Part shown: one piece after another, positions 1 to 64,000 of the stretch | Layout: every line of letters begins with the position of its first letter | Position numbering within the stretch: the stretch's first letter is position 1 | Source: Paramacrobiotus metropolitanus | Lineage: Eukaryota > Tardigrada > Eutardigrada > Parachela > Macrobiotidae | Direction of reading: 5' to 3' | NCBI RefSeq assembly: GCF_019649055.1 | Contig: NW_026570226.1 | Location: forward strand, 1,302,001 to 1,366,000 | DNA: 64,000 bases | Notes under the pieces: generated by a model | What the model saw: only the letters and a program-made list of their open reading frames with translations | What the model was told of the DNA's origin: nothing | Databases searched by the model: none | Program-made: the position numbers and the translations under genes

Positions 1-420
1 CACGCACATTTTAATTAATTATAACTCTCAATGAAATTAAAAATTTTGCCACGTTTTAATCAACGGTAGCAACGCTCTTTGCAGTTTTTATTAAAACGAA
101 ATAAAGAAGGACAGAATAGTCTCGCACTCTGTACAATTACAAGTGCACAAAACTACTTACTCTTATTTCTGATCTCAAAATACAGTAATACTTCTACTAA
201 TATTAATACAATTAATATTTAACCGCACTGGGTATCTTGGATTGTCAATCGTCTTCATGTGTGTAAACTTTACTCCATTTCCGGTCATTATTACTGACAG
301 CCGAGCACTCACCATTACTCGAGTAGAGAGTCACTAGACACTGCAGTGAAAAGCCTATGACCGCTTTTGTAACGTACTACCGTAGTACAGTGAGTAAAAT
401 TTACTGTAATTAATAATATA

Positions 421-456
421 TTATTCGTAATTATTATTTATTATATTATTATTATT

Positions 457-484
<28 letters not shown>
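421..484. repeat. ATT/TTA microsatellite
   Basis: AT-rich trinucleotide tract immediately upstream of the acceptor of the duplicated exon. It occurs again at about 1168-1229, one unit shorter. Confidence 0.9.
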
Positions 485-487
<3 letters not shown>

Positions 488-505
488 AAAGAATAAGACT
501 TTCAG

Positions 506-699
506 AATTCCATTTCCATACAGTTCGCCAGGACTCTACACTGAACCAACCTTTGATAGCTATATACCATTCGATAGCCCTAAGTTTGTATATTTGCCAT
601 CAAAAGCCAAAATTCAGAAAAGAAGTGTGGTTAGAAAGAAAAACAAGAAAGAACCTAACATACAAAGTCTACGGGAATGGCAGAAAAACCAAAAGAAAG
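506..699 (+). CDS. Orphan internal exon, copy 1 (unrecognised protein)
   Basis: A 194-base stretch sits between a good acceptor (pyrimidine-rich tract ending in TTTCAG) and a donor (AAG|GTAACT). One frame reads through without a stop and gives a serine/proline/tyrosine-rich start (for example PYSSPGLYTEPTFDSY) followed by a basic end (KKNKKEP...WQKNQKK). A second frame is also open, so the reading frame is a judgement based on composition. I do not recognise the protein and see no partner exons nearby. It may belong to a gene extending off the left edge. Confidence 0.4.
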
Positions 700-1249
700 G
701 TAACTGTAAAAGTTAAAAAATGCCATTTTCATAATGCAATGCACAATCACGCACATTTTAATTAATTATAACTCTCAATGAAATTAAAAATTTTGCCACG
801 TTTTAATCAACGGTAGCAACGCTCTTTGCAGTTTTTATTAAAACGAAATAAAGAAGGACAGAATAGTCTCGCACTCTGTACAATTACAAGTGCACAAAAC
901 TACTTACTCTTATTTCTGATCTCAAAATACAGTAATACTTCTACTAATATTAATACAATTAATATTTAACCGCACTGGGTATCTTGGATTGTCAATCGTC
1001 TTCATGTGTGTAAACTTTACTCCATTTCCGGTCATTATTACTGACAGCCGAGCACTCACCATTACTCGAGTAGAGAGTCACTAGACACTGCAGTGAAAAG
1101 CCTATGACCGCTTTTGTAACGTACTACCGTAGTACAGTGAGTAAAATTTACTGTAATTAATAATATATTATTCGTAATTATTATTTATTATATTATTATT
1201 ATTATATTATTATTATTATTATTATTAATTAAAAGAATAAGACTTTCAG

Positions 1250-1443
1250 AATTCCATTTCCATACAGTTCGCCAGGACTCTACACTGAACCAACCTTTGA
1301 TAGCTATATACCATTCGATAGCCCTAAGTTTGTATATTTGCCATCAAAAGCCAAAATTCAGAAAAGAAGTGTGGTTAGAAAGAAAAACAAGAAAGAACCT
1401 AACATACAAAGTCTACGGGAATGGCAGAAAAACCAAAAGAAAG
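1250..1443 (+). CDS. Orphan internal exon, copy 2 (unrecognised protein)
   Basis: This is the exact second copy of the exon at 506-699, with the same acceptor and donor. If both copies are real and spliced into one transcript, 194 bases is not a multiple of three, so including both would change the frame; that makes mutually exclusive use or an assembly duplicate more likely. The Helitron coding region begins only about 250 bases downstream. Confidence 0.4.
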
Positions 1444-1689
1444 GTAACTGCCTGCACCGGTGTGTAACACAACCCCACGTAAATGTCATACCATAAAGGT
1501 TGACCAAAAGTAGATACTCGCTGTCAGTAATAACAATTCCCAACATTAACCACGGCGTTATCGCTGAGTTCTAAGGTTTCCTGATTTCGTTTCCACGTTT
1601 TCTATCCGTTTTGATCCCGAGCTTACAAAAATATACTGTATCATTTTGGGGGTTATGTAATTATCATACGTGTGTGGTGCTAACTGAGA

Positions 1690-4600
1690 ATGCCACCGCG
1701 GCGAAAGAGCTTGACTGGGCGGAGAGAAGCAAGCGCACGAAAGCAGAAAGCCACCCAAAGAAACTCCACAGAACGAGCTCAACAGCAGAAAAATGATCGC
1801 TTTCGTTACGCCAGGTATCCCTGAGTTGTTTTGCCATTTTTCGGTTAATTTTGTGCAGCACAAGTTTGTTTATCTTTTGCAGAAGAACTACCGTAAGTCG
1901 TCCAACAGAAAATGTACTGCAGTCGAATCAGTCTGCTGTAAATAATAACAAGTGGGTACTACAGTTTTCTTTCTTCCCTGAAATTCCTTCCCTTACAGCT
2001 GTTTCAACGAATTGTAGTGTTGAACCTCAAGCTGATATGTCAGATGTGTTTGATGACCTGGGACTGGATGATGATGTGTCCGTGCACAACGAACAGCCTG
2101 TTGAGATTGTGGAGCATGGTCTGGACAACCGAGAGCGACGTTATTTTCGCCTTCCATCAAGGGCAGCCAGAAATTTTATGGACGAAAGGAGTGTTGCTAA
2201 ATTATCTATTGGTCCCATGGATACTATTTGCAAATACTGTACAGCATTCAATTTCCCATCGGAGAAAAACTTTAAGTGCTGCCACCGCGGAAAAGTATCT
2301 CTGAGCGCTTTGACGGTACCAGCAGGGTTGGTAGAACTGGTGACTGGGGGAAACAAAGACTCTGAAAACTACCTGGAATTTGTCCGACAGTACAACAGCG
2401 CCAATGCGTTTGCATCCTTGGGAGCAGATATTGCCCGGCCACCAGGATTTGGGCCATACACGTTCCGTATCCATGGACAAGTGCACCATTATTTATGGAC
2501 CGCTTTACCAGCAAATCCTGCGCCACTGTCTTACGGAAGTCTGTATTTTCTCAACACGGAGCAAGCATTAAGCCAGCGCATGAACCGGGACGAGAACAAG
2601 GTGTGCAATCCGCTGATAATGGCTAAAATTCAAAAGATGTTGGTAGACTGCAATCCGTATGCGCATTTATTTCGCCACATGGGGGATGTTTTTCGGGACT
2701 CCGCGTCACTTCCTGCGGAGATGCGAGATGTGTCGGTTGTGTTTTTGCCACCAAATGGAAGCGATCCTCGACGATACAATGACCCGAGGTGCGGAGAAGT
2801 AGCTGCAGTATTTGTATCAACAAGCGGTGAGCCACCTGCAGAACGAGACATCGTGGTGTACTCCAAGACTGACCGCCCCTCTCGCATCTCTCCGTTAAGC
2901 CCCCACTGTGACCCTATGGTGTACCCTCTTCTGTTTCCAAAAGGAGAATTCGGTTGGCACCCGGCAATGACGCACGATGAGCAGCACAGAACAGCCAAAC
3001 GCCCCCGTGTCACTCAACTACAGTTTTATGCTTATCGACTTGCTGTTCGAGCTCAGTTCAGCCTGCTTCATGCGTCCAGCAGGCTGTTCTTACAATATGT
3101 GGTTGATGTCTACGTGAAAGTAGAGGGAAGCCGTCTCCTGTTTATACGCCTGAATCAAAAGCGATTTGCGTGCGGAGTCGTATGCGGGGTTACTGGACCA
3201 TATAAACACCGTTGCGGCTGATAGCAATGTAGCTGCCGGCAAGGTCGTTATCCTTCCTTCCAGTTTTATTGGTAGTCCGCGAAATATGCACCAAAACTAC
3301 CAGGACGCAATGGCTATTGTGAGACGGTACGGAAAACCGGACCTTTTTATTACGTTTACATGTAATCCGAAGTGGCCGGAAATCTCAAATAACCTGAAAA
3401 AATGGGAAAGTGCCGAGTTTCGCCCTGATTTAATTGCGAGGTAGTGTGCATGATAATTTTGCAGTAGCGCGATACATTGTACTAAAAAATTTAATAAAAT
3501 TGTCTTACGATCTAAGCAGACTGTACAAATATGAACGTATCACAGAAACATTTCGGTTAGCTGAACAGTATAGTACTACAGTATGTCCAACCGTTTCACT
3601 TTTTTTGGAAAGCTTTTATAAACTTGCGTGAAAGTGAACGTTTTCGTACATGTACAAAATTTATCGCCATGTATGTGCTGGCACATCTACCTAGATCAGT
3701 TAAGATTAAAACAATGTTGTCAAGCACTCTAATTTACGCAAACAAATGTGCCATTCTCTTACATTTCTCTTATTTCTCTTTTAGATTCTCTCTTACAGAG
3801 TGTCTTCTCTTACAGAGTGTTCAAGCTGAAGCTGGACGAACTGATGAAAGACATAATTAAAAAGCGCGTTTTTGGAAATATTACCGCCTATGTTTATGTA
3901 ATAGAGTTCCAGAAGCGAGGCCTCCCGCACGCCCATATTTTGCTGATCTTAGATTCTGAATCCAAAATTCGCGAGATCGAAGATATTGACAAGATCGTTT
4001 GTGCTGAACTGCCCGACAATGCGCTATATCCGCGGCTTTTTGAAACGGTACGCACGACGATGCTGCATGGTCCGTGTGGTACCGTTAATCCAAAATCGCC
4101 ATGTATGCAAGACGGAAAATGCACCAAGGGTTTTCCAAAAGAGTTTTGTGAAGTCACGAAGGAAAATGTTAGTGGATATCCGATTTACCGGCGACGAAAT
4201 GACGGAAGAAGTGTTACAGTGAAAAAGGTGGCACTTAGTAACCAGTGGGTAGTGCCGTACAACAAATGGCTAACCTGCAAATTTGATGCCCATATCAACG
4301 TGGAAGTTTGCACCAGCGTTAAGTCTGTGAAGTATTTGTTCAAGTATGTCTACAAGGGCTATGATTGTGCGAATGTGAAGATTACACAAAAAGTTCCAGC
4401 CAATGAAGGTGGTCAAGTGGAGTGGGATGAAGTCAACACGTTTCTGAATGCCCGGTACGTTAGTGCTCCGGAAGCAGTTTGGCGGTTGTACGAGAATGAA
4501 ATGCACCGGCAGTCGCATTCCATTGAACATTTAGCAGTACACTTGGAGGATATGCAAAACGTTGTGTTTCAAGAAGGAAGCGAGATCTCTGCGGCAGCCA

Positions 4601-6862
4601 GAGCGGCAGTATCAAACAGCACTCTAACCGCATACTTCATATTAAACCGGGAGAATGAACTTGCAAAAACGCTACTCTACATGGACATTCCAGAACATTT
4701 CGTGTGGAGTAAGGGAACAAAAACGTGGCAGCCACGCAAACGAGGAGGTGGGACTGTGATAGGACGAATGTACGCAGTATCGCCGTCTGATCGGGAAAGA
4801 TTTTTCCTACGCCTGTTGCTGCTCCACGTTAAAGGTGATTACTTTAGTAAGAAAACATTATTATTGCACTGAGAACAATACAAGCAAAAGCACGTGTTGC
4901 ATTTGTAGCTGGGCTATGTAACTGTACTCTGCAGCAAATCAACATTTATGGCTTTCATTTTTCCAGGTGCTACATCATTTGTTTCCCTACGTACAGTTGG
5001 TGAAAATGTATACGAAAGCTATCAGGAAGCAGCAAGAGCACATCGGCTTTTGGATGACGATGCTGAATGGGACGCATGTCTGTTGGAAGCGAGCCAGTCC
5101 AGTATGCCGAAGGCTCTCAGGGATATGTTCGGATATATTTGCGCTTTTTGTATGCCAGCGGATCCGGTCGGGCTGTTCTACACATACGAACAACACTTGG
5201 CTGAGGATTATCGTCGTACACGTTCTGAAGAAGAGAGTAGAAACAGAGCACTGTGGGATATAGAGTGTGTACTGCTGCAACATGCGCTTAGCTGCAGACA
5301 ACTAGGACTTCCACAACCCGTGCGTCCGGTTGATAGTGCTTCTGACCAGTACAATCACGAAGAAGAAGCGGCGGATGGCGAAAAACTAAAGCTGACCTTG
5401 AACCAACAGCAGAGTGAATTTGTATTTGAAGTTCTGCAAGCAGTTGAACGAGGTGCTGGACCTAAGCAGTGGTTTCTTGATGGACCGGGTGGCACCGGCA
5501 AAACCTATGTGTACCGCTGCTTATCGCATATTCTTCGCGGGCAAGGAAGAACTGTTATAGCTGTAGCCTGGACTGGAATTGCAGCAACACTGCTGAAAGG
5601 CGGCCGCACTTGCCATTCCGTGTTTAAGTTTCCATTAAACTTGGATGAAACGTCGGTGTCCAACATGAAGCCGGGTTCTGCCGAAGCAAGGCGATTAACA
5701 GATGCTGCTCTGATAATCTGGGACGAAGCTCCAATGGCATCGAAGCATGCGCTCACAACACTTGATCGTCTCCTTCGCGATATCATGAGAAACGAGATGC
5801 CGTTCGGTGGAAAGGTCATTGTTTTTGGAGGAGATTTTCGTCAGGTACTTCCTGTTGTACGGCATGGATCGCGTACGAAGATCGTGGAAGAAAGTATAAA
5901 GCAAAGTCCTCTGTGGCCTGCTATTACTGTCAGACAGTTGACAATCAATATGCGAGCGGGTCCGGAGCAGCAAGTATTTAGCAAGTGGCTGCTTGAGTTA
6001 GGTAAAAGTATTAAGCATTCCCGCTGTTAGTACATTGCTCATACAGTTTTAAAATGCTGTTGCTGTTTTCACAGGCGAAGGAAGGCTACAAACAATTCCG
6101 GAAACAGAAGGCGACATGATTCGAGTTCCCACTGACTGTGTGTTTGAGGGTTCTCCTATGGATTTAGTGAAGGAAATTTATGGCGAGACAATAGACCCCA
6201 GCGATGTTGCGACTTTGGCCGATTGCGCAATTTTAGCTCCCAAAAACGACCACTGCGCCGAAATAAATGACTATGTCGTCAAGCACTTACTCCCCGGGCG
6301 TGGACGTTCGTATTTTAGCATCGACTCTGTAAAGACTGAGAACGATGATGATTATACAAATTACCCACTGGAATTTATACATAGTCTAACACCCGCTGGA
6401 CTTCCACCGCACGAACTTTTTTTAAAGCCCGGCGCAGTCGTTATGCTTCTTCGAAACTTTAACGGAAAAGCGGGTTTAGTGAATGGGACCAGGATGGTTG
6501 TTCGGCTGATCCATGATAACCATTTGGATGTAGAAGTCTTAACCGGCGAATGCGCAGGACAGCGCGTTCTGTTGCCTCGCGTAGTTTTAACTACATCGGA
6601 CCCAACAATGCCATTCAGCATCAAAAGGAAACAATTTCCTGTTCGCGTTGCATTTGCTATGACCATAAATAAGTCGCAGGGACAGACGCTGAATAGATTA
6701 GGGCTTTATTTGCCAGAACCGGTCTTTTCTCATGGTCAGCTTTATGTTGCTTTTTCTAGGGTATCTTTATTTTCTGCGATAAAGGTTAAAGCTGTGCCAG
6801 GAATGATACGCGGGCGGTCTGGAGTGTATACACGAAATGTGGTGTTTCCCGAGATTTTGTAA
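1690..6862 (+). CDS. Helitron Rep/helicase protein, five exons, one frameshift
   Basis: Exons: 1690-1814, 1883-3440, 3816-4834, 4967-6001, 6075-6862; about 1507 codons if one extra base is discounted. In order the protein shows a basic start (MPPRRKSLTGRR), a Cys-rich zinc-finger-like block (CKYC...CCHRG), the Helitron N-terminal domain, the Rep block FITFTCNPKWPEI, the HUH motif in GLPHAHILLIL, the two-tyrosine region KYLFKYVYKGYD, and a Pif1-type helicase with GPGGTGKT (5482-5505), IIWDEAP, GGDFRQVLPV and a C-terminal HGQLYVAFSRV. The Rep nicks and joins DNA, and the helicase unwinds it during rolling-circle transposition. Only one lesion is evident: an extra T in TTT at 3165-3167 shifts the frame between the NQKR and RAESYAG blocks. 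Introns within a Helitron gene are known but not universal. Confidence 0.9.
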
Positions 6863-6867
6863 ATAAA
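6862..6867 (+). terminator. Poly(A) signal AATAAA of the Helitron gene
   Basis: AATAAA overlaps the last base of the TAA stop codon. No downstream element was assessed. Confidence 0.5.
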
Positions 6868-7021
6868 TTCGTAATGAAATTTATAGTGAAAGTTGCGTGC
6901 ATAACTACGTAGCATTATATTAAAGCATCAATTGTACGGTATTTATAAGTATCAATTGTAAGTACAGTACAGAAGTTCTGGTTTTGATGACTGCAACTTG
7001 CGCATCAAGTCTACAATCTTA

Positions 7022-7046
7022 GCGCAGTTTGCGCGGGGTCTACTAG
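7022..7046 (+). other. Helitron 3' terminal hairpin and CTAG end
   Basis: GCGCA-GTT-TGCGC forms a five-base-pair stem with a three-base loop (7022-7034). Eight bases follow, then CTAG at 7043-7046 and a T at 7047. This matches the expected layout of a Helitron 3' end, though the stem is short. Confidence 0.6.
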
Positions 7047-7224
7047 TACTATATAATATATTATTCGTAATACTATATTATTCGCTTTGATTTTAACGCG
7101 AGCGACTTATCAAATTATGCAAGTATAAAGTAGTACTTTAAATCAGCTGTTGGTTTTGTTGGACCGCATGGCTCAGTTGATGCTGACCATGAGTAAAACA
7201 ATAAGACTAGTGATGTTTTCTTAA

Positions 7225-8097
7225 AGGCCTATTTATACTCTGCTTTAAGAATCAAGACCGTCACATCTCACGGAACTGATGAAATTTCGCAACTACAGTA
7301 TGAACACTTCCCCATCTCCGTCACATTGCACGTGACTGACTTGTGGAGTATAACCACATACCCGGACATCGTCCGAAAGTTAGGTCCGTCAAGTTGATGG
7401 CCGTCAAAATGTGGCTTCGTCCGTCAAAATTTTGAAATAGAACTGGTTCCATTTTTTCAAAGTTGACGGACATCAAGTTCTGTATTTTTCGCGCAAGTCT
7501 GCTTATATTCAGTAAATAACCTCCCAAAAGAATTCAAAATTTCACCGTTCTTTACAAACTTTTCTGAAACTTGCACGTGGTTTTCACATTACTTTCTACT
7601 ACGTTTTGTTCCCTTTAGCATTTTCGAAATTTTTGCATTAGAAACTTAGCCTGCGTATGCCAATTGTTATGCGCGAATCAGCGCGATATTAAATTTTCAG
7701 TCTTTAACCCGGCCGCGAGTTCACATGTAGTAACATGTACAGAAGCGCATTTTCTGTGTTCTCAAATCTAAACAAAATTTAAAAAGAGCTATTAATACGA
7801 GCAATTACTGGCACCAGATGTACGTAATAGGTTCCACTTGGCATACATTCAGGACAGATTCCAGAACAATTGATTCGGGTAGTTTTGGGCTCGAAATTTG
7901 GTTTTTGACGGACATGCTGTCCTAGTATAGTATATAAATAGAAAGCCGCTTTGTACACGACCGTGATCTAAGCTGGATGTTAGCGCCGTTTTTTGTCACG
8001 GCCACCTTTTTTCTCGTACATTTTGGTGAACGTCCATAAAACACAATTTTGACGGATATAGGAAAAAAACGTGACTGAAGTGAAGTATAAATAGGCC
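7225..8097. mobile_element. Non-autonomous TTAA-flanked DNA transposon
   Basis: The ends are inverted: the left end AGGCCTATTTATAC (7225) matches the reverse complement of the right end GTATAAATAGGCC (finishing at 8097). Both sides are flanked by TTAA (7221-7224 and 8098-8101), the target duplication used by piggyBac and Kolobok elements. Inner sequence also recurs in inverted orientation, with several copies of CCGTCAAAA on the left and TTTTGACGG on the right. About 873 bases with no transposase, so it must be mobilised in trans. The superfamily is inferred from the TTAA sites only. Confidence 0.75.
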
Positions 8098-8101
8098 TTA
8101 A

Positions 8102-8454
8102 GGGAAGTGACCCGGTACATGTACGTATACCAAATTCGTATATCTATATTCTATATAAGTACTATAAATATATATATCTATAGATACTTACTTATCGTTA
8201 TACGCATGATGCACGAAAACTTTCACTTTCGTGCACTACCAAAAACCTTTTTGCGTTGTTTTATGGCATTCGGTAGCCAGAATATGATTTTGCGTACATA
8301 GGCGTGAAACCCACCAGTGCATACAAATCATTTGCCTATACAATGGCATAAAACAATATAAAAAGGTGTTAGGGATTTGGGAGTACGTGAAAGTGAACGT
8401 TTTCGTGCTGCACGAATTTGGTACCATCACCGTGTACATACCGGGTCACTTCCT
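8102..8454. mobile_element. Foldback (MITE-like) element
   Basis: Left arm GGAAGTGACCCGG (8103-8115) is the inverse of the right arm at 8441-8453. Inside, TACCAAATTCG, ACGAAAACGTTCACTTT-like segments and CCTTTTT..TTGTTTTATG blocks recur in inverted orientation, so most of the 350 bases can fold on itself. It starts almost exactly at the TTAA of the neighbouring element. No coding capacity. The 21-base core near 8387-8407 also occurs inside a Helitron intron (about 3628). Confidence 0.7.
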
Positions 8455-9073
8455 TTGAGGCGTGTGTGAGCTGTACGTACTACTGCGTGAAATCCTCCAA
8501 ATTAAATCACTTCTTCACTTTTATCAAACCTTTTTTCCTGCAGTTCACTTCTAGAAATTTCTTTTGGTTGTACTGTAAACTGAATACTGGATCAGAATTA
8601 AAATTATTAAGAAAATAAGATACGTAAAAGTGGTACAGTATTCAAAAAATGTAATATTATACTGATTGTAATGCTGCGCGGTGGGCAATCCATGAACGGC
8701 AGTTATTTTTAACGATAGTTCAATCATAGTTATTTTGAACAACAGTCGACAACAATATTTTAATATTCTAAATTCAAGTAATAACTTACGGAAGTACAAT
8801 GCTGTTATTGCTGTACTATTGCGTTTATCTAAAAATCTATACAAGCAAGAACAGCACGGTCCCCTCCCACGGTGTGCGTTCATCCAGAATCGTCCCACTG
8901 AGACTAAGTCAATCAAATGATTTCCGCCTTTCTGTTTCATTCCGCTTTCGATTCGTTGACAGGTTTACAGTACTCGTGAGCTTGTTCATTAAATTAACTT
9001 TAGCCTTTGTTGTTGTTTACAGCAATTTTTTGTTTTTCTATGGTTGTTAATTGTTACTGTACTCTGTACGCTG
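8455..9073. other. Intergenic stretch upstream of nicastrin
   Basis: AT-rich sequence between the foldback element and the nicastrin promoter region. Open frames on both strands are short and lack splice context. I see no gene here. Confidence 0.6.
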
Positions 9074-9099
9074 CCAATAGCCTGCCATATGCATATAAA
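9074..9099 (+). promoter_or_regulatory. Possible core promoter of nicastrin (CCAAT and TATAAA)
   Basis: CCAAT lies at about 9074 and TATAAA at 9094-9099, roughly 60 bases before the nicastrin start codon at 9156. The spacing would allow a short 5' leader. Suggestive only; no transcript evidence is available. Confidence 0.35.
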
Positions 9100-9155
9100 G
9101 TTGCAGATTCGTTAAGCTTTTAGTTTCTCATGACTACTTACATCTTTCACTGAAC

Positions 9156-12100
9156 ATGGATGTAAAGTGTCTCCTTCTGCTCGGATTATGCCTCGGAGGA
9201 CCCGGAAGAGGTAATCTACATAAATAGTGGAATTCCGATTTTATTAATTATTTTTCTGATGACAGTTCTCTGCGATCGAATCAAAGATCGGATTTATCAT
9301 GAAATAAAGGATTTTCATTCGTGTTTTCGGAGACTCAATGGAACCCACGAGGTTGGATGCCAGTGTACGTGCTCGACAGACTTCCATTGCGTCGAAACAT
9401 TATCCATGTCCCAGCTTGGGATTGATTTCTTGCTTTTTAACAGCTTTCCCGAAGGGGAACGTCGGAGTTCTCCATCCTATCAGAGCTCTTGCAGATATTC
9501 ACCTCGTCTCGGAAGGAGGCCCGCATTATCCATACATTCCTGTGATGAACGCCAATGACATTCAGTTTTACAACGTGTAAGTTTTCAGTAACACCAAAGT
9601 GAATAGCAAGCACTTTGGTTATACGTACAGAGTAGTAGGCTTTATCATCGATGTCTTTACTCGTTACTATGTTTTTCAGTTTTTATTTTTTTCTCCATTC
9701 CCAAAAGCTTTCACGTTTTTTCATGGGAACATATTTATTTTGCATTTGAAATAACGAAAATTTTGACATTGTTGTTTTTTCAGGGCTACTCTTCGGAAAT
9801 TGGAACAATCCGGACATGTTAGTGGAATTATTCTGATCAGTCTGAGCAACTCGACATTCTCGGAATCGATTTCATACGATCAGACATGCCCGAATGCTGC
9901 TTCGTGTGAGGATGCTTGTGATGTGTATTCTTCGGTAGACGCACAAAAAACAGTATCGTTTTGTAGCCCTGGAAGGCTCCTGCGATAAAACCGAATGGAA
10001 TCCGATCGGAAACGGGATGTTGTTCCAGAAATGGGATATTCCTATTTTTTTGCTGTACAACCAAGCCGAGATCAGCTATCTGCTGGATAATGTGAGTAGT
10101 GTGTGTGTGTGTACTGCAGCAGCTATTTTAGCCTGGCATTTGTTTTTTTCTCTGTTTCAGTGCACTTATAAATTTAATATACGTGCCAATGGGACCACAC
10201 CGTCTTGGCCGTTATGTTCCGCCGAATTAAAAAGCTTCATGTACGCAGCTGTTGATGCTCCAACATGTCTCCGACGAAGCGGGCTCCAGATGAATCTTCA
10301 TCAAGGTGAAAATAATTAGGGGAAGTAATAATAATTTGTGGCTTCGTTCGGCTTATGTAGCGGAAATTTTTTAACTGTTTTGGTCCACCTTTATCATAAA
10401 GATAAAGATTACATCAAATCGATTGCTGGTGATTATTGTGTCTTACTGTTTGCTCCATAGATCATTAAGTTTGCTTTCAGATGTTCGCTGTGGCCCACTT
10501 CTGGGACGGAATATTATGTCGCAGGTGAAATCAACAGAATCTATCAGTAAATGCAAATTATACGGCGAATGCCCAGGAAAAAACTCAACGATTATTATTG
10601 CTTCACGAGTAAGTGCCTGCTTCTTTGCCATTGAAATTTTCCACATTTTGTAGACCTGCTTTATTTTGTACAGCTGGATTCTGCTAGCATATTCGAATTA
10701 TCTCCTGGCACAGAAACTGCCGCCACTGGCATCATCACATTGTTGTTGGTTTTGGAGGCCCTGTCCAAACATAAGGAAGAGTTGAAGGATAAGCGCTTAT
10801 TGTTTATTCTTTTCAACGGAGTGAGTGTTGTATAATGTTTGGATTTTCTTGGTAGTAATGAGATTTCCTTAGTAATAATTTCCTTTGTTTTTGATTAAAT
10901 GTTTTTTTTTTGCTCTGGCTACTCCAGGAATCCTGGGATTATATCGGCTCCAGTCGAATAGCGGTTGATATTCAAAATGGCGCATTTCCCACGGATTTTC
11001 TGGACAAACTGAAACTTGACCATATTGATATGTTTGTTGAATTGAGCCAGTTGGGAGCTTTCATGGAGGAGAAAATGTATATCCACAGTGATCCCAATGC
11101 ACTCTTGAACAATGCCACAAAAGGACAGGTAAGAAATTTTTTCGCAGATCGTTCATTCTCAATTTGGGCTAATAGAGGACAGTTGTGTAAATAGTTGTTA
11201 TAGCATATATCTGGAAATTTTATGATGGTACAGTCTATAGTTATCTGATCAGTCGTCTGCAGCGTTTGGATGAACATGCACTTTTGTGGAGCGCGGCAGT
11301 CTGCACTTTTGGAGTGCGCGAGCAATTTAGTAATTTACGGTTTCTCGGCATTACACTTATGAAATATCCTATGTTGCAGATTGAATCGTTCTCTCAGTTC
11401 CTCTTGCAAGAAGGGCAGAATATTGGTTTTCCTGTTAATTTCTTAAACTTTGAAGCGCCTTTACCGCCGGCGTCTTTTCAAAGCTTCCTGAAAGCCGATC
11501 GAAGTATTCCAGGAGTTGTGCTGGCTGACCATAAGAAACAGTACAACAACAAGTAAGTAAATTACGAGCATAGTGTATGAAGAGAAGAAGCTGTGTATTA
11601 CTTCTTTGCCCAGCCTGCCGAAATTGGTATTTTACAGGTTTTACAACAGCATTTACGATACGGGAACGAACTGGAATTTATCCTTCATTAACAATTCCAC
11701 CAATGATGCAACGATTCGTTTACAGAAAATCGCTACAATAGTTAGCCAAAGCATCTATGCTTATGTGACTGGGAATCACTCGTCTATCGAAGTGAATGCC
11801 ACGCTGGTACGTTTGGAAGTTTTAAATGTTTTCGCAGTAAAGTTTTTATGCAGTTTACATAGCATGTTTTCTTGTTTGCAGTCCGGAATCTTGTTGAATT
11901 GTTTTGCCAACAGTTCGTATTGCGACTATTGGATTCGCTTTTATGACTCAATAAACTCTGCGAAGGCTTATCTGAGGCCAGCACCTCTTGATCTGTACAT
12001 CGGTGCTGGTGGACCCAACACAGCATCTTTAGTTGTGTCGACCACAATGGCACTTATGAATGGAGAAGTGTCGTATGTTGATCCGAAATTTTGCGTTCCA

Positions 12101-12741
12101 CAAAAAGATTCTGTACGTATATATGATGATGAATTTATATCGTGCGTTGTGTCAAGTCGTAACATTTTAACTAATTAACCAACCCAGTCATAAATGTAGC
12201 ATCTAGTATACGTTGCTTATGAAATTCTGTTAGCCTGGGAAAAGGCGAAGAGTAATTTTGCGCACTATGTACAGAGTAGTACTTGTTTTCATTATATGCT
12301 TTTTTTACAGGTGAACGACACAGGCATGAACAGTTTCTGGATTTACGAAAGGAGTAATAACAGTACCGGATACTGCGTCTTTAGTCCAACATACACATCC
12401 GTGGCTGTTTCGCCGGCATTTTCAACCGACGGTAATTAATTCTACTTATTGTTAGTGATTAGTGCTTTTATTGATTACATGATTACATGGAAGCAGGCAA
12501 CGCTAACCGGTTAATACCAAAATACCAAATTTGTTTATAAATTTCAGATTTTTCTGGGAAATATTCCACGTGGACAGAAAGTATATGGGTTGTTCCGACG
12601 GTGCGAGTGTTTCTTCAACCCAATCCCCAAGATGATATAAATACTTTGATATTTGGTATCGCCATAACTTTGGTGTTAACAGCTGTCATTTTTGGACTGA
12701 ACCGCTCTGCCAGAGATGTTTTCCATGTTGTTAATGAATAA
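9156..12741 (+). CDS. NCSTN: Nicastrin, gamma-secretase subunit
   Basis: Exons: 9156-9210, 9266-9364, 9444-9576, 9784-9917, 9967-10091, 10161-10305, 10481-10608, 10674-10820, 10928-11128, 11380-11552, 11638-11806, 11882-12112, 12311-12431, 12548-12741; 684 residues (human about 709). Nicastrin is the large glycosylated membrane subunit of gamma-secretase, which recruits the trimmed ectodomains of Notch- and APP-type substrates. Visible are a signal peptide (MDVKCLLLLGLCLG), the nicastrin blocks DYIGSSR, VVLADH and YNSIYDT, an aminopeptidase-like ectodomain with many NxS/T sites, and one C-terminal membrane span (TLIFGIAITLVLTAVIFG) with a short tail. One join is uncertain: the frame between 9917 and 9967 needs either a 49-base intron (used here) or an extra A in the six-A run near 9950. 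Confidence 0.93.
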
Positions 12742-12942
12742 GTGGCAGCTAATTTTTTATATTATCGTGCAATCTATGGGAATCAATTTTTTGTCTTCAT
12801 TCCGATCCTTTGTAACTGATTCTGAATGATCTCGCTGGTCAGTTAATATTGACTAGCAGTTTTTAATCTTTTGAACTGTTCACAGTTGTTGTGTTTTGAT
12901 TGATGTATGCATGCTAAATGAAGATTTTAAAACTGACGGAAA

Positions 12943-12948
12943 AATAAA
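12943..12948 (+). terminator. Poly(A) signal AATAAA for nicastrin
   Basis: AATAAA about 200 bases after the nicastrin stop codon, a plausible 3' UTR length for this compact genome. Confidence 0.55.
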
Positions 12949-14773
12949 ACGTTATTTTTGGAGAATGTAATGAAAATTTTTGTTTTTCTGTTGCTGGATC
13001 ACGAGCAAAAATCTGCGATAAATTGATCCTGTATTTCCCGACCAATGATTGAACTCTTGTATGTAGACATTGGATGTTTGCCAATAAAATAGTTTTTGGT
13101 ACACAAAACACCGATTGAATTCAATTTTCAGAGCAGATTTGGTTGCGAGTAAAAATAAATAAACATACGAGTACGAACTAGCGTAAACACACGAGATACC
13201 AAAACTTTGCTCGTTCACTTTCGGCCAGCCTTTGATTATAGCGAGCCCTTACTAGTACGCAGCCAATTTGCCGAAAACTGTTATATCTCATCGTCAGATA
13301 CACAATATTAAAAGAACTCAGTAGGATAGTGCTGTTAAGGAAAATTTCGGTATAAACTTCAGAAGCACATTGCAGTACCAACCAGAAGCACATTGCACAT
13401 CGCAGTAAAGAACTCAGTAGGATAGTGCTGATAAGGAAAATTTCGGTATAAACTTCAGAAGCACACTGCAGTACCAACCTGGAAAAGGTGACGACTTTCC
13501 TACCAAAGCCGGTACCACCGGAAATTCGCCAGTGGCCCGGCCCAGTCGTATCAGCATTCCGATTTTCAGGCGAACACGCCACCACCTGGCAAAAAAATTG
13601 CCTGGCAGTCAGCGTCATTACCTGGCAGAAAATTTAGAACTTAAAAGTGACTAGACTGTTTTTATTGGAAAAAAACCAATAATCTGTCTAGTACATCAAA
13701 ATAAGGGGATGCATCTGCAAAACTTTTATCGGTAGTTTTTAGTTTATGGTTTATAGTGACCGGCACTATAATGTCAATCGCACTGACCATGAGATGCGCG
13801 TGTTTTGGGTGCACTTTCTGAGCAAAATTTGGCAACTGACAGTTATCCTCCGTATACTTTAGCTTACACATAAAAATAACAGTGTACAAGACAGTTGTAC
13901 ACTCACTACACTGGACAGCTGGTTTGCAAGCCATGCGCCCTCTTCTGGCCCACCGAAAGGATTCGCTTTTGTTAGTCGCTGATATGCTAGCCATTTTTTT
14001 TGGAAAATTAATTGTACTTACTGTAACTTACAGTTTGATATTGCGAGTAATTTTGGTTGATATAAATTAATGATAATAACTTTATTAAGTATGCTTAACA
14101 ACGGCAACGCCTTGCTTTCACATTTTCTAAATGAAAAATCCTTTCCAGTTAACATGAGACGGAACAGTTCCCAAAATACTCTGAGCAGTGAGCATTACCA
14201 TATTGAATTTCGAGACTTAAACGTTGAAAAAGGAAAAAGGTGGAGCGGCTTTCTCCCGTTTGAATATGCAGTTTTTTGCCGATTTCCCTCGACAGATTAA
14301 CAGACGCCTTGCACCACTTCCAGTTACACAAGTACTTAATTTAAATTAAGCTTAAATATATTACTCACTTGTTAATAATAATAAATTACAACTCTTGCAC
14401 TAATAAATTAATATGCTAATAAATACTTCGTTTTGATCATTCTTACTCTAAAGTTTAAAACCACTACGAGTACGAGTACGAATGCAAATCTGAATTCAAA
14501 GTTGGATTTTGTGCGTTTATGGTGCAAACAGATTGCATCTTTAACATGAAAAACACCCGCAGCGGTTGCCCATTACGGTGCAGCATTAGCAACATTCAGT
14601 CATAGATTCAGTTTTCAGTTTCTCAGCAGAAAAGCAGTCGTGCTTTGCCTGTCAGAGAAAAGTTGCGCACTGCCGTAGTTAACAATTGTAAGTACGGTAC
14701 GTACTTTTTGTCAGTTCGAAGCTTCGTTTTCCCACATTGGGATTTTTGATTGAGCATTACAAACCTGTTCATC
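12949..14773. other. Intergenic stretch between nicastrin and CstF-64
   Basis: No convincing gene. It holds the 96-base tandem repeat at 13311-13480 and several CCTGGCA words near 13590-13630. A short minus-strand open frame beginning at 13994 ends at a donor-like GTAAGC but has no partner exon, so I did not call it. Confidence 0.6.
13311..13480. repeat. Tandem repeat, period 96, about 1.8 copies
   Basis: The segment beginning AAAGAACTCAGTAGGATAG at 13311 recurs at 13407 with one or two substitutions, up to the shared word CAGTACCAACC. Confidence 0.9.
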
Positions 14774-17040
14774 ATGGCGGGTCGCCCATATTTTCGCGGC
14801 CCACATCCCAATAATCCCTACCGTCCTGCGCCACCCGTTGTACCCGGCTGGACTCCGGAAGAGCTCCCGCCAGAACAACCCAAAACTATTCGCAGTAAGT
14901 TAAGCAGTTTCAGTTTTAAGGCCTGCATGATTTATCTATCTATATATGAGTGTCACTGCTATTCTACGCGTGCTAGTTCGTAATCTGGCCACGGAAACAT
15001 CGCCGGATGATCTGCGAAGAATCTTCAGCCAGCTAGGTAGTGTGATGGATTTGTGGGTCGTTGTGGATAAATGGGAGAATCCGATGGGTCTGGCCTACTG
15101 CGAATTCAGCGATCCGCAGGCTGTAAAGATCGCGGTGGCACACTTGAATGGCGTCGCATTCAAGGGCAATCCCATCCATATCGAGCCAGTGGGCAGCGAG
15201 TGGAAAGAGGAGCGTGCGAGAATAATGGCAGAAAAGGAGAGGAGCCGTAATGCGACGGTTGCGCCGCAGTATTCACAGGTGGTGTTTCACTCTTCCTTTT
15301 TATAGTTTGCACGTATTACGTAAATATTACATATTTAGAAATCAATACTTGGATTAAAATTTGCAATACTTGGATTTTCCATGATGGTAATAATTAACGT
15401 TGTGCAATATCGACAATAGGGGTTTGAAAATCCAATTTCGTTAAATATTTCGATATTTTTTGCTAAAATATTTTTCCAGCTTGGGTTTATAGAATTAGCA
15501 CTTCTGTGTTATATTTCCAATTAAGTTGAGTAAACGTTTTTATTTACTTAAGTTTAGCGGATGCTAATAATTTGTGAATAATTGCTTGTGAATAATTGAT
15601 TGTGATAAACTAATCATTAGTTTATGTTTCAGTTTATGTTGTTAATTTTTATCGTGGCTTGAATGCTTGATGTTGGTCGTGGACTGTTGGTTCAGTTCAA
15701 GTAAATGAAATTTGCATTAATATTATATTTTACGATTTTTAGCCTATGGAAATCCCCCCGGAGCCACAGGAGAATACCGAAGATCTGGCTAATCTGAATT
15801 CAGAACAAATGTTTAATTTGATGCACCAGATGAAACTGTGTATTGAAGCCGACCCGGTGGAAGCACGGAATGCTTTGCTGAGGAATTTTACCTTATCAGC
15901 TGGAATGTTGCAGGCTCTTTTAATGATGAAGCTCGTCGATCCTCAGGAAGCACTGGTAAATCCATTATGATTGTAGTTTTCGGTTACAATATGCATACTA
16001 CTAGTATACTTACTTTTTATAACCGAAAAGCTCTTTATGTACTTTACCTGTGCAAAACATAATTCCTTGGAGTATTCTGGTTCCAGCCTACCGCTTTAGC
16101 TATACACTGCAGTTTTAATGAATTCGTAATCAGATGTTGGTGTAACTGCCGCAATCAATGCATTATGTAGTAAATCAACGATGCATAGCAAATTCCCTGT
16201 GCATTTTATTAAGAATGATAGAATAGTATCTAATATTTATAGCTGTTAGTAATTTATTTTGTCAGAAGACTGACGATCATAGCAAATATTGTGGTAGGAT
16301 GCCGTCAAATTCGACCTTTATGCGATAAACAGCATTTAGATCAAATGGCATTGTATTACTTATGAATTTTTGTTCTAGGATATTATTATGAAAGAGGAAC
16401 CTCAGGCGGTCCCACCATCGCAGCCAACGTCGTCGGTCCCACAGCCAGTCGCTCCCGTTGCCGCACCCCCACAAACTGTTCACCCTCCACCTCACCATGC
16501 CCCTGTGTACAATATGCCTCCTCCTGGGCCAGCGATCCCTATGGATCCCCGACAGGTGGGTCGAGCTCTCCCATCGCGCTCTCGTTGTTCCACTTTGACG
16601 GCACATTCGCCGCATCGAGAGCAGGCGCATTTTGTGGACATATCGATTTATGCTCCTTTGAGCCGTATTTATTTGGTTTCATTTGACATTTGTGTAATTA
16701 GGCACGTGGTCGGCAAGATCATTATCCTCCCCCGATGGGTCATCCGCCTCCGCAGTATCCCTATCCCCGACCATTTCCACCTGTTGGTCAACCACCACCA
16801 TCGCAGTATGGTCCGGGACCGGGATCGCAATTTGCTCAACCGCCTCCTATGCAGTATGGCGCTGCTCCTCCCGCCGCCGCCGCTCCACCGGAACCGGTGC
16901 AGCCCAATCAGTCGGAGATGGAGCGGGCCAGTATGCTACTGCAGTTACTCCAGATGACCGACCAGCAGTTGGCGCAGCTACCGCCCGATCAGCGTCAAGC
17001 TGTGCTCATGTTGCGGGAGCAGATAGCTGGTCACGTGTAA
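14774..17040 (+). CDS. CSTF2: Cleavage stimulation factor 64 kDa subunit (CstF-64)
   Basis: Exons: 14774-14894, 14977-15278, 15743-15955, 16379-16555, 16702-17040; 383 residues. CstF-64 binds the U/GU-rich element downstream of poly(A) sites and helps CPSF cleave pre-mRNA in the nucleus. In order: a short proline-rich start, an RNA recognition motif with RNP2 (TIRIRNL, formed across the first splice junction) and RNP1 (MGLAYCEFSD), the hinge that binds CstF-77 and symplekin (EQMFNLMHQMKLCIEADP...EARNALL), a Pro/Gln/Gly-rich linker and the C-terminal helical domain (ERASMLLQLLQMT...PPDQRQAVLMLREQI). It is shorter than vertebrate CstF-64 and lacks its MEAR(A/G) repeats. The N-terminal extension before the RRM is longer than in the human protein. 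Confidence 0.92.
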
Positions 17041-17652
17041 ACATTATATTTCCAGATTTTGTCGACACGATCTTTCAGTAATTCAGTGTATTTGATTTAC
17101 GATTTTTTCTGACATTGCGGTGTTTTTATCGCTGATTTTCTGCGCAGTTATGTTCGGCCGGTCGCTCAGGGTATGCTTGAAAAAATGTAACGCGTTGAGT
17201 CACTCACTTATTGGTGAGAAATTAAGTGCGAACGGAAGTCAGCCGAGGTCGAGTACGAGTTTCTTATACTGGGTGGGACAGCATACCGTAGTTGATTATT
17301 TGACGACTCTGACCCTGGCGCACGTGGCAGTATGGTCGATTTCAGGAAAGAGCAGATGTAGGTATGTAATTGTGGGAATCGCAAATGAGTAGCCGCTCAT
17401 TTAAAATGGTTTTTACGGTATACCAATTCGAAAAACAGAGTATTGACCGATAAAACTTGGCAACAATCTGATGAGTCACGACATGGTGCACTTGCTGGTT
17501 GTAATTTGTACGACGCCCACCTACGTATTTTCGCTATTTTGCCACTTGGTCTGATATTCTGATTCCATTGCGACATTCTAATATGAGCTGTGCACATTGC
17601 ACGACGACTATTTCGAGTCTACGCAGATTTTTTATGCTTTTTTCTTTTCTTC

Positions 17653-17658
17653 AATAAA
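17653..17658 (+). terminator. Candidate poly(A) signal for CstF-64
   Basis: AATAAA about 610 bases after the CstF-64 stop and about 140 bases before the Rac start codon. If used, the two genes are very closely spaced. Confidence 0.35.
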
Positions 17659-17799
17659 TTTCTTGATAAATTTTTTCCATAATAATTTTGCATTAAAATT
17701 GTCGTTTTTGGAGACGTCCAGTAGCATCGTGGTAGTTTATTATTTTGTGAAGATTCATACTGTTTATTTACTTATGATAAACGCATCGTCAGATATAGG

Positions 17800-19728
<1,929 letters not shown>

Positions 19729-21385
19729 CGATTGGAGTCCATCTTATGTAGAATCTGTATTTCGATGACATGCAGTTTATTCCAAGGCTCAAATTGTTTT
19801 ACAGTTTTATTTAGCTAATTACAGGGTTAGATATACGTATTTTTGATAATTTTTTTTATATTTTTATGTAAGTTCAACTTGTTTTTAAGGCAGCTGTGGT
19901 TGAGGAATATATTTTGGTAATTTATACGATACGTATGCCTTGCGCAGTTCAGCTTGAACTGAAATTGAAACTTTTCTGTATGATAATAAGCAAGTTGACC
20001 GATTATGTTTGCTGCAGAATGCCGATATGAAGAGTTAAAGGGTACAAGCACGCGTGACGCGTGGAGATTTGTCCGGATGCTCGCTTAGTTCGCTGTTACG
20101 GTTTCCGAACCATTTGTGTTAAATGCTAATTCTGGCAGAATAAAAAGATGCCGAATTACATACTCTTCAACACCAACTACCAGGGGCGTCACAGGTTCGG
20201 CAAAAGGGGGGTGACAACTACCCAGCTACTACATTGCCCTGACTGTGGAAGAAAATTTTATTTATTCACTTGTCAATAATTTTACCATAATATTATGGAT
20301 GTTGTTTAGCGTCCGCGTACTCATAATTTTATACTGTAATATAGAATCACTTTTCGTACAAGAACAGTACGAGTACACTCGTGGTTGCGTACCGAAGCTC
20401 GCAGTTCGTACCGACCTACAGAGTACAAGACCGGAAATTACATAATTATGCTAATTGCATTTTGTAACGGACTGTTGACGCGAAAGGACGTAAAAATAGT
20501 ATCTTTTCAAAAATATGTTACAAAACTGCCGTGTGTCCGCATGTGCAGAATTTTCAAACGTCTGAAGTTTAGACCGTCCATAAATTTTTATTAGTTTGAC
20601 CAAGGAAGCCTAATGCTTTACAAACGGATCGAACAAGCAAGCGTAAGTGATTTGTGAATGTATCAAAGACCCGGAATAACACATCAGAAAAGAGCCGAAA
20701 AAGTACAAATGACAAAAAAGTAGCAAAAAAGTAAAGCTCTGCATTGTTTTAACATGCAAGTTGCCCAATTACCAAAAATATAACCGTCATGTTCTTTCCA
20801 AAAAATGGAAAACTTGAACGCAAAACGGTAATTACAAATTTCGATTCTATAGAAACAACAACGAGTAGATCACCAATATGCTCCCTCATCGGACGATAAA
20901 GGACAAAAAACGGGAAGGAATCCTCCAACAATATTTACAGCCATTTCTCCGTTCCATTTCAATCATTGTCGATTCTTGCACGGAATGTAAACTGGCAATG
21001 CGGTAAGATTAAAACGAGATTACAAAAAGTCCAAAGAAAAAGCATAAGAGAATGGAATGCAACCGGAAAGAACTGAGAAAAAATACGAAGACTGCAGCAT
21101 ATAACAGCGAATGAATCCCCCAAAAAATGTGGCCATTTTTGTCAGGCGGCCTTAATCACCAAGCGATAACGACAATCATAAAAAAATGTCCCCTTCTAAA
21201 TAAAAAATAATTCCTCCAAGTAATAAATTTCCCCTTTGCTTAAATTAGACAAAAATCTCCCTGAGGTAATCTCTTTCTCCGAAAGCAACAGGCGTAGCAT
21301 GCAATGTGTATAAAAAGATCCGCACCAGTCAACAAAGATATATGCGGAACCAAGTGGCAGACAACGCAGAGCTTTATCATCCTTG
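19729..21385. other. Rac 3' region and intergenic stretch
   Basis: Contains the Rac 3' UTR and then AT-rich sequence up to the stop codon of the minus-strand membrane-protein gene. Near 20170 the word CAGGGGCGTCAC and a facing GGTGAC resemble ends of hAT-type repeats but are too short to call. No gene seen. Confidence 0.55.
20139..20144 (+). terminator. Poly(A) signal AATAAA for Rac
   Basis: AATAAA about 410 bases after the Rac stop codon on the same strand. Confidence 0.5.
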
Positions 21386-24300
21386 TCAGTTCCGCCAGCG
21401 TCCGTTGCTCTGTCGTCCACGACGCGCAGCATTATCGATCAAATCCGAGGAGGGCGTCTTTTCTGTGAATACAGGAAACATTCCGGAAATGGAACTCAAA
21501 CCGCTAATCACAACAAATCAGCGCTAATAAATAATAATTTACTCCATAAAGACAAACCACAGACAAAAAACGATTACAAGTGCTCACATTAATTACAAAT
21601 TATAAGTGAAATTACGTGCAAAAATGGTATAACGCAGTAGGCGAATAAATCGGCACTTTATCGAATAAATCGTACGTTTCAGATCGCAGGTGCTAAGAAA
21701 ATACTGAAAATCAAAAATGACGTACAGTACAGAGATCACAACACTACGTAGCCGCCTGGCAGACATGCACAAACGTAACTTATTAAAAAAGTGGGTTTAG
21801 CTTATTAATAGCATTTTACATTCCCTAAAAAACACGGGAATCCGCCCACAAGTGTGCCACAACAAGCCAATTAAAGTACTCATTAAAAATTGAAAGAATA
21901 AGTTATGCGGCTATGGGAACACCTTGAAAAACAGCCACCTCACCTCTACACGCAGATGTTCGTAGAGCGCCGCGCATTGCGCCATAATACGTCCCTCCCA
22001 CACCGTCTCCACTGCCATCACAGCCAGCTGCGCCTGCGCCCCACCTTCTCCCATTTCCGCCTGCTGTTAATACTACCCGCTTGCGGGAATGCTGTATAGA
22101 GTCGGATACAGTGCGGCGGTGTACGGCCAACGCTGCAAATATAGAAGAACACATGATACCGTTGACGTCACACTTTCCACAATAAACCTACTCCAAAAAG
22201 CGCTCAATAAATGCAGTAGACGGGATAAAATCGTATATCAACAGTGAATAGCTGAACACGATGCCCTATAATCGCGGGAGACGCGTCGTTCCGCTCACCC
22301 GCTCCATGACGTCATTGTGATTACATTGTTTATGGGATTTCTCAACTAAACACTGACGCAACCAGTAAGTGCTTATCAAATATCTCACGAACTGGTACCG
22401 TTATACACAGTTCCTGGTTCCTGCGAAGTGAGAAATGGTGCAAATTTAGCTAACGATTAGACAGGAACCGTCTAATGCGCTTTTAAGTTGTTTTTTTAGG
22501 AGTATCTGTATACGGCTGACGATCACCATAAAAAACTCTCTTACTCCAACGAAAAAGTTACTTCAACCCCTGGAAACTTTCATACATTACCGGATCCGGT
22601 ACGCATGTGCATGACTAACTTAACAATTTATAACTAGAAGCCGAAATGCATTTCTTACTTCCGCAAAAAAACTCACATTTCTCAAAGGTAATCGCGAAAT
22701 CCTTTCCGCCTTCTTCTAAGACGGGAGTGACACGGTTGGATCCGTCACCGGAGCTCAGACTACCGTTTAAATCGAAATTCATCCGATCTTCAGATTCTAG
22801 ACCGCTGTCTTCGTCCAGATCTACTTGGGCGGAGAAGTCCATCATAATGATGAAACGTGGTTTGCCTTCGCTCACTTCACGTAATCCCTCCAGTGGTGAA
22901 GGAAACTCCTGTATAACAAATTAATTGTACTGTCCAATACGGTGCAGTAGCAATAAATTTGCCTACTAATTTTTCTGAAAACCTATGAGGATTTCTTACG
23001 CATGGCACGTGCCCGTACGTACCTTAAATTAAAACAATTACCGAATTGTGCGATTTAAACAAAAAACTGATGATCGATAACTAGAACAAAAGTCGACTGT
23101 CGTCAGTCATTTCAAAAGAAAAAGGTTGTAAGAGAACAAATTCCGAAGTCCAGCTATAATAAAACGCATGCAAAATAGTCATCGTTGAAGCAAAACTTGA
23201 ATGATTCGGTCGACGCAGGGGCTTCAGATTTTCAGAATTCGAAAACTCCACGTAAGGAATAATTTTGCTACAGTGCACACTTTTATAATAATATTTTCTA
23301 TTTATGCAGTTTTTCGGTTTAAAACTTGCATCGATATTTTAATGTACAACAATTTATATGTTAACACTATTGTTAAATGCATAACGTATATCGTGTAACA
23401 TTTTTTAATACCTCATTTTCGTCAGTTTGGATGCACATATCGTTGCGCTCAGGCGAGACAATTTTGCCAGCCGCAGCAACAGCGACACTGGATGCCGATT
23501 TAGAGGTGAAACATCCGTAAGGAACGTGGTAGTGGTCGTTGTTAGCTTTCAAGAGGATTGTGGGTCGATTATGCGAATTACTTATTACGAGATGCTGCTG
23601 GTTGTTGCTGTTGGCCGGCAGCCGGCTATTAGAATCCAGTTTCAAGTGTTCAGGGCGTTGTAGCACATGCGCTGGTTTGACCGCTGCAGCAGCGACCATC
23701 GTCGACTTGCGGCTGGCTGGCTTGCGATGTTGCAGCGCGGTTCTCTCATTTGACCTGTTGTGGGAGGTCATACGATGCCGATATGGTGAAGAATTGCGTG
23801 AACTGCATGAATTCTTCTGTAGAGTGACGAGAGAGAGAAAAAACCAGTTAGACCCTAATCGGTAATCGGACCGGTAAACGACATGCAAGATAGATGGAGA
23901 AAAAAGTGCTGCCTCTCGTTTTCTCTGTCCCCACAAGCCGCACAACATAGCGCACAATCAAACCACAGAAAAACAAAAGCAGCACACCAAAGCTGGGTCA
24001 GTAGAACCCAACGTGTTGGAGAATTTTTTTGTCGTCTTTGCATTTGGTACTTACGAAAGACGGACGGCTTTCATCACTTGTAGTTGAATGGTTTGTAGCA
24101 TCGTCACATTTACTTTCTTGAGTATTGTAGAGCTTTTTGTCCTTACGTGACACTGCCTTATGCCAGCCCGCAGCACCTAGGGTAAAAACACGTTTAATTA
24201 ACAGAACAAAAATGCAAACAGCAAAAATTCATCGAGCACAAAAACCTTTTTAATCTATCAAACGAAATCGGTTTCGATTGAAACGATCGCCTGACCAAAT

Positions 24301-27300
24301 TAATCTCTTCTCATTCCTACCACTTTTATTCAAAGCGACCAGAAATCGTCGACATTATCCGCTGTGGCCCTGCCACCACAGTTCACGTCTTTATGTTAAA
24401 TATTGAAAACCAGGATAGCCAACTCTTCCTATTTCTCTAAGTCGACACATGTGCGACTCGATCACAACATTTTCCATCTTACCAAACGCAAATAAACGAA
24501 CCACCCATCGCGACGCTATTCTCTGCCTAGCAGTGTCAAAATCAGATACCTGAATAATTCAATTCTAAATTTCAGTTTTTCATAGAAATTATTGCGACTG
24601 TGAAGGGAAAAAAACTTCGAATCGAAATTAGCTGGACCGAAAATTTTAAAAATTAAAAAATTAAAGAGCCATGCTTATGGCAGTATGGGTGGGGCGAAGC
24701 AAAAAAATCAAAAGTGAAGTGTCAATAAATTAATAACTAATCAAACGAGAAAACACCAACATTGTGAGTGGCTCACAAGTCAGTATGAAATCTGGCTGGT
24801 AATGCCGAGGAAGGCCTGAAGAGCAGTATTCAATCGAATTAAGCGAAGTTAAAAAAACAACTTATTTTTTATTTTTATGATTTTTTTAAAGAAAGATGTG
24901 CTAACCATCCGGTATCATTTCGGTGCCGTTCGTTGCAGTGGCCTCTGTCCCTTCAGCATCTGTGACAGTTTCCGGTGTGGAAGACGACAGCGACACAATA
25001 CCGCTGCTGTAATCATGTTCTTTGACAGCTAGGCTATCCAACAGTGCTGATCTGGCGTTTTCAACCGGATCAACTTTTTTATTGACCACCTGACACCAAC
25101 AGAAAAAACATATTTTTATTCTTATGAAAGCCAGTGTTCGACCAGCGCGTCAATGAATGAAAACCTCCAACAAACACACACAAAAAGAAATATTACACAT
25201 CCACCCGTAAGATTACCTGAGTGAGTTTATTCGGTGAAAAACTTGTGTCTGTCGTTGCGTTTCGTTCCGCAGAGGAAGCAACGGCATTAATATTCTCCGA
25301 ATCCGAATCAACCTGTTTGCTTTCACTGTCTCCGCCATTTCCGCTCGGCAGTTTCTGCTATAAACCGCAATAAAACGTGAAAGTCATAATAGCATTCAAC
25401 GAATCTATATTTTCACACCCTCTATAAACAATGTTTCTCGCATCATTCAGAAAATTAATGTTATTATAACGTATACGAATTCATTCCATCTATACAGCGC
25501 TTATAAACTATTCGGCATCTCTGCTCGGAGGAAAAGAAACAGTTCCTTGTCAAATAATTTCTAAACGGCCAGTAATTTCGTGATGATAAATTAATGAAGC
25601 TAAAAACGGCATTCACCTTCATATTGTACGCTACGGTGGGTACTGTATTTACTGTTAAAGTCTTAACAAGCCAGCACTATGTACTTATATTGTGACTGTA
25701 AGTTTATAACACTTATCTACAAAATCCACTTATCTGCAAAATCAACGTAATAGTTTTTTTCGAACAGTGCAACTAAAAATTTTCAAATGTCTGTACGATT
25801 AAAATCTTTACTTGCGCAAGCCTCAACACCTTTGCGCACACCAACCCATTACGAGCACATAACATATACAATACATGCACAACACAACGAAAAATACGTT
25901 TACAGGACGAATGCAACAAGGAAAGCGGCTATTAAACAGAAAACACACTTATAAGCCAAACAAAGAAATTACTGAACATATGCCCACCATATACAGCATT
26001 AACAACATAGGTCCTATAAACGTCTGATGACCCAGATACAATTTTAAAATATCGCTCTGCCGCTAGGGACATGCCTACGCAGTTGACAAATAAACGAGAC
26101 CACCATATGGTAGGCTCGCAATTATATTACTACCAGTAATTCTCAATCATTTATATACGATATTATGTTAACTGATTTCAGCTTGTTGCAACGTTTCACA
26201 AAATGCATATAAATTATTGTAAAAAGCATTTTAAGCGAAAGGAGAGTGTTAACGACAAAATAGCAAAAATGCCGGAATAACAATATTATCAAGTAACATG
26301 TATGTGACATGTTGTAATGCAAAACAGAGGCATTGTGTATTACGTATCCATCAATGATAAATTGTCAAACACATGCTTAAAATTTAAAAGTCAAGGTTAT
26401 CGCGTCTTTTCTCTGCACTTGAGCCATAACCATATCAACAAAGATCGACGCAGTTAGGCCATTTCTTTCGTATTTACGATATTCGCTATTGGGAAAAAAA
26501 CGACCAAATCACCGGTTACGTTCGGCGATTTACCAGCACTTTCGTACAAGCATCCTCATAACCTTCAGGCCAAAAACCTCATCGGCTAGAGCTTTGAACT
26601 CGAAGAAGACTATGCGGACCTTCGGACACGTTCTCATTCGACAACGGGAATACATGATGTATCAATAATCAGCATCCGCAATCACTATATCAGTGTCGCC
26701 ACATTATGCAATTCAGCATACTCGTATGCATTTATGATGTATTACTGATACAGATAATTTTATTTTGCCGGTGAACAGAATAATTCTTTTAAGAGTTCTC
26801 ACTGTCGCGAATTGCGCATGTCAATAATCTAATTCGTAAACAACTAAATATCTATATTTGTGCTGCGCTACATTAGCCTACATAACATATACCATTAATT
26901 TCCACAACATAAATACGTCGGAAACATAAAGCTTATGAGGTTTCAGAACAGATTTTTATTTTACAGATGATTTCGATCGCTGGTGAATGTTCAGGTAATG
27001 ATGAATATGCTACCGTGATAACAATAATGCTGTTGAGTGCTGACGCAAGAACTTAATGCGGGAATTTAACTCCAAAACTAAAACTATCATAAGAAAAATA
27101 ATTACAGCAGTCACGGCTGCCAGTGAACATTCGCTGAAATCCGGAATGCTTCGAGTGCACACGAAGTATTAAGTAGGCAGACTTCCTATTACACTACCGC
27201 GAATTCTCATCAGCCATACCCAAGTTTTCTGGCCCGTATGCTAAAACATTACGCGATCGCAATCACGTAACAGTGCAAAGAACAACAACAATACCTTTAC

Positions 27301-28171
27301 GGCGTCTATGCTATGAAATGGAACGCACGCTGTAATTAATCCTTACAAGTAAAAATGCCAACGCACTCACTCGCTAGCGCTACTCCCTAGTTCAGTAAGT
27401 ATGGAAACTGGAAAAATATGTTAATTAGCCAGTTAAGTTTTCCTGCCACAAACAAATTTCTGCTGCAAAATTTGCGACATTTCGATATATAAAAAAATAC
27501 CAAAAGCGATAAAAAATTACTTAAAAGACCAAACTGTCAGCAAAGGCTGCAAAGCGAAGTAAATCAACAGCAAAAATTAATAATGAGATAGCAGAACAAT
27601 GTTATCATCAATTATTTCCGCACTCAAAACATTAGCAGGTCAGGAAAGCCTACATACTGTTATTCACAGATTTCGATCTCAAAACCCTACCCGTTTTTCC
27701 AAATACATTTACAGGATTACCATCAAACAAGCTACCGCAATGGAGATAGCGAACGTCGATATGTTTCGAATTTTACCACTTTCACATGAACATTGGCCGG
27801 ACACAAACGAAGTTTCCAACAGGACAATAGTAAAAATACAATCGACTGTGATTACGAAACATTAGTACAAAACGTATAGCATGTTTGGCAATTTTAGCTG
27901 TTTTATTATTTTACGATCACGGTTCACCGTATCCCGATCGTCAGCGACCCTAAAGCATATTATTAAACCCACTCACTCTGGTATTCCCGAACTTGCGCAA
28001 TCGCTTCGTCCTCCGGTTCTTTTCGTCATCACTCAGGACGTTCAGATAATTTTTCAGCTGATCACTACCATCGTCTTTGGTTCGAAAACTGAGAAAATAT
28101 ACCGCACCGGCCAAGATAAATACTCCAATAACGGGAACGACATACATCGAGGCCCAGATTTCGGTTTCCAT
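21386..28171 (-). CDS. Unrecognised single-pass membrane protein, eight exons
   Basis: Exons in transcript order: 28171-27977, 25357-25217, 25089-24906, 24176-24055, 23816-23412, 22908-22677, 22132-21944, 21462-21386. Phases match at every join and give 514 residues. I do not recognise the family. It starts METEIWASMY and then has one hydrophobic span (VVPVIGVFILAGAVYFLSF), followed by a long, probably cytosolic and mostly disordered tail: an acidic Ser-rich segment, a His/Asn/Ala-rich segment, a short ordered-looking block (EGKPRFIIMMDFSAQVDL), a Gly-rich segment and a basic C-terminus ending GRWRN. The second exon has a CAGCAG double acceptor (one Gln optional). The first intron is 2.6 kb and could hide exons. 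The third join uses a GTTAGC donor; if it is not spliced, translation stops at 24901 (see the poly(A) entry). Confidence 0.6.
22163..22314. promoter_or_regulatory. Two CRE palindromes TGACGTCA
   Basis: Perfect TGACGTCA palindromes occur at 22163-22170 and 22307-22314, just upstream (in transcript sense) of a GC-rich exon. CREB/ATF proteins bind this site. They lie in an intron of the minus-strand gene and could mark an internal promoter. Two further copies occur at 30002 and 58597 without obvious context. Confidence 0.35.
24868..24873 (-). terminator. Intronic poly(A) signal giving a possible short isoform
   Basis: On the minus strand AATAAA lies about 30 bases after an in-frame TAG (24903-24901). 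That TAG overlaps the donor of exon three of the membrane-protein gene (GATG|GTTAGC). Failure to splice would therefore give a 174-residue protein ending IPDG with a poly(A) signal close by. Confidence 0.45.
25358..27976 (-). other. Large first intron of the membrane-protein gene
   Basis: 2.6 kb of AT-rich sequence. I found no further exon with good splice sites and matching phase, but short exons could be missed. Confidence 0.5.
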
Positions 28172-31100
28172 TGTGAACAGATGGAGAAATATTGTTATTA
28201 ATTACAATATCTGAGATCAACGTGCATTGAGGAGAAATCAACCGTCTGTGTCTATCCTTGGTTCGCACCAGCCAACTCGCTGCAGTAAATGCACAGTTTC
28301 TTTGACGACCGCATAGTATCTAGTAGAAAACATCATCCATTGTAATCCCAAACGCTGAAATGCGCAGTTATTATTGCAATAAACTTCTACATTCTGAATG
28401 CTCACAAATTATCGTTTCTTTTCAAGCAGACTTCGAAGCTGGCAGCATCTAGATGGTTAACAAATTTCTAACAAATGGTAAAGCACCGACACATGAAGTA
28501 TTTCGAGTTCAAGCAGTATTCACCATCAGCAGCCACATGCAGTACGAATACCAAACAGTACCGTACTTGAAATGGTATTATACTGAGTACTGATTCTGAT
28601 AGCATATACGTCAACCAATCGGACCGCGGCCCAGCTGTGACGGGCGGACCAGCTTTTTAGTCGGTTCATAGTTTACGTACTTGTTACGCGCCAGTGGTTT
28701 CCCAAGTTATGATAAGTACTAAATTGTGAACCAACTTTTCCAGTAGTTGTGAAGTTACGCCCAACCTCAAATGCGTCACTGGACATTGGGAACACCGTCA
28801 ATGGGATCCCGACAGTATTACAAATGCCGCGTACTGCGTAGGATTCCGTGTTCGGGCCATTCGAATACTCGCTTGCGCAATACCTATTGTCATCGCTTTA
28901 CTACTTGTGTTTTCAAAATAAATGTGTTAATTATGTTATTTCGTATTGCTAAAACTTCATAAAATGAATGTTAGGCCTATGATGCCGCGCATCACAATTT
29001 TTACCATTTACAAGACAATAATGTGTCAATATAACCGTAATGTGTAAAAATCACGTGTGTAAATCCAGTACAACTGTACAAGTACACTAACCATGAGAGC
29101 AGTTTTAAACTCTGAATGGACTCGATGGTTTTGACTTTTAGTTTTGAGCATTTATAATCAGGTGACAGGTGGCTGCTTTTAGTACTCAGAGAAATTCCAG
29201 TATTGTTACATGTTTATAAGTTAATTATATATAGATATTTGTTTTGAGAAAGAGGTTTTTTGAAAGTTTGTGCCCGTGGTCGAAGAAAATAATTTGATTT
29301 GAGCCGGCATCACAGTCTGTCTGCATTGTACAAATCGAAGAATTGTGCGTTTGAAAGTTATTAAATCACGTTATAATTGTACTTATTATAAAATAGTATC
29401 CTAATGGTGGTACATGCACGAATTAGATAAACAACTGAATTCTGTCTCGAAAAATCATTTATGGCATGAATTTGTGTTGTCAGTTGTGTCGATGAATGCT
29501 TGCAATACTTACCTGCGGCTGATTAGATTCTTTGTACGGTACTCTGAGAAATTTTATTTAGTCCTGACTGTCCTGTTAATAATATTGCGGATGGCATGGT
29601 TATTTTTGCAAACGCAACAAATTTGACTACCAAGAGCTTTAAACTAAGTGCTCTACTATTGCCACCGGATGCTGCTTTAAATAGTATGGATTAATTGTTA
29701 TCGATATTCCGCCTGGAGTATTTTCAGAATTCCCATTTACAATAGAAGTCCGTTTGTTGCATACGTTTGGCTATACTGCACACTGACTTATACCATTCAG
29801 TATACAGTCGACACAATAAAGCACCGCTCACGCGAGTATACCGAAACGTGCCGCACAATTAGACCGGAAAGATATTTATAATATTAGGATCGATCCGGGA
29901 TGCTGACGCTTGAAAGTTGGTATAGCTGCGAACAAACATCACACGGCTACGGATTGACTGGATTTCACGACTTTATGCGCGACGCTTTCTGTGGATTAGA
30001 ATGACGTCAAAAAAACAGGAACGGCTGGAGTGTGCGTCAGCTAACAAGTGGTGTGGCCACTGGCTGGGAGGGAGACAGTCACGTAATACACCAGCAAGGA
30101 ATCTGATATACTTCATATGCACCTCCGCTTCCGTCTCGCTGCACGTCGCTATTTTCAGCAATATCCACATCCTTAAGCTTGTAACAGTACGAGAAGGAAA
30201 CACAGAATTAACCATAAGCTGTTTTTAATTGAAAGTATAAGGACAACGCCGGTATTCCAGACGTGCAAATTCCAAGTACGTTAAGGCGATACATGGAAAT
30301 TATAGCTGCCAATGTATTTTACCTTACAAAGGAAAGCTTTCCCACAAATTACCATTATGTCATTAAGTACATATCTTATACAATGTAGCAGGATGGTCAG
30401 TATATCTATATATAACTGTATCCCATATATTTTGCGCAATCATGCACACAATGCGCCAGTGAATTCACCGACAGAATTAAATTATGACATCTTTAATCTT
30501 CCATATAAAAATCTAAAAAAATTTTTGCGAGTGTTCTTAATGGGTCACCCTTTTAATTTTATGTCTTACGCATATAGAGTCTACAAAACTTATGTAAATA
30601 TAAAATAGATATAACGTGTGCGGTGTACCGCTAAGTCGATACCAGTATACGTAAGATTAATATTGCTTCCGCGTATAACAACATTTTTGGATCAAAGATG
30701 TGTTAAGTATTTTGAATAAAGATTACTTTGTTTTAGTCTAATAATTAAAATGGATACGACGTTGTATGGGGAAATACTCCTATCTAAATTCTGGTACTCG
30801 TATGTGCAGTTTAATGAAGAACTAATTCTCCGTCCGGCTTATGCAACTAACGATAAATAAATCTTGTGCCTTCAATCAATAAATCTTATGCAATCTAAAT
30901 AAATCTTATACAATACATCTCTGCAACTTTATATTTTTACGCAATTAATTATTAATAATTATTATTATTGTGCAATTAAGTTTTATGAAACATAGTACAA
31001 TTACAAGTACTTCTACTGCAAATGCTGCAATACAAAATCAGAGAACTTACTCGATCGTATAGATATTAGTACGAGTAGGTACTTACACAATTATTCTGTA

Positions 31101-31426
31101 AACATCGTCTAGAAAGCTGTAAGAAAGGAGAAGAAGCTGTATCAGTTTTATGTAGACTAGGCCGTAGAACTATATTTGCAGAACAGCACAAAACTGATAA
31201 ATTAAGCTGTCAAGTAACCCGTTATTATTACTTACGATTAATCACGGTATACGAAAATTGGCTTTAATTTATCTGTGTATGATCCACGCATAATCAACGA
31301 TAATTACTGCACATGCAGAGTATTCTCTTCTTTTTAAATCTGAATGTGTGACCATGGTAGCTCTTGACATAGACATATTAATTTTAAGAAATGTAGAAAG
31401 TGATATAGAGCTGATGTCTCCGATTT
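28172..31426. other. Gene-free stretch of 3.2 kb
   Basis: Contains the presumed promoter of the minus-strand membrane-protein gene at its left end and of the phosphatase at its right end. Open frames on both strands are short, of low quality and lack splice context. I see nothing else that I can support. Confidence 0.55.
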
Positions 31427-32137
31427 ATGGCCCAGTCGAAGTATTTGTTGGTTTTAGATTTTGACCAAACTATAGTTCATAGTGATACCTACACAAAGGT
31501 CGCCGAGATGGTCTCCCCTGCAGCGCTGCAATGTCTAAAGGAAGTTTTAGAGCAACAAGGCTGGCCTGTGTACATGCGAAACGTATTCGCCGTTCTAAAG
31601 GATCAAGGTGTTTCTGTGGATGAAATTAAAGCCATGGTGCAAGATCTCCCTTTAACGGACAAAATGTTAGAACTACTTGTGTTTTTGCGTGAACACCCAA
31701 ACATCTTCGACGTAATAATTCTGTCGGACGCTAACACCTGCTTTATCGAATGGGTTCTCTCGAAACACGGACGCAGCGATACGGTGCGGAAGGTGTTTGC
31801 CAATCCTGCAAGGCTGGCGAATTTGACAGTCCAGCTGGAAGACTATCACCACCAGATGGTGTGCCCGACGTGTCCAGTAAATATGTGCAAAAGGATCGTT
31901 CTGAAAACGTTTTTAGAAGAAAATCGAAAATATACTGCTTGTGTTCTCGTTGGAGATGGTGTGCCAGATCTCTGTCCAGCATTACTGCTCAGTAAGGATG
32001 ATCTACTACTGGCGCGAAAAGGTTATCCACTTGAGCTCGCGGCTGTAACGTGTAATAATCTCGCTGCTCAAGTAGTTTTATGGACAAATGGCCAAGAGAT
32101 TGTTCACGTTCTACAGAGACTGCAGTTACACCAATAG
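31427..32137 (+). CDS. PHOSPHO1/PHOSPHO2-like HAD phosphatase, intronless
   Basis: A single 236-residue open frame. The PHOSPHO family are Mg-dependent haloacid-dehalogenase phosphatases acting on phosphoethanolamine and phosphocholine (PHOSPHO1) or pyridoxal phosphate (PHOSPHO2). HAD motif I is LDFDQTIVHSD with nucleophile Asp and acid/base Asp, motif II is VIILSDANT, and motif III is LVGDGVPDLCPA. The family-specific CxxCPxNMCK zinc-like block (CPTCPVNMCKRIV) and the RKGYPL segment are present. Length and order match the family (241 residues in human PHOSPHO2). The gene is convergent with the last UNC93-like gene; its stop lies 300 bases from that gene's stop. It has no introns, unlike its neighbours, which may mean a retrocopy or simply an old intronless family. 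Confidence 0.9.
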   Translation: MAQSKYLLVLDFDQTIVHSDTYTKVAEMVSPAALQCLKEVLEQQGWPVYMRNVFAVLKDQGVSVDEIKAMVQDLPLTDKMLELLVFLREHPNIFDVIILSDANTCFIEWVLSKHGRSDTVRKVFANPARLANLTVQLEDYHHQMVCPTCPVNMCKRIVLKTFLEENRKYTACVLVGDGVPDLCPALLLSKDDLLLARKGYPLELAAVTCNNLAAQVVLWTNGQEIVHVLQRLQLHQ

Positions 32138-32436
32138 TGCAGGAGTGAAAAGGTCATATGAAAAATTAAGCTCCATCTTTGTTAGTGTCTTTCAGAGTGC
32201 AAAACAACAATTGCAAGCAGATTGTAAATCTATGACAAAAATACACACTGATACATAAGTTATGTAATCAGGTCTTGCATTTTCGGCAAACTCCCTTGTT
32301 GAACTAAAGTAATGACTTTGTAGGAAAAATCACATCTGGGAACAACTTTAACTTGAGCTGCTTAAAACACTGCACTCACAAGACAATGACTGTAATTAGT
32401 TAATCAAATATATATCAGATCAGAGGAATGTTTTTC

Positions 32437-35400
32437 TTATTCATATTTTCTATCAATCAGCTTAATTCTTTCTTTTCGAGTAGCAATGTTAGTGTTTTTC
32501 TTTAATTCTTCATGTGTTATACGCCACTCCAGTACGCAGTAGCCAAAAAGCCCCACGACTGCCATAATGATCAGGATTAAGAGTTGAACGTCCAGTTGAA
32601 GTATTGCGGAATAAAAGAAGACCGCTGCAGCGCTAAAACACTACAAAGTAATGATTAACAAAATTGGAAGTAATTTACAGTATCAATGCTCAATTAAGAC
32701 ATTGTTTTCATATGACATGGCCTATAGAGAATGCCTTCAGATTAAACTCTTTGTATTAATTAAATTTGCCCCGAACCTGAAGAAACTGCCACCATGCAAA
32801 TGCTGCTAAACAGTCGCTGCCACCGGGATACACTGTGCCAAGCAGAGCCACGATCTAAAAATTTATGATTGAAGTAAAGGAGGCTATGCGCGATTTCAAA
32901 GCAATATGCAGTTTTTAAATACAAAGCGTAGATGGTTACTTTAACCAGTATGCTGGGAAATCTAGTGAGTTCAATTTGTATTATTTGTATTTAATACGTC
33001 TTAAGCCGAATAGAATTTTGCTAGATATATCTGCACAGTGTATCTAATGTTCCGCTTTTCTACCTGATTTATCCACGCTGCGTCTCCTGCAAATTAATCT
33101 AAATATGAGCACTATTACCATGCAGTTACCTCACTAAAACCTGTGTATTTTGCAAATATAAATACTTACCAAAGCCTAACAAAGTGGCGCAAATCATCGC
33201 AATATAAGGACTGCAAAAGTGTAGGCGATTCGTTTAAATTTTTGATAAGATAATCAATCTATGCAGAGCATAATTTGTACTTAGGTTCGAAAAAGGCTTT
33301 TTTGTCTGTAATCCTCAGTGAGGCATCATTAGGAATGGTCAGCCATATAAGAAAAAATGCCAAAACATGCACCAAGAATCCGCATGCCACTCCTATATCC
33401 CGCCCATGCTTTGTCAGAATTTTCCCAACCGAGGCGAACAGAAGACCACCTAAAATGGATTAACTTCGTAGGATTTTTAAAAATGTGAGGTAACTGTGCT
33501 CCAGATTTCACCAGAAATTTGTCCAACGCCAATAAAAACGCCGGTCAACCCAACAAGGGATTCCCGGATCAATCCAAATCGCGTTGTGTAACCCACACAA
33601 GTGCTGCAAATCTCCACATTTTACTATGCTTTAATGCGAGAAGAAATCGTTGTATTAAGTATGATTGAAATTGAATTATGATGGTGCAAGCTAGCCTCAA
33701 AGTACAGTATTGTAACTGGACACCGAACTCTGCTACATACAGCGTCAAAAGCATGACTGGATAACGTTTAGGATCAGTACCTGTACACATTTATGAAAAA
33801 CCCAAGTTCCAGGCCTACAATTGCAGAATTTGTTATCTCAAAAATCCTTTCTTCACATATTGTGCAGGTATGGACTTGCCTACGTATACGAATGTTGGGA
33901 AAAGAAGCAACATGTTTTTGCTCACAGCCAGTCTGCACAGCCCAACTACAACGTCACATTATACAGCAAAAGAAGAAAAACAATTTTAAAATTTCGATAA
34001 AAATATAACTGCTACAACACGTTTAAATAAAACGTAAAACAAACTGAGCAGCAGTACCTATCGCGGTAACCGGTCCGTGAGATCTGTGAAAAAAAGCGGA
34101 AATTATGAAAACAGCGACCGTAACCAGAAATAACCATTATCTAATAAACATTCGCGGCAGCAACGGTCACCGTTTTGCTAAGATTTTATTAATTACAATG
34201 CATCGTTTGGTTTTTGCTTGATTCGCCATGGATGACGCATGAGAGCCAGAATGCTGGCGCCGACAACAGCCGAACCAATTAAGACGACAAAAAGGATTGT
34301 TCGCTGCTTTTCCGTTATAACTGTTACTCCTTGCATCATCACAAAGTAAAATAGATTCCCGACAACCAAACTAAAGACAAATCGAAAAACATCCGTTAAG
34401 AATTTTTGTGTATTAGCGCATGGTATAAATACATGAATGGTGGTACAAATAATAAAGTTAATGTAAGCTCACAACCTTACCAAGACTGAAACAAACACCA
34501 AAATACTCCAGTATTTCTGAAAACCAAGAACCCAGTCAAAGAAGGTCATAAAATCTAATAGTTTCCAACACACCATACATGATTACATAATTATATGCAG
34601 CAGTGCTATGATCTATCAACACGCCAAAAGGCTTAAATAATTATACAAAAAGCCAGAAAAAGATACTAGCTATAGCTGACTCGTGTATTGTAATTGTTTG
34701 TTTAAATTGTGATATGAATAATTACTCACTCACCGGCCTAATGTATCTTTGTTGGAATTCTCAGTTAAGAAATGTCCATACACAGTCCATATGAGCGCTT
34801 GACCAAGCCCTTGAAATAATGCTCCAATATACAGGGTCACCACGAGTGGACGCAAAAATGTAACAACATATAGCAGAAGGCAACCTGTATCAAACCATTT
34901 ATCCCGGTATTCAATGTTGGTGCTCGCGCTCAGATGATGGCAGTTGTCACACTATGTGTAGTTTGCGCGCAAAACAAAATTAACATAAGATAAATATAGA
35001 AGTACGGATTTTCATTGAACCCGCGAAAGACAGTATTGTGTGCGCTTTTACTGCATTTTATTCACCGGCTCCAAGAACCATGGCTGGCTTTGGTCCTATG
35101 ATCGCCGACTAAAATAAAAAACCAGAATAATTAGATGCCTTAAAAATACGATGGTCGATTTGATAGTTAAAATATTAGCAACTTACGATAGATGGTGCAA
35201 TAAGAAAACCAGCCGCCACAGAGGCTGCAAAGTTAGCAAAAGCGTTAACGTAAAATAATGCTGACACGTACAAATAAAGGGACGTACATCAGTTAAATAC
35301 TGTATCTTTTAAATTTGAAATTTTCTGTATTCCTGTGACTAATACAATGTAGCACGTACTGCACTCACATTTTTTAAACTAAAATAGAAGTAGTGTTTTA

Positions 35401-36498
35401 CCGTAGACAACACATAAAACGCTGTATCCGATTGTTTCCGTCCCTTGAAAATACTAAAAAAAACACCATACTCGCATGGTATAAAGCTGTTACATACTAG
35501 TACGGTATTTGCCGCGCAGAAAGCGAACAGAGAAGCCTAAGTACTTTAAGCACAGCTTTTGTATATATGCGTACACGAACACGTGTTTCCTAAAATTACG
35601 CAATCGTAAAAACTACTTTACAGACTATAGTTATGCTTATATTTTGTCCCAAAAGGTCAGTCTTTATTGCGTACCTCATCCTTGACCGTGTTCAGTACAA
35701 CCGTCTGCAAATTAACAAAGAGTCTGCATGGTGATTGATAAAGTTGTGTGAGCTCATACCAACCACAATAGTATTGTATATGATAGGTGGGAGTAAAAGC
35801 TTTTAATTTAGTACGAACATACCAAAAATCATCAACGTATACTTATATCAAAAACCATCGTTCAAGCAAATACGCTTAAAATGAAGAAACCGCCCCAATT
35901 AACGCGAGACGGGATGATAATCAGTGGGTTTGTTTATTTTAAGCTATGTATTTTAATTCTTACTAATAACTTAAATTCGTTTGGTTTACAGAAGTTTTTA
36001 AACAAGCATTTGTAGATGTCTGCTATGTAACTCGATGTCATGCCATTTTTCTAAAGATTTAAATGAATTTCAAAAATTGTTACTGTACCGGAAATTCAAT
36101 AATGTAGCAAACAAAAATAACTCTGTGAGTCAGGAAAATATTCGGACCAGCGGGATAGACAACAAATTAGGAGTGGATATTACGCACATTAATCGCTTGC
36201 ACCTCGTTGACATTTCCACGAACAAGTCCGGTGCTTTAAATCTGGATTGACCTACCTGTGACATTGCACATGTAGTGTACGACCCCATGCTGAACATAAA
36301 CCCAAATCCCAGAAGCAGAATATTAAGAAACTCCTTGGATATACAGCCGTATGTTTTTGACTTTTTCGGCAAATCTCCGTTCGCCCCAGTGAGAACGATG
36401 TTATGTCCGATAAGGTCACAAAACTTCACTTCATGCAGCTCATGTCCATTGGCGGTACCAATCGGTAGCGGTTCTAGCTTTTCGATTCTGAACGCCAT
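32437..36498 (-). CDS. UNC93-like MFS transporter (MFSD11 family), copy E
   Basis: Exons: 36498-36256, 35704-35675, 35453-35402, 35224-35187, 35108-35066, 34884-34734, 34516-34481, 34370-34197, 34083-34058, 33945-33880, 33814-33781, 33603-33512, 33449-33281, 33210-33170, 33086-33064, 32854-32777, 32640-32437; 499 residues. MFSD11/UNC93-like proteins are major facilitator superfamily members with about 12 membrane spans and unknown substrate. Diagnostic blocks: FLNILLLGFGFMFSMG (first span), IIGPK, NTGVFW, FYFVMM, RESLVGLTGVFIGVGQ, GDAAWINQ. The exon that is 126 bases in the other copies is split here by an extra intron (34+92). The intron after 33880 has a GC donor (G|GCAAGT). The extracellular loop in the exon at 32854 has two extra codons. 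Last of five head-to-tail copies. Confidence 0.88.
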
Positions 36499-37020
36499 AA
36501 TTAGTAACTTTTGGAAATGTTGCCGAACACTGGAAACGCACTGGCTATGTGTCCTTCTGCAGTAGCAGTTTCAAAAATACCCGACCGTCTTTGGCAGTTC
36601 TATTGCTGTTATTTGGTTCGATATCGTCTCTTTTTATATTGTTTCATGGAACCGACAGTAACGCACTGATTCTGGTGAAATAAAAAATTTTATGTCGTGT
36701 TCGCCAATGTCTGAGCCATTTGTCGTTTCTCTGCTGCATTTTACTGTCGCAGTTAAATACGATTATTTTTGCGGCAGTCAACACGCAGGAGATCCAGTTT
36801 TTATTTTTTCGGGTTTTCACTGCACTTGTTGCTTTGGTCCCAGTTTTCAGCGCGCAGACCGTGGTTGCAGTGTTGTGAGTACATAAAAATTTTACAGAAC
36901 CGGTACCTGATCGACATATGTATAAAGGAACTGTCTTGTTTCAGCTTAATTTTTAACTGAACTTCATAATTAACACGAAATCAGTTATAGTTAAAAATTT
37001 TTTCACAATTATTGTTCATA
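36499..37020. other. Spacer between transporter copies E and D
   Basis: About 520 bases holding the 3' UTR of copy D and the promoter of copy E (both minus strand). No further gene seen. Confidence 0.6.
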
Positions 37021-40000
37021 TCACTTATTACTGGAGAGCACATTGCTAATAATTTGAGCTTCTTTTGAACTCCATGGCTTTGGATCGCTCAGCTGAAAGG
37101 CAATCATTTGTTCAGCCAATTTCTTTTTCATCATTGCGAGTTTAGCTTCGTCCGATGCCAGTTTCCATTCCACAAAGCAGTAACCAAACAAGCCCAATAC
37201 GGCTGTAATGACCATAATTCCCAGCTGATAAGGAACAATGAGTGTAGTGGAATACGCGAAGCTAAAACAATCTATTATTGCAGAAAATGCAGGGGACATC
37301 ATTCAGCGCTCTTCTGTATTTTATATAAAGTACACTTACCTTATCACATTTCCGAAAGACTGCAACATTTTACAAAACAAAACAGGGGTCACATGTAAAT
37401 ACATTAACAGGTAAAATACAAAGCAAAGTGTACCTGATACGCCTGAAAAATTGCAAAAGCCGACACGGGATCTTTGGGATATAAAGATCCGAATAAAGCG
37501 AATAACTGTAGCAACAAAAAGGTTCCATGCAGCCCAAATTTTACCGAGTTGACACGTATCAGCTGTTAGTTTTATTCTCATATCATACTGGATTATTCCA
37601 CCCGGCATCCCCTGTAAAATATAAAATATTACTGTCAGAAAAATATATAAAATCTGCAGAAAAAATATGACTGCTATACTATCATTACTATGTTGTCAGC
37701 TTTCAAGGTCACGACGTTACGTTTCTACTTACCAAATCCTAAAAGAAACGAGCAAACGAGGGCAATGTAGGGGCTGCAAAGGCATATCTTGTAATCCGAA
37801 CGGTGAATAATACGAGTGTGATACCTTCTTTTTATCTTTCTTACCTGGCTGCAATATGGCCACGAGCAGCAGTCATTTCCAACGCCGATCGTTCCGGCAA
37901 AATTAAAAACGCAATATAAAACGCAACAAGATGAGTAACAAATGCCAGCAATACGCCGACATCACGCCCGTTCCGTCGTAAAAATCCCCCGAGAAGTCCG
38001 TAGCAAAACCCACCTAACGCGCAACGTTTGAAATATTTTGAAAGTTTTTGAAATAATCCCAATCCGAGATTTACCAGTACAGCCTTTGTAGAAGTATATA
38101 TTAACCAAAGATGGAGTACCATATGGTACCATATGGAGTACTTTAAAAATTTGCAAATCTTTTTGGATTTGGTTGTTTTACTAGCAATGTGTACCGGTAA
38201 TTTGACCAAATCCAATAAACATCCCGTTTAGTCCAACTAACGCTTCCCGAACAGATCCAAAACTGAAGGTGTATCCCAGAGAAGTTCCATATACATTCAT
38301 CCAGAAGGTCAATTCGATGCCTGAAAATTATGCACATATAGATACAAGATATTTTCAAGTAAACATACCCTAAAAAAGCATGTAAGCACGTACATAACCT
38401 AATGGTAAGTTAACAATTAATAGGTGCAACTGCAACCAGCATGGTGTACGATAAAACTGAGCGAAATGCTCCGAAAATGCGTACTAATTCATTTATGCAT
38501 CCAAAAATCTTTCAATAAATCTGATCTCGCACAATGAATTACCATTCAGAGGTAATAAATTCTTTTTATAAAATAAAAAAAATTTGCCATGAATTTTAGC
38601 AGATTTTTGTGAATGTAATGCGGCGTACCCATATATACGAACATCGGCGTTAAGAGGAGCATTTCCTTCGACATGGCCATTTTCAGTTCCCCTTCTGCAA
38701 ATAGTTGTTTAAACATAAGTGTAATCAAATCACGGATTTCCGCTCAAGGTCTGACGTAAAAACGTTAAACGCCTTACGCAAAGCTTGACCGAACGTTAAT
38801 CGCTCCTCTTTTTCTTCCCTTTTCACAAAGAAACAAATGCATATGATTACCAGAGTACTTTTGGAAAAGCGAATTTAAACATATTGTTCACTTACGACTG
38901 GTCACACGTCTTGACGCTCAAAGTATCGTGTACCCATGGATGACGTAGCAGGGACAATGTAAATATACCCAGAGAAGATGCTGGTAAGAGAACGGAAAAC
39001 AGGATGTAACGGGTGGTGTCTGTTATGGATGATGCGTTATTCGTCAGGACGAAGTAAAACAAATTTCCACAAACGGGTCTGGAAAATAGCCCCAGAAATG
39101 GACGAGTATGACACAAAAAGAAAAATATTACGCGTGAGGTCCATTACCCTGCCTGGAACAACATCCAAAAAATGCCGGTATTCCTAAAACAACCTGGAGT
39201 TACGAAGCAGCCGACTGAAAAATTGTGATATGCCTGATCAATAAAAACTCAAATTAATGCTTGAAAATTGCTGAATGGATGTCGCTCGATTGGAAATCTA
39301 AACCTCAGCCAGAGTTGACATGCACCATGGCTTAAAAAAATCTGACACAATATTTTCATTGCGGTGTGTTGAACAACCATTATTCCTATAATTATTTGTT
39401 ACCTTCCTATAGTTTTAGCAGTAGAATTTGCCGTTAAGAAATGCCCATAAACCGTCCACATTATTCCTGCACCAATGCCTTGTGCCAGTGATCCCATGTA
39501 TAAAGTAATTTCCAACGGGCGCAAAAACACTCCAATTGAAAGCGTGAGAAACCCTGCATACATATATCAAAAACAGCTATCGTAATTATGCTCAGGGTGT
39601 ATAAAAACAGCCTATTGAAATTATCATCTGCGTTCAGACAAACATAGTCAAGGTACGAGTACATTACCCTACGAAGTAACAATTTACCTGCTCCAATAAC
39701 CATTGAAGTTTTTGGTCCCATAACTGCGGACTATCAAATTACAAACATTAAATCATTGTAGCTGTGGCAGATCTAATATATATGTAACATATGTTGTACT
39801 TCAGTTCTGCGCTGCGGTGCTGCAGCAGGTCATATGCATATACATTTAAAGGCTTCCTGTTCAACAAATTAAGTTGTCAGAAGTGCCGTAGCAGTAATAA
39901 TATAAGTAGTCCAAAACTTACCAGTGCAGGGGACAACACAAAAGATACGGTCATGGCCGCTATAAAAGCAACAATGTTATATAATACTTGAGCAACCAAA

Positions 40001-40657
40001 GGTCACGCAGTTTCAGTTCACAATAATGTACAGGCCATCGGAAACAGCAAGTTCTCATACCGCACCGAAACTGATGGCCAAACAAACGTATCCCATTGTC
40101 GGTGTTCCCTCAAAATACTGAAAAAAGCACTCTCATACAAAATGTACATTAAAAAGATGGGGTAGTCAGGAAAGCGTAAACGACACGTTACTTACCTCAT
40201 CATGAACGCTGTTCAGCACAACTGTCTGCAACATTAAACACCATCATTAATCTAAAGTTTATAAAGCCAGATAGCTGTTCAAATAATATACACGGAAGGT
40301 TTTTACAGCGCTTAGACTGACATGTTTTTAAAATAACTGGTAATACCGGTAAATCACGTTAAAAGTCAAAAATATTTCAACAAGTTCTACCTGAGAGAAC
40401 ATGCAGGTGAAAAAGGATCCCATACAAAAAAAGAATCCCAATCCGAGCAGAATGATATTACACATGTGCTGGTTGCAGCAGCGCTCCGTCACCGGTGCCA
40501 CAACTGCGATAGAATTGTCGCCTTGTTCGATCGTCGTTTCCTTCCGTGGCAAAGATGGAGAAGCGGACATAAGGTTAGCCGGAAAACGCCATACTGGAGA
40601 TGCCGGAGGGACATCTCTTTTGGAACTTTGCTCCACAACATCTTTTGGGCTTAACAT
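37021..40657 (-). CDS. UNC93-like MFS transporter (MFSD11 family), copy D
   Basis: Exons: 40657-40391, 40225-40196, 40117-40066, 39959-39922, 39730-39688, 39553-39403, 39183-39148, 39078-38896, 38818-38778, 38694-38629, 38320-38195, 38013-37845, 37773-37733, 37611-37589, 37505-37434, 37359-37340, 37261-37021; 532 residues. Same family and exon plan as its neighbours: CNIILLGLGFFFCMG, SAVMGPK, NTGIFW, REALVGLNGMFIGFGQ, FLLGFG and a degenerate GDAGWNNP where the others read GDAxWxNQ. Like copy E, and unlike A-C, the TVVLNSV exon is split in two (30+52), so D and E probably share a more recent ancestor. The long charged C-terminal tail (KKKLAEQ...SSNK) is unique. An in-frame upstream ATG at 40735 would add 26 residues; I chose the inner one because the extension has no counterpart. 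Confidence 0.87.
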
Positions 40658-41823
40658 TTCATTAACCAACAAATTATTGCAGTCAGGAAAAACCAAATTT
40701 TTCTTGTAGTATATCCATACGTAAATTTTCACCACAAAAAGTAAATTATACTATGTATAACTATGTAGCCAAATATTACAATCCACAGACATTTGGAGAT
40801 TAGCTACAGCGAATCAGTCATATAGTCAAGTTTTTCTGCATACAGCATCTCGACATAAAGATGGTTTGAGATCTGTTATAAGTAATAAAAAACAGAAACG
40901 CCGATGACGCTTTGGCGCAATGATTATCTGCGCACATCACATCGAACAATAAAGATTAGCCGGCGGTACTTTTATTGGGACAAAGATAAGGAGCACTTAA
41001 CCAACGTAATAGATCGCCTGCTCCGACACATACATCAATAAAATTAACGTACGTGAGCGAACAGTTTTACACAGTTAGTGGTATTGTCCTTGAGACATAA
41101 ATTAAAATTACCATATCTTCAATTATACAGTCACCTTGTCCGTAATGCACGGTAATGCACAATATGACAACTATATGACCTATGACGGATGTGTTTTCCC
41201 ACAAGGGCCGCAATTTTTGATGGCAGTGGGAGCACAAAAACCGTTGAGAAACCGATAATTATTGGTAAATTTCAATGGAAAATTGCGATGGTTTCTTAGG
41301 TTTTAGAGCTATAGTATCTTGTTAATCTCCACGAAAGTCTCCACGAAACGCGAATTAACTGAGCCACAAAAATAACAGAAATTTCATTACGTAACAGCTA
41401 CTGCAGCTTATGTTGCATGCAAAACGAAACTGTTGGAAGTTAGTTTTAAGGACAATTACTTCTTCTACGGTATGTACTATAAATGAAAAGCAGATCGTAT
41501 GCGCAACAATCTACCCTAATACCGAGCACTGCACAACCGATTCGCATGGAACACACAACAGCATTTTCAATCGGGTTTATCACAGCTTTCGTTTCGTTAC
41601 AGAAAAAAATATTTTTTAGCAAAAGCTTTGCAATTATAACACTTCTTTAAAAAACGATAAACTGACATTACTTGCTTGCCAGTTACCACTGCTGCGTTAA
41701 CAAAGTAAAAGTGAAAATATAAAAACTTGTGCTAAGATCGCTTCTGTTAATCACAGTCCCCTCAAGGAAATCAACATTTTCATCTAGCAGAGAGACCTCA
41801 TCATAAAACTAGTCTTCCTTAAC
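40658..41823. other. Spacer between transporter copies D and C
   Basis: 1.2 kb, the longest gap in the array. AT-rich, no open frame with splice context. Contains the promoter of copy D and the 3' end of copy C. Confidence 0.55.
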
Positions 41824-44800
41824 CTACAATCCAATCTTCGAAGAAGTTTTCCATTCTAACCAACAATAGCCTGCCAGGGCCGGAATGCCAGTTATCCCCA
41901 TAATCAAAAGTTGAAAAGGCAAAGTTAATACTGTTGAATATCCGAACGCGATTACATTGGCAACTGCCTACAAACCAAAAAATCGAGCTACCAAATTGCA
42001 CAAGACCACAAATTAAAGAAAATATTCGCGCCACGTTGTTATGCTGCTTGTAACGTACCGTCATAAATTGATAGACTCCAAATGCAGCAACCGTTTGAAA
42101 TGGATAGACGCTTCCCAAGTACGCCATTAGCTACAAAACACGTGGCAATACCGACATCACATAACACGTAGCAAACTCAGTAGAATACTTCCAAGCTAGA
42201 CAGTTCGCTAGATAAATGCTCCCACTCGAATCCCCAAATCCAGTACATCGTACACAAATAAGTACACCGGCCTAAATGATTTCAAAACGCACCTGATTGT
42301 TCCAAATGGCATCGCCTATGAAGAACAATTTTCATGTACAGAGTTACACCCACAGCAACAGAAAATTTATCTTACCGAATCCTATTAAAGCTGTGCAAAG
42401 CATAGCGACGTATGGGCTGAAAAAAACAAAAATTCTGTGTCATAAACCACCAACAAAAAAGCATTAAAAATCTTCACAGGTGTAATGGAATCATAAAAAA
42501 ATCATCCAAGTGCCGCTTAGATGTACAAAAAGTGGTTCGATATGCTTACTTCGGCCCAATATAGGACAGTTCATTGGTCATTTGCAGTGGCGACAGTGGA
42601 GGCATATTCAAGAAAATCAAATAAAACGCTGACAGGTGCACCATCAGTCCCAAAACTAGAAATACATCTCGTCCCTTCCTGTTAGACCATGCACCAAATA
42701 TTCCCAGGAACACACCACCTACAGCAACGATCGCTAATAAAATACTGTTTTTTTTGGCAACACAAGCCAGCACCTGTTATCTCCCCCACGCCCTGGAATA
42801 CTCCATTTAATCCAACGAGGGATTCTCGTAAGTTTCCGAAAGCGCGAGTGTAACCCAACGCTGTGCCATTAATGTTGGACCAGAATGTCAAGGTAAACCC
42901 TATCGATAATTTCAAACGCATGTAGATTCGTATTATCTATTACGACCACACTCCCTTACCGATGTAGCAGAAATGTGGAATGAGCAACAGCATCTCTTTC
43001 TTAAAACCCAAACGAATTGTGGCAACTGAAAATGAAACAAAAATACGCTGACGGAATCAATCCTACCATACATATACCAAGCGAATTCAACAAACTCATA
43101 CCTAAAGCAGCTTTCGCTCCCACCGGCATTTGGTTAATTCTGTTAAAAAAACAAAATTTAAATTTCGGGTTCAGACGGTTTGTCATAAAAAACTATCCCG
43201 ATCAATTACCATCCAAAAAAATTTCAGGTGAGAGATAATTGAAAAAAAAGAAAACTGAAGATACAGTTATTTTTATCATAGTTTCGAAGACATACTCTTG
43301 AGTGTGCTTGTACTGTTTGGCATTCCATGGATGTTTTATTAGAATAAACACCAGCGTTCCTAACATCGCAGTCACCGTAAGTGTGACAAACACGATTATC
43401 CGTGTGCGATCTTCGATTGTCGTCGCTCCTCGAAGCATGAAATAGTAGAACAAACTTCCGGCTGGTAAACTGTAAAAGACGTGGAAAATTCATACACACA
43501 AATGCAAAATTTCACAGGCAAGTATAATGTGATGTACCATATCTGGAAAATTCCCCAAAATAACCCGGTATTTCTAGAAAAAAAGCACGACGTAAATACA
43601 CCAACAGCACGGTCCATGGCATGGGCAATTACCCTGCCTTTCAATCGTGTTCGGGGCAGAATTGCTTGTCACAAAATATCCCTGAACGGCCCAGACGATG
43701 CCAACGCCGAAACCGGAAATGGCTGCGCACGGAAAAATTATCCAATACACTGGTTTAATTAAACCAGCAATGTTGGCGCCGATGGCAACTAAAAAATTAA
43801 AAAATTTCCATAGTCCATACATAAAAGTCAAATTTTCAAGAAATAAATCCGAGAGTTCAATAAATTTTTCAATAAATCCTAGAGGGGCTTTGTAGTGGTT
43901 ATACACTTCGCTACCAGTAGTGCTTCAAAATCTGAGCTGTATAAAAGCAACACAGTAGCTACTCGTACATACTGGATCCCACCACCAGAGCAGACTTTGG
44001 TCCCATCAAAAAGCACTGCAAAAGTCAATCGTATATAACACAATTTTTTAACATCGTAGCACATAATATGATAATATTAAGTTTTATAACAATTACACGA
44101 ATTCTAATGACGACTTTGTACCGCAAAAATTTATTTCACTTAATCGCATTCTGACCAAAGCTCAACTTACAACGGATGGGCCAATCAAATAGGCGATGGC
44201 TTGTGTCGCTAAACAGAAGAAAATCCCATAAGAAGTTAATGATTAATGAAGCTAATAGAGGCTTTGAGCAGAAAACACCATAACCATACCTTAACCATCC
44301 CTTATCGTGTAGTTGGACGACCGCCATCGAGGTAGCAGTGTACAAAGTACTCAGCGAAGGCGCATAGCTGACTCTGGGTCCCTTCAGATTTAATTTGTTT
44401 TCTCGCACTGCGTGAAACGATCTCTTTCCAAAAAATTACATTTACATTCAAAAATGTTTTCTCTATTCAAAAAGTGTATATCTGGGGAAGTTAAATTGGG
44501 CAGGTGTTAAGGGGAGCCTTTGAAAGTCCATCACCATACGACACGTTTGTATGGTATTCACACTTACCATACGCTCGCACTTAACCATATAGTATGGTTA
44601 AGTGTATGGCTATGGTTAAGTGGAGCAGTTGCTCAAAGCTTCTAATGACTAATGGTCACTAATCCCTTGCATATTTTCAAATCTTCTTCATATCTTCAAA
44701 TCGTCATGACAAATAAATTGCACGACAGACCCGAAGATGCTGGAGAACGTACCGCAGTTTATCGCCAGACAAATGTATCCCAAGGTGGCATCGTTGAACA

Positions 44801-45325
44801 CACTGTTCAACACCACAGTCTAAAACGAAAGCGAAACATGGATTACAACAAAGAATTCAAGGCAAAGGTAAAAAGCCACCAAAGGGTTTTGGCAGTTCAT
44901 TTACTGTACATTGCGTGTGTTGCACACCCACGCTTACTTTAAAAGCAAATAAAGACCACTGTAAGTCTCATAAATAACTAAAATTGTAAATCTACGTTTG
45001 ACTGAAATTGCTCCATCTGAAATAACTTTAATAAAAAAAATCTACCGTTTTACAACATTTACAGATTTATTTCCCAGATTTTTACCTGCGCCATTCCGGC
45101 GGTTAATATGGATCCCATATTAAGCATAAAACCAAATCCCAAAAGAATAACGTTTATAAGTCTCCGCCGATTCGTAATACTTGGCTCATCAGGTAAATCT
45201 AATAGCCTGGGAGTTTCGGGTGAGTCCTCAGAGCGTTCATGCTCGTCTTCTGCGTTCATTCCTGACAGAAAAGCAGGTTCCGGTTCTTCATAGAGAGCGG
45301 GTCCGCTAACATCGTTTTTTTCCAT
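41824..45325 (-). CDS. UNC93-like MFS transporter (MFSD11 family), copy C
   Basis: Exons: 45325-45086, 44819-44753, 44208-44171, 44015-43973, 43788-43638, 43573-43538, 43469-43314, 43139-43102, 43025-42960, 42899-42774, 42718-42550, 42416-42376, 42315-42293, 42130-42059, 41967-41824; 469 residues, the shortest copy. Family blocks: NVILLGFGFMLNMG, FLMGPKSALVVG, NTGLFWGIFQ, FYYFMLRG, RESLVGLNGVFQGVGE, FYLIFLNMP, GDAIWNNQ. The N-terminal tail has an acidic dileucine (ETPRLL). The TVVLNSV exon is 15 bases shorter than in A and B. The final two exons of the other copies are fused (intron absent). The intron after 43638 needs a GC donor (AAG|GCAGGG): the 151-base exon length shared by all five copies leaves no GT in the right place. 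Confidence 0.87.
44578..44604. repeat. Perfect 12-bp stem hairpin
   Basis: CACTTAACCATA and TATGGTTAAGTG flank a three-base loop (TAG), within the second intron of transporter copy C. ACCATAC-type words recur just upstream, so this may be a relic of a small foldback element. Confidence 0.8.
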
Positions 45326-46155
45326 TTTCCGGAGTTACTTTTGCAAAATATTACGTTGGCAGGCAAACCATACATAATAACTGTTCGTGCAAAAGAAAGA
45401 CGGCCAGCTCAGTTTCGTATCTTCACAAAAAACGAAAATGTCAAACATAATTCCTCGTGATCCTGGCGGATTACAGGCCACAGACTGCACATTTCACACG
45501 AAGAACGAAGTTCATACTATCATGCGTAGTGATAAATTTATTATAATGTTATTGTAAACCTTTATCGTATGATAACAGCGATAACGCGCGGAAACTCAGA
45601 ATAACAAAATCAATGGACATCGTTATTTCTGACAGTTAAAACTCAAAAGTACTGTACTGAGTGTACTCGTATAATTCTTAGGACCAAAACGTCAGCTGTT
45701 GGTCGCCCAAAGTGTTGACGCGCCAGCCACCAGTTCGAGGCAGTTTGTGAATGGTAGTACAAAAATCGTTGTGTTTGCTGGTTCCCTTCGGACATTTTAA
45801 TTTTGCCCACAGATTTTAATGACAAACCGATTTATTTAACAAGAAACAACAACAAAGATTAATTTATAAGTAACTTGGCAGTTCAACAAAAATTAATGAC
45901 CTGCTTAAAAAGTGGCTATAAGAGATCAGAAGATTTGCAAAAGTTGTAACCGCGGTGCGGGGCAGGTAAACCCATGATGCCGGCGAGTACAATACACACA
46001 GACACTTTCTAACAGTCGAACGCTCCCTTAAAATGCACTTCTTGCAGGCATTTGTCTGGAGTGGGTAAATATAAAATTGTGAAACGTTGACGACAATAAT
46101 TTCTTATCACATTTCAGCTTGCAGTAATTATTACTGCTATTCAAGCATAAAATCG
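45326..46155. other. Spacer between transporter copies C and B
   Basis: 830 bases without a recognisable gene. Holds the promoter of copy C and the 3' UTR of copy B. Confidence 0.6.
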
Positions 46156-49100
46156 CTAATTAAACAGAGATTCGTTGGCTTCCCATGTCCGACGGCTTGT
46201 CTTCCACTCCATCCAACAAAAGCCGGCAGCAGCTGGAAGAGCGGTTCCGACAAGGAGAAGGAATTGGTAGGGCAGGGTTAAAATTGTGGAATACCAGAAT
46301 GCTAAAAGAAAAAAAAATTTAATTTCTGTTTAATTAGGCTTTTAATAAGTCAGCTAGTTCAACAAACTAAAGCAGTTTCTAACACCGCTTTTGCTACGTA
46401 CCGAATATAAGGCTTATATGTACAACTATCTGTAATGTACTTCAAAAATAATAATAAACAGTACCGTTTCTACCGCTGTCAGAAATACAGTTACTGTACC
46501 TGCAGAATTAACGACAGCCTGCAATAGAAAACACTACGATTACCGTTGGTAATGGTGAAACCAAAATATTTTTGTGGTTTCGACTTTCATTAACTTACAC
46601 AGTAGAACTGATACACTCCAAAAGCGGCAACTGTTTTGTAGGGGTACACCCATCCAAGATATGCCATTAACTAAGAAAAGGTCGTTGTAAGCATACACAC
46701 ATGTCTTAGCGTGACCATTTTCAAATATCTATATCGCATACGTTAAAACGGTTAAGTAAACAACTTGGGCCTTGGGTAATTACATGGCGGAAAAGCTTTT
46801 TACAGTCTTAATGTGATATTTCTTCCCGAAAGACTAATACTTTTTCTGTAATAGGTTATGCCTGCATGTCTTACTTGATTGGTCCAAATTGCATCACCTG
46901 TAGAAAAAGAATGCACAGATAAGTTACACGGACACGAACATCTTCATCTAATACAAATTATTGTACGGAACACATGAATTAAAAAGGCTGCACTTACCAA
47001 CTCCAAAAATTGCAATACAAAACATTGCCAAATAAGCGCTGCAAAAAATATGGGTTGGAATTGTTATTATGTAAGAACTCTACAAGATTTAAATTAATAT
47101 TCCGTTGTGCTTGACTGCTCTGTTAGTAATTTTTACAACGGATTTGACTTTAAATTATAAGAAATTCTTTTTCTCCTTGGCGGTTTCAGTATACTCCGCT
47201 ATATGTGCTCGTATATCTCGAAGCTATACTATATTATTTTGCAGAAGGTTGTGGTGAGATGTAAACAGTGAATATTTAACTGCACATTAGTGCTCCAGTT
47301 ATCTTACTTTGGGTTTCCCAAATACGAGCCATTAGATGTGGGATGAATCGGCGCATCAGATGGAAGATTGAGGAAAATCAAATACAGTGCGACAAAATGT
47401 GTAATCATGCCGGCTATCAGGAAAATATCCCTTCCGTGCCGATTAGACCACTTTCCGGCTAATCCCAAAAAACTGCTGGCTAAAACAAGCATGATTATTT
47501 TTTTATCGGGAATACAACCGCAGCTTGTTTTCAATCAAAAGATAAAAACTTTTTATGTGTTGTTAGTTAACGGTCTTCATGATTAATACTAAAACCACTA
47601 ATGTTTTACCTGGCAAGAAAGATAATTTCCAATTACACGGTTACCTATAATTTCTCCTATCCCAAGAAAGACGCCGTTTAAACCAACAAGCGACTGTCCA
47701 ATGTTGCCGAATCGTAAAGTATAACCTAGTGTAGTACTATAAACACTATTCCAGAAGGTGGCCTGCATACCTAAAACAGTACAGCAAATTAAATGTACCC
47801 TTCCTCGATTGCTGGTCAATTACTTAAAAAAGAGGTGCTGATATACAGTGCAGTAGATGACTTACCAATGTAAAAGAAGTGAGGTACAAGGAAGAGCATT
47901 TCCCGTTTCAGACCAAGTTTGACTGTGGCGACTGCATACATAAAAAGTTAAACACTAAATCTAAATGGCATCAACAAAACTTAAGGCAAACAAAAAGACA
48001 GCGTGGCTTAATTTACTGTAAAATTAATTACGAGTAATTTACTTAATTCCTCTTTTGCCTTTTCGGTGCGCGTCCGAGTTATTGAAACAGCCGGCCTGCG
48101 TACATTTGTAGAGGATGTCCATGGATGCCGTATAAGACTGAATAATATCACTCCTACCACTGCTGCAGTGGTTAGTGTCGCAAATACAGCGTATCTCGTA
48201 TTAGGTGTGATTGTATCGGCTCCACGTAACATGAAGAAATAAAACAAGCTCCCGGATATCAAGCTAGAATTATATTCAGTTAAACAGGCTGAACTGACCA
48301 GTGAAGAGGGATGGATGGAACAAGTATGACGCTTTATTTAATATTTATATATATATTGTAAAATTTTACCTTGATTGAAAGATTCCCCAAAATATCCCAT
48401 AATTTCTACGAGAACGCAGCAACATGCAGGGTTAATAGCGCACGATTTCGTACACGGAAATGATTAATGATTTTTATTGCATGTAACGCGAGTCGATAGT
48501 GGTCAGTGCTGGTCACCTTTCTACGGTGTCGCTCCTCGAGTTTACAGCCACGAAGTACCCCTGCACTGCCCAGATGAAACCACCACCCATTCCGGCAATA
48601 ACCGATCCGGCATAAATTGTTGCCACAAACGGGCGGATGAACGATGCAATATATAGTGAAATGCAAACTGCATAAAATTACACCCAATTTAAAATACAGT
48701 TTTAACATATTAAATCTGCATGCTATCGTATTAATTTTTGTAAATGCGTTTTCGTTACCTGAGCCGGCAACCAGAACCAACTTCGGACCAATCAGAGCGC
48801 TCTAAACACAACAAACTGAAATGGTGCAAAATCAAATTAATCTGATTATCACATCGGTTGGAACTAATGGCTTACCACGGACGCTCCGAACAAATACGCC
48901 ACAGCCTGTGTTGCTGCACATTAAACATTGAAAGTTCGTTAGGTACGAGTACAAGTGGGAAAATGAGTTCTACAGGCTAACTTGTAAGATCTTTAACGCT
49001 TCAAAGGCTTATTACATACCGCAGTTGATAGCCATGAAAACATATCCTTCCGTTGGCGATCCGTCAAACCAATTGTCATGGACGCTGTTTAGAACAACTG

Positions 49101-49738
49101 TCTAGAAATCACAACACGAATCGTAAAAATGGTCTAGTGAAATGCGCTTTTTAAAAAACAGAATGCGTTTCTGGACAAATTTATACGAACTTTTCTGGAC
49201 AAATTTATACCAACTCGCTAAATGTCACAACTTTCCGAAATCTAAATAAAAGAATGATCCAAGGACTATATACAGTTTAAAGTCTTCTTCCCTAACAATT
49301 CGTAGTACGTATACTACGGATCGCGTAGTAAGTACTGTATCTGTAGTGTTTACTTGACACATGACGCATGTTTGTAGTGCTCCGATATTCAACATGAATC
49401 CGAATCCCAGCAAAAGGACATTTAGAAATTTTTCAGGGATAAATTTAAAATGCTTGCGCTCAGAGAAATCATTTTCGGAGCTGATTGATATCGATCGGAA
49501 AGTGTCTTCGCCTAAAATTGTTAACTGTTAAACATAAGTGTATATACACATATACAGTACACAGTAAAAACTAAACAGGAGTATGATAGTTGCAACCTTT
49601 TTTTACCAATATTTAAATCGGCACACACATTAAAAGTAATGGACGGGAATAAAATTACACCCAAGAAAATCGCACTTTACCATTAATCAATCGCTCGTGT
49701 CCCGTAATGATAACATCCGTATTGGGTTCCGACAACAT
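46156..49738 (-). CDS. UNC93-like MFS transporter (MFSD11 family), copy B
   Basis: Exons: 49738-49681, 49511-49354, 49101-49020, 48913-48876, 48801-48759, 48667-48517, 48405-48370, 48263-48043, 47931-47866, 47770-47645, 47479-47308, 47038-46998, 46897-46875, 46670-46599, 46518-46500, 46301-46156; 483 residues. Blocks: FLNVLLLGFGFMLNIG, ALIGPK, NYGIFWGIFQ, FYFFMLRG, GQSLVGLNGVFLGIGE, ALYLIFLNLPSDAPI (closest of the five to human MFSD11 in this block), GDAIWTNQ. The N-terminal tail is split by an intron not seen in the other copies. The small 38-base-class exon before the KREMLF helix is missing here; its coding is replaced by an extension of the previous exon. Confidence 0.88.
49168..49210. 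repeat. Short direct repeat
   Basis: TTTCTGGACAAATTTATAC occurs twice (49168-49186 and 49192-49210) in the second intron of transporter copy B. Confidence 0.85.
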
Positions 49739-50613
49739 TGTCGCACTGGAACTGCGGAAGGTGTGCTGAATATCAGTATACACAAATTTGGTGTTTTATT
49801 TTTTTAACGTTGTTTTACTTCAACCGGAAACTCACATCCGTTCGTAATTTTCAGCAGCGAGCGGTGTAGTAAACTTCTGTAGAAAATCTTAAGACTTAAG
49901 CACGATATCAGCGCTGATATTTGCACAGATTTTAGAGATATGCTCCATTATTTTGTGTGTTATCAGTAACACAGTTGATTGTAATTATGATCGCTTATCG
50001 TTTATGATGGACAATGTTTAAATACAATACAATTCGTAGTAGTACGGTTTTAGATATCCTTGGGTATATAACACAAAGTCAAATGCCAAATTAAAAGTGA
50101 TGTCTTTGTGTTGGACAAGTTCTTTAATTTAGAAGAACACAAATCTTCATTTATTGGGGCCGTGTTCTAATTAATGCTCTAGTTGATCAACGCTGTCGAC
50201 TTTTGCTGGCAAAATATACTATCTAATAAAGAGAACCAGCTCATTAATAAAAAAAGAAATTTACTCCAAACCGTGAAAACCGCTGACTACAGATTTGTTT
50301 AATACACGTTGAGCATAAGTAAGTACAGTACATTATATGTATTGTAGTACGAATCTACAACACGGTCAATAAGGTGCTGCTGCATGATAGGGAAGCAATT
50401 ACAGATATCCAGATTTATACAGATATAGGTACGGTACGGCTTGTATGCTGTTTTTTATCTTTTGTGTTGTTTGAATGCTGACATGGTCGCCGGAATCAGT
50501 ACCATCAATAATCCGAGCGCCTCTAATACCAACAACCACGAAAATGACCTTTTGATGATTCATAAAACGGTAAATTTTCACCGCGCTCTCAAATAGGCAG
50601 GTAATTACTGTAA
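49739..50613. other. Spacer between transporter copies B and A
   Basis: 875 bases, no gene seen. A minus-strand AATAAA at 50155-50150 could end copy A, 460 bases after its stop. Confidence 0.55.
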
Positions 50614-53600
50614 TCAGGGGATTATTAGTGATTGATCAGCATGATGGTCAACACATTGTGGTTCATAAATGCTTCTTTCAGGTTCGTTAAAATCAGGATC
50701 AGAATTTTTCCGATGTAGCCGTTTGTAAGCCTCGGAATCCAAAAATCCCCATTTCCATTCTTCCATAAAAAACCCGAAGGCTGCCGGCACAGCAGAAACA
50801 ACCAAGAGCAACAGTTGATAAGGAAGTAGCAAAACCGTTGAATACAGATACGCTGAGAAAAACAAGGAAAGAACTTACCAACATGTACAAAAACACAAGG
50901 TACACATCTAGAAACCACGATAAACACGTTACGTTCTACTGTAACTATACTGCGGTAGTCTCTGATGTGGACAAGCACAATTAAACTGTAGTATAATAAC
51001 GTTTGGAGGAGAATCCTCCAGAAGTTTGTTACTGTGTTTCAGTGTTTGCATGCTCATATATTCCACAAAGGTACAGGAGATTACAGATACACTGTTTATG
51101 CAGCTGACATATGACACGGACTTACCAACAGTGTTTCCGATTGACTAAAAAAGGAAAACAGTTACAAACTGGATGTTTTTTCAGAAAGAATATTTCCCGT
51201 AAATCCCGATTATGATCAAAAGAAACACTTACGCCCCAAAACTGGTACACTGCAAATGCGGCGACGGTTTCGTGAGGATAAACAATCCCAAGAAAGGCCA
51301 TCAGCTGTAAACATATATTTCAGTTTTGTTTTACGAATTCCTGAAGCTGTGTTATTTCGACTTATTCCATTGCATTACGTACCTGGTTATTCCAGACTGC
51401 ATCACCTAATAAGACAATGATCTACATTAAAAACGGCTGAAACGAATATATTTGTCTGTTGAACGAATATATGCGGCAGTACGTCGCTCTGGATGGCTGA
51501 ATTTAGAGCTGTTACAAAGCCTTTGTAACAAAGGTGACATTAATTTAGCATCGTAAAACTCACCAAAGCCCAGCAGGAAAGCACACAGCATGGCAATGTC
51601 CTCGCTGTAAAGCATAATGCTCTTGGTTAATTACATACAGTATTTATTATTATATCTTTCGGTGGAATCAGTAATTTTTTGTACTTTGGCTCTAAAAGCG
51701 ATTTCTCCGGGGTTTTACCAAGAGGTGAATCGGCTGGAAGATTAAGAAACGCCAAGTAGAAGCAACCTAGAATAAAAACAAATTTGTTATAGATCCTCGC
51801 ATGGTCTGTAGAATATGCTGTATAGTCTGCACGAAAAGCGCAAAATCCAAGCAAGACCCACAAAAATGAATGAGCATGGCAAAAAGAATGCCGGGGTCCT
51901 TTCCGTTCCGATGTGACCATTTTCCCAATAAGCCCAGTGCAAAACCTCCTGAGAGAAAGCAGTGCAGAAGTTTACAACACTACTTGTGGTGCTTTTTAGA
52001 TTAAATTACAGCTAACTTTGTTAGTTTAATTATTTACTTTCTGCATTCAGCATAGAGCTATGTACATAAATCAAGTTCGTATACCTGTTATTTCCCCTAT
52101 GCCGACAAAAACTCCATTCAGTCCAACAAGCGATTCTCGAATAATGCCAAATCGCAAAGTATAGCCAAGGCAGGTTCCGTAAACATTCACCCAAAACGAT
52201 AGTTCAATCCCTATCGTAAAGAGATGGCATTACCGATTCATCATAGTACATGCATATGCCGGATGTACCGATATACAGAAACATGGGCAGTAAAATCCAC
52301 ATCTCCTTTTTCATTGCAAACTTCAGTGTTGCCACTGCAAAATTAAAAAAGCGTTAACTCAGAAAATTAAGTAAGCGAAAACTGGTAAAAAAATATACTG
52401 AAAAGCACAGAAAACTACAAGAGCCTGAAACCGGTATGACAAAAAACGATAGTTACGTCCCGATAACTACGAATAATTCTTCGAGCATAAAACTGCAAAT
52501 GTACAATACCTAGTGCTTGCTTCGGGCCTTGATATTCAAACTCGTCTCTAAAAACAAACATACAGTTCAAACTTCAAACTATACCAGCAAATTTTATTAA
52601 TAAGTAGATCATTAGTAAGTAGATTATCTACGAGACTCACATTTCCGTTTCTTCCGTAGGAGGTCGAAGAGGTTTACCTGTCCATGGATGCACTAGTAAA
52701 CTGAAGGTCACGATACCAAGTACGGAAACACCCAGAAGAACGGCGAAGACTATGAAGCGAGTCGTTGGATCAATGGATTCTTGTCCGTGCAGCATCAGGA
52801 AGTAAAACATATTTCCAGTCACTAAGCTATACTGTCATGAACAGGAAACACCTTCTGTGTGTTTTTCGTCGAAAGCAGGTTAATTACTGAAATTTCATAT
52901 TCTGGTCCAATTTACCTTGTTTGGTACAGTGCCCAAAAGATGCCGGTGTTTCTGCAATAATTCACATATTAGTAAAATACGTATATTTCTAAATTCTACA
53001 GTATTACGACATCTTTGGTCTTACCTTCCGTTTGTGCTTTTTGTGGAATTGATAGTGACGAAATAACCTTGCACGACCCATATTATACCGACGCCCCATC
53101 CAAGTATGGAAGAACCGATGTAAATAGTAATTGCAATTGGTCGCAGAAATGTCGATATGAACAAACTTATGCAAACTGCGAAGAAGAGCATGAAAATAAT
53201 TTGAAAATCCTTTTTAGTTATGATTACTGGGCATAATTTCCTTTACAATTACAACATTAGTACACATTCTTTTTACAAATTTCGTTTTTATTTTGAATTA
53301 ACCTAAAATGCAAAGGAAGGAAGGAAGTACCTGCTCCTCCAACGATCGCTAGTTTTGGACCAATAATTGCCACCTACGGTAATTCAAACTTTATTGTTAG
53401 TTGCGAAATGATGCGTTGTGACCACTTTATTCAGGACTTACGATGGATGGCCCAAGAAGATATGCTACCGCTTGCGTTCCTAAAACATTTTAGCAGCAGG
53501 AAGTGAATTTTGCAAAAACTTGGTGGCACCGTTATTTCATACTCAAAGACATAGATACGAGTACCTACATAACACTTCGCACTGCAAATGTAGGGAGAAC

Positions 53601-54273
53601 TAGAGACAATAATTACACAAATGTCGCCATACCACAGTTGATTGCTAGACAAATGTATCCCATTGTTGAGGTCCCTTGAAACCAGTCGTCTTTTACGCTG
53701 TTGAGCACCACCGTCTATATTTTCATGCACGGGTTACTTTTTCCATTTCTAAAATTTTCGTATTCAAAGCGGCGTTTTCTGTACTTGCCTGAGCCTGAAA
53801 ATAGAAAACCGTATTGATAAATAAATTTCGGACAGACTTTTTACCAAACCTACACATGAAAATTAATGTTAGCTTAAGTACTCGTATTTCAGTGCCGGCT
53901 TAGTTTTGTTGTGCTGTCTAAAAAATTTCATCTTCCGTTTACAGTTTGATGCTGTACAATAAGCCAGACGTAATACAAAATTGTAGTACGTATTACGTTA
54001 AGAATAATACAAAATTACCATTGCTGCTGTTTGATAGGCTCCAATAGAAAACATAAATCCCAAACCTAACAGTATAATATTTAAAAATTCCACGTCAATA
54101 CAAAAGAATTTTCGTTGCTGTCGAGGTTTGGGGAGATCCTGAGAAGCAATTAAAAGAGGAACATCCACACTATCCACCGAATTCATGGATGACAATAATG
54201 ACCGGTCTTCTTGACCGACTGGATTGGGATTCAACAGTGGTTCGTCTTCTTCGACATCCTCTTTGTGCGCCAT
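50614..54273 (-). CDS. UNC93-like MFS transporter (MFSD11 family), copy A
   Basis: Exons: 54273-54019, 53794-53789, 53714-53633, 53479-53442, 53373-53331, 53175-53025, 52951-52916, 52826-52641, 52547-52510, 52334-52269, 52210-52085, 51948-51862, 51766-51685, 51604-51564, 51405-51383, 51304-51233, 51144-51126, 50852-50614; 529 residues. First gene of the array in transcript order. Blocks: FLNIILLGLGFMFSIG, AIIGPK, NTGIFWALYQ, RESLVGLNGVFVGIGE, LAFLNLPADSPL, FLLGFG, GDAVWNNQ. The acidic N-terminal tail carries EDEPLL and DVPLL, dileucine-type sorting signals that suggest an endolysosomal location. Exon two is only six bases (Ala-Gln) and its downstream intron has a GC donor; the other four copies encode the equivalent residues at the end of exon one. 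An extra intron also splits the exon encoding the IFLNxP helix. Confidence 0.88.
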
Positions 54274-54990
54274 TTTTCTTAAGCATGTGGTCTTGAGTAC
54301 TTAAAAAACGCTAAGCACAAGCGAGAAGAATCGAGCGCCAGATTTATTTCGGAGCAGCGTTTTGCGAATCCTTATCATTTCAGTTAGTAGGCGAATAACC
54401 TGTGCAACACTGAATACTTCGAGAGATGGTACTTGCTGGATGCTATCATGAGTTATGGAATACTGTAACCTGACAGCATCATGTCAAAGCATTTGAACTT
54501 TCAGTACCCGATAAGATAGACACTTGGTTATCTAATTTGGTAATGTTCACAAAAATAGAACAGGGTAAATTCCGAAGTTAAGGTCAACTCATATGCATAA
54601 AAAATCTATAGATCTCTGGTCGTAATTAAGCCACGTGTGCAGGTGTGCGGGACTATGATTCCGCTTTCCTGATCCAGTAAGTTTTTGGGAGCTCAAAACA
54701 CTGAAATATTAAACACCGTGGTATGTAATCAGCTTATTTGTAATCTACATCTGCATAAACTGCTCAGTAATAAACTTATGCATAATTTTTTGATTATAAA
54801 TGTGTCATCGTACTGCAGTGTTCTGTTCAGTCTTCGCTGGCATCCTCTCTGAAATGATGTATTGAGAAACATCAAAATCATCGCACAAAGTGTTCTTGGA
54901 AGCTTCAGAAACATGAATATGGTTGGCTGCAAGCAAAAAATTTTTCCACATGAATGGCTACACTACCAAAAAATTTCTGCAAAAATTGGT
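54274..54990. other. Spacer between the transporter array and the receptor cyclase
   Basis: About 700 bases with the promoter of transporter copy A and the 3' end of the receptor cyclase. No separate gene seen. Confidence 0.55.
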
Positions 54991-57900
54991 TTATCGAAAG
55001 TTGCATACGATGTAAAAATTTGAATATAACCGGAGCAAATGCAACTTTTTTGCTGTCTGCTGTTTTCGCCAACTGGATTCTGACAGTTGGCAAAAATGAT
55101 ACCTATTTACTATACCTTCGCAAACGTATAGTAAATATTCCGCAGTCGAAACGCTCAATCCTATCCTGAAAGCAAATTCAAAGCGTTTATTACATATACG
55201 CGACTCTGAAATTAAATTGAGTTTATAGTAAAAATCTGGGAAACGTGTCCCAGTCGTTACTTACAGAAAACAGCGGGGGATTGGTTCGCCGGTTACGTTT
55301 GCGACCAGCAGTAAGCATTTTCCTAGAGGTAAAAAAGACATGCAGATTTTTAACTAAGATGTTACTGATCAATACCACGTAAATCTTTAATAAATTAAAA
55401 TATAGATATGTACAAATTGACAGGTCAAAACGTACAATTGACATACAAAATAGCTGGCAGCCAATTTGTATGTCAGTTGTACGTTATGACATTAATATTT
55501 TGATTTGTAGATTTGAAGATTTTTACATTTGACAGATTTGAAACGGCTGATCGATGATCGCCCTACTCTGTGTACCTGTATCCATGCCACATTTAAAGGT
55601 CAGCTGATTTTTTACGGAGTTGTAAGAGGCACAGATTTGCCGTACAACATCCATAAGGTCAAATGCCACAGCTGCGCATGTTTTCACGTGAGCCCATTCA
55701 CTTTCAGGAGTGCGACGATCGTCTACAATCTACAGCCAAGATGCTTGTTACCTTTAACTTGAAGACATACGTATACGTAAACTGCCACTTCGATAGCTAC
55801 CGTACTAGATAGTTTAATATCTACAGATATTTGAATTGACTGCTTCGACGTTTATTCTTAAAAATATACTTATGTTTTACGGTACTTATGATTTTGTCGC
55901 TATCGTCAGTTCCAAGAGTTTGTGACTGTACTTTGTAGGCAGATTGTCCAATTAATTATGTAGTGCCGATATATTGTTATAAATTATTCCGTTACCTTCA
56001 AAGCGTCCGCTGCCGATGGGATACACATGCAATAGTACCCTCTTATTACTGCATCCCAGGAAAACATTAGTTCAGCAAGAGCATTTAGTACGTCATCAAT
56101 TTGTGCAGGCCCGTTCGTTTCGAGCCCGGTAATTTTCGCACATAAAACCGTTGCAAATGGAAAAAATTTGGGTTTAATTGTGAGGCCTTGGAGTAACGCC
56201 TGAGAAATACCGCTGCAAAAAGTCACCAGCATGAATAAGATATATCGTATAACGTATAATCCGTAACCCGGGTTAATTTTAACTGGAACGGTTGATTTCA
56301 ATTAAATAAATTCGCAGATATTTATTGCAACGGTTGTACTGGGATGCATAGTACAAGACTCATTAAAACTAACCTTGGCAGCATTTGTTTCAGAATGGAT
56401 TCTTGTCGTAATTTTTCCGTTTGTAAATTATCCGTTTTTTCTGCCAACTGCGATTCAAGTTCTGTGGAATACTGCTCCATCCGACTGATTATTAGATCGA
56501 TAATATTGTCGTTTTTGATACCACTGATTTTTCTGACAGTTTCCCGTACTCGAGTAGCCGATGGTCGGTCAATAGGTACTTCCGACCAACATTGTTCCAA
56601 AAGATCATACAGTTCCACCGAACAAGCGGAGCGCGTCACTGGCGGTCTTAAAAGGGGAGGCTGACCTTTAGCAACCTGCAGGTACATTAAAACTGCATTC
56701 TCCTGCCTATTATTGGATCCCGGCATTTCGCACAAAGTTGATATTATATGTATACAGATTAATTTTTACCTCTGTTAGTATTTCCTGCGCTCTGCTTATG
56801 CTGTATTCTTCCAAATCCTGTTCGCTAGCGATATAAGGGTCCGTGCGCAGAATGATCTGCTGGAGAACTATTGCGAAACTATATATGTCACCTGCAGAAG
56901 GATTGACCTTTTTCCTTTCCCCGTATTGTCAACAGCGGTAAGTGTAACAGAAGGTATTAAGCTGGATGCACATTTCTTGCGTACCTTTCTACACCACATA
57001 AAAAAATGAATCACAAACTTAATTAAGGAGAGCTTTTCTCAGTATAGACCTGTGTTCCGTTTTCAGGCATTTTAATTTTGAGCAGTTCAGGGGCTCTCCA
57101 CAGTAAACTTTGCACAACTTCGTCGTCGCAATTTTCATCCATCCACAGAAACGCTTCTCGTTCTTGAGGATTTTGCAGTTTTGCGAGACCGAATTCTGAC
57201 AGCTTTACCACAAACCGTCCGTCGATTAGAATTGTCTTTGATGTAAGGTAGCCATGAGATTGTACCGATGTTGAATGGAGATACCAAATTCCCTGCAGCG
57301 CCAGTAAAATCAAAGAAACATTAACCGTATTAATTATTCGTATTCGAAGTGGGTTTCAGTGTATCAGTGTGCACAGAATTTGCCTCACGTAACGTAATTC
57401 ATCAGGAAAAAAAATTACACATTCACACCTCGACAATATCTTTTATGAAGGAAAACCGGAAACTCCAATCCAACTTCATTTTTTTCTTATTCAAGATGTC
57501 CTGTAGACATCCTTTAGTACAGCATTCGCCGATTATATACAATATCCAGCCATTGTGAGTGGACTCTTCAATACATAACCCGATAAATCGTTGCAGATTT
57601 TGGTGGCGTAATAACCTCAACTGCAACAAAATAACTACGTATACGTAAGTAACCGAAAACGACGAGTACGGTACTTAATAGAATATATTTCATACTGCTT
57701 AATACGAAATATAATTTTATGTTTGCTTTCATCTGACTGAAATTATATTGCCTACCCGTTCCAAATCTTGCAACAGCGGCGCTGTCGGATGGTAGGTTCT
57801 GTCTGGAACAGGGTTTATGCTGACCATACTGCCATGGAGAAACGCCGTCTTCCACGTGGAAATTATGTACACTGTCTCTGATTGCTAAAATATTATTGCG

Positions 57901-60900
57901 TATTTAGTTAAAAAATATTGCGCAATTAGAATTTTTTCGAATTATTCATCTACAGCCTTGGTCATAAATTTTGTTACAGTGAATGGGGATGGACTTTTAC
58001 GCAACGGAAAACCATTGATTTTGGGTCAATCCTCGACAAACCTTAATGGAAGACACTTTGCTCTGCATACTCTTGGCTGAATGGCTTCTGGGACCAGAAG
58101 CGGTGGATGTAAACTCAAGGTCATTCACGAAATATCGCCACCAATATGGATCGCGGACGTAATTAAGGCGGCTACGGAAAATGTATTGAAAAGCTGCTTA
58201 TTCGCGTAGCGCAACAACAACAAGCATATGTTGGGAACATTAAGCGGAAATTGTACCGATAAAAGACGAATCCTGCAACGGTCCCACTTATTATTAACAA
58301 CAGTGGAATAATTATCGCCGCAGAAACCAACCCGGAGTAATTCATTTGCTCTGCAAATTACGAAAAAATGGTAATTGTACAACTCCTGGCCGACGGAGGC
58401 AACCTTTAATGTACGTACTTATCATACACTGTGCAATGTGCATGTGATACAATGAATTTACAATGTTCATGTAATATTGTACCATATGTAGATATTACAT
58501 ATTTGTAGATATGTAGATATGTAGATATTTACCGACCAGACGTTGAAGTCCCGTTTGTCGGGTTGTCTGCTCTTGATGTAATAATAATAATAATAATGAC
58601 GTCAAAACTACTCGTAGTATTACGTCAAAAAATAACATTATTTAATTATGGCCACGAAAACTTCTACCAATAATCATCAAATCGTTGTTTCAAAGTGCGC
58701 CACTTCATATGACCATCAGATAATTTGCACCGAGCGCGAAGCGCGAGGTGCTGCAATAAGTCTTCGTCAAGAGCATAAAATTTGTCTGACGCCACGAAGA
58801 GCGTACGTCACGCTTTTCCAATTCCACAATCCCAACACCATTTCCATTTACTGGCGCTCGCGCTCGTGCAATAATGTGGTTCGCAACCACCGCTAGTTAT
58901 AATGCTATACTTTGAAGTACACATTGTTTTTGCGCACAGACCTTCTTTGCATTCTGAGTTCAAAAATCCACACGGTGGGCTGTTGGGCGGAAGCTGGGTG
59001 CCGAAAGACCCATCCGGTTGTGGCCAGCTCAGAACACCCAACGAAGTAAATTCGTTATTCACGAAATCAAGTCGTAGAAACGGAGAAGCCTAAATTACAG
59101 CTATTATCACCTTAGAAATATCTATATGTTCTTATTTGAGGTACATGTATTTAGTATTTACACTTTCGTGCCCAATTGGCTGTGATCTAGTACTCTGTAC
59201 ATACGTACGGAAATGGCAGTTCCGGTCGATACATCTTGCGGAAAATGCTTAATTTCATACAGGACCATTCGATCTCCATTAGCCCCGATATCGATGTTGG
59301 CTTGCAGGTTGCTGGGAATTGTTATGTTTCGCATGGATTTTATCAATGAATTCAAATCCGTTATGTTCTGCGTAGCACCTCCGTTAATGAGTGTATTGAT
59401 AGCAGTTCCGTAGAGGGTGACGGCATCGTAATAAGCCATTACGACGGGGTCAACCTTAAAGCGGTTTATGTGCTAAATTTAATTTACTAAGAGAAAAATA
59501 CTTTTTGATTTATTCTTTACGCGTTCAAATGCTCCAAAAGTGTAGTTATATTTTTTCAAGGCCAGTTTCCTCAGCATTCGGGCAAATTCATCCATTTGCG
59601 GGCCATTTACTTCCGCCATGGAAGCAATAATTAGGGACTGGTAAGCAGTACGCGCCGACTGGAAAAGCGTATATCATCGATAACGCACATGTCAAGGTCG
59701 CGTCCATTTTGATACAGTTTAAGGCAGGTGTATAAACTGTTTGTGGTTCACATACCATATCGCCGAAATCGTTGAATTGCCAAGTGTATGTTCCCCATAT
59801 CCTACTTTTATACATTTCCACACCCATATATACCTGCAAAAACTATCACTGTAACCAAACTTTCGATCGAAACGTAGAAATAGAATTCTTATTAACAAGG
59901 ATTTCTTATTTAGTAAAATCCAGGAGATGCTGTCGTTGTAGATACAAAGCTATTGTCCCCACGCGTGGGGTAATCCGCAGGATTTATTATGTGGTATTCG
60001 ACAATCTTACATGTTGACCTTGCGTCATTCCCTTGTGATTCGCAATAATCTGTAACACCGCGTATCAGAGCCATGCAGAGACATGAATGCTTGAAAAATT
60101 ATACTATATTACTATAAGCCTCAAGCTAATTGTAAATATGCATGGAAAATCTTTAAGCAATCGTTGACAATACGGTACTAGCTAGTATATTTATGCATGC
60201 CGCACAAGTAATTTCCCAAGATTGTTGATACGTACCAAAAGATCCCGGATGATAGTCGAATTAGCAAAAATCATTATCACTGAAAATAAATAATTATTTT
60301 TTGTTGTTATGTTACGATGTTACACCTCTTCCTACCTCTAGAGACACGGTTTGCTTGTGACAGCAGTGAATCCAAATGTCGTCTGTATTCTGCCTGCGTA
60401 CGGAATTCCACAGTAAGATCCAGAAATGTGGTGTTCTTTCGTGTGATAAGCGGCTCGGCCTTATACTGAATACGGAAGCTCTCGCCCATCTCCGAGAAGA
60501 ACGGATCGGCAACGTCGACAATAACCGAATTGTGGGTGTAATTAAACAGATTCATAAATTTCAACAGACATTTTCCCAGGTCAACAAACGTGTACGTTGT
60601 GCGGATCATATTGGGGAAACCATTTCGTGGAACTCCAGATAAACCCGATACAAATGCACCAGGCGCTGCGATTAATGGGATTTTCAGGCTTTCTGCGGCT
60701 TGGTACATGTCCAAGACTGCATGCGTACATCCTTTGCCGGGAAAAATTATCCGGTTATTATGTAAAAAATTATGTAAAACTGACTAGCTAGTATTATTAA
60801 AGCAAAGATTTGGTATATTTATTAACAATTGTGAAATTACAAATTTACAGTACAGATACATCGCGTTTCCTACGTACTGTATGATGCAGAGGTGTATATC

Positions 60901-61286
60901 GTGTATGAGCAGTTCAGAAGAATAAACTCTGGGGGTCTGTCACGAATCTTACCTGGCCCGATGAATATGTTACAATAAACATTCTCGTGAGCCCATTCAA
61001 TAATGTGCGAAATTGCCAAATTCTTTGGTGAACAAGCTTTGCCACCATCTTTGTACAGCTTTCGCAGTTGGACTTCCGGTGGTAAAATTTCCTCATTTAC
61101 GACTTTCAAAGCCAAATCCATAGCTGCTCCAATGCGATTATAGTCCACTACTAGTCGGGGATTGCCGCGTTCCAGTATGGAACAAATATTGAGAAAGGTT
61201 GTCGTGTTAGGTTCACCGGGCATGGCGCCCTGACCCGTACAAGTTGCACCGATGACAAAAACCAGCACCCAGTTGATACGAATCAT
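54991..61286 (-). CDS. Receptor guanylate cyclase-like protein with a degenerate cyclase domain
   Basis: Exons: 61286-60953, 60731-60336, 60279-60236, 60049-60011, 59833-59756, 59658-59521, 59472-59164, 59089-58942, 58350-58257, 58171-58042, 57884-57756, 57620-57429, 57292-57034, 56891-56770, 56675-56374, 56212-55996, 55729-55576, 55322-55265, 55165-55116, 55079-54991; 1093 residues. In order: signal peptide (MIRINWVLVFVIGATC), ANF-receptor ligand-binding ectodomain, one membrane span (GLVSAAIIIPLLLIISG), kinase homology domain (SHGYLTSKTILIDGRF, EFG, RAPELL), coiled dimerisation helix (IISRMEQYSTELESQL), and a cyclase domain. Natriuretic-peptide-receptor-type cyclases make cGMP on ligand binding. 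Here every catalytic position is replaced (VLCAKITGLE for [15 protein letters not shown] for GDAYMV; VSTAEYL for VNTASRM), so it should be inactive. Three donors are weak (GTGTAA, GTCTGT, and a GC after 57034). The final exon's frame is uncertain. Confidence 0.82.
58501..58597. repeat. Short tandem repeats in a cyclase intron
   Basis: Three GTAGATAT units near 58505-58528 and an AAT trinucleotide run near 58579-58597, both in the intron before the membrane-span exon of the degenerate cyclase. Confidence 0.75.
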
Positions 61287-62304
61287 TTGTGTTTTGAGAA
61301 TAGCAAGAATCCAATTCCAGGCCTATTTTGCTTCCGGAGAAAGCATCATTATAATAAACCGTGTTACGTAGTTGTATGCAGTATGCACTTTCGAGTTCTG
61401 TACAGCATACCAGTACTCTTACACCAGGCATTCGTCCACAAATAATTTTGTCAATACGCATGCGACAGCTTCCTGATTTGATGCTGTCTCACATTTGTCG
61501 GAGCGAATGTAATATCGGAAATAAGAATTACGATTTGGAAAAGCATCGGGATAAACATTGCCGCCGGCTGTCAATATTACACCCTTGCCAGGCCGATGCT
61601 GATGGATTTATGGATTAGAAGGACACGCGTATAAAACACCTGTACGAGTTGTCTTACATATCCCCAGCAAGCCTCGTTCTTTAAAAAATTAACTGAAGAC
61701 GCATCTGGTACATTAAGTCAAACAATTCTAAAGACCGGACGATTTTCGAGTTTAAAGTTATCGTTGTATCTGTATGCAGATTCACTAACAAAAACCGAAA
61801 TTTCGCCTATAAGATCTATTTAAAGTAACACTTTATAATTTATGCCAGTGTCCGTGGCCAATTTACACCAACATCGATGCTATCGTCCATGTACAAAGTA
61901 AGTCATTTATCTACACGTGATAGCATTATAACGTACCTTACAAAATACAGGTCTTTGATTTGATACGTCATAATGTGTCACGTATTTCTGCCGTCATGTA
62001 TAAACAATAAATTACAAACACGCATTTATGATGACAAAACACCACATATACTGATTGCATATATATATGCATTTCACCAAGAATAAATCGTTTACAAGGG
62101 TCAAATTAAAAATCCAGCACATTTTCCTAATTCAACGTATTGTCTCCACGGCCCAAGGCAGTCCATCCCAAATTGTACGTCAAGTCTGTTCGTGCTTATC
62201 ACAGGTTATGAGACTGCTGAAATGCATCAAGGCGTACGTGGAAGGAATGTGAAAATTATATCGCAGATACAGAATCCAGAGTAGAATTTCTGCTCGTTTG
62301 GCCA
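61287..62304. other. Spacer between the two receptor cyclase genes
   Basis: One kilobase with the promoter of the degenerate cyclase and the 3' UTR of the intact one. No other gene seen. Confidence 0.6.
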
Positions 62305-64000
62305 TCATTCCTCAACTGGAGGGTCTTTGCGTGATAGTAGCCAATAAGTTGTCATGAGACCTTTACCCTATAAAAGTAAAATTATGTATTCCGGAACTTC
62401 CATTGACATAATTAATACGGTGTCGTGCTGCTGCGCGACGCGCCTCTACCAGGTCAGAGACTCGGGTACGGAGTAGTCATACCTTTACGTTAACTTCACC
62501 GCGTGTCTCCAGCGTAAAGCCGGGAAACTTTCCTAGTATGTCTTTGGTTGCCTGCGTGGTTTGTATGCGCATTGCTAATAACAAAAAGAGATTAGAAACC
62601 ATTTTTTATTCGGCATAATCGCAGTCTAGGGATCTGAATATCCAGGACAGCGCTCATTTGTCAGCTGATTAAACTTGGTACTGACAATTTACTCGGTTAT
62701 TGCTTGGTTATTGTTGTTTATTGCTGTATATTGCCCGGATTGTTTCAGACCGTTTCTAGCATTACACCGAAGCCTTATAACTATGTTAAGGTATGGTAAC
62801 ATACGTTCTCCAGTTGATTCCATTCTGGAAGCTGTGTTTATGGAATCGCCAAACCTGAAAACCATGAAAACAAGATAGTTTGAAACGAAGTCTACGGTTT
62901 TAAAGTGTTTGTCATGATCATGAGTTGCTCGATCTGGGACTTACAAACAATATCGCGGAGCTTTTAAGCCGATAATTCCGGCAACGCATGATCCTGTGAA
63001 TTTAACTTCCTTTTAAATATAGTTCACAAACTAACTTACATCTGCACGGCATTAAATTTTTGCTAAACCCGGTAGTACTTATGCTGAAGACATTTATAAT
63101 TATAAATCAAGCAGTATAAAGCAAGCAAGCAAGCGTTTATAAAACAAGCAGTGAAGCACGGTGCTGCACTTGCTGGTACTGAGAGCACAATACAGACCGC
63201 TCATTTTGGACAGTTTCTTTATTTTGCGATTCAGACTGCAGCTGCTCGTACTCGGAGCAGCCTGGGCATTTAAATAGGTAAAGAAACAGGTAAAAATAAA
63301 TGAACTGAAACACATCCAACACACCACTACTCGACCGTGGACCTTGGCCACTTTACTAACCGGAGTGCATTCCGCTGCGTATCCTTATATGCTCAGACGG
63401 TTTTTGTGGTATCTTAAAGTCCGGTATTTTTGCTAATATTTCCCTGGCAATTGTTGCTACTTCTTTGGCGTGGTTAATGCCATTTCTTATCGGCAACCCA
63501 CTAGCCACCTGCAATATTAATTTTTGCCAAATCTACCAGATACAGATTATTCAAACCAGTCAGTCACTGGGGCCCGTAGCCCGCATGTGCTTTTTAAAAT
63601 ATTTTCTTAACTCTGAAATAAATGAAAGTCCCTAAAATACTGTTGTTACTCAAACTAGAACTGTAGTGAGTACTTTGCTCGCAGCGCGATTCATTTGACC
63701 TTAGTCCCCTTACCATGTACGCATCACCTTTAACAAAAGATGCAAAACGGGTAAATTTTCACTTGAATCAAATAAGGTGAAAGATAATCGTTTACCAATG
63801 GTTTCCACTTTATAAGCATCATATTTCTCAACAATTTCGTCAAATTGTGTATAAAGGTCATTCAGAAGCGAAATGACATCCATGGGGGTGCAGGAAGCCG
63901 CAATTGTAGTGAAGCCAACAATATCGCTAAAGTAGACTGTCACCGTTTCAAAAAACTCTGGAAGAACTGTTTCCCCTTTCATCAGACTTAACGCCACCGC
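62305..64000 (-). CDS. Receptor guanylate cyclase, catalytic domain (partial, runs off the right edge)
   Basis: Exons in the window: 64000-63796, 63727-63714, 63508-63361, 62993-62945, 62854-62805, 62574-62483, 62367-62305. They cover the class III cyclase domain to the stop; the ectodomain, membrane span and kinase homology domain must lie beyond 64000. Catalytic residues are intact: the first metal Asp in [11 protein letters not shown], the guanine-binding Glu and second metal Asp in KVETIG-DAYM, and the transition-state Asn/Arg in [10 protein letters not shown]. The C-terminus is the usual [11 protein letters not shown]. It converts GTP to cGMP at the membrane as a dimer. The DAYM residues come from a 14-base exon. 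Its first spliced blocks align directly with the degenerate neighbour, so the pair arose by tandem duplication. Confidence 0.9.

Follow-up and report, generated by a model that had tools for sequence, protein, structure and literature searches.

In soluble guanylate cyclase alpha/beta and in adenylyl cyclase C1/C2 the active site is split over two subunits and accompanied by a degenerate pseudo-site, according to extracts from one report (PMC3591389). For the C. elegans proteins ODR-1 and DAF-11 a lack of key catalytic residues was proposed in two further reports (PMC8045692, PMC5225109), one of which describes formal proof in native cells as awaited (PMC8045692). Receptor guanylate cyclases of the NPR-A type (PDB 9bcl, 9bcv) have the same domain order as the gene described here, gene A of Paramacrobiotus metropolitanus, whose helix and cyclase region, in the merged model described below, aligns with NPR-A at an E value of 2.4e-19. 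In contrast to NPR-A, gene A lacks the metal-binding Asp1, the guanine Cys, and the transition-state Asn and Arg. It is also without the C-terminal strand and without one of two further residues, the guanine Glu or the second metal-binding Asp (Asp2). NPR-C, called a clearance receptor in the literature, is like gene A a ligand-binding relative of the receptor cyclases. It has only a short tail and is not known to make cGMP. While a decoy of the NPR-C type would lack both the kinase homology and the cyclase domain, Pfam finds both in gene A, which also keeps the dimerisation helix.

Gene A occupies positions 61286-54805 on the minus strand of the window, i.e., the whole stretch of 64,000 nucleotides that was analysed, and is the 3'-most member of a tandem array of five receptor cyclase genes (A-E). 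The initial annotation described an open, multi-exon, full-length receptor guanylate cyclase, and our model agrees with this: it comprises 20 exons and 1083 residues with neither stop nor frameshift, and a split variant with 21 exons is likewise open. None of the marks of a processed or decaying pseudogene (stops, frameshifts, intron loss) was found in the 20 exons and 1083 codons. Pfam matches the ANF-receptor ligand-binding domain (PF01094, 97.7 bits, cut-off 25.4) and the kinase homology domain (PF07714, 98 bits, cut-off 23.1), and the cyclase domain is weak yet above its cut-off (PF00211, 38.6 versus 21.9 bits), while paralogue C reaches 207.3 bits with the same profile. The N terminus is hydrophobic and signal-peptide-like by inspection, the candidate membrane span is a hydrophobic stretch at residues 485-505 that aligns with the paralogues and was otherwise placed by inspection, and the dimerisation helix was recognised by inspection and alignment.

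Exon 1 (60953-61286) carries the start Met, the signal-peptide-like N terminus and the first part of the ligand-binding domain, to which exon 2 (60336-60731; 396 nt, as in B, C, and D) and exon 7 (59209-59454) also belong. Between these lie exon 3 (60236-60279; 44 nt, as in B-E) and the exons 4 (60011-60049; 39 nt), 5 (59756-59833; 78 nt), and 6 (59521-59658; 138 nt), each of the same length as in E. The membrane-proximal ectodomain with a conserved Cys pair is encoded by exon 8 (58942-59089), the putative membrane span by exon 9 (58257-58350; 94 nt, as in D), and the juxtamembrane region by exon 10 (58042-58171). The kinase homology domain starts in exon 11 (57756-57884), continues in exon 12 (57429-57620), exon 13 (57050-57292), and the purine-rich exon 14 (56770-56907), and ends in exon 15 (56374-56675; 302 nt, as in B-E), which also contains the dimerisation helix. 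Splice sites are weak at the donors of exons 9 and 13 and at the acceptor of exon 14. The splice choices at exons 7, 9, 10, and 16 were made by hand; automatic runs took other donors for exon 7, and the donor of exon 10, for which alternatives are present, was picked partly for frame. An earlier model with a frame shift after exon 10 was dropped because the donor/acceptor pair 58042, 57884 restores the frame. The cyclase domain extends from exon 16 to exon 17 (55576-55729; 154 nt versus 148 in the paralogues) and exon 18 (55265-55322; 58 nt versus 49), both in the same phase as in the paralogues, and exon 19 (55116-55165; 50 nt, as in B-E). The gene end had been placed at 54991, which missed a further exon: exon 20 (54926-54805) was recognised by homology (HIHVSEASKNTL) and closes with TGA. 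No convincing counterpart of the last paralogue exon (KGKG..YWL) was found in gene A, and exon 20 does not contain this C-terminal segment.

An adjacent paralogue with every catalytic residue had been claimed, and B (3' part at 62335-64000, minus strand) indeed has Asp1, Glu, Asp2, Asn, and Arg; C and D are intact as well, and E is without Asn. In gene A, Asp1 is replaced by Lys910 (56136-56134), Asn by Ser1033 (55149-55147), and Arg by Tyr1037 (55137-55135) in both splice models. The same three losses are seen in the alignment with NPR-A, which was built on the merged model and cannot choose between the two. A hand alignment that had paired Asn with Val and Arg with Glu was dropped, since without gaps the exons align with Ser and Tyr at these two positions. 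Glu and Asp2 depend on the splicing of exon 16. In the merged model this exon spans 56212-55996 (217 nt, donor score 2.2), Glu is replaced by Pro949 (56019-56017) and Asp2 is kept as Asp953 (56007-56005). In the split model the exon ends at a weak donor (56212-56025, donor score -1.8), holds the same Lys910 and is followed by a micro-exon of 26 nt (55796-55771), in which Glu is kept and Asp2 is changed to Tyr. Both models score nearly equally, with 121.2 for split and 118.7 for merged at an intron cost of 9, and 105.5 for merged and 103.2 for split at a cost of 12. The automatic aligner ended exon 16 at 56025 in four runs at cost 9 and in two further runs, and at 55996 in two runs at cost 6; the merged model itself was built by hand. 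Low intron cost adds micro-exons near 55.8-55.9 kb, which were excluded from the model. Under either splice model four of the five catalytic positions are predicted to be lost and not, as initially annotated, all five: the replacement of Asp1, Asn, and Arg stands, while one of Glu and Asp2 stays in each model. The Tyr noted earlier at Asp2 may be that of the split model; in the merged model Asp2 is retained. Two further positions are altered: the guanine Cys in exon 18, where PRYC has become PRCF, and FGD, whose Asp is Leu1030.

The divergence of gene A is not spread uniformly, as expected for relaxation along the whole gene, but sits in the cyclase domain and mildly in the helix. Identity to B-D amounts to 36-39% in the ectodomain, 48-50% in the kinase homology domain, and 23-24% in the cyclase domain, compared to 30-32%, 46-49%, and 57-58%, respectively, for E; in the helix it is 48% for A and 59% for E. 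Of the columns invariant in B-E, gene A keeps 71/101 in the ectodomain, 73/102 in the kinase homology domain, 15/26 in the helix, and 34/104 in the cyclase domain, and all six invariant ectodomain Cys are retained. The ectodomain and the kinase homology domain are conserved as in the neighbours; conservation of the short dimerisation helix is somewhat lower. Exon lengths and phases agree for the most part with those of the paralogues, including the phases of the cyclase exons. In a tree of the 100-residue exon of kinase homology domain and helix, A comes out close to B, C, and D at low support (35/62). The sequence comparisons on hand for dN/dS look saturated. A recent death of the gene after long relaxation of the cyclase domain alone would give the same picture.

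We consider it probable from these sequence comparisons that gene A encodes a complete receptor anchored in the membrane, maintained by selection and unable to make cGMP. Each active site of class III cyclases is built from a metal half of one subunit and a base half of the other. A would complete neither site, alone or with a partner, because residues are lost from both the metal half (Asp1) and the base and transition-state half (Asn, Arg) in either splice model. Most likely A would act as a non-signalling receptor, which either binds its ligand as a silent homodimer or pairs with a co-expressed receptor cyclase and silences this partner. We therefore infer a decoy or a silencing subunit; a dominant heterodimer partner, as suggested in the initial annotation, would likewise be conceivable.

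That the gene is instead slowly decaying, with catalysis lost first, the cyclase domain drifting afterwards, and a stop codon absent so far by chance, seems rather unlikely. The weak splice sites at exons 9, 13, and 14, the missing C-terminal exon together with the somewhat diverged helix, and the presence of stop-bearing family copies elsewhere (L078, L080, L125) would fit such a decay. However, neutral simulation of 197 codons, with C taken as ancestor and no indels, gave a mean of 7.9 stops and not one stop-free run in 3000 at 32% identity, the estimated identity of A to the ancestor, and a stop-free fraction of 0.0003 at 40% identity. The conservation of ectodomain and kinase homology domain at the level of neighbour E also argues against decay, as does the hydrophobic core of the cyclase domain, where 34 of 39 core columns are hydrophobic in A compared to 19.9 expected; none of 20000 permutations was as high, a value that is too strong because the alignment itself rewards similarity. 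The hydrophobic pattern of the fold is retained in the cyclase domain despite the active-site losses. The donors, initially annotated as weak, have a mean heuristic score of 2.16 in A (19 donors) and are not clearly weaker than those of the neighbours (B 3.05, C 2.72, D 1.43, E 2.01), although this comparison is rough because the B-E models are automatic. The initial annotation rightly weighed a pseudoenzyme against decay and saw the former favoured by the clean frame; the cyclase-focused divergence, the six retained Cys, and the failure to see stop-free drift point the same way, and a maintained pseudoenzyme is favoured over decay by the sequence data. Its observation is partly confirmed and its interpretation partly supported. 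Highly improbable is a mis-modelled gene whose real transcripts take other, intact catalytic exons. The splice sites of A are predicted and one cyclase exon is ambiguous, but a search of 102 kb with a canonical cyclase detected no intact catalytic exons inside A or downstream in the window at E<=0.1, so that the skipping to an intact exon set considered in the initial annotation gains no support there. Moreover, most exon lengths and phases agree with the paralogues, and both variants near 56.0 kb are still without Asp1, Asn, and Arg. A search for a second copy of the first cyclase exon of A matched only this exon itself.

That A serves as an obligate heterodimer subunit like ODR-1 or DAF-11, with half-sites exchanged and cGMP made by the pair, appears improbable. 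Glu or Asp2 is retained in each splice model, C. elegans pairs of incomplete subunits were proposed in one report (PMC8045692), and many sister loci in this genome look like half-subunits. But while ODR-1 and DAF-11 were proposed to complement each other, A is broken in both halves under either model and no complete half-site is left, a comparison made at the level of half-sites. Among the 55 loci without Asp1 that are readable at Asn and Arg, only L071 shares this loss in both halves with A. Also quite improbable is a reuse of the cyclase fold, for example for allosteric control of a partner via the pseudo-symmetric pocket, comparable to forskolin binding at the degenerate site of adenylyl cyclase. 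In favour of a reuse, the fold pattern of A is kept while its active-site residues were free to change, and degenerate pseudo-sites are regulatory in known heterodimers according to excerpts of two reports (PMC3591389, PMC8815786). However, soluble guanylate cyclase and adenylyl cyclase C1/C2 still hold one complete site, while a pair with A would be expected to hold none.

The receptor cyclase family of this genome comprises about 150 loci. Asp1 is absent in over a third of the readable sister loci (57/146), and of the 55 loci without Asp1 that are readable at Asn and Arg, 54 keep both residues and are in this sense half-dead; L071 is the only one of them that resembles A in Asn/Arg loss. Locus L053 is one of those without Asp1; L012 retains the metal residues and is without Asn and Arg. 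Asn/Arg loss occurs in 1/55 loci without and 3/33 loci with Asp1 (Fisher p 0.15), and because of this p value the claim of half-dead sisters rests on the retention in 54/55 loci and not on an association. Two of the stop-bearing copies, L080 and L125, still show Asp1, Glu, and Asp2, an observation in favour of a maintained receptor in the case of A. Loss of Asp1 is common in this family, and A is set apart by the predicted loss of residues from both half-sites.

A possible, still tentative reading of these numbers is a combinatorial receptor-cyclase code made up of intact subunits, subunits with only the base and transition-state half, a few subunits that have the metal residues and are missing Asn, Arg, or both, and rare silencers like A that retain neither half and veto any partner they pair with. 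If this code is true, pairing would set a receptor to on, conditional, or off. Known receptor cyclases with incomplete sites are explained by mutually completing partners, whereas A should complete no site. Gene A, within a family of about 150 loci, provides a natural test for silent subunits among receptor cyclases, and the family offers a system in which the rules of heterodimer formation may be deduced from sequence and then examined in cells.

Gene A, the receptor guanylate cyclase under study, and its neighbours were modelled over 102 kb (genome assembly of 169.8 Mb in 533 contigs) with a purpose-written spliced protein-to-DNA aligner, and several of A's splice sites are hand choices differing from the automatic runs. 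The open frame described in the initial annotation was confirmed, running from 61286 to 54805 on the minus strand with 20 exons, 1083 codons and neither stops nor frameshifts in the model; the gene end had to be corrected, since exon 54926-54805 was absent from the earlier model. Past this exon, spliced alignment yielded no convincing counterpart of the paralogue segment KGKG..YWL, and runs with low intron cost added a doubtful 21-nt piece. A lies at the 3' end of a tandem array of five receptor cyclases (A to E) on one strand, which extends from roughly 54.8 kb to 98.4 kb in joined coordinates. An exon of 396 nt is common to A-D and exons of 44, 302 and 50 nt to A-E, and A's cyclase exons (217, 154, 58, 50 and 122 nt) have the phases of those of its paralogues. 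Pfam detects ANF_receptor, PK_Tyr_Ser-Thr and Guanylate_cyc domains in A with 97.7, 98 and 38.6 bits (cut-off for the last 21.9) and in C with 85.1, 99.2 and 207.3 bits, and in its helix and cyclase region A matches NPR-A over 218 residues (E 2.4e-19). The weak splice donors noted previously exist at some sites, but do not clearly stand out from those of the neighbours: on a heuristic scale A's 19 donors have a mean of 2.16 with four at or below 0, compared to means of 3.05, 2.72, 1.43 and 2.01 with 2, 4, 8 and 4 such donors in B, C, D and E, a rough comparison because the models of B-E come from automatic runs and probably contain errors. Downstream of A, at 48008-54273 on the minus strand, short frames are present, and two of the three tested resemble UNC-93-like proteins (PF05978, E 0.0002 and 0.0015, below the curated cut-off); these frames possibly represent a small tandem set.

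Five catalytic positions were compared: the first metal Asp (Asp1), the guanine Glu, the second metal Asp (Asp2), and the transition-state Asn and Arg. For human soluble cyclase, PMC3591389 names D486 and D530 for the metals, E473 and C541 for guanine and R552 for phosphate. The initial annotation had all five replaced in A. This stands for Asp1, Asn and Arg, which are gone in both splice models, but not for Glu and Asp2 together. With a single 217-nt exon (56212-55996, the merged model) the positions are K910, P949, D953, S1033 and Y1037, so that Asp2 is kept, while the FGD Asp is L1030 and the guanine Cys motif PRYC becomes PRCF; with two exons (56212-56025 and 55796-55771, the split model) Glu is retained and a Tyr stands at Asp2. 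The two models score nearly alike: at intron costs of 8, 9 and 12 the split model reaches 127.2, 121.2 and 103.2 and the merged model 123.7, 118.7 and 105.5 (the last from a free run); donor strength near 56.0 kb is 2.2 for the merged versus -1.8 for the split model, and B, C and D have an intron near this choice point (206 + 14 nt). As annotated, the adjacent paralogue is intact: Asp, Glu, Asp, Asn and Arg are all present in B, C and D (survey loci L007, L008 and L011). E has lost the Asn alone, reading DTVLIASRM at about 91256-91207 in joined coordinates (G000:C6).

Receptor guanylate cyclases are hugely expanded in this genome: of 358 candidates found with A's kinase-homology and helix exon, 150 were scored, A among them, which makes 150 a lower bound. 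The cyclase exons of 149 other loci (L007-L155) were aligned, with counts resting on spliced profile alignments, and extra sequence was taken for 44 Asp1-less loci unreadable or misaligned at Asn/Arg. Asp1 is not Asp in 57 of the 146 readable loci (Glu in four of them), or in 55 of 132 after removal of near-copies (95% identity). Among these 57 loci Glu is present in 55 and Asp2 in 50, and of the 55 readable at Asn and Arg, 54 retain both. Conversely, both metal Asp are kept in the related loci L010, L012 and L018, the only three of 33 readable Asp1-bearing loci with Asn and Arg replaced (by Gln/Lys or Ala/Lys), the opposite half-site loss; E, with the Asn alone lost, is a further Asp1-bearing case outside the 33, as its survey stretch ended before Asn/Arg. 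Asp2 is lost despite a kept Asp1 in 8 of 82 readable loci. When the Asp1 state is mapped onto a quick tree of 126 rows, at least ten changes are required, three of which are forced by well-supported branches. By these counts and changes half-site loss is common in the family and looks recurrent, with the other half kept almost always. A is set apart from this pattern together with L071 (with L163, C75:83172-84851), the exception among the 55, which has Ser, Arg, Asp, Lys and Gln at the five positions, both half-sites replaced and an open frame in the alignment. L152, which is unreadable at Asn/Arg, perhaps also belongs to this class, having Ser at Asp1, Arg at Glu and an unchanged Asp2.

Haplotype copies or decayed copies may be among the surveyed loci. 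L080 and L125 carry stops in the cyclase region, yet still have Asp1, Glu and Asp2; so does L078 carry stops there, with Tyr at Asp1, its near-copy L077 being stop-free. Eight loci (L009, L031, L051, L057, L083, L084, L112, L125) required a frameshift in the alignment, which may also be assembly error. L031 (C50:793547) and L032 (C50:1016798) are nearly identical receptor cyclases that face opposite ways on the same contig, and in one of them a one-base frameshift is required at the metal Asp, due to either decay or assembly error.

A is 36-39% identical to B, C and D over the ectodomain, 48-50% over the kinase-homology domain, 48% over the helix and 23-24% over the cyclase domain; the values for E are 30-32%, 46-49%, 59% and 57-58%. 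Ectodomain and kinase homology thus place A as close to B-D as E is, but A falls somewhat behind E in the helix and far behind it in the cyclase domain. Of the columns invariant in B-E, A retains 71/101, 73/102, 15/26 and 34/104 in these domains, including all six ectodomain cysteines; of family columns at least 90% invariant it retains 11/26. In a neutral-drift simulation (197 cyclase codons starting from C, no indels, 3000 runs), drift to 32% identity, the estimated identity of A to its ancestor, produced 7.9 stops on average and no stop-free run, and drift to 40% a stop-free fraction of 0.0003. Of 39 core columns, defined by a hydrophobic residue in 95% or more of the 131 family rows included, A is hydrophobic in 34, compared to 19.9 expected by permutation, with 0/20000 as high, a value that is too strong because the alignment favours such matches. 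The same data may also fit a gene that died only very recently, but taken together identity pattern, invariant columns, cysteines, simulation and hydrophobic core suit a cyclase domain whose fold would be under selection without catalysis.

C. elegans has receptor cyclases in which key residues are said to be missing and which have been proposed to act as obligate heterodimers (PMC8045692, PMC5225109). Experiments support this for ODR-1 and DAF-11; formal proof from native cells is still awaited. Judged by title and abstract beginning, none of the papers listed on tardigrade guanylate or guanylyl cyclases, PMC1435932 and PMC6660194 among them, describes the expansion, and among the matches listed for inactive or pseudoenzyme receptor guanylate cyclases no receptor-cyclase paper occurs, most subscription journals being outside both searches.

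In class III cyclases metal and nucleotide residues are divided between two subunits, as PMC3591389 and PMC8815786 describe. An Asp1-less sister with a complete partner can still form one site. If A, as its conservation suggests, still binds ligand and pairs, pairing with an intact partner would leave site 1 without the Asn and Arg, and site 2 without the Asp1, that A should contribute. Since neither site would be complete, the prediction is that A homodimers give no signal and that A silences its partner in a heterodimer.
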